Assembly: GCF_032854445.1 (NCBI RefSeq)
Contig: NC_088306.1
Location: 22,973,764-23,037,763, forward strand
Reading direction: 5' to 3'
DNA from: Liolophura sinensis
Taxonomy: Eukaryota; Mollusca; Polyplacophora; Chitonida; Chitonidae
DNA: 64,000 bases
Below the pieces are notes generated by a model. That model did not search any database, was not told the origin of the DNA, and saw only the letters and a program-made list of their open reading frames with translations. This document shows, one piece after another, positions 1 to 64,000 of this stretch (position 1 is the stretch's first letter; the number at the start of each line of letters is the position of its first letter). A program made the translations under genes and the position numbers.

Positions 1-954
1 TGCAAATATACCTTATATCTGGGCGACTGTGCTGCTTGAATGTACATTTACACGACAAACTGAAGAGTTTATTTCTCATTGAAGGCATAAGTATCATGTC
101 TCCACTATGGAAGCAGGACTGAAGTTCTGACAGAAGCACACATATGCCACATTTCTATGTATCTACTCGTAAGACATACAGACCAGCCCATGCCCTTTGT
201 ACAGTTTGTTGCTTAACATGTACATGTATTAGAGTAATTGCCACATGTGAATCTGGCACACAGATTTTCACCCTCAGAGTGAGCTGACATTATATGCTGT
301 ATTGGTGGCGGCAAGTACACTCCCAATTAAACTTAAACGCAAGACCACATACATACATAAATGATCTGCCAACGACTGCTTGCCACCAAGGCCCAGTCAC
401 AGGGCAGTAGAATCTTCGCATATCTCTTGCCAAGGACAGGATTGAACTAGTTCATCTAGATGGTGCTATTTTAAAATTCTGCCACTCATCTTAACACCTA
501 AGTCCATCCCTACCTCTCCAAAAAACTGCTGCAGATTTCCATTGCTCAAGGCAATCCAACTCATCTCCTCTGCCCATTCTGTGTAACTTTCCAGTGGAAT
601 TTCAAATACTATTCTCTTAATTTACTATCCTCATGAAACTAATGAACTCACTGTTGTGAGCCATTTTGAAGGGTGACATAATCCACATCTGGGTTTGAAG
701 TGTCACTGAGTTTTAGCACTAAATTCCTCTAGAAAACTATTATATTTCCATTACCGTCTGCAGGCACAACTTCAATTTTTTTAATCCAACCCAGAAGGGC
801 ATAACAGTGCATAACTAAACGGCATATCAGTGCATATCTTGTTGAGATCAGTTTCATCAAGTTAAAATGAATGTAAGAATTTTGAAATAGAAAACTGATA
901 AAAAAAAAAAATAATAAAATACTAGTATAAAATATAAAAACACATTATACGTAC
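1..954. other. Non-coding, presumed IQCG intron
   Basis: No coding exon is recognisable here. The sequence is AT-rich and lies downstream, in minus-strand sense, of the IQCG exon at 955-1082, so it is probably intron. Bases 375-470 look like a degraded reverse-oriented tRNA-like repeat head, but this is weak. Confidence 0.4.
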
Positions 955-1082
955 CTCATTTGCATCTGGCCGTGTATCATAGGAGGCCGGCATGATATGT
1001 CCCAGAATGCACAGCTGGTCAACACAATCATCGAGAACTGTCGCCACATGGATGGCATCTACTCCCTCCAACATGGCTGACA
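955..1082 (-). CDS. IQCG: IQCG (DRC9) internal exon
   Basis: This is a 128-nt exon, read on the minus strand. It starts after an AACAG acceptor (AG at plus 1083-1084) with 2 nt completing a split codon, and ends phase 0 at a GAG|GTACGT donor (GT at 953-954). It encodes 42 full codons containing VLDDCVDQLCILGHIMP followed by SYDTR. This matches the conserved segment near the N-terminus of IQ-domain protein G, the axonemal nexin-dynein regulatory complex subunit DRC9, which reads VLxDxxDQLxILxxIMPxxY. IQCG is a coiled-coil, calmodulin-binding ciliary protein. The remaining downstream exons lie beyond the left edge. The first coding exon, between here and about 2.2 kb, was not identified. The head-to-head position next to RPL35A, as in human, strongly supports the call. 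Confidence 0.8.
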
Positions 1083-2165
1083 CTGTTAAATAGATGATGT
1101 ACATATCACATATCAACAGCATTATAGATTTAATATACAGATGTATATATATGAATGTGTTTCAGTTGGTCTAGATTCATTAATAGCATTATAGAAGAGT
1201 CAGATACATAAATTAGAAGATCTGGATATGAATGTTACACTCTGGGATTAGAGTACAGAAAGATCTGGTTTTAGAGAGAGATGGGAATAATTGCCCAACC
1301 AGGGGTTAATGAAATAAAAGACAAGGTTTTATGGTAGCTGGTAATGGTGCTCTTCTGCCAACAGACCTCCCGAATTCTCATGTCTCCCGAAGTCACATAG
1401 GCTTAGAAAAAGCAATATGGGGGGAGGGTCTCGCAAATTAATGGGGCTATAATGCAGGTTTCATGGCAGATTCTAGACTGAATATACAACATGCATACAT
1501 GTAGTTGTGTCTTTTGCTTCAATGGTTAGCAGCTCCCATACAATCACATCTTTTAGTAGCACAATTCTAGAGCTAGCCTTTACAGTCTAGCCCTACCACA
1601 TCGCTATCTATTAACAAGGTAGTAGGCGAGATCACACTGAAGCGCTTGGAGTCGCATTTTTTCAGTCGCGTCAGCTTGAGAGAACCACATCTTGTCTCTT
1701 CCAAACATATGTGAACTCAAAAGAGTTCTGAAATGCTGAGTGAGCTTATTACTGTCAGAATAAATAATTAAAGGAAACATGTTTTCAGTTGTGTACCACT
1801 TTGACATCCTGAGAAGAGCAAACTCGAAAGATCAAGTCCCCTGTCAGTGAACGGAAGAGTACAGATCTGTAGTTCTGAAAACTAAGCTGGGAAAAAAGAA
1901 ACAGATCTCAGACCACCTAGTGTCACCTACTCAAGTTTCACGACAACCTGTATTCCTCGTTCTAGATTGGAAGCTGAAGATTAACATACAATACTTAACA
2001 GTAATCGTTCTCGTAAATCTTTAAAACATTAACAACATAAAATAGTACCTGTTTATGGGTTTCCAATACAACGTAAAGAAGACACAAACACTTGATATCC
2101 AGCCTGTTCCACGGCTTCAGAGAGGTGTAAAGGTTAGTTTCGTCCCCTTCTGCACCGGATGTTAC

Positions 2166-2230
2166 TGTCTCTCTTGGCAACTACTCATGCGCATATCTTA
2201 CTACCCTATTCTCAACGTCGCTTCCGGTTA
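2166..2230 (-). promoter_or_regulatory. IQCG: Candidate IQCG promoter elements (X-box half site, ETS site)
   Basis: On the minus strand, GTTGCC (plus 2176-2181) followed by AAGAGAGACA resembles an imperfect RFX X-box. X-boxes are typical of ciliary gene promoters. AACCGGAAG (plus 2221-2229) is a good ETS-type site 40 bp further upstream. The spacing suits a start site near 2.15 kb for the minus-strand ciliary gene. This is inference from motifs only; the second X-box half is poor. Confidence 0.35.
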
Positions 2231-3423
2231 TCATTGACTGATTTTGTGTTTTATCTTTGTTATTCATTACCGCGTGAACTGCTGGGGTGTTTATATTTTT
2301 CATGAAAGTACATCTCTTTTGTATACACAGTGGTGTCTTTTGTTGTTAATGTTTGTAAAAGTAAGCTGAGATAAATGCACAAACATATGATTTCCTGGAA
2401 GCTTATGGGCACTAGGTTCACATGCCACTATATTTCCGCTTCCTTTTTCTACCATATTGGGTAAGGGAGCGAAGTAGAAGATTAGGGCTAAGGATATGTG
2501 ATATAATTTCAGTAAATAAATTGACCTTATATCCAATACACGCTGTATATATTTTAATCAAGTATTCAACTTTTCCATATGTGATCAGGTTTTGATGGAT
2601 GACCATCCAACACTGTGATTCTTGGGGATAATAAAACCATGTGTGCAGAGCGCAGTTATGATTATTGACGTAGCAACATAATGCAGTGGTCAATAATCGT
2701 CATCCGCACCAATTAATTTCTGAAATTTTGCTAGATTTTTAACTGCAAAACTGCATTTCCGGTGTAAAATAGCTGTATATCTCCAAGTGTAGCGTGTTGT
2801 ATTTTAAAAGTGTGTAGCACTATGCCTGAAATGCTATTCTAAATATTCCAAATGTTTCGCGTGTTGTTCGCTCTCAGGCCCTCTATCCACCCTACATTCC
2901 CAAATCCACTACTACGTGCGTATTGTATGTAAAAAAACAAGGTTGGAAACAATGTTTTACCGAATTTAGAGGTACAGTATGTCTCTCTTAGTTTTACACT
3001 CATCTGACCGTTCTTCGTGATGTCCTGCGAGTCTCACAGTAATATTCAGAAAATATTAACAACGTGGACAGAATCCGTCAACATGTAGATTAGTGATTTG
3101 TCTGGACACAGCCTCATTCTTTTCTCATGTTATGTTATGGGATAGAATAAGCCAAGTCTGCATTTCAGTAGCCCTGCAAATTCACACAGATATGGACAAG
3201 ACCGAATGGGGGCTCTTGCAAATTATTACAGTTAAAAGGCAAGATTTTATAGCACTTGCTAGAATCTTGCACAGCAGAGGCTGTTGACTGAACATCACTG
3301 TGAGCAGCTGCTTTAAAATCAAACCTTTTAGCCACATTTGTTTGTGAGATCCTCCACTCTGTCTCGTCTCAACCTACATGAACTTGCGAGATTCCTGAAA
3401 AGACAGGAGACAAGTGCAGTGCA

Positions 3424-3627
3424 ATGATCCAGGAGCCTTTTACCTATACTGTCCAATGCGAGTTCAAGCCCAGCTCTGGTCATGAGTTTGTAGGTCTGTC
3501 AGCAACCTGCAGATGGTCTTGGATTTCCCGCGGGTGTTGCCCAGTTTTCTTCGGACCATAATGCTGACTGCCTTAGTATAAGTGAAATATTGTTGAGCAC
3601 GGCATAAAACACCAATCAGATAAATAC
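3424..3627 (+). repeat. SINE-A copy, degraded
   Basis: This is a member of the dominant family in the window. It shows a B-box-like GAGTTCAAGCC region, then the shared body (CAGCAACCTGCAGATGG, CCATAATGCTG, AAGTGAAATATT) and the 3' end AAAACACCAATCA. It is diverged from the full-length copies at 19357 and 49674. Confidence 0.8.
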
Positions 3628-4195
3628 ATTTTGATCTAAATTACAACGGTTATATTATAAAATGTCCGCAAATGCAGTAATCCAGACTTTTGATAGAGTT
3701 TTTTTTTTAACCCAATATGATTTCAGATGTAAATTATTTTAAAACATGATTTTATCTTCTGTCAAATTCAGCTATGTGCCAAGCATGTAGCAAAAAAGTC
3801 ACGGTTAGATGTACCATCTTAAATTCACATGTATATGGGGAGGTGGAATTTTATACTCTGTCGCCATGGATTTAGTGCAAGAGTAAGGTCGGCCAGTTTT
3901 TCATGTTTGGGGTATGGGGGAAGGGGAGGAGGCGGCAAATCACCTCTGTTCCAAGTCACAATGTGATCATCAATTCATTCGAAACACTGCCACAGTATAC
4001 ATGTGTACATCTGTCACTTTCCTGTGTTGGAGCCCAAGGATAGATTCCAAATAACAGAACAGACATATACGTTGTGGCAGTATTTTCAAAGACTATAATG
4101 GGGCGCTGGAATTTATTTCATCTTCTTGGAACAGTTGCTTTGCCCCGGGTGAGAAAACGGGTGACAAGAGATCATTGCAATACATACTTCTTACA

Positions 4196-4212
4196 GCGCA
4201 TGCGTTCTCTCC
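4196..4212 (+). promoter_or_regulatory. RPL35A: Candidate RPL35A core promoter: NRF1-like palindrome and pyrimidine tract
   Basis: GCGCATGCG at 4196-4204 is a near-perfect NRF1 site. It is followed directly by the pyrimidine-rich TTCTCTCC (4205-4212), a plausible 5'-TOP-like start, as expected for a ribosomal protein mRNA. The coding ATG is about 530 bp downstream and is preceded by a TTGTAG acceptor at 4728-4733, so a non-coding first exon and a 5'-UTR intron are implied. The exact start and first donor are not resolved. Confidence 0.4.
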
Positions 4213-4741
4213 ACCTTTCACTTTACATCACTGCTCCCACTAGGCAGACTTGACCGTTGTGAGACGCACATAGACTTGTTTAGGCTTAGCCTTGTCACTT
4301 GTGTAATCCCGTGGAACTATTCAGTCAACATTCATCAATAAAATTGTTTCAGGTTTTGGGTAGAATCATGGTGGACATATGCTAGATAAAGAGAATGCAT
4401 GTGTATAAAGTGTTGTTAGAGATGAGTGGTTGAGAAGGATTGTTTGAGTTTTCTGACAGCACTTCATGCCTCGGTGACCTCAGCGTTGTTCGAGATTTCT
4501 GTACAGAATTCTAGTGGTGGCAGTGAGGTAAAGCCAAAGGTAGACAGTGACGCAGGAGTATTGTCATTGCCTTACCTGTTTGGCTTTACTCTTGCTCTAA
4601 ATTCATGCTCTTTTGGCAGTATATATCTTGAGCTTATGCAGTTGTTGTTGACGGGTAGATGGATTCTTGCTAAGAAATAAAACTTTACTGCTTCTAAAAC
4701 TCTTTAAATTGATGTGACCTTGTGACGTTGTAGGTTTCAAG

Positions 4742-4791
4742 ATGGCAGAACCGATTGAAGCTGCCCCAAACAAGCCTAAAAAGTCAGGCAG
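4742..4791 (+). CDS. RPL35A: RPL35A coding exon 1
   Basis: The ATG is at 4742, eight bases after a TAG acceptor (4731-4733). The exon encodes a 16-residue, Lys/Pro-rich tail ([16 protein letters not shown]) plus two bases of an Arg codon, and ends at AG|GTAAGT. This N-terminal extension is the variable part of the family. Confidence 0.93.
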
Positions 4792-7700
4792 GTAAGTTTG
4801 TCCCAGTGGTTGAGATGGGTCTTGGATAAAGCCACACGTAAGACCTTAAAACAGGAAGTTGTAACCTCTCTTGGTGTTCGGCATGAAGGGGAGAGTGCAA
4901 CAACTGGTTGACACGCCCGTTATCAGTATAACGGGCGTGGCGGCTTACTTGCCTTTGGTAAGGCGTCTCAGTAAAGCTGCACTAGATAAAAGAGTGGTGG
5001 AAATCCGTCCTGCAACAAGGAGGCACATTACATGCACTGTAAGGATTCCTTCGTCGTCATATGACTGAAAAATTGTTAAGTACAACGTTAAACCCCAAGC
5101 AGTCACTAACTCACTCTTACCGTTATTAGATACTGGATGGCAGTAATAAAGCGCTGACTTCCCATGATGTTTCTAGGAGATCGTTTGCCTGCCACCAATA
5201 TGGCTGACAGTGAATAGCCATGTGTCACACACAGGAGTTGTCATACTCCTCACAGTGCATGTGCCACTCAGTGTGCTCAGTTTACATGGCTGCCACAACT
5301 AGAAAGGCTTTACATTGGGAACCTGTGATTATGAGTACCTCGGTTTTCTTCATCCGCCATTGTATAAAAGAAAAATTCTTGGATACAGTGTTTGAGATCA
5401 GTCAACCAGAATGAATAACCAGCATGGTGTAGAGCAAAGTGCTTGTACTACCTCATTATTCTGAGAGCTGATGTGGCAAAGCTGATTATTTGATTCTGTG
5501 ATACCTGTGACTTCACTACATTATTGAGAACTCGTAATTTTATTGGTATTGTCTGGATTATATCAGCCCTGTTTGTCTTTGAGATAAAATAAGAAGCTGA
5601 ATGGCTGCTTATCGGTGAGGCCCTCGCTCATTCATCTGTGGCTTTGAGTGAGGTGATTGGTCAGGTTGCTTGTCAGAAGCAGTGGCTTTAACTCAGGTGC
5701 TCCAATTTCTTTCCCACTTTAACTTGACCAATTTGTCCTCTTTTTGGAGGAATTTCTCTTAATTAAACAAAAACTACATCAGAAAAATGTTCAGAATTTA
5801 GTTCGGAAATGCTAAAAATTACGAAATTATGAGTGTGAGGTATAGTTTCCTCTTTTTGATCCCAGTGTCTGTCTCACACCTCATATTTTGACATTTGCAT
5901 TTAACACCAGTTGGTCTGCCAGCAACCTGCGGATGGTCGTGGGTTTCCCCCGGGCTATGCCCAGTTTCCGCCCACCATAATGCTGGACGCCGTCGTATAA
6001 GTGAAATATTCTTGAGTAAAATACCAAACAAAAAAAAAAAAGAAACCTACATGGTGTGTGTTTTCCTTCCGCAGACTGTACTGTAAGGCTGTCTTCACTG
6101 GGTACAAGCGAGGCTTGAGGAATCAGCATGAGAACACGGCACTCCTGAAAATTGAGGGAGTCTCGTCCAAGACGGAAACAGACTTCTATCTGGGGAAAAA
6201 ATGCTGCTACGTGTACAAGGCCAGAACGTGAGTTACCATCATCTGGAAATCAGGATTTATTTTTTTAAACCATCTTATTTGCATACTTTAGAAAGGACCG
6301 TAGAAAGCCCTTTGCCCTGGTTTTTGAACTGGGAACAGACCACTGAGCTGTAGGAAAGTTCAGACAAACATACCCGCCATTAGCGATCTCCTTGAAACAA
6401 CGTCAACAAAACGTATGAGACAAGAAATGCCAAATTAGCTTTTATAACCATGTGTTCCTCCCTGGCTGTGATTTGGTAAAATCAAACTGCAGTGAAAGAC
6501 AATAGCCAGGCAATCCCAGGGCTTTCTGTGAGTCACTAGTTCCTTTAACCAGTGACTTTAGCCACTTATCAGATTTTGTAGCCAATAGTACTTTTCTTTA
6601 GCCATACTTTCTTAGCAGCCTTGAGTTAATCTCTTTGTGACTCTGATTGAATGGAAGCCGTATCCATGACTCTTGTAATTCTCCATCTGTAATTCGTTTT
6701 TATCTGCCTTGGTATAGCTGCTAGAATCAGTTTGATCTCTTCCAGCTCTATCTGGAGTTTATCCCACGCAACATTTGAAACGATTGCCCTCAATGTAATG
6801 GACCATTGCTTGGCGGAGGGTTAAATCCTGGGTCAAGTAACACTGAAGACCTTAAAAAGAGAAAGTTGTAACTTCCTCGCTTGGCGTTCAGCATGATGGG
6901 GATAGTGCAACGACTGGTTGTCCCGTATCAGTATAATGGCTAGGGCGGGGTGGCTTAATGCTTTCGGTAAGGCTTGTCACTGAAGCAGCACTAGATAAAA
7001 GAGTGATGGAAATCCGTCCTGCAACAAGGAGGCACATTACATGCACTGTAAGGATTCCTTCGTCGTCATATGACTGAAAAATTGTTAAGTACGATGTTTA
7101 ACCCCAAGCATGCTCACTCACCAATGCTTGGCAGAGAGTTTTTGTTTTTTGTAAAAAAATGAGTCCTTTTTCAATTAATCTGTGTAGGTTACTAGTAAAA
7201 TGCAATTTCCTCCACGAGAAAAATTTGTTACCACAAAGTGAATTTGTAGGGTTAGTCCCATTTAAATGCAGCTTTATTTACATTGGAGTAACACAGTATA
7301 ACAGGAGAAAACCAGACTTTGTACACATTTATGTGTTGGTACATATTCTGAAACATTTAATTACCTCCACGAATTAGGTTATTGAAGTGGCAAGGTTGAG
7401 TTTTTCAAGGGAGGTAATTTCATTTACAGATCTCGCACTACCTGTATTAATCTTCCTTGATAATTTTTTTTTTTTTTTTTTTTTTTTAAGTTTGGCTAAG
7501 AAAGCCATTCTGTAAGATGGGTCGGAAGTTGGAGGTCACGTGACCACCCTTTCATGTCTAAAACAAAATGGCCGCTGAATGTTAAAGCAGTGGGGAAAGA
7601 TGTCACTTCCAGGGTGTTCAAAAAGGGCAAGTAGCAGGACTGCAGACGACTGTTAACTGCTGTCCCCTTAGCCGCCTACTTTGAATATTCTTACTGTTTA

Positions 7701-10158
7701 AATCAATAGTAATTGTGACAGTTACTTTCAATTCATCCACCTACTTTTGAACTTTGACCTCCTCCAATTCTAAATGAAAACCCTGATCTTCTTTCCACTT
7801 CGCTAGCGTCCAGTAAGGCCGGGTTGAACAAAATAATGTCACGAAATTTCTGCAGAAATACTCAGACTATCTGGAAAGCTGAAAATTATACAAATCCAAC
7901 AGATACAAGATCACTGACAGCAATTCAAAAATAGGCAATTTCCTATGCAATAATGTAGGGAGGACTGTTTTTTTCATTAACGCCGCCTGTTGCTAAGGAG
8001 ATCACATGGTCTCTATCTTCCGATCTCTTGCAGAATTCCCAAAATGCCATGAATTGTTCTTTATGATTTTCAATCGTTATGTAATGTAAGTCAACTTGCA
8101 TGAATGCTGAACCCCCTTTGTAGATTTCTGTCAAGTAAAATCGTCATGTGACTGTGTTGTTGTTGTTTCACTGAAACGAGGCCGTTTAAAATGAAAGTAA
8201 GTGGATTGTTTTCATCAGAAAAACAGCAAAAATGTGCTTAAAACCCAGAAAACTCTCATGCCTGGAAACTACTTGGAAAGTACTTTGGTGCAATTTGACC
8301 ATTTCTGGATTTTAACAGTTTGTCGCTGAAGTTGTGCATGTTTATATCAAGGATCGTTTAGGTTTTGTTCCTGGCTGCATTTGAATTTTCAGACACAGGT
8401 GATAATTCAATTCTTGGGCCCATATGTGGGAAGCCCCATCTGATGTTACAAGCGCATAACAGCCATGGCGACATAATGCCGACATTGCTGGTTGCTTTGG
8501 GGTTACGCGCTGGTAACGTGAAGGAGTCTTCGTAGAAGTGGGCCCAGGATTGCTGGCCCCTTTTCCAATGGTAAGTGGGATGGTCAGCCAGCAACCAGCA
8601 GATGGTCATGGGTTTCCACGGGTTCTACCCGGTTTTCTCCCACCTGGCGGTCATAGTAAAAGGGGTAATACGGCTTAAAGCACCAGTCAAATGAAGAGAT
8701 AAAATAAATCAGTGGTAGGGTTGTGGCCTTGCATGAAGTTGGTTCATAATCACCTTGCCATCCGCTAATATAGCACGCCCAATAACATTTCTCTGCACAT
8801 GGAAGTCTGTGCCTCACGTATGGAAAAGTTTATCATTTAATTGACAAAGTCTGGTGGTTTACTCCAAGTAGTCCAGTTTCCATAGACTTGGAAACTGACC
8901 AGTAGTGGGAGCTAATTTGTCGCAAATTACTTTATCAATTAAACTATTCTTTACCGATTTAAAAGAAGATGCAGATGACGACTATTTTAAAGGAGAAGAG
9001 AACTTTAAAACATTACACTATGGCTGAAAAGAGCACATTTTTTTCTATGTGGGGGTGCCTTCTTTATCATTTTGCGATGTTTCCTCGCCATACAGGTAAA
9101 GCCTGAAAAAGGCAAAGCTGGCATAAATCGCTGAGTCCATGCGTCCTCCAGCATAACACCCTGTAATTTATGCTGTGTTGTGTTGCCTCTCAGCCAGTGA
9201 GCATGGTCAAAACTGCTGTCTTGTTCCTGTGAACTTGGAACCTACATCCAACATTTAGGTTTCCCGATGGTCCAAGTGGAAAAAGAACTGTACTGTTTTA
9301 CTGGAAATGTTCGAACTGTACTTCGGATGTTTCCGACGGCAATTCTCCTCCTAACACAGAAGACTTCAGGACTATTTCTTAGGCAAAATGGAGTCACCCA
9401 CAGCAGATTTTGGCGCTGACTTCATTTATAATTTATCATCTTGAGGTACATATTAGAATTTTTTTATGGCATGCACTTGCGAGAAAATGCATACTCTTTT
9501 CATTGGCATTTGGTTGTAATTTAAGTTTTCTTCTCCTTTAAGATAACCTCCCAACATACTCTGTTCCCATTTTAATTAAAAAATAAATACATGTATGTCT
9601 GGGTTCTTTGCTAAGATTTGCTGTTCTGTGCTTGTAGGAAGACTGCCTGCCCTGGCCACGACAAAGCCAGCCGTATCCGTGTTATTTGGGGGAAGATCAC
9701 CAGACCACATGGCTGCAGTGGTGCAGTCAGAGCCAAGTTTGCCAAAAACCTGCCGGCAAAGGCTATGGGACGCCGAATTAGAGTGGTAAGCTACTTGCTG
9801 GCCATATTCTAGGCATGTAGATATAGTGCTAGACTGCTTAGACCGTGTCAATTCGGTTTATATTTCCTATATGCACCCAAACTGCTCAGGATTGCTCTAG
9901 AAGACAAAGGGTTGACACACCACATAAGTCGAGTAGCTTGAGATGCTCTTGACTTGATGTAGATGGCATTTTTTGTTTTCCTTGTGGGTTGAAGTGTTAG
10001 TACACTGAACGAGTTTGTACATTTTGTCATAAGACGTAAACTAACATATAAAAAAAAAGAATGGATGTGAAATTGATGAAAGTTTAACATTTAAATTAAT
10101 CTAAATTTTATTTTATTTTTTTATTTTTTTTTAGATGCTGTATCCCTCAAGAATTTAA
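4742..10158 (+). CDS. RPL35A: RPL35A, 60S ribosomal protein eL33, complete coding region
   Basis: The CDS joins 4742-4791, 6075-6227, 9638-9785 and 10135-10158. All introns are GT-AG, the frame stays open, and the product is 124 residues, close to the usual 110-125 of this family. eL33 is a structural protein of the cytosolic large ribosomal subunit. Diagnostic segments are [58 protein letters not shown] and the C-terminal RIRVMLYPSRI. The acceptor at 4731-4733 just before the ATG implies a 5'-UTR intron. Exon 4 encodes only the last seven residues. Introns 1 and 2 carry SINEs and an old hAT-like element. A polyadenylation signal lies 28 bp after the stop. IQCG lies head to head upstream. Confidence 0.97.
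4830..5118 (+). repeat. SINE-B copy 1 in RPL35A intron 1
   Basis: This is a second interspersed family. It starts near GTAAGACCTT, continues through GAAGTTGTAAC, GAGAGTGCAACAACTGG and TGCAACAAGGAGGCAC, and ends with GTACAACGTTAAACCCCAAGC and a CACTAACTCACTC tail. It is highly similar to the copy at 6822-7122 in the next intron and partly similar to 32080-32205. Confidence 0.8.
5909..6041 (+). repeat. SINE-A 3' fragment in RPL35A intron 1
   Basis: The fragment carries the body from GGTCTGCCAGCAACC to AAGTGAAATATTCTTGAG and ends in a poly(A) tract. It lacks the tRNA-like head. The insertion ends about 35 bp before the exon 2 acceptor. Confidence 0.85.
6075..6227 (+). CDS. RPL35A: RPL35A coding exon 2
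   Basis: A TTCCGCAG acceptor precedes A|CTG, completing the split Arg codon. The exon encodes [17 protein letters not shown] through YVYKAR plus two bases of a Thr codon, and ends AGAAC|GTGAGT. The segments are near-invariant in eL33 proteins. Confidence 0.96.
6517..8340 (-). mobile_element. Old hAT-like non-autonomous element, copy 1
   Basis: The stretch resembles, in reverse orientation, the element at 20728-21711. Shared blocks include CAGGGCTTYC at the outer end, TTTTTATCTGCCTTG, GCTGCTAGAATCAGTTTG, TCTGGAGTTTATC, GTAACACAGTATAACAGGAGA and TTTCTGTCAAGTAAA. It is interrupted by SINE-B at 6822-7122, and the right end is too diverged to place exactly. It fills most of RPL35A intron 2. No transposase is visible. 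Confidence 0.55.
6822..7122 (+). repeat. SINE-B copy 2, nested in hAT-like element
   Basis: This is the same family as 4830-5118. Its start overlaps a tRNA-like B-box segment (GGGTTAAATCCTGGGTC), and it ends with GTTTAACCCCAAGCATGC and a CTCACTCA tail. The host sequence ATTGCTTGG is found on both sides (CCATTGCTTGGCGGAG and CAATGCTTGGCAGAGAG), consistent with a target-site duplication. Confidence 0.75.
8583..8715 (+). repeat. SINE-A fragment in RPL35A intron 2
   Basis: It carries CAGCCAGCAACCAGCAGATGG, a CCCGGTTTTCTCCCACC-like stretch and the end TACGGCTTAAAGCACCAGTC. The copy is old and degraded. Confidence 0.65.
9638..9785 (+). CDS. RPL35A: RPL35A coding exon 3
   Basis: A TTGTAG acceptor leads to the base completing the Thr codon. 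The exon encodes the core from [19 protein letters not shown] to [12 protein letters not shown]. It ends phase 0 at GTG|GTAAGC. The rRNA-contacting IWGKxTRxHG motif is intact. Confidence 0.96.
10135..10158 (+). CDS. RPL35A: RPL35A coding exon 4 (terminal)
   Basis: After a long polypyrimidine tract and TTTAG comes MLYPSRI and a TAA stop (10156-10158). This is the standard C-terminus of eL33. Confidence 0.95.
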   Translation: MLYPSRI

Positions 10159-10185
10159 TCACCACGAAGGAATGAGAGTGTTGAA

Positions 10186-10191
10186 AATAAA
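10186..10191 (+). terminator. RPL35A: RPL35A polyadenylation signal
   Basis: AATAAA lies 28 bp after the stop codon. A very short 3' UTR is normal for ribosomal protein mRNAs. A T-rich stretch follows at about 10206-10235. Confidence 0.75.
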
Positions 10192-10302
10192 CTTATGGCA
10201 GGTGTAAATTTTTGTTATTGTTGGTTTCTTTTAACAGTATTTTATCAGTCTATCATTGCGGTTATTAGAAAAACGATCCGTCCGGGCGGTTGTTACAATA
10301 AC

Positions 10303-10622
10303 CATGTGGTATTGCCGTTGTGACAAGAACGTCATTGCAGATGTGACAAGAATGTCATTGCCCCTGTAACAAGAACCTCATCGCCCTTGTAACAACAACG
10401 CCATTTGCCGTTGTGGCAAGAATGCCATTGCCCTTGTGACATGAACGTCATTGCCATTGCCGTTGTGACAAGAACGTCATTGCCGTTGTGACAAGAACGT
10501 CATTGCTATGGTCGTTGTGACAAGAACGTCATTGCCATTGCCGTTGTGACAAGAACGTCATTACCCTTGTGACATGAACGTCATTGCCATTGCCCTTGTG
10601 ACAAGAATGTCATTGCCGTTGT
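10303..10622 (+). repeat. Minisatellite just 3' of RPL35A
   Basis: Irregular units of about 24 bp around the core GTTGTGACAAGAACGTCATTGCC, with variants (CCCTTGTGACATGAACG). Roughly 13 units begin about 110 bp after the polyadenylation signal. The units do not resemble an RPL35A exon. Confidence 0.85.
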
Positions 10623-12979
10623 CCCAAAATTCCAGCTGCTGTGTATTTGGCGGTGATTTCCAGTCAGGATGTACCAAGTTGCCAAGACTGAACAGTGAAT
10701 TCTTTTCTATGGCATTTAGAAGTTGAGTTGGATAACATAACCAATGTACGGATCACAACTTATATTTATTCACTGCCACTCACGGAATAAATAGATGCTG
10801 TGATCCGTATATTCGTTATATTAAGACTGAACAGGTAAATGCACGTTCTATCTAGCCGTATTGATAGTCCATGGGCGTGTTTGAATTCTAAGCTGTATAC
10901 ATGGTTTATTGGGATTCAGTATTGATTGATTCTGTGGTTTGTCCAGCGTAATGGTGGAACATGGAAAGCGTGAGTTCAAACCGTGTCCTGCGGCAACATG
11001 ACCTACCCCAGTACACGCATGATTCTCTGGTAAGCTAACCGGCATGTAGCGTTTGGAATCTAACAAACCGCTGGCAACACGTGTTTGCCCGCTAAAAACG
11101 CCAATAGAAGGGCTATATGGCTAATTGCATGGCATTCATGCGAGGCTGACATGTAAGACTGAAATTACTGGAAACTGTTTCCACGTATTTCCTGAGCTCA
11201 CCTGACTAGTTGTTATTGGTTGTTATGCAACCACATTCACAGACCGTGGATTTCTGATTTCTCCATGCAAGGATGTACGACAATGAAGACCAGAGGCTTG
11301 CAGGTTCCATGAAATATTGTTACAGAGTAATAGAATTACAGAAATTAATTTCTGTTTACCCCCGCCTTTACGCGTGACAAAAATTCGGGATGGTCGTGGG
11401 TTTCGCACGGCACGGTTTCCTGTCACCACAATGCTGCCCTCCGTCGTATAAGTGAAATATTCTTGAGTACGGCGTAACACCAATCAAATAAAAATAACCG
11501 TGAGAAGTCCTGACCCGTATTGGATCTGGACTCGACCGCAAGCACAGATGGGAAACCAGCGGCCATTTGCAGGTTGCAGGTAGACGACCTAGCGATGTGT
11601 ATCATCGGAGCGGAAGCCAGCATGAGCTGGACTTGATCTCACAGCAGCCGCATTGGTGGTGTTAATTGTGAGGTTATCGTCTTCATTATTCACGAATAAA
11701 TAGGTGCATGATATGAAGCCAGAATTACTGTACGATTGAAGGAAACCTATTGTATATCGTCTAAACCTTCGGTTTGCTGAGGATTGCACTCTCGAAACGA
11801 CCTAGTTCCACCTTTATGTAGTGACTGGGAGAGTTCAGAACTAATTCTGAAAGCTTAGCTGAAGAATGAAAGGGCTCTTCTCGGTTTCCTTATCCTCGTA
11901 CATACATGGCCACCATCATAAAACACAAATACCACATAGAGTGCGACAATAAACATCAAGTTTATTACAAACGAGAAGCTATCTAGTCGCTGTTTCAAGT
12001 CAATAATGTTCAAATCATGCTTGTGGGGTTCAGGATTGGCGATGTCCTCGTGTTATGAAGGCAATCGGTGGCTTTATTGGCGAAATCTGACCCCCAAAGA
12101 CCATATAACATTTGAAACTTCAATGGCGTTTTATTGGGAATTCAGAGTGAAAATGATTACCAGCTTTGAATGTAGATGAAAATGACGAATTTTTTTATAA
12201 TATTGTGTGTTTTGGGATCTTGTACTGTTGGTCTTACTGGATATGCATGTACATCTGGGTACGTATGTACATGTATATACTATGGTCTTTGAGCATATGT
12301 CTCTGGATCGACTAAATAGGCTATTACACGCGTATGTCTGCATGGTGTCTTTCGGCATGGTGCTTCAGTCTGACCACGCCATCTATTCTTCGTGATATTA
12401 CCTTGCTGAAGACCTGACATCTCCCGAGAGACACGCTTGTATAAGCCTATAAATGGCCGTTGACATGCTCGGCTTCTTATACTGCCTGTCATGTACCGTC
12501 GGGTTTTGTAAGGTCCTTCAGCAATGAGGCTTACGTCTTGTCTGGAGCTTATCTTGAGACGTTGGCTCGGGCGCAACCGTGCACCGTGGTTGCATGTCTG
12601 AACTTTTAGTTAGCATCCTCTTTCAACATGTCACTCAAACATAATTCTCTCTTCCACGAAACGCAACGTCTTAAATATGATTTTCAAGAATACAATCTGC
12701 GTACGCTTAAACTTTCCTGGAAATTGCCATTTATCTTGACGTGTGGATTGGGGGCACGATATAATGATTGGTTGCGTGGTATACAGCTGTTTGGGTACGA
12801 AGCATCATCTTGACTAAATATAATCTGTATGATTAGAGTACGCAATCTGAGTGAGGCCAAATGTTCAACCATACACCAGTTAGTCCGATGAACAATAGTC
12901 TGCTGTTAATTCCAAGCACATTGAATGTACCGTCCTGCTATATTTACACATTATCTATAACTGCGATTAAGGAACACCT
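10623..12979. other. Non-coding, no gene recognised
   Basis: No exon-like coding stretch was recognised. SINE-A debris lies at 11383-11497 (plus; GGATGGTCGTGGGTTTC to GTAACACCAATCA) and about 11568-11660 (minus; AGCCAGCATGAGCTGGACTTG). The small open frames around 12131-12576 show no recognisable protein and overlap on both strands. Confidence 0.5.
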
Positions 12980-13116
12980 GGTCCCCTTTTCGCAAAGCAA
13001 TTGTAGGCTAAGTAAATCGTAACTACCATGGCAACAGATATCCAATACTACGATACGTAGCCATGGTAGTTACGATCATTTTAGCCTAACTTAAGATCGC
13101 TTTGTGAAAAGTGCAC
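12980..13116. mobile_element. Fold-back (MITE-like) element 1
   Basis: The two arms are inverted copies around a centre near 13047. GTAACTACCATGGC on the left pairs with GCCATGGTAGTTAC on the right, CTTTTCGCAAAGC pairs with GCTTTGTGAAAAG, and GTAGGCTAAG pairs with TTAGCCTAAC. Arms of about 55 bp enclose a loop of roughly 25 bp. There is no coding capacity. The ends (GGTCCCC / GTGCACC) are imperfect. Confidence 0.7.
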
Positions 13117-13420
13117 CAAATGTTAAGCTGGACAGAGTCTGTCAGGAATCCAGTGTGTATGGCACGTTTCTGGGCGTATACATGTATATAGGCTTTACCG
13201 GTGACATTTCTGAATTTTAACAACAACATGGAGACTAAAACTAGAAGAGACAAGACAGTGTTGCTGTTGACGAATGGTCAGAATGTATATTAAGGTGAAA
13301 TCCGGCCTGTTGCAAATATACCCTGGGGCTAATATAACTTATACATATTAGTTCCAGATTTACCTCAGCCAGGGCTTTGACTGTTGATGTATAGGCTTAA
13401 AAAGAAGCAACGTACATCTG

Positions 13421-13423
13421 CCC

Positions 13424-13454
<31 letters not shown>

Positions 13455-13456
13455 CC
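13421..13456. repeat. Poly(C) plus (CA)n low-complexity tract
   Basis: Twenty C residues are followed directly by about seven AC repeats. The C run may be length-uncertain in the assembly. Confidence 0.9.
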
Positions 13457-13942
13457 ACTAGCACCACGGCTTAAACAGAATTAAACCTAATCCTAATGCA
13501 GTGATGTTAATTGCAATCTGTTTGAAAGAGGCTTGACGTTTATGCAGGAGAACAATATCATATAGACTGCAGCAAAGATAGTTAAATTAGAACACTGACA
13601 ATGTGACAGTTGGCGAAGATCGACGTTCCAGGTCAATAATCGCAAGGTTGTTTCCGAAAGTACCAAAGAACTAAGACAGTATACAGGGCGAAAATAGGAC
13701 GGAATCAAGCAAAGAGAAGCAGCCTACACTTTTCAATAATCACAGACCATTCCACAATGTACAGGATCATTCATACTGGATCATTTTGTTAGAAAGTTTT
13801 CAACTTTTTTCAGAAAGTGTGTTGTCTAGAATGTTTAACTATCAGATTCTACAATGGGTAACAATGGCCTCATATCCATATTTTTGTTTGAAAGAGTTCG
13901 TTTCAAGGTTCATTCGACGGCGAATTCATCCATAGCTGTATA

Positions 13943-14195
13943 GATATTTATTTATTTATTTATTTATTTGATTAGTGTTTTACGCAGTCCTCCAGAGTAT
14001 TTCACTTACTTGACTGCAGCCAGCAGTGGAAGGAAACAGGACTGAACCTGGGGGAAACCCACTACAACCCGCAGGTTGCTGGAGGACCTTTCCACACACG
14101 ACAGGAATAGAACCCAGCAAGAACTGAGCTTGAACTCACAGCGATCGCATTGGTTGGCTGACTATGAACTACCGGCTATAGACCACGAAGGCCTG
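13943..14195 (-). repeat. SINE-A, near full length, reverse orientation
   Basis: The (TTTA)n tail at 13943-13970 is followed by GATTAGTGTTTTACGC, ATTTCACTTACTTGAC and CGCAGGTTGCTGG. The reverse complement of the tRNA-like head follows, with the B-box reading TTGAACTCACAG and the A-box side ending near CCACGAAGGCC. Confidence 0.85.
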
Positions 14196-14809
14196 TCGTA
14201 TACACATGTATCTATAGAGGTAGTCTGAATGCAATCCGTATATTCACTTGCTTAAAGCTAATGTCACCGCTCGCAAAATGGTCCATACTGGTCAAGGTAT
14301 AGAATCCATTAGTGTTCCAAACACATTTTACACAAGTTCTAACAAAAATACATCGAACATTATTTTGGGGCTCTTTTTAATGGTGTTTCATCTGACAAAC
14401 ACTTCGTGCTAGTGCACGTTTTTTTTTTGGCTGAATCTGCATGGAGTTGCCCTACACAACATGAAATTGCCAAGAAACAGTTCTATAGTCGGACCTCTTT
14501 GCCATCTGCGATCACGTCTGCTATATATGTCACGCCGGCCATATGCCAAGACACTTTGCTCCCCGTTTCCCTGACGACTCAACTTGTAGCTCCAGATCAT
14601 CACCCGTCTCTCAAGTGACGTCCATTTTCGTGAGCTATTCAGTATTGACAATACACTATTGTCTAAACTGCTTATTTTTTTCCTTTCAAGATGCTTCTTC
14701 TTTTGTTATTCTCAATGGTCTAATGTAGTCTTACGTGAGGTTCGCTGGAGATTCCTTGTGCCAGTATCCACGTGGAAGTGCCTACCAATATATTACACAC
14801 CAGTTGTCT

Positions 14810-14912
14810 GGGGTTTATTCCGTTTTCTCCGGTTTCCTCCATCCGCTAAATGTACCCATCCGCCATCATATATTAGAGAAAAATTCAAGAGTATTACGGC
14901 ATAAGAAGGACA
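14810..14912 (+). repeat. SINE-A-like degraded fragment
   Basis: A stretch from GGGTTTATTCCGTTTTCTCC to AATTCAAGAGTATTACGGC recalls the SINE-A 3' half but is heavily diverged. Confidence 0.4.
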
Positions 14913-15091
14913 AAAAATAAAATTTTAATTGGTTTCTCCTTGCTGACCTTGACGCTGTATGACATAAATTTCCATTTGTTGCGAAACCAAGAAGGTTTGG
15001 CATGGTTAAATGTTCATGGGTTGTATCAAGTCTTGACGGTACAATAAGTACGATTAACAATAGATGTCTGACATGTATCTGTGGAATTGGC

Positions 15092-15120
15092 GGGGGGGGG
15101 GGGGGGGGAGGGGGTGTCGG
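15092..15120 (+). repeat. G-rich tract
   Basis: A run of 17 G residues is followed by A and further G-rich sequence. It could form a G-quadruplex on the plus strand, but it may simply be low complexity. Confidence 0.8.
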
Positions 15121-15516
15121 AGGGTAGGGCGCAATTAACCATGAGCCTCTCACCAATGGCTTCCTCTTTGGCCGTACGTGGAAAGGTCTGTGTGCAGTCT
15201 GGCAAATGGAGTTACCCTGTACGGGGAACATTTCTCTCCTCCCCCGTCCCCACATTCCGTTGAACACTCATCGTCACTTTGGTAGGCCAGTAAAGACATA
15301 TAACATGCACCGTGAACAATCTTTACTAACCAAGATTTGTGAACCAGTTCTAACTGTTTCGTATAATTTACCCCCGGTGGCATGTAAAAGTCTGAATGGG
15401 TATAATTCACCCACGCACTGGTCATTTTGAAAACTTATTTGGTTCTTACTCCTAATACAAGGGCGGGTGGATTGACTGCGGCTATAAGTCGGGTGATTTG
15501 ACAGGTGCATTCAGAT

Positions 15517-15733
15517 AATTATTCTGTTAATTTTAACAGAAAGTGTGTTGTCTAGAATGTATTCTGTTATTATAACATTACGTTGTGCTATATTCAACAG
15601 AATATTCTGTAATAAACTTTATGCTGAATTAATAGAATTTATGTGTTATACTTAGAATAATCTGTTGCAATAACAGAATACATTCTAGCATCACTCCGAC
15701 AACAGACTTTCTGCTAAATTTAACAGATTATAT
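15517..15733. mobile_element. Fold-back (MITE-like) element 2
   Basis: The left arm has ATTCTGTTAATTTTAACAG, then AAAGTGTGTTGTC and TAGAATGTATTCTGTTAT. The right arm is its inverse: ATAACAGAATACATTCTA, then GACAACAGACTTTCTG and TTAACAGATTAT. Arms are about 60 bp around a loop of about 85 bp. Part of the left arm (AGAAAGTGTGTTGTCTAGAA) recurs at 13813-13833, so the family is interspersed. Confidence 0.7.
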
Positions 15734-16282
15734 TTTTAGAGGTGGTTTTCTCTGCGACCACTTTAAAAGTTCTTTTCTATTTTCCGCCATAAAGCGTTTT
15801 AGCTGCATAAAATGCAGTTAACATAATTGCAATTTTATTTACCTAATTCTACATAAGCCATTGTGGCTGGAAGCGTGTATGTTACAGCTTTTTAAGCATT
15901 TTTCATGAACAGTTGGACTAAACCATGCAGTGAGGTAAAAATGCCTGTCGTCCCAGCTCTGGTTTCTCTCTCTGTGCTACAGTCTTCCATGCTGACAACC
16001 TTTCTGAATCTCAAACAAATAAACAACCAACAAGAATGTATATCCCACGCGTGCATAGACTAAATATTCAAATGGTGTGCTCAAATCGGGCTGCATGGCT
16101 TCCGTACTTGATTCTTACTTACCCAAAGTCAACCTTTACACAAAATTTTATTAAAATGAATTATTTCATGGAACCCAAAGCGTGATACGCATATGGTCAA
16201 ATAGACAGACATACACACAGAACAGGCGCAAATAATTGGACTATCTATGATCAACCAATGACTAATTGATTAATTGTCACTA

Positions 16283-16370
16283 ATTTATTTATTCGATTGG
16301 TGTTTTACGCCGTCACTCAGGATATTTCAATTAGTACGAGAGCGGCCAGCATTGGTGGGAGGAAACCGAA
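16283..16370 (-). repeat. SINE-A 3' fragment, reverse
   Basis: It reads TTTATTTATTCGATTGGTG, TTTTACGCCGTC, GCGGCCAGCATTGGTGGG and stops at GGAAACCGA. It is flanked on both sides by AATTGTCACTAA, an apparent 12-bp target-site duplication. Confidence 0.8.
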
Positions 16371-16873
16371 TTGTCACTAACTGACTAACAATATGTATAG
16401 GCCTAAAAAGTAGACTGAATGACTGAATATAACTGATCCACTAACTCGTTGGGTAATCAATGTATGTGTTTATTTTGATTTATTGATTAAACTATTGCAA
16501 TGTCCCCTTTGGTCATATATTTTTCAACACTTTAATAACACCTTATTGTGCGATACTGGTATCTGACAGATTGCATATGTACCATATTGATATATTAATC
16601 AGTGAATACAGGATGGTAAAAATACGGCATGTGGCCAAACTACTGATGATTCAGACAACAGCTGGCAAGTATACTGGTCGGTCAGCCACCCCATCCCCCC
16701 CCCCCCTGGCGATTGAAAAAAAAAGCTGTAATTAAGTAGAGAAACAATTAATAAGGCTTGGTAATATGTTCCCTTCAACTCTTTTTTGGGAATAAATTTA
16801 AAAAAAAAGAAATGGAATTGTTTCTAAAGGAAACCTAAACGGTTCATAGTCCATAAATCATATAGTCTTCGTA

Positions 16874-17006
16874 AAATATGTTTATTTTATTTATTTATTT
16901 GATTGGGGTTTCACACCGTGCTCAAGAATATTTCACTTATACAACGGCGGCCAGGATTATGGTGTGAAGAAACCGGGCAGAGCTAGGGGAAACCCACGAC
17001 CTCGTA
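16874..17006 (-). repeat. SINE-A fragment, reverse
   Basis: It runs from a TTTATTTATTTGATTGG tail to AAACCCACGACC. CGTAAAATGTATG follows, and GTAAAATATGT precedes, so a short target-site duplication is possible. Confidence 0.8.
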
Positions 17007-19356
17007 AAATGTATGTGCGCTACAAGATATCTCCGTATGCATATACCTATGGCTAATCATGCATTGGACATTACTTTATGTTTTCTTCTTCCTCTTCCTG
17101 TGTAATGTCTGTATATATGTACATGTATATGCGGATTTATTTTATAACTGCTCCAAAGTGTTGCGAAGTGAATATGAAAGGAGACTGGCCGATGACTGTT
17201 TTTATTGGTAGCCGCGATTTGACTGAAAGCCTGGAATAACAGTTTATATATCACAACAAAATAGCGAAAGTCTCTACGACGGTGATCGAAAGCTAACCTC
17301 TGTTGAAAGAGTAACCCATTTTTTCTCACTTAGAACAGTTCTATTTTTGTCTTCATGTTTCACATCTTTGTGGCTTTTGGGCCCTTTTGTTTCCTGTAGG
17401 CCTGTATGTACAGGAGTGACAGGTGCGTGCACGCGAATAGCAGATCCCTGCGCCACAAAGAAAACCCCACGTTTGACATAGAGATTGTCTCGTGTTTTCA
17501 AGGGAGGTAATTTTGTAAGGAGTACAAAGTGGCAGATAATTTTTATTACTAATTTTCAGCAACTGTAAGGAGGTGCAGACTTGACAAGCAAGTCCTGATC
17601 TTATCTCACTCACTAACAAGGGATCGTTACCATTTTACAATTTTTCTTATTCATATCCTGTTTTGTGCACTACTTTGTTTATCGTGAGCGTGTACGTACA
17701 TCGGTGAGCTACACTCGCGTGCTCAGGTTTACGGTATTAGAGCCTTGATGGGTGACGTTTAAATCGTTAAGATGCTGATACATGGAGTTGTCTTCTGGTA
17801 CGGTATGAGATGAGCTGGAAATTGTGATCATTGTTAACAGAAATTGTGTTCAATTTCAGGCATGTTTTCTTTCAGCATGTAGCCATATTGCGAAGATATC
17901 TGAATATTGGCGTTGTTTTTTGCGGGCTTCCTCTTGCGAGTGTGCAAGAGAATATCAGGGTATCTATTCATCAGGGAACCTGATGTATTTGCACAGGCGG
18001 CAAGTAGTTATTTTTATCGAGGGATATTTGCATTAGTTACTGTAGATCAGACGTTCTTCGCTTAATTAAATGTACCCAAACACCGCCGTTTTTGCATTTG
18101 CACAGAAACAATAGTTGTTTAAGACTGGAAGCCCTTGCACTTTTTATGCCCACAAAACGGCAGTGTTATCATCTGCGTAGCTGTAACATGTACTTCTACT
18201 AGGCTTAATAGACCGAGGGCATTCCATTGCGGAATCTTCCGGCATTTGTGGTTGTTTTCGGAGGAAGAAATTGCGTTAAAAGGCATTCAGATTGACAAAT
18301 TGAGCTCTTTTGTAATGTCTGTTTGTCACATCCAATTGGGACTGGGGCTTTTAATGCATCATCAGCCTTACACTACAGATAACCTGGCACAGTGCGGTGG
18401 TTGCCTTTAGGCAGATCATACCCATCGCAACATCATCATATTACCCCGCAACAGAACTCCTAATTTCCTAAAATAATGATAATGACAAAATAAAATGTAA
18501 AAGCGAAAACCAGATTTCCAAAGTGTTTTAACAGAAGACAAAGAATCAAGTGTGATTACATAGACCTTATAAATGCTCTTCTAGTTTTTCCAAATCCATA
18601 AACTAGGCAGCTGTCGTGCAAGTGAATAATTCTGCACTAGGGAATTGAACAACAGTCAAAATACATGTTGATGTTAGATCAGTAAAAGATGGGTGAAAAT
18701 ATAATGTGACATTACACACATGTAGAATGTTATTGTCTGAGTGATCTGAGACCATGGGACAGCCAGACACTTGCTATTTTGCTTGTAAATACCTGCAAGT
18801 GAAAATATTGTCTAAATGGACATGACAGTTAATACAAAACTCTGCATCCCTGGCAACACAAGTGTAAAATTGCACTATGTTGACAAATATGTGTTCGTCG
18901 ACGTTTGACAGATTGTTTTGTTGTCTACAGTGTAGTAAAATTTTATTTCCCATTGTTATCTGGCATAATTCTCAAAATATCGTCAGTGAATTTGTTGTTC
19001 ATTTTGCCTCTTTCGATATGTACTTTAGTTTCCATGTTATCGTTCACCCTTTTAGTCTGCTAGCCACTGTGACTGTAGACAAGTGAAGTGCCAGGATGCT
19101 AGTGTTTTGAACTGTCAGTCTCTGTTGAAGGTCTATCATTCACATGAGGCATTGCTCTACTGGAATTAAATTGACATAGAAGCCAATTGCCTTTTCTCTG
19201 ACAGCTGTGCAAATAATATGTTGAAGAAAAGCTGATAATAATCCCCACAATGCATGTTATTGTAAAAGTGAGAGCAGTTTTACATGTTCCTTTGGGTGTA
19301 AGGCCAAGTGCAGTTGCTATCAATGTTTTTTGTTATTCAACCTCTTACTGCATAGT
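17007..19356. other. Non-coding, may hold TMEM164 5' exon
   Basis: No exon can be assigned. The stretch is largely free of SINEs and more unique than its surroundings, so it could hold the TMEM164 promoter or non-coding first exon implied by the acceptor at 22436-22438. No decisive motif was found. Confidence 0.35.
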
Positions 19357-19624
19357 ATAGGGGGCCTCCGTGGCTCAGTCGGTTAAAGCGCTAGCGCAGC
19401 GTAATGACCCAGGAGTCTCTCACCAATGCGGTCGCTGTGAGTTCAAGTCCAGCTCATGCTGGCGGCCGTACGTGAGAAGGTCTGCCAGCAACCTGCGGAT
19501 GGTCGTGGGTTTCCCCCGGGCTGTGCCCGGTTTTCCACCCACCATAATGCTGGCCGCCGTCGTATAAGTGAAATATTCTTGAGTACGGCGTAAAACACCA
19601 ATCAAAAAAAAAAAAAAAAAAAAA
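19357..19624 (+). mobile_element. Full-length SINE-A with 14-bp target-site duplication
   Basis: The head is tRNA-like, with A box TGGCTCAGTCGG (19371-19382) and B box GTTCAAGTCC (19441-19450) for RNA polymerase III. The conserved body runs through GCAACCTGCGGATGGTCGTG and AAGTGAAATATTCTTGAG and ends in a 20-bp A tail. It is flanked by perfect direct repeats TCTTACTGCATAGT at 19343-19356 and 19625-19638. Clean ends and intact Pol III boxes indicate a recent insertion mobilised by LINE machinery (family knowledge). Confidence 0.93.
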
Positions 19625-20530
19625 TCTTACTGCATAGTTATTTCACACAGACAATTTGCAAACATGTAAAGTGCATCAACACAGAAAATTCACAAAGACT
19701 GAAAATAGAACAGTTGTTACAGGTATTTTTGTTATTATCCTGCTTGTAGGGTTGACACATTTCCTGTTTATTCTTCACTGCTGGTTGTTAACAGTATGCT
19801 GTCGCTATTGTATGTAGAATTACAACCTATTTCTTTTATCTCTGTACAGCACAACAGTGTGTGGTGAAATGCTCTTGTGTTGTGTTTGCTGCATTGTGAC
19901 ATACATGTAAGCTTGAACAAGTGCTAGAGACAAGAAACAAAAAAACAACCGAATATGGTATAAAGCTAATGATGTAGTCACTGGTCATTATAAAAAGTTA
20001 TTGTTTTGGAATTTAATCCAAATGAGAGGCAGTTTTTGTTACTGATTTTATGATCAAACTCCGTTGATCACTTTTCCCGTGAAATTTGATATACATGTAC
20101 TTTTAAATTTGTCTTTCTCTGATCTGGTCTTTAAAATTCTAGTGCTTTTGAAATTTTGTTTTTGAAGATTTGTTGCCCTACTTTAACAAGTATGGCAGGT
20201 TTGTAATGTGTAGGCCATGCACACCTCTTCATTCTGAGAGGGTTGAAATTACATGCATGTACATAATTCTGTGTAAACATGGTGCTGGGTAAATTGGTGT
20301 CACTGATAAACCTAGTTCCCAGAATCAAGATCGCCAGTGTACTTGTGTAACTGGAATATGTCAAGTCTGATACTTGTTCTTGTTTACCTACATGTAGTTT
20401 CTGCCTGAAATTTGATCAACATGCACAATATCAATTTATTACACAAATGTCGATAAAATATGTGTGAGGAAGTCATGTATATTTACAGGCCAGATGATGC
20501 TGACCGTGTCAAAGCAAAGATGAATATTTC

Positions 20531-21975
20531 AGGGTGCTCATAGTCCTTTAAACCCCTTGAAAGTGCTTGAAAAATACAATTTCATTTTCAAATACTTGAA
20601 AGTCCTTAAAAAAGACAAATACTCCTGGAAACTCCTTGAAAATCTTAGTTTGTCCCGAACTTAAATATTGTCTGTTGACGGCCGAGTCTGCATATCAGGA
20701 GCTCGCTGATAATTTCTCCCATAATCAGGGCTTCCACTGGCACTCGCCATTGTCGCAAATTTAGAACAATTCTTTGAAATGGCAATAACATTTGAAAAAC
20801 TGCGAATGTTTTTGGCGACAAATTTATTTACTTAAAAAAAAAATACAAACGTTATACAAAATCTACCCTGAGAGTTTCTTCTGGGTTTTAAGCAGATTTT
20901 CCGCAATTTTTCTTTAGAAAATAATCTACTTACTTTCATTTCAAACGCCCTCATCTGGGCGAAACAACAACAACACAGTTGTATGGCAATTACTTGACAG
21001 AAATCTACAAAGGGAGTTCAGCATTGTTGCAAGTTGACATTAAATAACGCTTGAAATCATTTTTGTTCAATAACGAGAGAATCATGGCATTTTGGAGAAT
21101 GCCTTTCATCGCCATTGTAAAAAAAAAAAAAAAAGTTATCAAGGGAAATTAAGTAAGGTAGAGTTATCCCTGTAAATGAAGTTAAATTTAACTTTTCCAC
21201 TTAGTAAACTATTTTTTTGGATCCAAAGTAAATTAAATGTTTCAGAATATGTGCCATTACATAAATGTGTATGCTGTCTGTTTTTCTCCTGTCAGACTGT
21301 GTTACTCCAATGTACTGATCATAATGTTGCATTTAAATAAACTGAATTTACAAATCAATTTCGTAACATTTTTTTCTGATAGAGGAAATTACACTTTACT
21401 ACAAATAGGTTGAAAAAGAATTGATTTTTTTTTCAAAAAACAAAAACATGCTGCCAAGCATTGGTCCGTTATTTTGAGGGCAATTGTTCTAAATGTGACG
21501 TTGATAAACTCCAGATATAACTGACGAGACCAAACTGATTCTAGCAGCTACAGCAAGGCAGATAAAAACAAATTACAGAAGGAGACTAGAATAGTCATGG
21601 GCGCTTAGGAAGTATGGCTAAGAAAAAATAGTCTTTACTACAAACTCTGATGAGTGGCTAAAGTGACAGGCTAAAAAACATACTGGCCCAGAGGAAGCCC
21701 TGTATAATGATATATGCCATTCATTTTTTTTAATGAGCCAAGGCCCGGTCAAAGAATGTGTCCCATTACAGAGGTGAAGGGCAGATATTTCTTGCAAAAG
21801 CAAGCATGCTATTCAATATATTTGCATGCAAATTAAAGCATTTATCATTCACACTTAAAAATATAGTCTATACTTTGCACCATGGTATGTTTAAACTAGC
21901 CTTGAAAATGTAAAAAAACTCATGGAAAACTCCTTGAATTTCATTTTCATATACCTGTACGAAACCTGTATTGAT
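20531..21975. mobile_element. Outer terminal-inverted-repeat element enclosing hAT-like copy 2
   Basis: The left end reads CAGGGTGCTCATAGTCC and continues with CCTTGAAAGTGCTTG and ATTTCATTTTC. The right end, read in reverse, gives CAGGTTTCGTACAGG, then ATGAAAATGAAATTC and AAGGAG. The ends are loosely inverted, suggesting an older element interrupted by the hAT-like copy at 20728-21711. The boundary assignment is tentative. Confidence 0.4.
20728..21711 (+). mobile_element. hAT-like non-autonomous element, copy 2
   Basis: The ends are CAGGGCTTCCACTGG (from 20728) and, in reverse, CAGGGCTTCCTCTGG (to 21711). Such CAGGG ends are typical of hAT transposons. The 984-bp interior matches, in inverted orientation, blocks of 6517-8340. 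There is no open transposase frame. Flanks share ATAAT but not a clean 8-bp duplication. Confidence 0.6.
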
Positions 21976-22211
21976 TTATTTGATCGGCATTTTGCTGTAC
22001 TCAAGAATATTTCCCATATATGACTCGCTTCAGGCAGCATTATACTGAGAGGAAACCGAGCAAAGGCCCGGTGGAACCCACTACTATCTTCAGGTATCTG
22101 GTAGGCCTTCCCATGTACGACTAAAAAAGGGAGCAGGCATGAGCTGGACTTGAGCTCACAGTGACCCCATTGGTGAGGGGCTCCTGAGTCATTGTGCCTT
22201 CACTCGTCCAC
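21973..22211 (-). repeat. SINE-A, near full length, reverse
   Basis: The reversed tail is GATTTATTTGATCGGC, the body includes CTCAAGAATATTTC, and the reversed head reads GAGCTGGACTTGAGCTCAC and ends in CCACGAAGGCCTCC. It is moderately diverged. Confidence 0.85.
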
Positions 22212-22438
22212 GAAGGCCTCCAAAAGAGGAATAAAATTAATGGTTCTTTGGTTTACAATAAATTATAGTATAAGACAAGGAGTTTTGTGGAAGTGTATGC
22301 CATGCAGAGTACATCTTTTATGAGGGCAAATAATCATAGTTTAAATCTTAAAGAACTTACATGTAATTCTTTTTTTTTTTTTCAGTCATGAATATATCTA
22401 TGTAGGTTTTTATATTAACTTGTAACTTTTCTTTGCAG

Positions 22439-22835
22439 ATAGTTTCTGAGCTGAAAAGGCATTAAAGTGCAATCAGATATGGCGAGTTCTGACGTCAACA
22501 AGTCGGCATGGCATGGACTTGTAAACTGGGCGTATGACGGGGTAGATTACTCGCTGCCGGGAAATGGGGGGGAGGAGTGTGTGAATTTCCTGGACTTGCG
22601 CCAGCGTGTGTGGGAGTCCGCCTTTGCGTCTTGTTTCGCGTTCATCGTGATGATTTGGGGTTACACTAAAGTACAGTTACCTCAAGTGAAGACAGAGAAC
22701 TATGTGGAGCCGATAAGTAAAAGGATATTGCTTGTCCTCATGTGTTTGACATTCGGCACGGAACTGGGCTTTAAGTTTGCCACAAGACAGATGATCTGGA
22801 TCTTGAATCCTTGTCACCTGGTTACTATGCTTCAG
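22439..22835 (+). CDS. TMEM164: TMEM164 first coding exon (with 5' UTR)
   Basis: The exon follows a TTTGCAG acceptor (22436-22438). UTR runs to 22478 and the ATG is at 22479; an upstream in-frame GTG at 22467 is not needed. It encodes residues 1-119: the N-terminal [19 protein letters not shown] motif, two hydrophobic segments (about 49-61 and 83-94) and the family signature GFKFAT...NPCHLVTM. It ends phase 0 at CAG|GTGAGT. The non-coding first exon upstream was not found. Confidence 0.95.
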
Positions 22836-25800
22836 GTGAGTTCAGTGTTCAGCAGTGATGTTGATAGGTTTTCAATGTGGTGAGTCCCCGGTACCCACAG
22901 GTCATTTTAGTAGATCCCAGGGAAAAAGAGTGGGTCCCAATAAATTTTGTGTTTTTGAAATTGTAACTTATCAACATTTTGTAGTATATTACATATTACA
23001 GGTTTGTCAGAAGGTTCAAAGAAAATTTGAACGTCTGATTTCATCCATAAAAATTTGAATAAGATAGTGTATACATGCAATAGTTTTAATTACTATTAGC
23101 TTAAAATTTCATTCAAAATGTTTTATCCTAAATTCCAACTTTTGGAATTGTTTTAAGTCTTAATTTTAGCATGAAAAATAATAAAAATCAAGCAGTATAT
23201 TTGTGTTTGAAAAAGAGACCATCAGAATATTTGTTATTATACATATATGTCAACTTAAAAATGAAAGTAAATCCAAGGGGAACATATGGTGCGTTCCTTT
23301 GATGCGTCAGTCATGATTTTACTGCGTCTTTTCTGATTTTAATGCATCTGAGATGCAGGGTGCGTACCTATCTACATTATTGGTTCAAGTGATGTGTACA
23401 GGTAAAGCAGTAGCCCGTTTTAAGCAGGATGGTCATAAGAAGGAGAGATTTAAATAGGGTGTACATGGTGAAATATGAGCATCATGACAGGGATGCCGAT
23501 CATGAGTCAGAGGTGGAACTAGAAACAGAATTATTGTTTCATCTGGACCCTCCATTTAGCTACATGTATTGTGAATCTGAAGAGATGATCTTCGTTTTTG
23601 GGAGAGCACCCACATCTACCCTAGCTACGGAGAGACATGATTGACAAAGGCAGTGTTTGGATTCTGACCCTGTCATGGTGGATACCTTGGTTATATTTAT
23701 GTTAATTGCAATATTAGGTCTTTATTGTTCCCATATAATGAGATGATATGAATTCTGAATTACTTTAAGATGAGTGTAAACTTGTTTTCATGGAGTACAG
23801 CTTTGACACTCAGTGGTTTATGAAGGTGGCAATTCAAAGCTGTACTTGTGAATGTAAACAAATCAGGGCTGTTTGTGAATGCAACGATTCAGAGCTGTTT
23901 GTGAATGTAACAAATCAGAGCTGTTTGTGAATGTAATGATTCAGGGCTGGTTGTGAATGTAACAATTCAGAGCTGGTTGTGAATGCAACAATTCAGAGCT
24001 GTTTGTGAATGTAACAAATCAGAGCTGTTTGTGAATGTAATGATTCAGGGCTGGTTGTGAATGTAATGATTCAGGGCTGGTTGTGAATGTAACAATTCAG
24101 AGCTGGTTGTGAATGCAATGATTCAGAGCTGTTTGTGAATGTAACAATTCACGCTGGTTGTGAATGTAACAATTCAGAGCTGTTTGTGAATGTAAACAAA
24201 TCAGAGCTGTTAGTGAATGTAACAATTCAGAGCTGGTTGTGAATGCAACGATTCAGAGCTGGTTGTGAATGCAACAATTCAGAGCCATTGTAGCGATTCA
24301 GAATTGTTTGTGAATGTAATGATTCAGAGCTGTTTGAATGTAGTGATTCAGAGTTTTTTTGTGAATGTAATAATTCAGAGCTCTTTGTGAATGTAGCGAT
24401 TCAGAGCTCTTTGTGAATGTAGCGATTCAGAGCTCTTTGTGAATGTAGCGATTCAGAGCTCTTTGTGAAGGTAGTGATTCAGAGCTGTTTTAAATGTAAT
24501 TATTCAGAGCTATTTGCAGAGATTCAGAGTTGTGAATGTAACGATTAAGAGCTGTTTGAATGTAGTGATTCAGAGCTGTTTGTGAATACAGTCAAACCTG
24601 TTCTATGCGGCCAGTGAAGGGACACGTAAAAATTGTCCGCATATGACAGTTGGCCACATAAGACAGGTTGTAAAGACCAAGACAAATAACAACTGAATTA
24701 AGTTTCAGGAAATCCACACATATAGGCCTACATAATTATCATCCAATATATGTATCACATAATAATCTTATACATAATTGTTAAAGCACTAATCTGGTCA
24801 GCTACATAAATTTCATACAAATATAACAATTGTAGTAAAATAATAACTCAATAGTTTCAAGTTTTGTGGGGTAGACCTATGGATTTCACGCATTTAACAG
24901 CTGATTTTCAGGTGAGGGCACGCATGGCAGGAGAACTTTCTTCCCGTCATTGTCAAGCCCTAAAAAGCCATGTGCTAGTTTGGTCTATGTAGGTATAAAA
25001 GACTATTCTAGCAAAGTTTTGTACTGTAAATGGCAGACTGCTGAGATGTTCAATCACATTTGCCATTACTGGTGAAACAACAACAACAACAACATGTACA
25101 AGTGAAGGAAGATCAATTTCTCCATGTGTTCGGTACAGGCAATATTTTGGCCACGCGAAATGAGAACACAGCACCATTTGCCGGCAAAGATAATGGCCAA
25201 GCAAGCCCGATAATTTGTCAAAGAAACCATTCATGGGAGGAACCACAGGAGGTCAGATTATATCCGATTATATCCGAGTCTGCCCGCTGTTTATGGCATT
25301 CATAAACCTCAGGACCTCAGCATCGAGCAAACCCACTGGCACAGTGCAGGGGTGTCTGGACAGTAACCAGCTAGGCCTGATTAAAGAACAATAGAGTTCA
25401 CTGCTATTGACCAATAATTTTCGCACATCACTTCTCGTCACAAAGTGGCAGGTTGTAACTTTCAATCACTACAAAAAATATTGAACTTGCGTCGTCGCCA
25501 TTTTGAAATTTTTGAATGTCCGATGCGGCAATCATCATTACCGTTGAAAGTCTTGGCCGCTCAGGACAGGCTGATATAGAATTTGGTGGCAAAATATATT
25601 GGCCGCTGGACGCGTTGGACAGGTGCCCGCATATTACAGGTCGTTTAACATGGAAAATTGTTTGGTCGCGGCAGAGAGTGGCCGCTTACGGCAGATGAAC
25701 GCTGAATACAGGTGGCCGTAGGTACAGGTTTGACTGTATAACGATTCAGAGCTGTTTGTGAATGTAGCAATTCAGAGTTGCCTGTGAATGTAGCAATTCA

Positions 25801-28800
25801 GAGCTGTTTGTGAATGTAGCAATTCAGAGCTGTTTGTGAATGTAGCAATTCAGAGCTGTTTGTGAATGTAGCAATTCAGAGCTGTCTGTGAATGTAGCAA
25901 TTCAGAACTGTTTGTGAATGTAGAAATTCAGAGCTGTCTGTGAATGTAGCAATTCAGAGCTGTATGTGAATGTAGCAATTCAAAGCTGTTTGTGAATTCA
26001 GCGATTCAGAGCTGTTTGTGATTGTAGCAATTCATAGCTGTCTGTGAATGTAGCAAATCAGAGGTGTCTGTGAATGTAGCAATTCAAAGCTGTTTGTGAA
26101 TTTAACAAATCAGAGCTGTTCATGAATGTAGCGATTCAGAACGTTTGTGAATGTAATGATTCAGAGCTGTTTAACAATGTGGAAGCTGTTAACTGGGGGA
26201 ACATGACTAACCGATGTCAAAGCTAAGTTTGTGTCCATGCATGTATACAGGCATTTACTCAGGCCTGTTGAGATAAAGTCTTTTAAGATGATCTCTGAAT
26301 CTGGCTTGTGAACCATTGACCTATAACTTTCAAGTACTGTAATTCTTCAACCTTCTTGCATGTTTGCAAAGTGTTTATTCAGGCATGTTCTGAAGCCATT
26401 ATCCTGTGTGGACCAATAAAATTTTTGTGAAGCCCTGAAAATGGCCAGTCCAACCATTGTAGTTTTGTCTTCAAAATCTAATTATAAATGTACATAAATC
26501 GCCCTGAAAGGTGCTCTTTCATATTCGAAAAGGTTGAGGAATTAGGGTGTACATACATATATGTATCGTGTAAGAAACGGTACAATAATTACCATACATA
26601 AACCTGCATTGCTGTACCAATAGACAGTTTTGTTTGGTATAGAAACATGTATTTTGTATCATTCTGAGAGAACTACGGGGCTTATAGAAATAATTTGCAC
26701 AGTTTTATGAAGTTTTTTTTGCATCTAAAGTGACACAAGTGAATCTTTTTTGGGTCATTTTCAAAATGATTGTATACGGAAATGCCAGCGAAAAAAAAAG
26801 CTTGAAGGAAAGATTGAAGAATGGTTTACTTCATCATTCACGCACATGCATTGCTGTACCACTGGACAGTTTGGGAACAGACTTAATGGTCCATTTAGGA
26901 TGTGAATGGAATAATACACGCTTACCTAACAAAGAATTTTGCATTTTATCTCTTTGCCATGTTTATACATGTGTGTTATACAGTTTATACACGTTATTTA
27001 CCTGTATTGAATTTATTTTTCAGTGCTCCTTAAAAAGTAAATTTCACAGGTGCATTCATACAAATAAAATAAACTTGATTATGGTGTAAAACACCTGTCA
27101 GGTAAGTAAATAAATGTAAAGTATGTGAAATATTCCTGAGTACGGCTTAAAACACCATTGAAATAAATAAATATGTGTATATAATAATTTATTTATTTAT
27201 TTATTTGATTGGTGTTTTATGCCGTACTCAAGAATATTTCACTTATACGACGACGGCCAGCATTATGGTGGGAGAAAACTAAGCAGAACCCGGGGGAACC
27301 CACAGCCATCCGCAGGTTGCTGGCAGACCTTCTGCATGTAATATTCCCTGTACATGTCTGCAGTTACAATGCAGTGTAAAGCATGATTTCATCTACATCT
27401 ACGTGTGAAGAATGTTCATATAATTATTGAGTAACTGTCAATCTTCAAACTTTTCAATCACTACGGTCCTTTTTTCAGTGGAGTTCAGGCATATAATTGT
27501 TATGAAAAACATGCTATAAATGATAAGGTTATGTCACTAAAGGTACAGTCTCCATAAAACTGTGCAGATTATTTCTCTAAACTGCATAGTTTTCTGAGAA
27601 TACTTCAAAAGTTTGGTTGTTGACGCGAATGGAAAGGGTTGAGGAATTTTCACAAAACTGTCCTTACCTGAAGAACCCTATTTCTTCTAAATTTTGAAAC
27701 GCCTGGTTTGCTCATTTTAGCCACTATATATATTTGTAATTCTATCAGGAATATTGATTTTCTTTTTTCTCAGACGGTTAGACCATCTAATGAACAACAT
27801 ACTCATATTTTTACTTTTCGAAATGGTAAAGAAATATTCAGCAAAAAACGCGTTTATATGACACTAGGTACCACAGTGAATTTACAGCACTTCAACCTTT
27901 GTTACAGATTTTCCGTATGCCACACCTAGGAATTGATTCTCCTCTGTTGTTACAGATCTTCCTATTGGCTACACCAGATAATTGTCTTTCCTCCCTAGTT
28001 ACAGATTTTCCTCCTAACTACACCTGATAACTGTCTCTCTTCCCTTGTTACAGATCTTCCTCCTTTCCACACCTAGAAATTGACTGTCCTCTATTGTTAC
28101 AGATCTTCCTCTTTGCTACACCTGATAATTGTCTTTTCTCCCTGGTTACTTTTTATTTTCCTCCTAACTACACCTGATAACTGTCTCTCTTCCCTTGTTA
28201 CAGATCTTCCTCCTTTCCACACCTAGTAATTGATTCCCCTCTGTTGTTACAGATCTTCCTTCTGGCTACACTTGATAATTGTCTTTCCTCCAAAGTTACA
28301 TATTTTCCTCCTAACTACACCTGATAACTGTCTCTCTTGCCTTGTTACAGATCTTCCTCCTTTCCACACCTAGTAATTGACTGTCCTCTATTGTTACAGA
28401 TCTTCCTCTTTGCTACACCTGATAATTGTCTTTCCTCCCTAGTTACAGATTTTCCTCCTAACTACACCTGATAACTCTCTCTCTTCCCTTGTTACAGATC
28501 TTCCTCCTTTCCACACCTAGTAATTGATTCTCCTCTGTTGTTACAGATCTTCCTCCTGGCTGCTCCTCCCTGCAGGGTGACAACCGTGGTGTTTCGGTTA
28601 CACATGCACATGCTTGCCGGAGCCTCTATTGCCTTATTGTTTCCTGTCATCAACACAAGACTGGTAAGCCAGCACTTACGTGTGTCCGTAATGTCAGGGG
28701 TTGAAATACCATTGTTTTTTTACATGTCCACCTGTAGGCGTGTGTCTCATTCGTCGTGTTTAAATATCATGCTCCTAAATATCATGGGCCCAAAATATTT

Positions 28801-31800
28801 TAGATATTTCTGTGAATAGTGTGCTGATATGCACTTTTGACAGTTAACTTTTGTTTTGACCTTTAAAACTTACCTGTTCACGCCAGGTGGACACTCAGTT
28901 ATTTGGACCCCTGTAATAATGTTAAGTCCTGTTAGATTCATGTTGTATTAATCAAGAAAAATGATATATATTTATTACTGTTTGCATGAAACTGTGTTGA
29001 AATCTAGTAAATCATTGTTTTGTAGAAAGGTGGGGTGGGTGAAGGACGATGTGACTGAGAACATGTGACCGATATGCTTGTCTAGTAATCATTAGAAACC
29101 ACAAGGTATATGTTCAATCCCAGCCTTCCTCAGCTGACTGCAGACACGTATTCTGTGGTTCGTGTACAGGTGTAGGTTATTTCGAAGAGAAATTATGGTG
29201 TATGTATTGTACGCATATACCACAGTCATCTCTGACAAACTGCCGTATTCTGTTCAGCAGGATTTTGTTGCATGTACATGTGAGAATCAGTGATACCAAT
29301 GGTCAAGAGCCTCTCACCAATCAGTGATCAGTGTGAAACAAAGTCCGGATGTGGCTGGCTTCCTCTCTGGCTCTGCATTGGAAGGCTTGCCAGAAACCTG
29401 TTGATGGTCATGGGTTTCCCTCCGGGTTCTGCCTGGTTTCCTCCAACCATAATACTATCCACCATCATCTAGGTGAAATATTGTTGTAAAACACCAATCA
29501 AATAAATAAACAGAATGAATAGGTAATATTGTGGGAGTTAGAAATTTTTTGTTGTGAACGATCAAAATAACCCTACTGTGACTTGTCAGAAGTGTTAAAC
29601 AACCCTTTGTGGACATTAATTTACGCATCACCTGTTACACTGTTTCCCAAAATGACAAATGACACTTTCCTCTGTGACCTTCTTACATATAAGTTCACAA
29701 ATGTTAATATCAGTTTTCTCCATTGTTCATCTAGTCTAAATAAATTTTTGTGGAGCTGATTTCAGGCGCCCGTGTTGTATTAAATTTGTAGTTGCCAAAG
29801 GTTTTTGACAGGTCACATGGTACAGTAGCACTTTGGTACCTTTAACAACACAAGTTCAAACCTAACCCTCCCCCACCTTCCCTATTACCTTCATATTCAT
29901 GTTTTCTGGGTGCATACTGTGCTCCTGGTGATTGTCAAATGTCAAGGTGTAAAGTTTACAAGGTAAAGCTATACGTGTCAACATGCAAAGTACTGTTCAA
30001 GTGATATTGATTTGCCGTAACTTGTCAGGAAAATGGTGTCAGCTACTAACAGCTAGCTGCTTCAACTACCGCAGTTCTCCTAGTTCAGTATAAAAAAATG
30101 CGCTTTCAGAAGCACATGATGGCCTTCAAATGAAGCTTAAGTTTTCCTGATAAGAAATTAATCAAACTTCACAGACAATTCATAAATGGCCTTATAAGGT
30201 GAATGAACCGGTTATAATCAAGTCAAATGTGTCACCTGAACAATACTAAAGTGGGTCACCTGAACAATACTAAAATGTGTCACCTGAACAATACTAAAAT
30301 ATGTCACCTGAACAATACTAAGATGTGTCACCTGAACAATACTAAGATGTGTCATCTGAACAATACTACAATGGGTCACCTGAACAATACTACAATGGGT
30401 CACCTGAACAATACTAAAATGTGTCACCTGAACAATACTAAAATGGGTCACCTGAACAATACTAAAATGTGTCACCTGAACAATACTAAGATGTGTCACC
30501 TGAACAATACTACAATGGGTCACCAGAACAATACTACAATGGGTCACCTGAACAATACTAAAATGTGTCACCAGAACAATACTAAAATGTGTCACCTGAA
30601 CAATACTAAACTTCACGTAAAATACATTGCGTGTCATGTATTTAAATGCTAGTGTTGAGCAGTATCACTTGACCGCTCTCCTCAGATTATTCCAGTTACA
30701 AACGTATTTAAAAATGAATGTACACCTATTTAAGTCAGAGAAATTTATTGCAGAATGTTATGATTGTGACATGTACACATAGAAATGTACAGTACATTTT
30801 GACTTTTTGTATGTAATTTTGATCAACAAAACAACATACATTGTATAAGGTATTTAAATGACAATTACATGCATATACTGTACATGTCATCCAGCATGCA
30901 ATGGAAAGAGGTTAAGTGCACAATATCCTATTGTTTTCAAAAGTTGCCAAGTACACTTAATTCTATTACATAAAAGATGCAATTAGATGTACATGTATCT
31001 GTTGGTTGGTACATACCGTAAATCACCTAAAAATTTTTACCACCAAAAAACATTTCTGGAGGCAAATAAATGTCATGAGATATTACTTTTGGTACTACAA
31101 TTGACATTTTCCTAGCTGGATATCATCCTACCGTCCAAACACCTCTCGAAACACCTTTCTAAAATTGAACGCCTGGGATTTGGATATATGAGCAACTTAG
31201 TGATGGACGAATTTTTATGACATTTAGGGTAGTTTTCGTTCCATAGTTGAGACTGAGGAGACAAATGGCTATTGTAGTTTGATAAAGATAAATGTACATC
31301 AGTTACTGTAAATCTCAACCTTTTCAACCACTCCAAGCACTTTTTATCAGTGGAGGGTTTGTGTACAAATATTACGAAAATGACGATAAAAATGATTTGT
31401 TTTTGTCATTTTAGACGCAAGCTTCGTAAAATTGTGCAAATTATTTAAAAAACAACGGCTCCACTCACTGCATATACGCTGTGATAACTGCAGCAGCCTC
31501 ATACCAAGACCAATAGACACTTTCTTTTTTTACTGCATTTATCACAGTGTATACACAGTGAATGAAGCCATTATTTCTAACACATCACCCGTTCACATAT
31601 GTTTTACACTAATTTTCAGATTTTACTCCCTTTCACTTTTCAAACTGATACCTGTTCACCCCCTTTTGATTATTTCACCCTTTATTTTGATTACCCTTCT
31701 CTTGCGTAGATCACATCTTGGAAGCGTCCATTTTAAAAAAAACTACACGGTCCACGCATCGAAAACCAATGAGAATATCGTACAACGTTGGTTGTTGGAT

Positions 31801-34800
31801 GAGTTTCAGGCATTCGTAAAGTAAGTTTTCACGCAAAGATTTCAGCCGGAAGTGTTCAGATGTGGAAATAAAACTAAGACGAGATCGATAGATTGTAAAC
31901 ATGAACGGGATAGCACTGCGTAAGAAGCTTCGGCAAACAGCAGAAGTGAATGCACTGGCTAAACTGTCTACGGACTCTCGGCTAGCTCAATTGCTTTGTG
32001 CAGTCACTGACAACATGAAGTCCGGGATGAAGGCCTGCAAGCTTGGACATTACCGACACTTGTAGATGCAGGTAACAGCAGGGCTGGGTCACACCTAAGA
32101 CTTTAAAAGAGGAAATTGTAGTTTCCTTGTTTGGCGTTCAACATTCAGGGGATAGTGCAATGGCTGGTTGACCCGATATTTAATGACAGGGCTGTTATTA
32201 AAAATATGTTCATACAGGGGTAAACACCGACCCTTCAAAAAAAAAAATAAAAAATAAAAATTATAGTAATCAAAAAAATAAGACAGGCCGTACTCAAGTA
32301 TGTTATTGGGTATTTGATGAATTTTTAAGTAAAAATTTCTCCGGTTAATTTCATTAAAATTCCTGTTTTTCTCCTACAGATCCTCTCATTTTTTTCTGAT
32401 ACTGCAATAGGCTGGGTTATTCTCAATAAATAAAGATTATCCCCATCAAGGTATTTTTTTTAAGGATGGCCGAGGTCTGTTAAAATGAACCACCCATTTA
32501 CTTCACCCCTACCATTTACTTCACCCCTACCATTTTTAGTTCTAGTATATATGGCCCAAATAAAAAATTCTTGAGAACACCATAACCACAAATAAACACT
32601 GGTACATTTAAACAAATCAATAAAAACAAAGCCTGTTCTATATGTGTATGCATGTATCAAGGCAGGTTGTTCACCTTTCACCTACATACTGCTAATGTAC
32701 AGTGTACACAAGTACATGTATATGGAGACTTTGGCCAGAGATCTATTTATATCAGAGAACTCAGAATGATGACTTCTGACCTGCTTTTACATGTATACTG
32801 TTCAACCCGCCAGGTCTCCCAAACCAATATTTTGAAATATTCTGAGAGAGCTCTAGGGTGTAGAGAACTTATTTGCATAGTTTTATGAAGCTTGCTTTTT
32901 TGGTGACCCAAACATGTCATTTTAGCAATAAATAATTGTACGCTTAAATCCCACAGAAAAAAAAAAGTGGTATAGTGGTTGAAAAGGCTGAGGATTTACA
33001 GTAAGTGCAAAGGTAGAGAGCAATGGTACAGTGGTTTCTATTCTGAGAGCTGATGCACATACATGCCTGTCAGAAATAAAATCAATACTTATGCTAGTCT
33101 CAGGTTACAGATCTAAATTATTGAACAGGTGAAAGATGCTGTGGTTATGCAGTACACAAGTACACATTTTTATATATAATGCAAACTGTTTTGCATTCTA
33201 TATACATCCATTACCTGGGGTCGTCAGACTTGTATATGGAACTCTAAACTTGTGAACCACAATCTGAACGGATACGTGAAAAGGTTCTATTAAATGAAGA
33301 TTAAGGTTTTAAGGAAAATGAAGAAGAACATATATATATTTTCTGTCAGTGGTCAGAAATATTTGGAAATGACGTCATCAGTGAACGTACTGGGAATGCA
33401 AATCCATCTTTCATTGTGCTCCCAATTCAGGCTCTTCTCCCTGACAAATTTATTTCGCAAGATGTTTCCGCGTTGGTGTTACCATGTAAGGCTACTGAAT
33501 TTCTGGAATGATTGCCTTAGGAAAACTGCAGAATAAAGTGACTTTTACACCTCAAGAAGAAAGCTGAGAGGCTTTTTTATACATTTGTATGCTGGCCCTG
33601 TCATATACTCTATATTAAGGAAGGAAGTCCAGATTTTCATGTATCATTTAACCAATTGACCAGGTGATAGAAATGCATGTACATGTATAAGAAGCAAATG
33701 AGTGGGGTGAGGGTCTGGCCTGGGGCCAGGTGGGTGGGTGTCATGGCAGCTGAAGAATAGCTTTTACCAGTGGTGTTATTTTTGTGAATTTTGTACACAT
33801 TTTTTTGACACATGAATGTATGTGTACATGTCTGCCAGCAACTTGTGAATGGTCGTGGTTTTCCCCCAGGCTCTTCCAACCATACTGACCTAAAAAATTC
33901 GACCACCAAAGAGCATTTTTGGAGGCAAATGAATGTCATGAGATATTACTTCTGGTTTTCTACTTCTACTCCTACCTTTGAAGCACCTCTCAAAGCAGCC
34001 AATTAAAATCAGCAGGACTCCCAGAATCTGGAAAAATGAGCAACTTAGTCATGGACGAAATATTAGATCATTTTGGGTATTACGTGAAATATTTTTCATG
34101 TATGGTCTAAAATACATCTTCCAATTAAATGAATCATTAACATTAGATGCACAAGTTTTCACCTGTAGAGAGATCCGCACAAACTTGTTGTGGAACCACT
34201 TAGGCAGCGTCATGAGCACTGTTGACTGTTCATTTCCACGAAGCCTCCAAAACCAGTGGATCCATGCGGGGAAATCGCATTTTGGAATTGGGACATTTCA
34301 AACACCTGGCAGCAGGAGCTTGACATCATTTACATGTAATTCACATCAGTGTTCCTTCTACCTTGAAGACAGAGACCCCTTTGGTGGCCTAATAGTTAGA
34401 GCGTCCTCCTCGAAATTAAGAGATCTGGGATCAAAACCTGGTTTGGTCATACCACTGAAGGCTTAAAAAAATAAAATCATGTAAAACCCAAAGCATGCAT
34501 GTAGATAAATTAGACTTGTGATGTTATCGTAGAAACTGACACACTGTAACATTGTAAACGTTGTGGTACAGTCCATTTTTGATGTGACAATGGCTTGAGG
34601 TTTTGGAGCCATTTGTTAAAAGTGTATTAAAACTTAAGCCAGGGTTAAATCTTAATAACAGTTTTATTCAAAGGAAATGACACTTTAGTCTGCCCTAATC
34701 CTCATTCGAACAAGCAGCCCCAGCTTCACAGTAGAGCCACCTCACGGGGTTAAAAAACATGTCACGCCCCTGTTAGAATACTGCATGGACGATAGCTCGT

Positions 34801-37800
34801 GGACTCCCTACATGTAGCTTTTATTAATCAATATTCCCGGAAAGCTTCTCGAGCACGAAGTAGAATCTAGCTGATGCGTTTGACGTATAAATATTCATCA
34901 TTGTCTGTCAAACAATAAATGTGATAAAGTGTTTGAAATTATTGATAGTTGAACTGCCCACAGTGAGGAATGTATGGTTCGATACTCACACAACACTATT
35001 AACTGAATGTGTACATCACATTGAATGGAACCTCTGCTTTGCTTTTTACGGACTACTTTCAGTGGTACTGTAACAGGCAACTTCAGAAACAGTTAATATG
35101 TGTACTGTTTGCAAGACCTGGGATGTTCTACTAACTTCAACCTAATGTATTTTTACGGTTATGGTACATGGAAAGCATTTACGTCCAGGGAAAGATCTGA
35201 ACACATCTGGATGTCCAGCAGTAAGGGATTTTTGAGTTCGATCACATTTAGCGTCGAAGGTAGAAAAAGTCCAGCTGTATCATGTGATCTGAAAAAAGTA
35301 TTAGGCAACTATTTTTGATCACATTCACTATAACATGGGTGTCTGAAAAAGTGTCATAAAAATTAATATAAAGTCGGGGAATGATAGAGAAGATGGAGAA
35401 TGTGAATGCCTGTCATTTATGCCTCTGGAAAAAGGTGAGACAGGTGATCAGTAAATTAATGTCAGCAAAGGTTGCCTAACATTTTTCACCATTCACATGA
35501 CACATGAGGTCTGTCTGCCTTTGGTGACTAAAGAGTTCTAACTCAAAACTCCCCTATTAGATACATGAAGAACTTATGAAAAACTGGAAATGTGGATTTG
35601 TGTTCACTAGCCAGTTAACAGCAGCACTGCAGCCGACGTCAGGAGATGTGTCAGGTACATGTATCAGGCGAGGTGCAAGACTTTCCTACTGGTGAAATCA
35701 ACTCACACCCCCCCCCCTCTCCCCCATCCACCTACATTTGCCCCCTCCCCCCGACCCTTTTTCTATTTATTTCACTGTTTTATGCTGTACATATTTCACT
35801 TATGCCTGTATGACAGTGAACAGCATTATGGTGGGGAAGCCAGCCAATATCCAAAAAGTTGCTGGCAGAAGCCAGCATGAGCTGGCCTTGAACTCAGAGA
35901 CCGCATTGGTCACAGGCTCCTGGGTCATTATGTCACGCTGGCACGCTAACCATCTCGACCACATCACCCCGGAGTCTCGGCTGATTTGAGACTTAATAGC
36001 TGTTTCAGCTACCGTTTGACATGATTCAGGTGTGTGTATTACGTGCAGCTTTATCTAATTGTCACATTCTTGTATATTTGATGACGGTATGACTAGTACG
36101 ATCATTTTGCTTTGTTTCCACTATCACATTCTTGTGTATTTGATGACTGTATGACTAGTACGATCATTTTGCTTTGTTTCGACTATCACATTCTCATGTT
36201 ATTTGATGACTAGTATGACTAGTATGATCGTTTTGTTTTGTTTCTGCTATCACATTCTCATGTTATTTGATGACGGTATGACTAGTATGATCGTTTCGTT
36301 TTGTTTCTGCTATCACATTCTCATGTTATTTGATGACGGTATGACTAGTATGATCGTTTCGTTTTGTTTCTGCTATCACATTCTCGTGTTATTTGATGAC
36401 GGTATGACTAGTATGATCGTTTTGTTTTATTTCAGCTATCACATACTCGTTTTGTTTCTGCTATCACATTCTCATGTTATTTGATGACGGTATGACTAGT
36501 ATGATCGTTTTGTTTTGTTTCTGCTATCACATTCTCATGTTATTTGATGACGGTATGACTAGTATGATTGTTTTGTTTTGTTTCAGCTATCACATTCTCG
36601 TGTTATTTGATGACAGTATGACTAGTATGATCGTTTTGTTTTGTTTCTGCTATCACATTCTTGTGTATTTGATGACTGTATGACTAGTATGATCGTTTTG
36701 TTTTGTTTCTGCTATCACATTCTCATGTTATTTGATGACGGTATGACTAGTGTGATTGTTTTGTTTTGTTTCAGCTGTCACATTCTCATGTTATTTGATG
36801 ACGGTATGACTAGTATGATCGTTTTGTTTTGTTTCAGCTATCACATTCTCATGTTATTTGATAACGGTATGACTAGTATGATCGTTTCGTTTTGTTTCTG
36901 CTATCACATTCTCGTGTTATTTGATGACGGTATGACTAGTATGATCGTTTCGTTTTGTTTCAGTTATCACATTCTCATGTTATTTGATGACGGTATGACT
37001 AGTATGATCGTTTTGTTTTGTTTCTGCTATCACATTCTCATGTTATTTGATGACGGTATGACTAGTATGATCGTTTTGTTTTGTTTCAGCTATCACATTC
37101 TGGTGTTATTTGATAACGGTTTGACTAGTATGATCGTTTTGTTTTGTTTCTGCTATCACATTCTCATGTTATTTGATAACGGTTTGACTAGTATGATCGT
37201 TTTGTTTTGTTTCAGCTATCAAATTCTGGTGTTATTTGATAACTGTTTGACTAGTATGATGGTTTTGTTTTGTTTCAGCTATCACATTCTCGTGTTATTT
37301 GATGACAGTATGACTAGTATGATCGTTTTGTTTTGTTTCAGCTATCAAATTCTGGTGTTATTTGATAACGGTTTGACTAGTATGATGGTTTTGTTTTGTT
37401 TCAGCTACCATTTGAGACCTGTGTATATTATGTGCAGCATGTTCTAATCGTCACAGTTCCTTGTTATTTGATGAGCTTGGGAGGTAAGCTTAATCAATGA
37501 TATTGATCAGTGGTACAAGAAGTTAACCTTTCAAAACGCGGCCTCATCTTGTCAGTCTGGCGAGGCTCACTGAGGTGTGACAGAGGCATGGACAGCTGTC
37601 ACTTATCGACCAGCGGTAATCCCCTACTCCCCACAGAGAGTGTACGACTTAAGACAACAGCCCTCACTAGGCATTTTCTGAAAATGCCTCTTAAATTATT
37701 GAGAAGGTTGCGGTAACGTCCGAGATAAATTTAATTATCTCAGAAAGATGTCATGATAGCGTTTTCACCTGTTTGGATGCTGCTGAATCATAGTGATGTA

Positions 37801-40119
37801 ACTCTCTTAAAATGGAGGTAGAAAAATATTACTGATGGTACAGGTACATATTGTTGTTTAATTATAGGCCACCTTTTTGGGAAAATTTTTGAATATGGCC
37901 TGCGATGTATTAACTTTGTGTAAGCAATATGATTAATATGATTAATTTCTACAGTTGATAATAAAGTCAGTTGAATGATTTACAATATATTATAGCTATG
38001 ATTCCTTTGTACAAGCAGTCCCTGATGAGCAAGAATTATAGTCTCTGTTATAATGTGAGATTATCCGTTTTGGTGTGTTTAGGCGCCTACACCCCAGAGA
38101 GACTTGGTGACTTCAGCTGGTCAGGGGTATCCCTGGGCATCCTCTTCCTCTACCACTTTCTACCCCTGCAGTGGCTGGCTGTGGTGAGTACATGTGGTCC
38201 TCTCATCTTTTTAATCGTATCCAATGCAATAAATAACAACTCAGGAATACTGTATATAAGTCATGTAAGTCAAAATTCCTGTGTGGAAGCAGATAAAGGC
38301 CTTAGAATGATGCTTTGATGCCAACACTAAAGTTTTTCTGATAACAAATTAAACAAACTTCACAAACTAAACAGACTTCTAATGTGGCCATGTAAGATGG
38401 ATGATCAATAAAAATATGTCGCATGAAAAGTGCTAAACGGTAGGTGAAATATAGTAGTCCAGTCTCGAAACCGAACTGTTATTAAACTTAAAATTGAAAG
38501 TTAGGAATAGTCATAGTCAGGAATTCAGGTTGTCCACAGACTTGCATACGTTTGAATTGTGATGTATGAGTAGTCATAGTGTGAAATTTCGACTGAAGTG
38601 AACAAAAGATACAGTACGTAACCAAAATAAAGAGTGGAATTGTTGTGCAGTTGAACTGTTCTAGTGTTAGGAAATGAGCTTCAGATACATGTAGTAATTC
38701 GGTCAGCTTAATCCTTGAAAAACAACTTTGCTGATTTAAAGAGGTGACTGTTGAAGTTTACAGTTACATTGAAAGTCCCTCGAAAGGTAGATGCGCACCT
38801 CAGTATTTCATTGTTTTTTTTTTACCCGAATGATAAGCACTCTCAATTCACCTTGGCAATTGCGGATTGCCATGGTGAATGCTGAAGTGTGATAGCTTAG
38901 CAAAAAAAAAAAAAAAGTGCTGAGTGTGTCATTTCTTATCTTAATCCTAGTTCATTTTAACTAATCTTTATCCACAAAATATTTGAGTCTTGAGTGTTGT
39001 TGAATAAAATATTACTTAAAATGTGTATAAAATGTGGTTTTAGGCATCTAAATTTATTGATATTTAGGCTTCAATGCCTACTCGCACTTTCACGGTATAG
39101 GACAGGGTTTACCTGCGATGGTCTAAAAATAGAACAATACTCAGTAGTGAGAATGGTGTCATGTGGCGCCAGTTCCGGGCAAAGCAACATCACATGGTGC
39201 TCAGAATTAGAATTTTGAGATGCAGTGGTGAAGAAAAAAGCTGTTAATGGATTGGGGGATCCGGAAGGATACATAATTGTACCGTAGTGACTCCAAACCA
39301 ATATTGGAGCGAAGATGCCGTTATACAGGTGTTTGTATTTATCTTAAATAGTATTACCAAGGCAAGCTTATTTTGGCCGAGGAAGTATTTTTTTTTTTTT
39401 TGGGCTGAAGCAAACTTGTGATTTGAGAGGACTGTGATATTATTTTTCCAAAATTATTTCCTGCTTTTAAGGTGTCAGCCTATTTGAAATGGTATGGTAC
39501 ATGTACATGGTACATCCTACAGGAAGGTTCTACGTTTTCATCTAGAAAACAGATAAACCAAAATGCTGTTCTCTCCACAGCTGAGCCATCCCTGACCAAT
39601 GAGGCAACTTTTTGGTCGTTAGACTGTATTGTCAAGTCTGAAAGTTTGATCGGTACATGGCAAACTCCGAATACCACAGTAATTTCCTCCGTCCCTGAAC
39701 CTGACTGCCTTGATAAAAGTCAAAAATTCTGGAGTACACCAAATAAAATATCTATATGAATAGAATTGTTTCCACTAATTGCTCTGTTTCTTTTCATTTT
39801 TTTTTTTTGTTAGGTGAGCCATGTAAACCTCAACAACATGCTATGCCCGGCTATCTCTGACCCGTTTTACGGCCGATTTTATCGCGTCTGCGCTATGACT
39901 CATCAGAGCATTCTGATTCCAACCCATGGGAAACTCTACACTTGGGTTGCCAGTCTCTTCTTGTCTAAACATTCCATGGAAGCCACAGAGGAGAGGTCTC
40001 AAAAGGGGAGTAACTCTGACACCACCTCACACACAATAACAAAGGAGATCAGCAATGGAGGAGATGCAAAGTACACCAAAGACAGCAAACTATGTAACGG
40101 GCACACAAAACTAGAATAA
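22479..40119 (+). CDS. TMEM164: TMEM164, transmembrane acyltransferase, complete coding region
   Basis: The CDS joins 22479-22835, 28547-28663, 37405-37483, 38083-38183 and 39814-40119. All junctions are GT-AG, phases fit, and the product is 319 residues (human about 297). TMEM164 is a multi-pass membrane protein reported as an acyltransferase that makes ether phospholipids and promotes ferroptosis. The NPCHLVTM motif (Cys112 here) corresponds to the Cys reported as catalytic. Later signatures are [54 protein letters not shown] and THGKL. The last 60 or so residues form a Ser/Thr/Lys-rich hydrophilic tail peculiar to this species or lineage. Introns of 5.7 and 8.7 kb carry arrays made from the exon 3 and exon 4 boundaries. 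PANK4 converges from the right. Confidence 0.95.
23826..24588 (+). repeat. 29-bp minisatellite, left half (TMEM164 intron)
   Basis: About 25 units of GTGAATGTAACAATTCAGAG plus CTGTTT or CTGGTT, with drift to GTAGCGATTCAGAG towards the right. It is split from its continuation at 25737 by a transposon. Confidence 0.92.
24589..25736. mobile_element. Pogo/Tigger-like non-autonomous DNA transposon inserted in the minisatellite
   Basis: The 1148-bp element has perfect 13-bp terminal inverted repeats CAGTCAAACCTGT / ACAGGTTTGACTG and is flanked by TA on both sides (24587-24588 and 25737-25738). TA targets and CAGT-type ends fit the pogo/Tigger branch of Tc1-mariner elements. Subterminal TGGCCGC / GCGGCCA-type motifs recur at both ends. 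No intact transposase is seen; the largest frames (24953-25246 minus, 25060-25305 plus) are under 100 residues. Confidence 0.85.
25737..26175 (+). repeat. 29-bp minisatellite, right half
   Basis: The same repeat resumes as TAACGATTCAGAGCTG directly after the transposon, with about 15 units of mostly GTGAATGTAGCAATTCAGAG. Units here are more alike than in the left half. Confidence 0.92.
27120..27338 (-). repeat. SINE-A fragments, tail to tail
   Basis: 27120-27170 is a short plus-oriented 3' end (TGTGAAATATTCCTGAG to AATAAATAAATA). 27186-27338 is a reverse copy from a (TTTA)n tail to CGCAGGTTGCTGGCAGACC. Confidence 0.85.
27896..28546 (+). repeat. 49-bp array of TMEM164 exon 3 splice-acceptor copies
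   Basis: GTTACAG motifs start at 27901, 27949, 27998, 28047, 28096, 28145 (decayed to GTTACTT), 28197, 28246, 28295, 28344, 28393, 28442, 28491 and 28540. The last is the genuine acceptor of exon 3. Units are 49 bp, apart from one 48-bp and one 52-bp step. Each copies the pyrimidine tract, TTACAG and then ATCTTCCTCC or ATTTTCCTCC, the first bases of exon 3. Units come in a repeating order of three types (147 bp), and the real exon occupies the register of the TTGGCTACACC type. Confidence 0.93.
28547..28663 (+). CDS. TMEM164: TMEM164 coding exon 3
   Basis: The 117-nt exon is phase 0 at both ends (TTACAG|ATC ... CTG|GTAAGC). It encodes residues 120-158: [30 protein letters not shown] and TRL. 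These hydrophobic segments are strongly conserved in the family. Its acceptor is the last of fourteen tandem copies. Confidence 0.96.
29299..29515 (+). repeat. SINE-A copy lacking A-box end
   Basis: It runs from AGCCTCTCACCAATC through GGTTTCCCTCCGGG to AAACACCAATCAAATAAATA. It is old. Confidence 0.8.
29580..29900 (+). repeat. Interspersed repeat R2, copy 1
   Basis: Shared with 46795-47075 and, in part, 35440-35560: GTTnnnnAACC...TTGTGGACATTAATTTA and later GACAGGTCACATGGTACAGT, then ACAAGTTCAAACCT. Family identity is unknown. Confidence 0.5.
30224..30612 (+). repeat. 24-bp minisatellite in TMEM164 intron
   Basis: About 16 copies of AATGTGTCACCTGAACAATACTAA, with GGGTCACC and CTACAATG variants. 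Because 24 is divisible by three, both strands show open frames of about 140 codons (HLNNTKMC and SIVQVTHF repeats), which I consider artefacts. The preceding 110 bp recur at 38325-38440, where the sequence ATATGTCGCATGAAAAGTGC occupies the place of the first unit. Confidence 0.92.
30998..31340 (+). repeat. Interspersed repeat R1, copy 1
   Basis: Shares GGAGGCAAATAAATGTCATG, AGATATTACTTTTGG and ATGAGCAACTTAGTGATGGA with 33890-34090 and 55505-55740. It is about 200-300 bp, with no recognised family. Confidence 0.6.
31846..31854 (+). promoter_or_regulatory. ETS-like site upstream of 54-codon ORF
   Basis: CCGGAAGTG matches the core ETS/GABP site. It lies 46 bp before the ATG at 31901, a spacing typical of TATA-less promoters. 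It is inside a TMEM164 intron. Confidence 0.4.
31901..32065 (+). CDS. Unrecognised intact 54-residue ORF with coding character
   Basis: The frame runs ATG 31901 to TAG 32063-32065. The product starts [20 protein letters not shown] and ends [10 protein letters not shown]. Composition is balanced, codons are mixed and GC-richer than the AT-rich surroundings, and the helical [15 protein letters not shown] stretch looks like real protein. A donor-like CAG|GTAACA lies seven bases after the stop. I do not recognise the family. It could be a microprotein gene with its own ETS-driven start inside the TMEM164 intron, a first exon of an alternative transcript, or a retrocopy fragment. SINE-B debris follows directly. 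Confidence 0.45.
   Translation: MNGIALRKKLRQTAEVNALAKLSTDSRLAQLLCAVTDNMKSGMKACKLGHYRHL
32080..32205 (+). repeat. SINE-B fragment
   Basis: GGGTCACACCTAAGACTTTAA, then GTTTGGCGTTCAACAT and GGATAGTGCAATGGCTGG match the SINE-B body. Confidence 0.7.
33890..34090 (+). repeat. Interspersed repeat R1, copy 2
   Basis: GGAGGCAAATGAATGTCATG, AGATATTACTTCTGG and AAATGAGCAACTTAGTCATG match copy 1. A SINE-A fragment (GTCTGCCAGCAACTTG, 33829-33890) abuts its left side. Confidence 0.6.
34373..34492 (+). repeat. tRNA-like SINE (SINE-B head type)
   Basis: An A-box-like GGCCTAATAGTTAGAGCG and B-box-like GGGATCAAAACC are separated by about 30 bp. The tail, ATGTAAAACCCAAAGCATGC, resembles the SINE-B 3' end. 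This looks like a short internally deleted SINE, not a functional tRNA gene. Confidence 0.6.
35763..35968 (-). repeat. SINE-A, reverse, degraded
   Basis: TATTTATTTCACTGTTTTATG, GCATTATGGTGGGGAAG and, in the reversed head, GAGCTGGCCTTGAACTCAG and GCACGCTAACCATC. A C-rich low-complexity stretch (35709-35757) lies just before it. Confidence 0.75.
36009..36086 (+). pseudogene. Diverged duplicate of TMEM164 exon 4
   Basis: After CTGTTTCAG it reads CTACCGTTTGA and, after an indel, TGTGTGTATTACGTGCAGC, CTAATTGTCACATTCTTG and TATTTGATGACG|GTATGA. The real exon 4 has CTACCATTTGA, TGTGTATATTATGTGCAGC, CTAATCGTCACAG and TATTTGATGAGC in the same order. The copy is 78 nt against 79 nt and carries a net 6-nt insertion upstream of an otherwise 1-nt-shorter remainder. 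It is open in phase 0 ([18 protein letters not shown]...). Splicing it in, in addition to exon 4, would keep frame; replacing exon 4 would not. Confidence 0.75.
36087..37404 (+). repeat. 63-bp array derived from TMEM164 exon 4 boundary
   Basis: About 21 units, each carrying a pyrimidine-rich TTTTGTTTTGTTTCAG (or TTTCTG) followed by CTATCACATTCTCATG, TTATTTGATGACG and GTATGACTAGTATGATCG. The TCACA..TTC..GTTATTTGATGA block matches the second half of exon 4, and TTTCAGCTA matches its acceptor. The array lies between the diverged exon copy and the true exon. Sixty-three is divisible by three, so a repetitive frame ([20 protein letters not shown]) stays open for 268 codons. That frame is not the exon 4 frame. 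Confidence 0.93.
37405..37483 (+). CDS. TMEM164: TMEM164 coding exon 4
   Basis: TTTCAG|CTA CCA starts residue 159, and the exon ends in the first base of a Gly codon at GGAG|GTAAGC. It encodes [20 protein letters not shown] and YLMSLG. The family has LPFE..YY.QHV at this place, and the phase fits exon 5, so this is the functional copy. Confidence 0.93.
38083..38183 (+). CDS. TMEM164: TMEM164 coding exon 5
   Basis: TTTAG|GC completes Gly, followed by [18 protein letters not shown] and a hydrophobic helix [15 protein letters not shown], ending phase 0 at GTG|GTGAGT. The GGAYTPE motif is a family hallmark. Confidence 0.96.
39814..40119 (+). CDS. TMEM164: TMEM164 coding exon 6 (terminal)
   Basis: Starting after TGTTAG, it encodes [20 protein letters not shown], then [13 protein letters not shown] and a hydrophilic Ser/Thr/Lys-rich tail ending in KLE and TAA. 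The conserved part stops soon after THGKL; the tail of about 60 residues has no recognised domain. Confidence 0.96.
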
Positions 40120-40335
40120 TTTTCATGTGTGTTTCACTGCAATTTTTTGTTCATATTATTTCTTCCCTGTTTTAAATGGGAAGCCTTACTCAGTGCTTTA
40201 TTTTTAGCTACATGTATGGTACCATGTAATTTTGACAGTATTTTTCTGTGAGTTATGTATTTGGTGGTTTTATTGTACTTTATATTGACCAACAAGCCCC
40301 CTAGTCCTTCTCTAAGAGAACATACATAGTTTATA

Positions 40336-40341
40336 AATAAA
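40336..40341 (+). terminator. TMEM164: Candidate proximal TMEM164 polyadenylation signal
   Basis: AATAAA is followed at 12-25 bp by GTTGTTTTTT, a good downstream GT/T-rich element. Confidence 0.55.
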
Positions 40342-42281
40342 TTGTGTTGTTTTTTCAACATTCATATGAATTAGCTTTTTTGTCTTACATAATTATTACA
40401 TGTACCTCAGTAGGACAAATTATGACAGAGACTATAAATTGATCGGAATATTTCTTGCAAATTATGCTCAGAATTCAGAGTTTAAAATTTTATAACCAAA
40501 GTTTTAATGGTATGGATTGAAGGCGTGAATATCACAGATGTGGAGATTGAGTAAGATTTTATCAGGAAATCATATAATATAGGGCAGAGAAGCTGACATT
40601 TTTCGAGTGAAAATATTTAATGTTTATCTTCCTTTTTCAAAAATGCAACAAAATTCCTTCAGATGTTTTGAACTTTCATTTGCATATGAAGTGTGAAGTC
40701 CATGGTTCCATTCCACAGGGTTTTGGTACTGCTATCAGATGTATTGTTGATAACATGAAACTAATGAAGTGGCTGGTGTCATAAAGCGGACCAGCAAAAA
40801 ATGTATTACTTTCAGCTAATTGGTATGATCAGAAGTGAATAACATGTTCGTGGTAGTATTAGTCTGATACCAGGATGTAACGGGTATACATTTACATGTA
40901 CTTAATGCCTTTTTGCATGAACGAATCACCCAAGTCATGTGTTCAAATGCAAACAAATCAAGGAGCAGCCATCTTATTCAATCTGATTTTACACTTGACA
41001 ATCATGTTTGTGACATGATGATTCAGTATTTGTCACAGGGTGAGTCTGTTGTAGATTGACCAATCAGAAGTTCTCCTTTAGGTGATATTTACATAGTTTG
41101 TTTTAGCTATGAAATCCTATTTTGAAGTTTGAAATGGCGTTCAAAGGCAGGCTGAATGCGCTCAGCCATGACTGACATGATGCTTATACTAGTCATATGC
41201 TAGTGGGGATTTGTGGACACGTAAGTTTTACAAGTTACTAATAACAGAAGTACACATATCTCTTCCCAAAGGTGTTTGAAATGTTTTCAAGGGCATGTTG
41301 TTGAATTTTTAAAAATAATATTGAAATGGAGAAGACATATATTTCCTTGAGTCGAACCATTAAACTCTAGCTTTTAGTGAGGCTGGCAAACTCTGCCAAT
41401 CATTTGCACAATTATGCGTGGTTAAAATGTAGCATAAATAGAAACCATTTAAGAAAAATAACAGCTGTTCAGATCAGTTTGTGTTCTAACAGTTAACATG
41501 TTTGTGCTCTTTGCGGATTACAGTGTTTGTTTCATTTAGAATATTGGGGTAGACTAGAATTTTGTAAACAGTAGTTCAACAGTTTGCAATTTTTGAATGA
41601 CCCAGATCACCTGGGATTTCTCTGAGGGTGCCAAGGATTATTTAGGATTTGAGACGATCTTTTCTAATTTACTAAATTTTGGTCATGTTGGCTGGAAAAG
41701 GCAAACTATCTATACCAGATACTAGTAACACCAAAGCATACATTTTGGGAGCATTTTTGATCTGAATTTTGAGGTGTAACAGAACTCTGACTACGTGTAC
41801 ATGTAGGTGTTCAAAACTGATTGCTTATGCTATTGATGAAGAATTTAAATGCTGTTCTAAATTTTGCCCTTCAAACTGGTTTAAATTGTGGAATTATACA
41901 AAAAATTTAAACTTAGGCAAGTGAAGGATTTTTTCGTAATGTTTTACAATCTGTTTGTTGTCAGTCATATTTGCATCAGCCAAACAGTCCATGCAAGTTG
42001 ATGACTGGAGATGCAGTATCGTAGAACTTTGAGAAATTACAGCATACTTCAATTTTTAAATCATATCATTAACTCAGACCTCTGTAGTCATCCCTTTTAT
42101 AGAGCTTAGACATTTTTCAAATACTTGAAAAAAAAAACAGAACATGAGAAAAAAAATTTGTAATGCAGGCAAATTTGTAAAGAAAGTCATATTATGAATT
42201 AATTACAACCTATTTAATATTTATGCATCTTCACTCTAGGTACAGTGCCTATTAGCTGTGGATATTTTAGATATCCAGCGG

Positions 42282-42396
42282 CTTGATAGTTACATGTGCT
42301 GTACAGGTAGCTGTAAAGTGATAGGTACGTGTGCTGTACAGGTAGCTGTAAAGTGATAGGTACGTGTGCTGTATAGGTAGCTGTAAATTTTATTTC
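42282..42396 (+). repeat. Three tandem 35-bp units
   Basis: GTGCTGTACAGGTAGCTGTA followed by AAGTGATAGGTACGT occurs three times. A similar small duplication, AGATCTTCTGTATAGCATTG, lies at 43342-43390. Confidence 0.85.
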
Positions 42397-44271
42397 AATG
42401 CTACATGTAATATTATGCTTTCATACTACAGTGTCTTGTATAAAATTTAGACATGTGTGTGTATATATATATGTAGATAGGAACAATTCGGACTGTATTT
42501 ACACCCACAAATCTGTACATATACAAGTATGACTGCACTATTGTACTGTATATGTACATGCACAGAAGTTGTCAGAATAGCTATATATGTGTACATATAT
42601 TGTTGAACATTCAGTACACCCTTGCTCTCTTGTACATTAGACTAGTAGATATGTATATATTACTGGTGCACAGAAGTTGACATTTTTATCCTGCCAGCAT
42701 GCCAGCCCTGTAGAAAACATGATACAGAGAAGAAATTTTTAACTGTATTTATAGATATGTTGATACCAATGTACAGAAGTACTCTTTAATTTGTCGTTGG
42801 TGTTCTGGCGATGTTGTATCGTGAGTCTTAGCACTGAATTAAGCCTCTTTATACAATACATTAATCAGGTAGGAAAGTACATCGTGGTTATTTTGAAAAT
42901 TGAACTAGCCAAAAAAAAAAAAAAGAGAAAATATAAGTCTTATATTATGTAAGACTTGGCTGCTTGATTGTAGAGTTTTAAGGCATTTTGAATTCCCCCC
43001 ACTCCCCCCACCCACCACCAATCCCTCCAAAAAAAAAAAATAAATAAATAAAAAGAGAACCACTTTGAGTGAAATAATTTTGACATGATTAAATTTTCAA
43101 TTTCATAATTGTGAGAACTTCCCATGTGAGAATGTGAATGTGAGAGTTCAAAACTATCTTCTGTTGTTCTTTCCTGCGATACGTCATGATTTTTGTATTG
43201 GTATTTGCCTGTAAATCGGTAATGTTGTACTTAACTTTGGCAGTGTGAACCACAGTCAAGTGTGTCTTTATACAGGTTGGCTTCTCGTGATGAATGCCTC
43301 ATTGTAAGATGTGCAATTTCTTGATGCTAATAGTTAGCTGTAGATCTTCTGTATAGCATTGGTGAGATCTTCTGTATAGCATTGGTGAGATCTTCTCAAT
43401 ATCCTGATTTACAGAAAAGTGGTACATCCTGTATCAGATGTCCTGACTTCTTTGTTCTATGTCATTTTCTCTGGCTTAATTTTGTTCTGAATTTTTGTGA
43501 AATTTTTTGTGAAACACGTCCTGGTTACTTTCAATTTTGTGCAATATGAAAACCTTGGGAAGACCATACCAACTACTTTATGTGTGTTGATGAAGCCATT
43601 CATGACACGCAATTATCACCAATGATAATGCCAATGATCACGCAATTAGTCAGTCATTTTTGATAGCCATACAAGTCAATCAATCATTGAATTCCATTAA
43701 TATCAGCGTTGTTGTTTTACCTGTAATTTACATATACCCAGGTCGTTTCTAGTTTCTTACCAAGGGATTTGGTTTTACTTACCTGAATTGGCTGACTTGA
43801 CATGTTGAATTTGTGTTAAGAAAAAGGCTCAGTATTGGAGTCAGTCCATGGTACTCACTCATTTTCCAAACTTGACATATCAATTAGGCTATGAGCACGC
43901 TTGCCTTTGTAGAAATTCCTTGGCTCACAATACTGGTTTATGGGCTTGTGATTTTTGGGAGTCTCCTCTATGTTTGCTTTGAAATCACTTCATTGTCTAC
44001 TTTCTAGTTCATACATTCCTTTTAAAATCTTGGGCTCTGTAACAGAATTTCTTATTTTTGAAGTGAATTTTGCCTGCTTTTCTATTCTGTTTCTCAAATG
44101 TTGCTAAGGAGGCCCTTGGGTACAATGCTTTTGCCATTTCTGGAGTTTATTGGAGTTGCAACAGTTTATTGGAGTTGCATTTACCCTTTATGTGGTGGAT
44201 TCTAGTGAAGTCATACCCACAAGTCATTTATTTTATTCATTTGAGGTATTGTCAAAGGAGTGAAACAGAAC

Positions 44272-44277
44272 AATAAA
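44272..44277 (+). terminator. Candidate distal TMEM164 polyadenylation signal
   Basis: AATAAA in CAATAAAATT, about 4.15 kb after the TMEM164 stop, at the end of a SINE-free stretch. No clear GT-rich element follows, so confidence is low. Confidence 0.3.
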
Positions 44278-47200
44278 ATTTATATACAATGCATTGAATT
44301 TTAAGCTATTTGTTTCTGTAAAAAAATGTTTCAAACATAAAACATCATGATTTTTACTGAAGTTAATTTCAAGTTCAAATGAGAACCGAATATAAATTTC
44401 CTTGGGTTGAAATTATGGTGTATAATTATATAACATATATACATGTAGAAGAAAACACATTAGTTGATATGTTTTAAGCACACAATATCGTTATGATATG
44501 TTTTAAGCACATGATATCATTATCATGATATTAAATGGCATAATTTTTTTTTTTTTTTTTTTTTTTTGTGTGCTCTTAACTGATACAGTCTGTATAAGGA
44601 ATGTTGATGTCATGTGCTGGATAATCTGTCTCACAATTGTCCCGCATGAGATATGTATTGACACAATTATTTATGCAGAATATGTTTCAAGCTCACAAGC
44701 TATTAATTTACTCAGTTGTCGTAGTTATATTGTGAAGAAAATTTACATTATCGATGATCAGATATTACGTATACTCTATCTAAATGTATCATTCACTCAT
44801 TTATATGTAATTATTTATTCAGAAAATTTTTATCAGATGTATGTTTCATGACAAAAAAAAAGGGTTGCAGGAAAGGGGCACATGCAAAACATTCTTGTTT
44901 TGAAATCTCTGAATTTTGTTTTCATCTCAGTTAATCATGTGGTAAATTGCTGGAAATTTGGTTGAAAATCAATTTTGGTGTATTTTTCAGCGGTTTCTGT
45001 GGCTGCAGTGAGAATTTTGGTTTGAAGCACATTATGGTTCATATTGAAGTTCAAGAATAAAACTAACAAAATTTTAAGATACAAATGTTCAAAATTCTGG
45101 GTATTTTGTGCGACTCAGTTGCAATTATTAAAAAAAACAAAAAAACTGGGGATTGTTAACGAAGAAAATTGTGATCCTGTTCAGATTTGAATGGGTCTTA
45201 AATATCCTCAAGTATTGATTATGTGAAAAAAATTATTAAGAAAACTTTGCAAAACATGGAAAATCCCAGAAATTGATTGTTTTTGTCCAGGCCTTGTACA
45301 AACTAGTATACATGTATTATAATTGAAATCCACAGATTTTCCATCGTGAAAATAACAATTATGAAAGCGGCATTGGGAATGCTCTTTATTTAATTATCTC
45401 ACTGAAGTTGGGAAACCTTGAAGTATCTTGGACGAAGATACTTCCAGTCAGGCTGAATCTGTAAAAGTTATTAATTGAAACAATAAAAATGTTCAGGAAG
45501 TCAGTGGTCTTTTTAGCTATAAATGACCATAGTCAGTAATTTCATTCTTAGATAATCCAATAATTTCTTGAATTTTAGACAAAAAAAGGCCTAAAAAGTT
45601 TAAGATTTTTGCAGTAAAGGTCTCGGAATCCTGGAATAACCATAAAAATTCATAAACTCTTGAATTTTGGACATAAAAAGTCCTGAAAAGAAAGTCTTGG
45701 ACTGATAAGATGTAAATGGTGCCGGAAAGACGTGGATATTTATAGAGCCATGAAGAGCCAGGAAAGGCATGGATATTTAAGCAATAAAAATTCTAGAATT
45801 TTGAATTCTTTTCAATGTGCAATTCATTATCTCAGCCATGCTTACTGATTTTTTTTAATCATAATTTGTCTTTGATGCCCAGTGTTATGTTGTTTGAAAT
45901 GGTCATCCATGTTGGAAATGCTCAGTATTAATTGCAAGAGGATGTCTTTCATTAAGTTTTTAAATTGCAGGTCCCAGTTGTTCAACAGTGTCTTAGTACG
46001 CAAGACTGGACTACTCTCCCATTGATTTTGTGTTAGGACAACTTAGACAGATTTTAATATTTAAGTCTGACCTAAACTGTAAATATACCTTTGAACAACT
46101 GGGCTCTGGACAAGCACAACTTTATACCAAAGTTTTAAGTTTCTCATGTGAAAATGTCTGACGTTTAAAATAGCAGTTTTACCGGCAAATGTTTGTCCCT
46201 TACATTTAGTCATCAGTTAACTCAACTTTCTTTGTCATTTTATGATAAAGATGAAGAAAAATTCACATTTGTTAGCAAAACCTCATTTCTCTGTTCAGAT
46301 ATTTTGTGGGAAACTGAAGTATTCTATTATTTGAAACAAATATATGTATTTGAATGAACCTGCGTTCGTGCAATTGCAGTCATTGTTTGCAATATTTTTT
46401 GTTTTGAATGGAGCCTGCCTGTTGGAAGCCCTACAGGATGTAGTTAACTATATTGTCATCTGAAGAAAAATCCTGTGACGTGGAGCCAAAAGATACTCTT
46501 ATATATCGTTGTTATTGAATAGTTTGTAATCATGGAATACAGCTGGATTAAATAAATTTCATGATAAATGATGTAATAGGTTGTAGTGACAAAATCAATA
46601 TTGAACATTTTATACTCTGTATGCAATATGCCTATAGATGTAGAATAATTTAATTGTGGTATTTTGCATGAAATCACAACATCCGTTGGATACGAAAGGA
46701 TCAACCGTAGGTGATTTTCGAGTTTCGATCTCTTTTGTGACTAAAGGTAAAAATCTGCCCTGCTCTACGATGTGGTTTGTGAAAATATGATGGTTAACCT
46801 TTGTTGACATTAATTTACCAATCACTTCTCTCATTGTTTTCCAGGAACACAAATTACACCTTTTCTTTAGAAACTTCTTCAGTTCACAAGCATTCAGCTC
46901 CTACATTTTCTCTCCATCATTAGCCTGAAAAGTTTTTTTGTGAAACTTCTTTTCCTTGTTTTAGTAAATGTGTTCAGTCACAGTGGCCTAAGAATTTGAC
47001 AAGTGACATGATACAGTAGAATTTTTTTTGCCTTCAGTGATAAAAGTTCGAACTTGAAACTATTTCATTAAATTTAATGTTTATGACTGGGTGCCAAGAC
47101 GGGAAAGCATTACATTAGAGCCCATGGTGTTCCTTCTCGTATAAACTTGCATATATAAATAGAGCTAAAGATTGGAAAGTGTTTCTCCATCATATTTGGA

Positions 47201-48489
47201 TGTCAAATACAGCTTTGCATGTAATTTAAGGTGTGAATGGGTTGGTTGGTTGGTTAGACTTAATTCTTACATGTTTCTTTGAACTGCAGCATGGTCAGTT
47301 AATATCAGTGCAGCAATTTGAGTTGGTGACATTTGTTAACAAGTAAAATAAGCAAAAAAGTAAATAAGTTTGTAAATAATTAAAAAATTAGACAGGAGAA
47401 CCCATCATCTGAAGGGGCAGATATGGTGGCCAAAATGCCCAATCAAATTCTTGCTTCTGTGTTTAAGTCAGCTCTTCGTTTCTGTTCAGATCACGCGATT
47501 TGTCTTGTGAAATGACTGACTGGTACATAAGGTTGATGGATGCGTTCAGAGAAAGATCATTAGGCCAGATGGAAGCAGATATTATTTCATTTTAATAATG
47601 GACAAATGGCTTAAGACGATCGAGGGATCAAGATGTATAATATGTCAGGGTTAGGATGGTCAATGCATGCCTTTTTCTAAAATGTAAAGGAACATACACA
47701 CGAAGGAAATCCATACAGTCATGTCATTTTTCCCCCCAAGCGTTTTTAGCATACTTTGGTCTATGGACACCTCACTCCACTAGTAAATTAACACAAACCT
47801 GAACACAGTCAGTTTTCTTGAAAGTTGACTTTTTAAGAAAGTGGGTTTGCAAAATTATGGCATTATGTTCATAGGCTTGGTGTTTAGTATGACAAATGTT
47901 CAGTAAGCTGATTGAGAAATACAAAATATTGCAATATTTGCTTCACATGTGTTGTTATCTGTATAAATGATTCCAGGTAAAGACTATTGCCTTTTCTATC
48001 CCACACTTGGTCTTAAATGTTTGTGTATAGATATATGTATTTAAATAAACTCAAATGTAACTTATTGAAATCTTGTTTTTTTTTTGTAGCTTTATTACAG
48101 TGATATATATGAAGAGAATAATATAATTTTTAATTTATACACTAAAATCAATGACCACCTAAGGAGAGCATTCCAAAGTTACGTGCCAGTCAGACTCTAC
48201 TCTGTAAATATACCAATTGAAACTTTACACAAGGCTATAGCATGGCGGTGGCTGCAGCTAATCTGCCCCAGACCAGTGGGATCACAAGTTCAAATCTGTC
48301 TTCTGCTTGCTTTGGCTATGATTTTAAGTTTGGAGTTTTTAAGGTTTGTCAGATATCTTTTGTATCCACATTTGTTTCCTCCACTCATGAATCAGGTTAG
48401 CCCACCATATATTAAATGAAAAATTCTTGAGTACTGGTACAATGTTAATATCAAACCCCATATTCCTTTGATTAATCAGTGAGAGTGAT

Positions 48490-48650
48490 TATACGAGCAT
48501 GGACAGGTGGCCTCAAGCTCTCTGTCTCCATTCTTGGGTTGTATGTGGGAAGGTCTTCCAGCAACCTGCTCATGGTCATGGGTTTCATCCAAACTCTGCC
48601 TGGTTTACCATGAGTATGGCCTAAAACTCCAGTCAAATAAATTCATTCAC
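48490..48650 (+). repeat. SINE-A fragment, degraded
   Basis: GGGAAGGTCTTCCAGCAACC, CATGGTCATGGGTTTC and AAAACTCCAGTCAAATAAAT. A further fragment (AATTCTTGAGTACTGG) lies at 48420-48440. Confidence 0.65.
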
Positions 48651-48885
48651 TTGGCCAACATTGATGAATTTTAAATCCTGCATAAGTAGACTTCGGGATC
48701 ACGAATAATCTTAAACTTAAGTCAGAATCTCAACCATTAAAAAGTATGTCCCTTTTCGTTATGTTTACATGTAGCTGAAAGTTGTACTATAACTTACCCA
48801 GAACTATTGTTGCCAAGCCATATTTTGACCTTGCTTATAAGAAATAACAACTTTAAAGGCGTTTGAATTTTGAAGTATAAGATAT

Positions 48886-49487
48886 GTACAAATATATGCT
48901 TTAACAGTAAATGTAAAATAAAAAATTGCAATATTTTAATTTTGTAGAGTGTATATTTCCGAATGGGAAGTAAAAAATTTGACCAAAATGCCCATAAAGT
49001 TATATGTACATGTCAAGTAGGAGAATCGGTAGCAGAAAGCAAGGTGACCATTACTACATGTACATATATATGGAAATCTGTAGCCAAGTGTATTTGGCAT
49101 ATTTTGAGAAATACTCACTACAGTGTGTATTTTGGTAAACACAGCTATCTGTACAAATATATGCTTTGACAGTAAATGTAAAATAAAAAATTGCAATATT
49201 TTAATTTTGTAGAGTGTATATTTCCGAATGGGAAGTAATAAATTTGACCAAAATGCCCATAAAGTTATATGTACATGTCAAGTAGGAGAATCGGTAGCAG
49301 AAAGCAAGGTGACCATTACTACATGTACATATATATATGGAAATCTGTAGCCAAGTGTATTTGGCATATTTTGAGAAATACTCACTACAGTGTGTATTTT
49401 GGTAAACACAGCTATCTGTACAAATATATGCTTTGACAGTAAATGTAAAATAAAAAATTGCAATATTTTAATTTTGTAGAGTGCATA
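48886..49487 (+). repeat. Recent tandem duplication, about 267-bp unit, 2.3 copies
   Basis: The block from TGTACAAATATATGCTTTRA to TTTGGTAAACACAGCTATC is repeated almost perfectly: first unit from 48886, second from about 49153, and a partial third from about 49420 that breaks off after TTTAATTTTGTAGAGTG. Differences are a handful of bases and a TA expansion (ATATATA to ATATATATA). Confidence 0.9.
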
Positions 49488-49673
49488 TTTTGTTCATGTG
49501 TATAGCTTAACATTTGCTGCTCTGGAGTGGATGGCCAGAGGAAATTCTGTTTACAGTGAATGGGTAAGAAACAAAAATTCAGCTGAAGAGTCACAAAAAG
49601 TACTCAGCTGATAATGATCACAAATTTATTACATCTTTTTTTTTTTTTAATTATTGTTGTGCTTAGTGATATA

Positions 49674-49941
49674 GGGGGCCTCCGTGGCTCAGTCGGTTAG
49701 CGCGCTAGTGCAGCGTAATGACCCAGGAGCTTGTCACCAATGCGGTCGCTGTGAGTTCAAGTCCAGCTCATGCTGGCTTCCTCTCCAGCCGTAAGTGGGA
49801 AGGTCTGCCAGCAACCTGCGGATGGTCGTGGGTTTACCCCCAGGCTCTGCCCGGTTTCCACCCACCATAATGCTGGCCGCCGTGGTATAAGTGAAATATT
49901 CTTGAGTACGGCGTAAAACACCAATCAAATAAATAAATAAA
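49674..49941 (+). mobile_element. Full-length SINE-A with 12-bp target-site duplication
   Basis: A box TGGCTCAGTCGG (49685-49696) and B box GTTCAAGTCC (49755-49764) are intact. The body matches the 19357 copy nearly throughout, and the tail is (AAAT)n instead of poly(A). Direct repeats CTTAGTGATATA flank it at 49662-49673 and 49942-49953. Confidence 0.92.
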
Positions 49942-49953
49942 CTTAGTGATATA

Positions 49954-52900
49954 CATGCTTAATATCAGCCGGTATCTCATTATACATTATTTTATTATAT
50001 ACTGGGATATAGTGAAATGAGACATACACATTAATATTACGGGTGTTATGTGTACCGTTACTTTGTATCTCAATGTTTGTTAGGACTACCATCAGGCTTG
50101 AGGAGTCATGAGTTAGAGCAAGCTGGATTTGAATCCCTGATCTCTCAATCTCTTCAGTCCTGGCTGCTGGATCACCAAGCAATCTTAGATTTACATGTAA
50201 GTCAAAATATTGCTTGATGTAAATTCTGGCTAAGTTATTGTAAAACAACTTTCAGTTAAAATAACGTAAAGAAACATATCTGATTTAATGATTAAATTTT
50301 GAATCAAGTCTAAGATGGCTTCGTGAACCCGAGGCCAGAGCCCTGTAAAGACAGCTCTTCAGGAAGGTTTTCGCAAAAAGCACAGAAACCGACAAACTCA
50401 AAATACAGAGACAACAATTCCAGAGTTTATTTTATACAGTATCACAGCTGTACATCCTGAACATTTCAGCATGGTATAAAGGAGATACAAAGGACAAAAA
50501 TACCTCATAATATGTCAAACACCTGACCTACAGTTATCCAGTTCCAAGAATATTAACCCTTTTCTATTCACGCATACATTATAAACTTAGTGACATCAGA
50601 CAAAACAATGTAAGTAAATTAATATATAGACTACCAATATTAAGAACTGTGATATGAATTCTCATCAGCAACTTTATTTGCCTGGCAATTTTAGGACCAA
50701 CCTTTTCCAAAGCTTCATGTGCACGTACACATGTATTATGATGAATATTTCACCATAACTATAGGATGATACATGGCACGTTTTGTTCTTATTTTGTAAT
50801 GCGCAGTTTGGAAAGCCTAATAACATAGACTGTAACAGCACACACACACACACACACAAATCCTCCACCATCTTTTTGAGGGTCAAAAATGGCCTTAATG
50901 ACAACATGAGACACTCCAACATAAGCCGTGTAAATCTACATCTGTATTTACAAAGAGGAAACATAAATTCAAACCCCAAAGTTTTGTTAAAAAGGGCATA
51001 AATATACTACCACACAGCAGAAAGCCCGTCTTTAATGCTTTTCCAACAGCCCATTTGAGACTTTATGTTTTGACGACAAAACAATTACACAGGAGCCTAC
51101 CATAAAAATGCATTACATTCCAATCAGTAGCTTAATTTCAGGAACATGTAGGTATATAGTTTGCTTGGGTGTTGAGGACTGTTTGCCACAATGTATATAT
51201 ACATATGTGTACACTGTACAAGTTCTACATGTGCACCTTAATATCGTATTTATATACAACAACATACTGGTTCTAGTCAGAAAAATACTCACACTTATAC
51301 ACTTATACATGTATCTGGAATTTTTTTTTCTTTTCTTTTTTTGGTATTTTTTTCAAGTTGGATTTAAATGGCATTTTACTTTGGATTTCTAAGACATTCA
51401 CAAATCTTGAATACTATCATAGGCCTGTCAAGCAAGAAGCGTTACGTTTTATAATACATGTAGCTCATGAGTGAATCTTTCAGATAATGAATCGTTGCAT
51501 GAAATCTGATTACTACACAAATCAGTGTACATGTACTTCTGTTCTAATTACATACATACATAAAGGCAACATTCTGCAATAAAAATGTAGCTTGAATAAT
51601 ATGGGCAGATGTTTACTAACAAACATTTTGTCTGATTGGATGAGCCTGTTTGATGGAAGAGCTAAACCTAGTAATACCAATGGATCAATACACGCTGGAT
51701 CTGATCAGCTTATACAAGAGATTGCTATAGGGTTGCTGCACAGCATAGCAGCATAGGCTGTATACTGTAAAATTTCGAAAATACAGGAAACTTAAAAAGT
51801 ATGTTCAGGGAAATTTCAGATCGTGTATTACATGTATTGATAAGAAATAAAACGAAAAAGAAAACTATCAATTAAACTAGTACCTTGTGTCTTAATAACC
51901 TAATGAACTATTTGTCAAATTGCTTTGAACATACACGAGTACATTTATATCATTATGACTGTTAATAAGTTAAAATACACAACCATACCTGGAATAGAAA
52001 ATTCCTGGTTCTGATCTCACACGTTAAAGGTGACATTTTGACTGTGCATGATATTTTTTTTTTAGTAACATGCCACTCAAAATGGTGATTTCTGATAGAT
52101 TTCAAGTCTGTGAATAAAACAAATTCAAAAACTTAAGTTTTCACTGTTAAACCATCATATTTTTGTTCAGTTTACTTGTTAGTCTTAATACAGCTTGATT
52201 AGTCTGGGGAGCCCAAACGTTTAACAGAACCAAAATGGCTGTAGCCATGGCCTTGATCTATCACATGCTTATCCACTTCCTTGGAAGTAAACCTATTTAT
52301 TGAAAGTCAAGATGATGTACGCATATGTACATTTCATACAACGCCTCCAAAAATGCAAAACCTTCACTCAAAACACAAGTTTTATAAACACTTCTATCCC
52401 AAGAGTAACATCATCTGTGACAAGCACAGTGAATATTACATGGTTATGACAACTGTAACATGGCAGTAGACTCACACAGAGTCAATTACCCTAAATGGCC
52501 ATAAATTTCATCCATGACCCACTTGCCCATTTTTCCTGATTCAGAAAGTTGTATTCTTTTTTGAAAGGCATTTTGTGGTTTGCTTGAAACACAGGACGAT
52601 TTTTGGAAAATTTGTAAGTTTCAGAACCAAAAATAATATTTTGAGACATTTATGATACATTTTGTTTAATACAACAAACTGCAAAACCTTTGCACAGGAG
52701 GCAAATTTAACAGGGGAAATGAGAAGTGTAATTTCGTCTGTTACAAGCTGTGTGAATATTGCATGGTTATGACAATTTAAACAAGAAAGTAGATTCACAC
52801 AGAGATTTATATAAATTTCCTCTACTGAATTTTATATACATGTACACAATACAGAATGGATTTACAAAACAGGTAAAACTAGAACTTCCAATGATATACG

Positions 52901-53346
52901 TCCTGATTTACCTCCATTGTTATAGCAATCACATAAATTTGTACAAACCTTTTATACATTTACATCTACACTCGTATAATGTATAAATGGGATATAAATC
53001 TAGTATACAGATGTAGGTGAGAAGTTGATGACAAGGATGAGCACCCAAACCTCAACAATGTTACCATTATGATAAATGAGACTATGTTCTCAGACTGCAC
53101 TTTCTGATTCTTTGGTTATCATGAATTCTCAGATTTGTAACATTCTGAGATAAAAAGACATTCACATATTTTTGTTGTAAAAAAAAACCCCAAAAAACAA
53201 AAACATGTAAAAAACGTACACCTTGAGTTATATTCAGTCAACAAATGTACATTAACATACACAACAAATACAACAAAAACTTCAACTTCATACTGACTGG
53301 TTAAATATACATAAATGCAGAACATTATGGTACATGTATACAGAAT
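49954..53346. other. Intergenic or PANK4 3' flank, no gene recognised
   Basis: AT-rich unique sequence with a (CA)n tract at 50838-50858. Short open frames occur on both strands without a recognisable protein. The stretch is almost repeat-free, as is 40-44 kb. Confidence 0.45.
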
Positions 53347-53440
53347 GGTGAGGGGCTTGGGCTGTGGAATAGGCTTAGCACAATGACCTAGTAGCCTATC
53401 ACCAATGCAGTTGCTGTGAGTTCAAGTCCAGCTCATGCCA
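53347..53440 (+). repeat. SINE-A head fragment
   Basis: It has AATGACCTAGTAGCC, CACCAATGCAGTTGCTGTGA and B box GTTCAAGTCC, stopping after CAGCTCATGCC. Only the tRNA-like head is present. Confidence 0.75.
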
Positions 53441-53739
53441 TACATTTATATCCAGCTCTATAAACTATCTCTTTACAGTTCCAAGCTGCTCATTTCAACC
53501 ACATGCAATTTAATTTTTTTCTTCAAATTTTCTACATCAAAATTTCAAAGCTCTGAGATTTATTACATATTCAGTTTTATAACTTCAAGACTGAAACTGC
53601 TTTGTGAATTAAGGCAGCTCTGTTTAAGCGCCTCTATTGCCATCACACAGACTATTTACACCAAGACATGACCTAGATTAACTACGGTGTAATGTAGATG
53701 CTAGGAAGGTAAGAAGTAAACCATGTTTACACCCCTCTG

Positions 53740-54315
53740 TAAACAATATAGTTCATTCACACATCTGTGTAATCAATAACACTTACAGTTCATTCATACA
53801 TCTGTGTACTCAATAACACTTACAGTTCATTCACACATCTGTGTAATCAATAACACTTACAGTTCATTCATACATCTGTCTAAACAATAACACTTACAGT
53901 TCATTCATACATCTGTGTAATCAATAACACTTACAGTTCATTCATACATCTGTCTAAACAATAACACTTACAGTTCATTCATACATCTGCCTGATCAGTC
54001 ACTCACAGTTGACCCAGACATCTGTGTGATCTGTCACTTATAGTTGACCCAGACATCTGTGTGATCAGTCACTCACAGTTCATTCAGACATCTGTGTGAT
54101 CAGTCACTCACAGTTCATTCAGACATCTGTGTGATCAGTCACTTACAGTTCATTCAGACATATGTGTGATCAGTCACTTACAGTTCATTATATTCAGACA
54201 TTTCTATGATCTTTCACTCACAGTCAACCCAGACATCTGTGTGATCAGTCACTCAAAGCTGACTCAGACTGTGATCAGTCACTCACAGCTGACTCAGACT
54301 GTGATCAGTTAGACT
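53740..54315. repeat. Tandem array of about 37-bp units, 3' of PANK4
   Basis: About 15 units change gradually from CACTTACAGTTCATTCATAC plus ATCTGTGTAATCAATAA to CACTCACAGTTCATTCAGAC plus ATCTGTGTGATCAGT. In PANK4 sense each unit has ACTGTAAGTG or ACTGTGAGTG, a 5'-splice-site-like string. It starts about 770 bp after the PANK4 stop. Confidence 0.88.
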
Positions 54316-55083
54316 AGCCTTACACCTGTTTGACACCAAATTTGTCAAATGACAATATCTCCTTTATAACAAAAAAAACGATGCGACAAATATCTTCATT
54401 TAGTCATATTAAAGTAACGTCTTCGCCACAATTCCAACAATCTATTTGCAAAAGCAATATGCCTCAGATGAATTCTGACCAGGCCTATATAATCAGTACA
54501 AGTGTACTAACAGAAACAGAGATCTCTGATGGTCAGTATTTTTGACAACCAAGGTAAAAATCTTGTCCCTTTCTCCTGTCTGCTGGCTTTCAGCCCCCTG
54601 TTCCTCTCTTTATCATCATTAAAGTGTAAGATTGTTACAACAACACAACACTTGTATAATGTTAATGCGTTTCACTTGTATTTCACGTGTAAACATTCTG
54701 ATCTGAATCCTAAAAAATTTTTGGATAATAAAAGACTAAAAAAAAAACAAAAAAAAAAAAAAAACACACACACACACACTTTCCGTTTGAGAAAAAGTTG
54801 CAAGTTGCAAGTTTCATAAAACACAACATATGTATTGCCAAAGTAAAATTTTAACGCAGTCATAAAAAAATGATTTCCTGTACATCTTCCGCTGCATCAA
54901 AAATCAAGTAATCAAGTAAGCCATGTTCTACCATGGCAACTGTATATTGTAATGATATAAAGTGCACTTAGCCAAGGAGTAAACGCTAAGTACGCTTCAT
55001 GAATCCAGCCACTGATCACTTTGCAACCACCTTAACCAAAAACTCCCCTGCCTTTACCCTGGTTTCTCCCTGGCACACCATTA

Positions 55084-55318
55084 TCACCTTCCTGCGGATG
55101 CAGCCACTTTCCGTGAACGCTCAAACTTGAACATGACATCAAACATGTTTCCTCCCAGTCTATTGGCCAGCCACCTGTTTTTCAGGACAGCCACTTTCAG
55201 GGCGTCGCACGCGAACGCTGCATGACAGTTTGTATGAACGGCTCGTCCCATCCCCACTATGACGATCAAGTCTGTGCCCTGCCGGCGCATCATCTGCACA
55301 AGCTCATGATCAGTCAGT
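55084..55318 (-). CDS. PANK4: PANK4 terminal coding exon
   Basis: An ATTACAG acceptor at plus 55319-55325 is followed by the base completing an Arg codon. The exon encodes [54 protein letters not shown] and a C-terminal [20 protein letters not shown], then TGA. The GMGRAVHTN motif and the LAxRLGG segment are hallmarks of the DUF89 C-terminus of PANK4. The tail after FKFE is longer and more basic than the human one. Confidence 0.95.
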
Positions 55319-58300
55319 CTGTAATTTAGAGCAGAGGTATTAAGTCAGTCAGGTAACGTTCAGTCAGAGTGGTTTCGACTTCCTGCTGGTAAATACAACC
55401 ACCGTTACCAACACCGGCAAACGTGTGAGTACAAGGAAGACTATTATTCCACAAAAGCTGGATTATCAGTGTGTAACCTTGGTAACTCTTGGTAACCTTG
55501 GTAACTCTCCTAAAATTTCACCCAAGAAAGAGCATTTCCACTGAGAGGCAAATAAACATCATGAAGTATTACTTTTGATGCTGAATCTCTTTTGCTAAAG
55601 GATATCCTCCTCCCTGTCAAATTAACTGGAAAACACTTTTTCAAGACCTATAAAACTCTGAATCCTGCAAAATGAGTAACTTAGTCATAGACTAAATTCT
55701 AGGCCATTTATAGACTAAATTCTAGGTCATTTATCAGGCATACTTTACAGTATAAAAACAGAGGGAGCTTGGATCACACTGAGCCTGGCTGTTGGTGTTT
55801 CCAAAGTGTACAGTATGATGAAATCAATGTATTACAAGGGCATTATCATGGACTTATTAAAATAGGCTACTATTTGTCACCTGCTGGAATAAGTGTAGCG
55901 AAATTGTACCAACATTTTGTATTCAAGACTGACAAATTATTCATTTTGTCAACTTTAATGAACAAATGTCCTCAAAGGAATTGGAAAGTTTTCTAAAAGT
56001 GAATTCATATAAAACTTACATGTAAACATGACTCCGTCAGTAATCTTGGTAATGGTCTTCCCCTTTTTTATTTTTCATATTAGCTAGTTTTACAGTGCAT
56101 TACAGTTTGTACTCAAAACACTAATTATATAATTTGCATTTTTGTAACATGACTGTAACCAGTTGGAATATACAGATATACAATTAAGTATTTCTGTACC
56201 TGAGATCTAGGCATGGGGAGCCTTGGCCAGACTCCATGACCTTGAGATGACCTTGATCCAGAGCAGTCCTGATGACATCACTGACAGCAGCCACTCTCTT
56301 CACCAGAATTAGCAGCTCTGTGAAGGTCACATCATTCAGAGTGGGCCGAGAGTTGGCACACAAAATCACCTGATTATAAATATGACAGAATGGAATAGAT
56401 TTATTTATTTATTTATTTGATTAGTGTTTTACGCCGTACTCAGGAATATTTCACTTATACGACGATGGCCAGCATTATGGTGGGTGGAAACTGGGCAGAG
56501 CCTGCGAGAAACCCACGACCATCCGCAGGTTTCGGAAAGACCTTCAGAATGGAATAGAAGTAAATGAAACAAAAGTATATGATATTACACTGTAAACTTT
56601 GAATATATCTCGACGGCCAAGGTATGAAATGATTTATTTGATTGGTCATAATAACACTTAACGGATTTCAGCACAATGCAACAAAAAATCTACCGCGACT
56701 ATACTGACAGATGAACAGACAAACCTAAATTAATATACAATTTGCTTCTGCACAAGCATGTGACAATGAAGTTTTCTGACCCATTACAAACAGCACTAAT
56801 GAAGTTTTCTGACTTACCTGAGTGCCTCGCTGTAAGAGGTCCACAGTGAAGGGCATGACCCCCAGGATGATGTCAGCCCCACTGTTATCACAGAAGATGG
56901 CGGCACACTTGTGGGGAGGGCCCTGGCTCACACGTTCATACCAATGGTCGTAGTCGTCAAACAGCCATGGACGCCCTGTTACAAAATACACTGTACATAT
57001 ACTGAGAAAAAATGCCTTTGTGGAATTACAATGCAGCACCTGTTTAGCAGTATGTTACCATGAGGGCATCTGAGAAATGTAATTATGACTTCAAATCCAC
57101 CAAAAACAATGGGTTAATAACCCTAGCCGATCTTCAGCCATCCTCTTGGTAAAGCTTAGTGGGTGACGTCATAGCTGGGCAACACAAGACCAGCCGGCCA
57201 GTATAACCTGGGAATTGGTATCCAAATGATGTCATTTTCAAGACAGATTCTAGCTACACAGAAGTAAATATACTGTCATATCAATTTGAACCCACAGTGG
57301 ACGCAATGGAAGTTTGGATTTATGACAAAGACATCTTGGGTCAGATTTCAGACTCCGAGTTTTCAAAGGTTGAACTTGATCGGTCAGAAACCGTTAGCAC
57401 TGCCATAGCTGTCAAACAACCATTGCACTGTTGTACACGGTTCACAATTTGTTAGAAGCTCATTCATTGGTCCACAGTAGAGACATAGCCAATGAGATAG
57501 CATGTATCAAGCATCATTGTATGTACTTTTCTTCCACTTTACCGGCATATCAAAGACTGATCAAACTAATGACAAATGAACTCCCGCTTTGTTTCACACC
57601 CACCCAGTCCTATCACCAGAGGTTATATACAAGTATTTAAAGCCTAATTTTGTCTTCCTGCTGTTTTGCTGCAGCCTGCCAGGATTTCTCATCCCAACTC
57701 CTGCAAGCCCGGACAAAGATTTGGCTGTGTTTGGTGGGTATAAAGCCCTTCTGTCTTGTGCCATGAATCCATGCTTTCTTGGGGGCCAAACTGTCTCGAA
57801 ACTTGAAAAACTAACTCGAGGGTTCTTCGACAACATGTTTTTACAGCCATACGCCAAAGAGCAAACCATTTCATGGAGAAATTCGATATGCTTGTTGTCA
57901 CTTGTGTGGCTTTGTATGATGTCAATCAGGGGGAGACTACTATATACAGGGGTATCTAATTATGAATAAATAACCAATCAGAACCCTCATCCCTAATCCT
58001 CATATTAGAATTTAATTTAATGAACGCTCATTCTTAATTTTGTCATGAAAGTCTCAGGCAACTCTCAGTATTAAAATAAGAATTCCTCAGATAATTCTCA
58101 ACTTTATCAATGGCCCGTATTTATCAAACAACTTGAAACTTTACCAGTGTTTAAAAAGCCCAAACTCAGAACAGGACGGAACTGAAATTGTGGTAAGTAC
58201 TATTTTTGTAGTACTTTTTTTTTTTGCAGTAAAGAATCAGTGTGCAAATTTTTCCTTTCTAGAGCAAAACATTTTAATTGTAGCTGCGTTCAAATGTTTA

Positions 58301-61300
58301 ATTCAAGCCTTTACGTAAGACATTTAATAAATACAGGCTGGGTACATGTAACCTATTTTGAAGTTAAGACCGAGTCTGGCTTAAAAACAGCTTTGTGATT
58401 CTGGCGCTTGGAACTGTATTTCGCCACAGACTGTAGTGGTGTCATGAGCAGACGACACCATCAGACTGTCCAGCATATTCAGTCACCAGGTGATAAACTT
58501 CCCACATGGGTACCATTTTCACCTGCAGTGCAATTACAGTGAGTAGCCCACAGTGTGATCATTAACAAACTTCATGAAAACCACCGAGGCCCACAGAACA
58601 ACAGGGGCAGAGTATGCAGCTTTACAGGCTTACAGACATGCTTCGTGCAACAACGTGCAGCTTTAAGAACACAACAAACACATGTAATTATGCGGGGGTC
58701 CTTCGTGACAAATGTGGTTTGTGTGACAGCGCAGCTCGATGACCCAGGAGCCTCTCACCAAGTTAAAGTCCAGCTCCTGCTGGCTTCCTCTCCGGTCATA
58801 TGACCAGAAGGTCTGCCAATGACCAGTGGATGGTCAAGGTTTCCCCCAGGCTGTTTCCGGTTCCTGCCCGCCATGATTCTGGCTGGCGTTGTAGAAGTAA
58901 GATATTCTTGAGTACCACGTAAAACACCAATCAAATAAATACATAAATAAATACATGTACAAAAATATGACGTTAAACGATGGTTTAATAACATTTACCC
59001 AAGAGTATGATGAAAGCTTCACTATAAACATTCATTTTTTTTTATATTTCATTGCAGTTTTATGCCGAACTCAAGAATATTTCACTTTTATGACAGCGGC
59101 CAGCATTATGGTGGGCGGAAACCTGGCAGAGCCTGGGGGAAACCCACGACCATCCACAGGTTGCTGGTAGACCTTCCCACATGCAACCTGATAAATAATT
59201 AAGTTTATTGTACATATAGGTATCACCAATGGTGCAATTACCTTGCAGCTTATCCTGAGCCTCCAAAAAGCCAAACTCTTTGTTCTCGGAAAGGATCTGA
59301 ACCACCTCCTGAGCTCCCCAATCAAACACATTGCCTGCTAGTAAACCCTTGGAGATGGCAAACTGTCGCTGCTCAAAGGTCATCTCGCAATGCTGTCTTA
59401 GAAGATCTGGCAGGCATTTCAGAGCCTGGTCATTTTCAAACTGTTTTTGCTGAAATACAACAAAAATATCATGTACGCAGGATCAACTACAACTCTGATG
59501 CATATATATTAAGTAATGACTCGGGATTTACTCTGTGGGGCAAATGATCCCGCACATGGTACAAAAGAGCCCTACTGACACTGAAATGTAAACATCTTTC
59601 ATACTGGAACAGCCAGAAATATACGCTCGTAATATATATGATAGAATGCCACGGTAAAACGTACATAAAATCTTCATAAACCTATATAAAATGTACAGGT
59701 GAACATATATAAGAGTACACGATCATGTCTGCGCGAATATATGTCCAATGTCAGTTTAGTGATGTGGGCCCGCAAAATTGTATTAGCGGTTAAGCCCGGT
59801 ACTAACTTTCATCTGGACTGAAATGCCGTTAGTTTTGCAGTATGTTGCGTCTGGTATTAAGATTTAAGCCTCGCTTAACTTTTCATACACTTCTGAACAA
59901 CCGGCCTGTGGTTGTTAAAGAGCCAGTAGTATATTGTATTCCAGATTAGAATATAACAAGCATTCTGGAAGTTTTGCTTTGCAATACATGATCTCTACTA
60001 GTTTGTTACACTGGATTAAAAGCTACAGCAATTCAGTCCACAACAGAACAAAAAGAACCATAATTTAGTTGAAAACAGACAAAACTCTGAACTTTGTCTC
60101 TAACTAGTCTTGGTGATATCAAGTACCAAGTTTTCAATTCAGAATAACCCAGTGTTCAGAAAAAAAAAAATACATAAAAGGACAAAATGGCCAGGATTAG
60201 CTGAAACTGAATATGATAGTGCAAACCTCAATTTTTTTCATTTATTTATTTGATTGGTGTTTTACGCCGTAAGAATATTTCACTTATACGACGGCGGCCA
60301 GCATTATGGTGGGTGGAAACCGGGCAGAACCAGGGCAAACCCATGACCAACTACAGGCTGCTGGCAGACCATACCACGTACGACCGGAGAGGAAGCCTGC
60401 ATGAGCTGGACTTGAACTCACAACGACTGCATTGGTGAGAGACTCCTGGGTCAAAACGCTGCGCAAGCGCGCTAATCAACTGAGCCACGGACGCCCCTCC
60501 AAACCTCAAACTTGATCTGTCCCTTGTAATGGTGAAGCCACGTACCAAGGTTCAATTCAATATGACAGAATCCTTTAAGAAAAAACGTCTTGAAAACTGA
60601 TTTGAGATGAGCTGACAGACTAACTGACCAGAGGACACTTGCACAAAGGGGGGGATTGTAAACCTAAGCTGAGTATAAATCACTACGTTCTTCATCATAA
60701 CCTTTGCTTACAATCGAAACCCTCTTGCACAAAGTTATTCTAAGCTACAATAGTTGTAACTTACTATCAGAAATTACATTCGGGTGGACCTGGTTGTGAA
60801 TACTTACAATCACCCCAAAATTAACCTTAAGTACAAGTAGGCTGTTGTGTAGACTACAGGTAGACTGTTAGTTGGTAATTTTAGACTCGGTTTACAAAGA
60901 TGCACAATGTAATTGTCTGAAAAAGATGCTATGAGCATTTTATAAGATATTAGCTGTTGAATCATTATGACGTAGAACTCTTTAAAATGAAGGCAAGAAA
61001 AGTTACTGACTGGTACATTGTCCATTCACACAAGCCACCTTTATACACAAGTCAAATGTGTCCTACAATCCCCGCTGTAACATCAAAAATTGACAATTGC
61101 CTTAAAATTCCTTGGCTCAACTTATTTTCACAATCAATTGTATTCTCAGTTGTACGGTCTACAATGTCTTTGTGCAAGCCTGCTCAGATGTAAACCTCAG
61201 CTGGTACCGGTATTAATGAGTTCCTCAGCATAAAAGTTGATCCCCCACCTGTAGGTATGGATCTGTGAAGTTGAACTCCTGTAGACAGTGGTTGACCATG

Positions 61301-63687
61301 TCCAGCAGACTCCTCACGGTCAGGGTTCCGTACGCACTGACAAACAGACAACAGATTAATTCATTTCTCTGTCCAACATTTTACTTTTAAAAGCTACACA
61401 AGAGTATTAATTAAGTGAATTTGGTCATATCACAACATGCCAATCTCAGTGTTCACATACTTTGCTTTGTCTTTGTTTATTTCATAAATTTTATTGGCAT
61501 TTAACATCATACTCAAGAACATTTCTCTTACAACTGACAGTCCCACATCTCGTGTTATGGGTCATCAACAGGTGCGTGTTCTTATAAAACCTCCAGACTT
61601 CAAGGTACACCTCAGTGGCCAAGGGCCTGAACAAGCAATGTAATTCAATGGGTCTAAGGTGTGTAATACTTTAACATGCCTGTACTGTGATGAAACAGAT
61701 AAAACCGAGTTTTGTGAGGGTTCACAGTAACACAGTCAAAGAACCTACCATGAAGGTGAGAAGGTTTAATACTGACACTGCTTAGAAATGTACCTACCCC
61801 TTTGTTTCTGAGAAGGTTTAATACTGACACTGTTTAGAAATGTACCTTCCCCTAGTTTTCTGAGAAGATTTAATACTGACACTGCTTAGAAATGTACCTT
61901 CCCCTAGTTTTCTGAGGGCTAAATACTGACACTGTTTAGAAATGTACCTACCCCGAGTTTCTGAGAAGATTTAATACTGACACTGCTTAGAAATGTACCT
62001 TCCCCTAGTTTTCTGAGGGCTAAATACTGACACTGTTTAGAAATGTACCTACCCCTAGTTTCTGAGAAGGTTTAATACTGACACTGCTTAGAAATGTACC
62101 TTCCCCTAGTTTTCTGAGGGCTAAATACTGACACTGTTTAGAAATGTACCTACCCCGAGTTTCTGAGAAGATTTAATACTGACACTGCTTAGAAATGTAC
62201 CTTCCCCTAGTTTTCTGAGGGCTAAATACTGACACTGTTTAGAAATGTACCTACCCCTAGTTTCTGAGAAGGTTTAATACTGACACTGCTTAGAAATGTA
62301 CCTTCCCCTAGTTTTCTGAGGGCTAAATACTGACACTGTTTAGAAATGTACCTACCCCGAGTTTCTGAGAAGATTTAATACTGACACTGCTTAGAAATGT
62401 ACCTTCCCCTAGTTTTCTGAGGGCTAAATACTGACACTGTTTAGAAATGTACCTACCCCGAGTTTCTGAGAAGATTTAATACTGACACTGCTTAGAAATG
62501 TACCTTCGCCTAGTTTTCTGAGGGCTAAATACTGACACTGTTTAGAAATGTACCTACCCCGAGTTTCTGAGAAGGTTTAATACTGACACTGCTTAGAAAT
62601 GTACCTACCCCTTTGTTTCTGAGAAGGTTTAATACTGACACTGTTTAGAAATGTACCTTCCCTTAGTTTTCTGAGAAGGTTTAATACTGACACTGCTTAG
62701 AAATGTACCCTCCCCTAGTTTTCTGAGAAGGTTTAATACTGACACTGTTTAGAAATGTACCTTCCCCTAGTTTTCTGAAGGCTTAATGCTGAAACTGTTT
62801 AGAAATGTACCTACCCCCAGTTTCTGAGAAGGTTTAATACTGACACTGTTTAGAAATGTACCTACCCCTTTGTTTCTGAGACGGTTTAATACTGACACTG
62901 TATAGAAATGTACCTTCCCCTAGTTTTCTGAGAGGGATTAATACTGACACTGTTTAGAAATGTACTAACCCCCAGTTTCTGGGTTTAATACTGACACTGC
63001 TTAGAACTGTACCTTCCAATAGTTTTCTGCGAGAGCTAAATACTGACACTGTTTAGAAATGTACCTACCCCAAGTTTCTGAGAAGGTTTAATCCCCACAC
63101 TGTTTAGAAATGTACCTACCCCGAGTTTCTGAGAAGATATAATACTGACACCGCTTAGAAATGTACCTACCCTGAGTTTCTGAGAAGATATAATACTGAC
63201 ACCGCTTAGAAAATGTACCTACCCCAGTTTCTGAGAGGGATTAATACTGACACTGTTTAGAAATGTACTAACCCCCAGTTTCTGAGAAGATTTAATACTG
63301 ACACTGCTTAGAAATGTACCTTCCAATAGTTTTCTGCCAGGGCTAAATACTGACACTGTTTAGAAATGTACCTACCCCTAGTTTTCTGAGAAGGTTTAAT
63401 ACTGACACTGCTTAGAAATGTACCTTCCCTTAGTTTTCTGAGAAGGTTTAATACTGACACTGCCTAGAAACGTACCTTACCCTAGTTTTCTGAGAGGTCT
63501 TAATACTGACACTGTGAAGAAACCTGCCACAGGTTTTGCTAGAGAGTTTTTTATGACAATGTGTAGAAACCTACCATGGGTTTTGTTTCAGATCTTGAAG
63601 CCGAGACAGATATTTCTCTTTGAACTTTGAAGCCCGCTGTTCCACATCATCAGAGTTTGGCTGACTACTTACAGCTTGACAACGGGT
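55084..63687 (-). CDS. PANK4: PANK4 C-terminal half: 4'-phosphopantetheine phosphatase (DUF89) domain
   Basis: Minus-strand exons, in transcript order, are 63575-63687, 61249-61336, 59242-59449, 56818-56975, 56200-56369 and 55084-55318. Phases agree across all joins and give 323 residues plus the stop. PANK4 of other animals is about 770 residues: a catalytically dead pantothenate-kinase domain followed by a metal-dependent DUF89 phosphatase that dephosphorylates 4'-phosphopantetheine and limits CoA synthesis. Only the second part is here. The metal-site Asp-Asn (CDNSG, plus 56881-56889) and the later Asp of LNDVT (plus 56331-56333) are present, as are [24 protein letters not shown] and GMGRAVHTN. 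The N-terminal half lies beyond 64 kb. A splice-site-derived array fills the 63575-61336 intron. Confidence 0.95.
55505..55740. repeat. Interspersed repeat R1, copy 3
   Basis: AGAGGCAAATAAACATCATG, AAGTATTACTTTTGATG and AAATGAGTAACTTAGTCAT match the other two copies. A short direct duplication, ATAGACTAAATTCTAGG, lies at its end. It is within a PANK4 intron. Confidence 0.55.
56200..56369 (-). CDS. PANK4: PANK4 exon with ANS/LNDVT catalytic segment
   Basis: AATCAG|GTG ... CTCAG|GTACAG. It encodes [35 protein letters not shown] and the segment to GSPCLDL plus two bases of Arg. The Asp of LNDVT is a DUF89 metal ligand by family knowledge. Confidence 0.95.
56399..56546 (-). repeat. SINE-A fragment in PANK4 intron, reverse
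   Basis: (TTTA)n tail, GATTAGTGTTTTACGCCG and AACCCACGACCATCCGCAGG. AGAATGGAATAGA occurs on both sides (56387-56399 and 56545-56557), a clear target-site duplication of this 5'-truncated copy. Confidence 0.9.
56818..56975 (-). CDS. PANK4: PANK4 exon with metal-binding DNSG motif
   Basis: AACAG|GG ... CAG|GTAAGT. It encodes [35 protein letters not shown] and [15 protein letters not shown]. The Asp-Asn of DNSG coordinates the catalytic metal in DUF89 phosphatases. Confidence 0.96.
56976..58731. other. PANK4 intron, no exon recognised
   Basis: No coding exon is missing between 56975 and 59242, because the flanking phases and protein sequence are continuous. The frame at 57589-57969 has an exon-like look on neither strand and matches no family I know. 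Confidence 0.6.
58732..58955 (+). repeat. SINE-A copy in PANK4 intron
   Basis: AGCTCGATGACCCAGGAGCC to CACCAATCAAATAAATA, with a tRNA-like head partly deleted at the B box. Confidence 0.85.
59043..59186 (-). repeat. SINE-A fragment in PANK4 intron, reverse
   Basis: CAGTTTTATGCCGAACTC, GCGGCCAGCATTATGGTGGG and CATCCACAGGTTGCTGG. It ends about 55 bp from the PANK4 exon donor at 59240-59241. Its near neighbour at 58732 is in the opposite orientation, so the transcript can fold here. Confidence 0.85.
59242..59449 (-). CDS. PANK4: PANK4 exon with AGNVFDWG motif
   Basis: TTTCAG|CAA ... CAAG|GTAATT. It encodes [19 protein letters not shown], then [20 protein letters not shown] and [11 protein letters not shown] plus one base of Gly. 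The [13 protein letters not shown] motif is invariant in PANK4 DUF89 domains. Confidence 0.96.
60232..60499 (-). mobile_element. Full-length SINE-A in PANK4 intron, reverse, with 10-bp target-site duplication
   Basis: The reversed copy ends in CAACTGAGCCACGGACGCCC, the complement of the A-box head; the reversed B box is GGACTTGAAC. Direct repeats CAAACCTCAA occur at 60222-60231 and 60500-60509. Confidence 0.9.
60640..60735. repeat. Inverted-repeat element
   Basis: TTGCACAAAGG at the left and CTTGCACAAAG at the right are direct copies, and GATTGTAAACCTAAGC faces GCTTACAATCGAAACC in inverse. This looks like a small degraded fold-back unit. Boundaries are approximate. Confidence 0.4.
61249..61336 (-). 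CDS. PANK4: PANK4 exon [13 protein letters not shown]
   Basis: GTCAG|T completes Cys, then [20 protein letters not shown] and FNFTDPYLQ, ending phase 0 at CAG|GTGGGG. It matches the linker and start of the DUF89 region in PANK4. Confidence 0.94.
61752..63535 (-). repeat. Array derived from the PANK4 exon 5' splice-site region
   Basis: About 35 units of 49-54 bp: TACTGACACTGTTTAGAAAT, GTACCTACCCCGAG, TTTCTGAGAAGGTTTAA. In PANK4 sense each reads CTCAGAAACTCGGG|GTAGGT or AG|GTACAT. The bases next to the real donor at 63573-63574 read ATGACAATGTGTAGAAAC, CTACCATGGGTTTTG, so they align with a unit. From 61921 to about 62600 two unit types (52 and 49 bp) alternate with an exact 101-bp period. Confidence 0.9.
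63575..63687 (-). CDS. PANK4: PANK4 exon at window edge (first visible)
   Basis: TCTGCAG|ACC ... CCATG|GTAGGT. It encodes 37 codons: [19 protein letters not shown], then [18 protein letters not shown], plus two bases of Cys. The KYLSRLxxLxxxPCAYG stretch across the next junction fits PANK4. An internal GTAAGT at plus 63668-63673 is a decoy donor. Confidence 0.88.
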
Positions 63688-63807
63688 CTGCAGAGTACAA
63701 ACAAACACTCATCATTACCAAGCATCAAAGTTGTCCATGGTTTAATTACCAGTATTTGACTACACGGATGCACATGACTATTATCTAATATCAAGTCCAC
63801 AGTGTAA

Positions 63808-64000
63808 GTGAATTTACCCTTTCTATAAACCTCTGAGAAGCACTACAGTCAGTATTCCCTGACATCTAGGCTATGTGAGTTTACTCTCTCTATACTCTCT
63901 GAGAAGCGCTACAGTCAATATTCCCTGACATCTAGGCTATGTGAGTTTACCCTCTCTATACTCTCTGAGAAGCACTGCAGTCAGTATTCCCTGATATCTA
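63808..64000. repeat. 66-bp tandem repeat running off the right edge
   Basis: Units start at 63808, 63875 and 63941: GTGAGTTTACTCTCTCTATA, CTCTCTGAGAAGCGCTACAG, TCAATATTCCCTGACATC. At least 2.9 units, continuing beyond the window. Confidence 0.9.

Follow-up and report, generated by a model that had tools for sequence, protein, structure and literature searches.

Coding exon 3 of the TMEM164 gene of the chiton Liolophura sinensis begins at the edge of a 21-unit minisatellite whose unit joins the second half of that exon to an acceptor tract, and a diverged, nearly full-length duplicate of the exon stands at the other end of the array. We consider it likely, with a probability of roughly 0.8, that a duplication of the exon and its splice junction was amplified as a neutral minisatellite of the “mirage” type, that the array is spliced out, and that the working site has remained fixed where the array ends. 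In its form the structure agrees with the mirage minisatellites, an established class of repeat, which is found here in a mollusc together with a near-full exon copy and with siblings nearby. The window, by which we mean the whole stretch of 64,000 nucleotides that was analysed (C12:22973764-23037763), lies on contig C12 of a 609-Mb assembly, and this assembly was searched for all of the genome matches reported below.

Joining five plus-strand exons of the window yields a coding sequence for 319 amino acids that is identical to the NCBI TMEM164-like protein of Liolophura sinensis, and a Pfam scan matched PF14808 in this protein. The gene is apparently single-copy, as all five genome matches recovered with the protein fall at its own locus. 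The exon at 37405-37483, which the sequence-only reading had numbered exon 4, is the third coding exon, and it becomes the fourth only if a 5′UTR exon, implied by an acceptor just before 22439, is included. The coding exons, as given by the joined coding sequence that equals the NCBI model, and the two features derived from exon 3 are the following:

22479-22835, plus strand: TMEM164 coding exon 1
28547-28663, plus strand: TMEM164 coding exon 2
36009-36086, plus strand: diverged copy of coding exon 3, 78 nt (alignment to 37405-37483)
36087-37404, plus strand: 21 tandem units, each of about 63 bp and made up of CTA, the second half of the exon, a GT donor-like site and a 34-bp stretch that closes with the acceptor tract (Tandem Repeats Finder and manual unit split)
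37405-37483, plus strand: working coding exon 3 (79 nt), whose acceptor lies at the array end and whose donor is GTAAGC
38083-38183, plus strand: TMEM164 coding exon 4
39814-40119, plus strand: TMEM164 coding exon 5

That the segment at 36009-36086 is a diverged, near-full duplicate of exon 3 had been proposed from the letters alone, and the proposal withstood comparison with shuffled sequence. Smith-Waterman alignment to the working exon scored 61, with 47 of 56 aligned columns identical across the 3′ two thirds, far above the scores of 2,000 dinucleotide shuffles (mean 15.4, s.d. 2.6, maximum 30). The first 11 nt of the two exons are alike as well (CTACCGTTTGA and CTACCATTTGA); they fall outside the local alignment because an insertion of about 7 nt separates them. 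The copy is flanked by CAG on its 5′ side and by GTATGA on its 3′ side. Copy and working exon have in common a TGT codon for Cys, at a position occupied in seven other animal proteins, as judged by eye, by Glu (six) or Gly (one); because both exons carry TGT, the duplication is probably younger than the change to Cys.

A sceptic might hold that the resemblance to the exon is due to chance, or that a dispersed satellite or a transposon-borne repeat happens to lie beside it, and the window is indeed rich in minisatellites, ten arrays making up 10.2% of its bases. We judge this explanation highly improbable in view of the alignment score, and also because the copy reads CVYYVQ..LIVT as the working exon does, in a homologous frame shifted by the insertion already mentioned and by small deletions. 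Moreover, all nine genome matches to the 63-bp unit lie inside its own array, in a search that skips very common words, so that the check for a dispersed satellite left the duplication standing. Within the window, the best match to the unit elsewhere scores 27, and an Rfam scan of the window gave no match. A dispersed satellite or transposon-borne repeat, the unit of which would occur at several genomic places, was accordingly rejected as a candidate, both for this array and for the 52-bp donor-derived unit of a neighbouring gene described below, for which 17 of 17 genome matches are in place.

The array itself corresponds closely to its first description. Tandem Repeats Finder returns a period of 63 bp and copy numbers of 6.2 + 15.2, and a manual split gives 21 units, one of them a 25-bp remnant, which agrees with the earlier estimate of about 21. 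The core of the unit does come from the second half of the exon: 29 nt are exon-derived, namely CTA plus that second half, and the 34-bp non-exonic piece starts with GTATGA and ends with TTTTGTTTTGTTTCAG. The arithmetic of the unit is that of the exon copy (78) plus the 34-bp intron piece less about 49 nt of the 5′ part of the exon, or 63 bp. Variants of the exon copy (TTCTTGT and TAGTACGATCA) are also found in the array units adjoining it, and at the opposite end the array stops at 37404 and the exon starts at 37405, placing the working junction at the array edge; this junction matches its tandem copy with a score of 47.

The suggestion that an exon duplication was followed by repeat slippage fits this anatomy, in which the exon copy is distal, the working exon proximal and the truncated unit between them. 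Although we infer the order of events and their neutrality, a plausible course can be outlined. The TMEM164 exon and its acceptor would have been tandemly duplicated in the chiton lineage, with the copies about 34 bp apart; one copy would then have lost about 49 nt of the 5′ exon part, creating a 63-bp unit with an acceptor, half an exon and a donor-like GT; slippage or unequal exchange could have raised this unit to 21 copies; and selection would have retained only the outermost exon, leaving the other copies as intronic decoys. Since selection keeps one working boundary, the remaining array would fall on the intron side. The junction duplications may themselves originate in the way that minisatellites do.

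Beyond what the sequence-only reading had noticed, the same architecture occurs at TMEM164 exon 2, at three junctions of a PANK4-like gene and at five kinase exons. The PANK4-like gene is the minus-strand neighbour of TMEM164; a Pfam scan found in it a PF01937 ARMT1-like domain, and an NCBIfam scan of the PANK4-like piece matched no family. The relevant features of the window are these:

27899-28546 (27899-28561 in Tandem Repeats Finder), plus strand: second acceptor-derived array of TMEM164, 49-bp units with a 147-bp higher order (Tandem Repeats Finder and junction copy)
63575-63687, minus strand: PANK4-like exon (open frame across four joined exons; Pfam)
61757-63522, minus strand: donor-derived array of 52-bp units downstream of the PANK4-like exon 63687-63575 (Tandem Repeats Finder)
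63808-64000, minus strand: near section of a donor-derived array with 66-bp units, whose source is the end of the PANK4-like exon L116:1064-909; the array continues beyond the window (L116:172-947)

The unit of the exon 2 array reads TTGTTACAG followed by ATCTTCCTCC, that is, the acceptor and the start of coding exon 2, and a tandem copy of the junction at exon 2 scores 60. Each 52-bp unit downstream of the PANK4-like exon 63687-63575 contains copies of the exon end and the donor region; this donor junction has a copy scoring 37, and in a separate comparison it scored 34, when the best of 1,000 shuffles reached 27. The 66-bp unit combines about 39 nt of the end of another PANK4-like exon with about 27 nt of intron. 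Just outside the window, in locus L116 (C12:23037400-23041400, minus strand), positions 909-1978 hold two further junction-derived arrays of the PANK4-like gene. One of them, a 102-bp acceptor array, is accompanied by another diverged exon copy, the second described here, and both lie upstream of a further PANK4-like exon; this exon copy scores 63 against a shuffle maximum of 25 (1,000 shuffles), and the array scores 37 against the junction.

Several other arrays of the window deserve mention. An array of 35-37-bp units at 53750-54309, about 0.8 kb past the last recognised PANK4-like exon, has minus-strand units with perfect donor-like GTAAGT or GTGAGT strings, and a parent exon for it was not found. 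Intron 1 of TMEM164 holds two arrays with a nearly identical 26-bp unit (ATTCAGAGCTGTTTGTGAATGTAACG), at 23816-24587 and 25744-26172 and more than 1 kb apart, in which no exon match was recognised. In intron 2, a 24-bp array at 30225-30610 has one open frame on each strand (144 and 148 amino acids from stop to stop).

Next to the working splice sites, the arrays place decoys that are locally almost indistinguishable from them. For exon 3, the acceptor dinucleotide is AG in 9 of the 21 units, TG in ten and composed of other letters in two, and at 37279 an AG decoy agrees with the working acceptor in 34/34 intronic bases. The decoy at 28253 upstream of exon 2 equals the true acceptor at 44/45 intronic and 16/20 exonic bases. 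Because these intronic stretches are equal at 34/34 and 44/45 positions, local sequence cannot separate decoys from working acceptors, and splice choice most likely follows exon definition rather than local acceptor sequence. Exon definition is the simplest rule that separates locally identical acceptors, one for which pseudo-exons of 29 nt are short. The decoys would be bypassed as the acceptor is paired with the true donor across the full-length exon. Slips to the decoys would yield frameshifts or stops: all nine AG decoys, taken as exon 3 starts, run into a stop; 12 of 12 TTACAG sites upstream of exon 2, 11 of them inside the array, lead to stops; and 48 of 48 extensions from GGTA[CG] sites of the 52-bp PANK4-like donor array meet one.

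A different view would have the exon copy or the decoys in use, the copy as a 78-nt cassette adding 26 amino acids in frame, or the decoys as a poison switch that diverts transcripts into frameshifted, degraded forms, with array length tuning TMEM164 output. The copy does possess an acceptor and a donor, and it has no stop in phase 0; being 78 nt long and open in that phase, it would preserve the frame as an extra cassette. The decoys also have some of the required signals. Every unit with AG had been described as a miniature pseudo-exon of 29 nt that has both splice signals, a description that holds for eight of the nine AG units, in which a GT follows at a distance of 29 nt (GTATGA in five, GTTTGA in three), and fails for the ninth. 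Additionally, none of the 63 columns varies as much as the one that holds the A of the acceptor AG (nine T and eight A among the 17 full-length units compared), as if disarming were favoured. However, the homologous frame of the copy is broken, the genome protein search did not recover the copy, AG is missing in 12 of the 21 units, and the sole protein-database entry for TMEM164 of Liolophura sinensis is the form without exon copy and array. The available text on amphioxus mirages, for its part, reports that they leave splicing undisturbed (PMC3087553). Taken together, these points make use of the copy or of the decoys, in either form, improbable, and they are consistent with a neutral, spliced-out array. 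We also observe that AG units gather near the working exon (four of the last five units vs none of the first five) and that GTTTGA replaces the donor-like GTATGA in four of the last five units. The variability of AG and the clustering of AG units near the working exon might mean that the decoys are felt by selection.

Junction-derived arrays recur in this genome beyond the window. For a survey of exon loci, we used 85 of 138 kinase matches, comprising the 30 best (L013-L042) and 55 mostly short ones (L043-L097) that carried 800-bp flanks and were chosen by match length before their sequences were inspected, together with 18 of 19 ABC-transporter matches, the excluded one having 11 stops; the 11 matches of a PF00083 search, ten on contig C7, were left out. 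Exon edges were approximated by the edges of the HMM matches, the overlapping loci L075/L094 and L081/L096 were counted separately and have no array in any of them, and an array starting 12 nt past a donor (L110:972-1309) was excluded from the count. The 55 kinase loci contain 20 arrays, five of which cross an exon edge in such a way that the unit includes the splice site, at acceptors in L046 and L047 and at donors in L053, L057 and L086. In the survey as a whole, 5 of 103 exon loci have a junction array.

Whether arrays prefer junctions is a separate question, and a preference is only suggested. Under a reading that is compatible with the amplified exon duplication proposed here, chiton exon-intron junctions, donors and acceptors alike, would be recurrent and preferred birthplaces of minisatellites through a junction-linked process (e.g. 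transcription-coupled or RNA-mediated), leaving a few percent of junctions with near-perfect decoys and sometimes an extra exon copy. By a founder-unit test, the 5 of 20 arrays in the 55 kinase loci exceed the 0.80 expected by random placement (P = 0.0008), and within the window three of the ten arrays lie across one of its 20 junctions when 0.11 would be expected (P = 1e-4), a count made in a window that was chosen for its array and before the fourth junction array, at 63808-64000, was recognised. Arrays at donors as well as at acceptors also speak for such a process. Yet the 30 further kinase loci, mostly long exons, have none of their 18 arrays at an exon edge, and the 18 ABC loci have none of 14 at a junction vs 0.75 expected; with the 55 kinase and the ABC loci combined, the test gives 5 of 34 arrays vs 1.54 expected (P = 0.016), and 5 of 146 junctions are hit (3.4%) vs a collapsed array coverage of 1.2%. 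Point coverage reveals no excess, with 3 of 20 junctions having a near tandem copy scoring at least 36 vs 14% of 1,500 random 40-mers. We prefer the founder-unit test to point coverage because a junction is a single ancestral point, whereas point coverage counts a grown array many times over. On balance, we regard the birthplace reading as tentative and its truth as doubtful. If it is true, a duplication process linked to junctions is common to mollusc and lancelet; this process would keep providing material from which new exons and introns can form, and would give a natural setting in which to test how exon definition finds the true site.

Irrespective of where arrays arise, the decoy arrays are natural experiments on splice-site choice: the local signal cannot decide among identical acceptors, so the choice should depend on where a site lies with respect to the remainder of the exon. 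Furthermore, a single gene here displays several stages, exon duplication, decay and amplification, that constitute the proposed raw material of intron and exon gain.

Among known systems, the interferon-induced gene 6-16 (IFI6) has a minisatellite that supplies multiple splice donors, which are used. Its repeat unit, like the chiton unit, carries a splice donor, but the unit sequences differ and the donor-like sites of the chiton are only putative. Tandem exon duplication can also give rise to mutually exclusive exons, and the chiton pair resembles these in having two homologous exons in a row that were close at origin. We rejected a mutually exclusive pair as a candidate, however, as the two exons share neither length class nor frame (78 vs 79 nt, the homologous frame of the copy being shifted by the insertion), and an array of truncated copies lies between them.

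The closest counterparts are the mirage minisatellites of amphioxus, reportedly first described in NAR in 2002. The available texts place them in Adh3, the globins BflGb6 and BflGb9 and troponin C, with similar repeats in PGBD5, and take RT-PCR and Adh3 data to show regular splicing (PMC3087553, PMC3902484). These cited sources, as far as their available text goes, describe amphioxus; our survey suggests that junction arrays are not rare in a mollusc. A literature search, mainly of titles and abstract openings and covering few subscription journals, found no report of mollusc mirages, which is weak evidence of absence. Human segmental-duplication genes are described as having internal tandem repeats at exon-intron boundaries that are able to alter splicing and make introns (PMC2812944). 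The minisatellites are at exon-intron boundaries in both cases; the human repeats, in the available account, are largely exonic and vary between recent paralogs (PMC2812944), whereas those of the chiton are intronic decoys in a single-copy gene. Exon duplications with intronic minisatellites in earthworm metallothionein (PMC12783039) and minisatellites near alternative splicing in C. elegans (PMC4039745) were set aside, since the portions available do not present them as junction-derived arrays.

The TMEM164 array has tandem units, a boundary-spanning unit with a splice signal, and the authentic junction at the array edge. According to the available text, amphioxus mirages likewise have tandem units across the exon-intron boundary on its 5′ or 3′ side, AG or GT in many of the units, though not in every one, and a true junction that borders the array (PMC3087553). 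The chiton array nevertheless departs from them, as they are described in these texts, in being found in a mollusc, in its 21 units as compared with the 3-6 of BflGb6, in the near-full exon copy at its far end, and in a unit that holds both an acceptor and a donor-like site, a feature approached by the PGBD5 repeats of amphioxus, which likewise overlap both kinds of splice site (PMC3902484).
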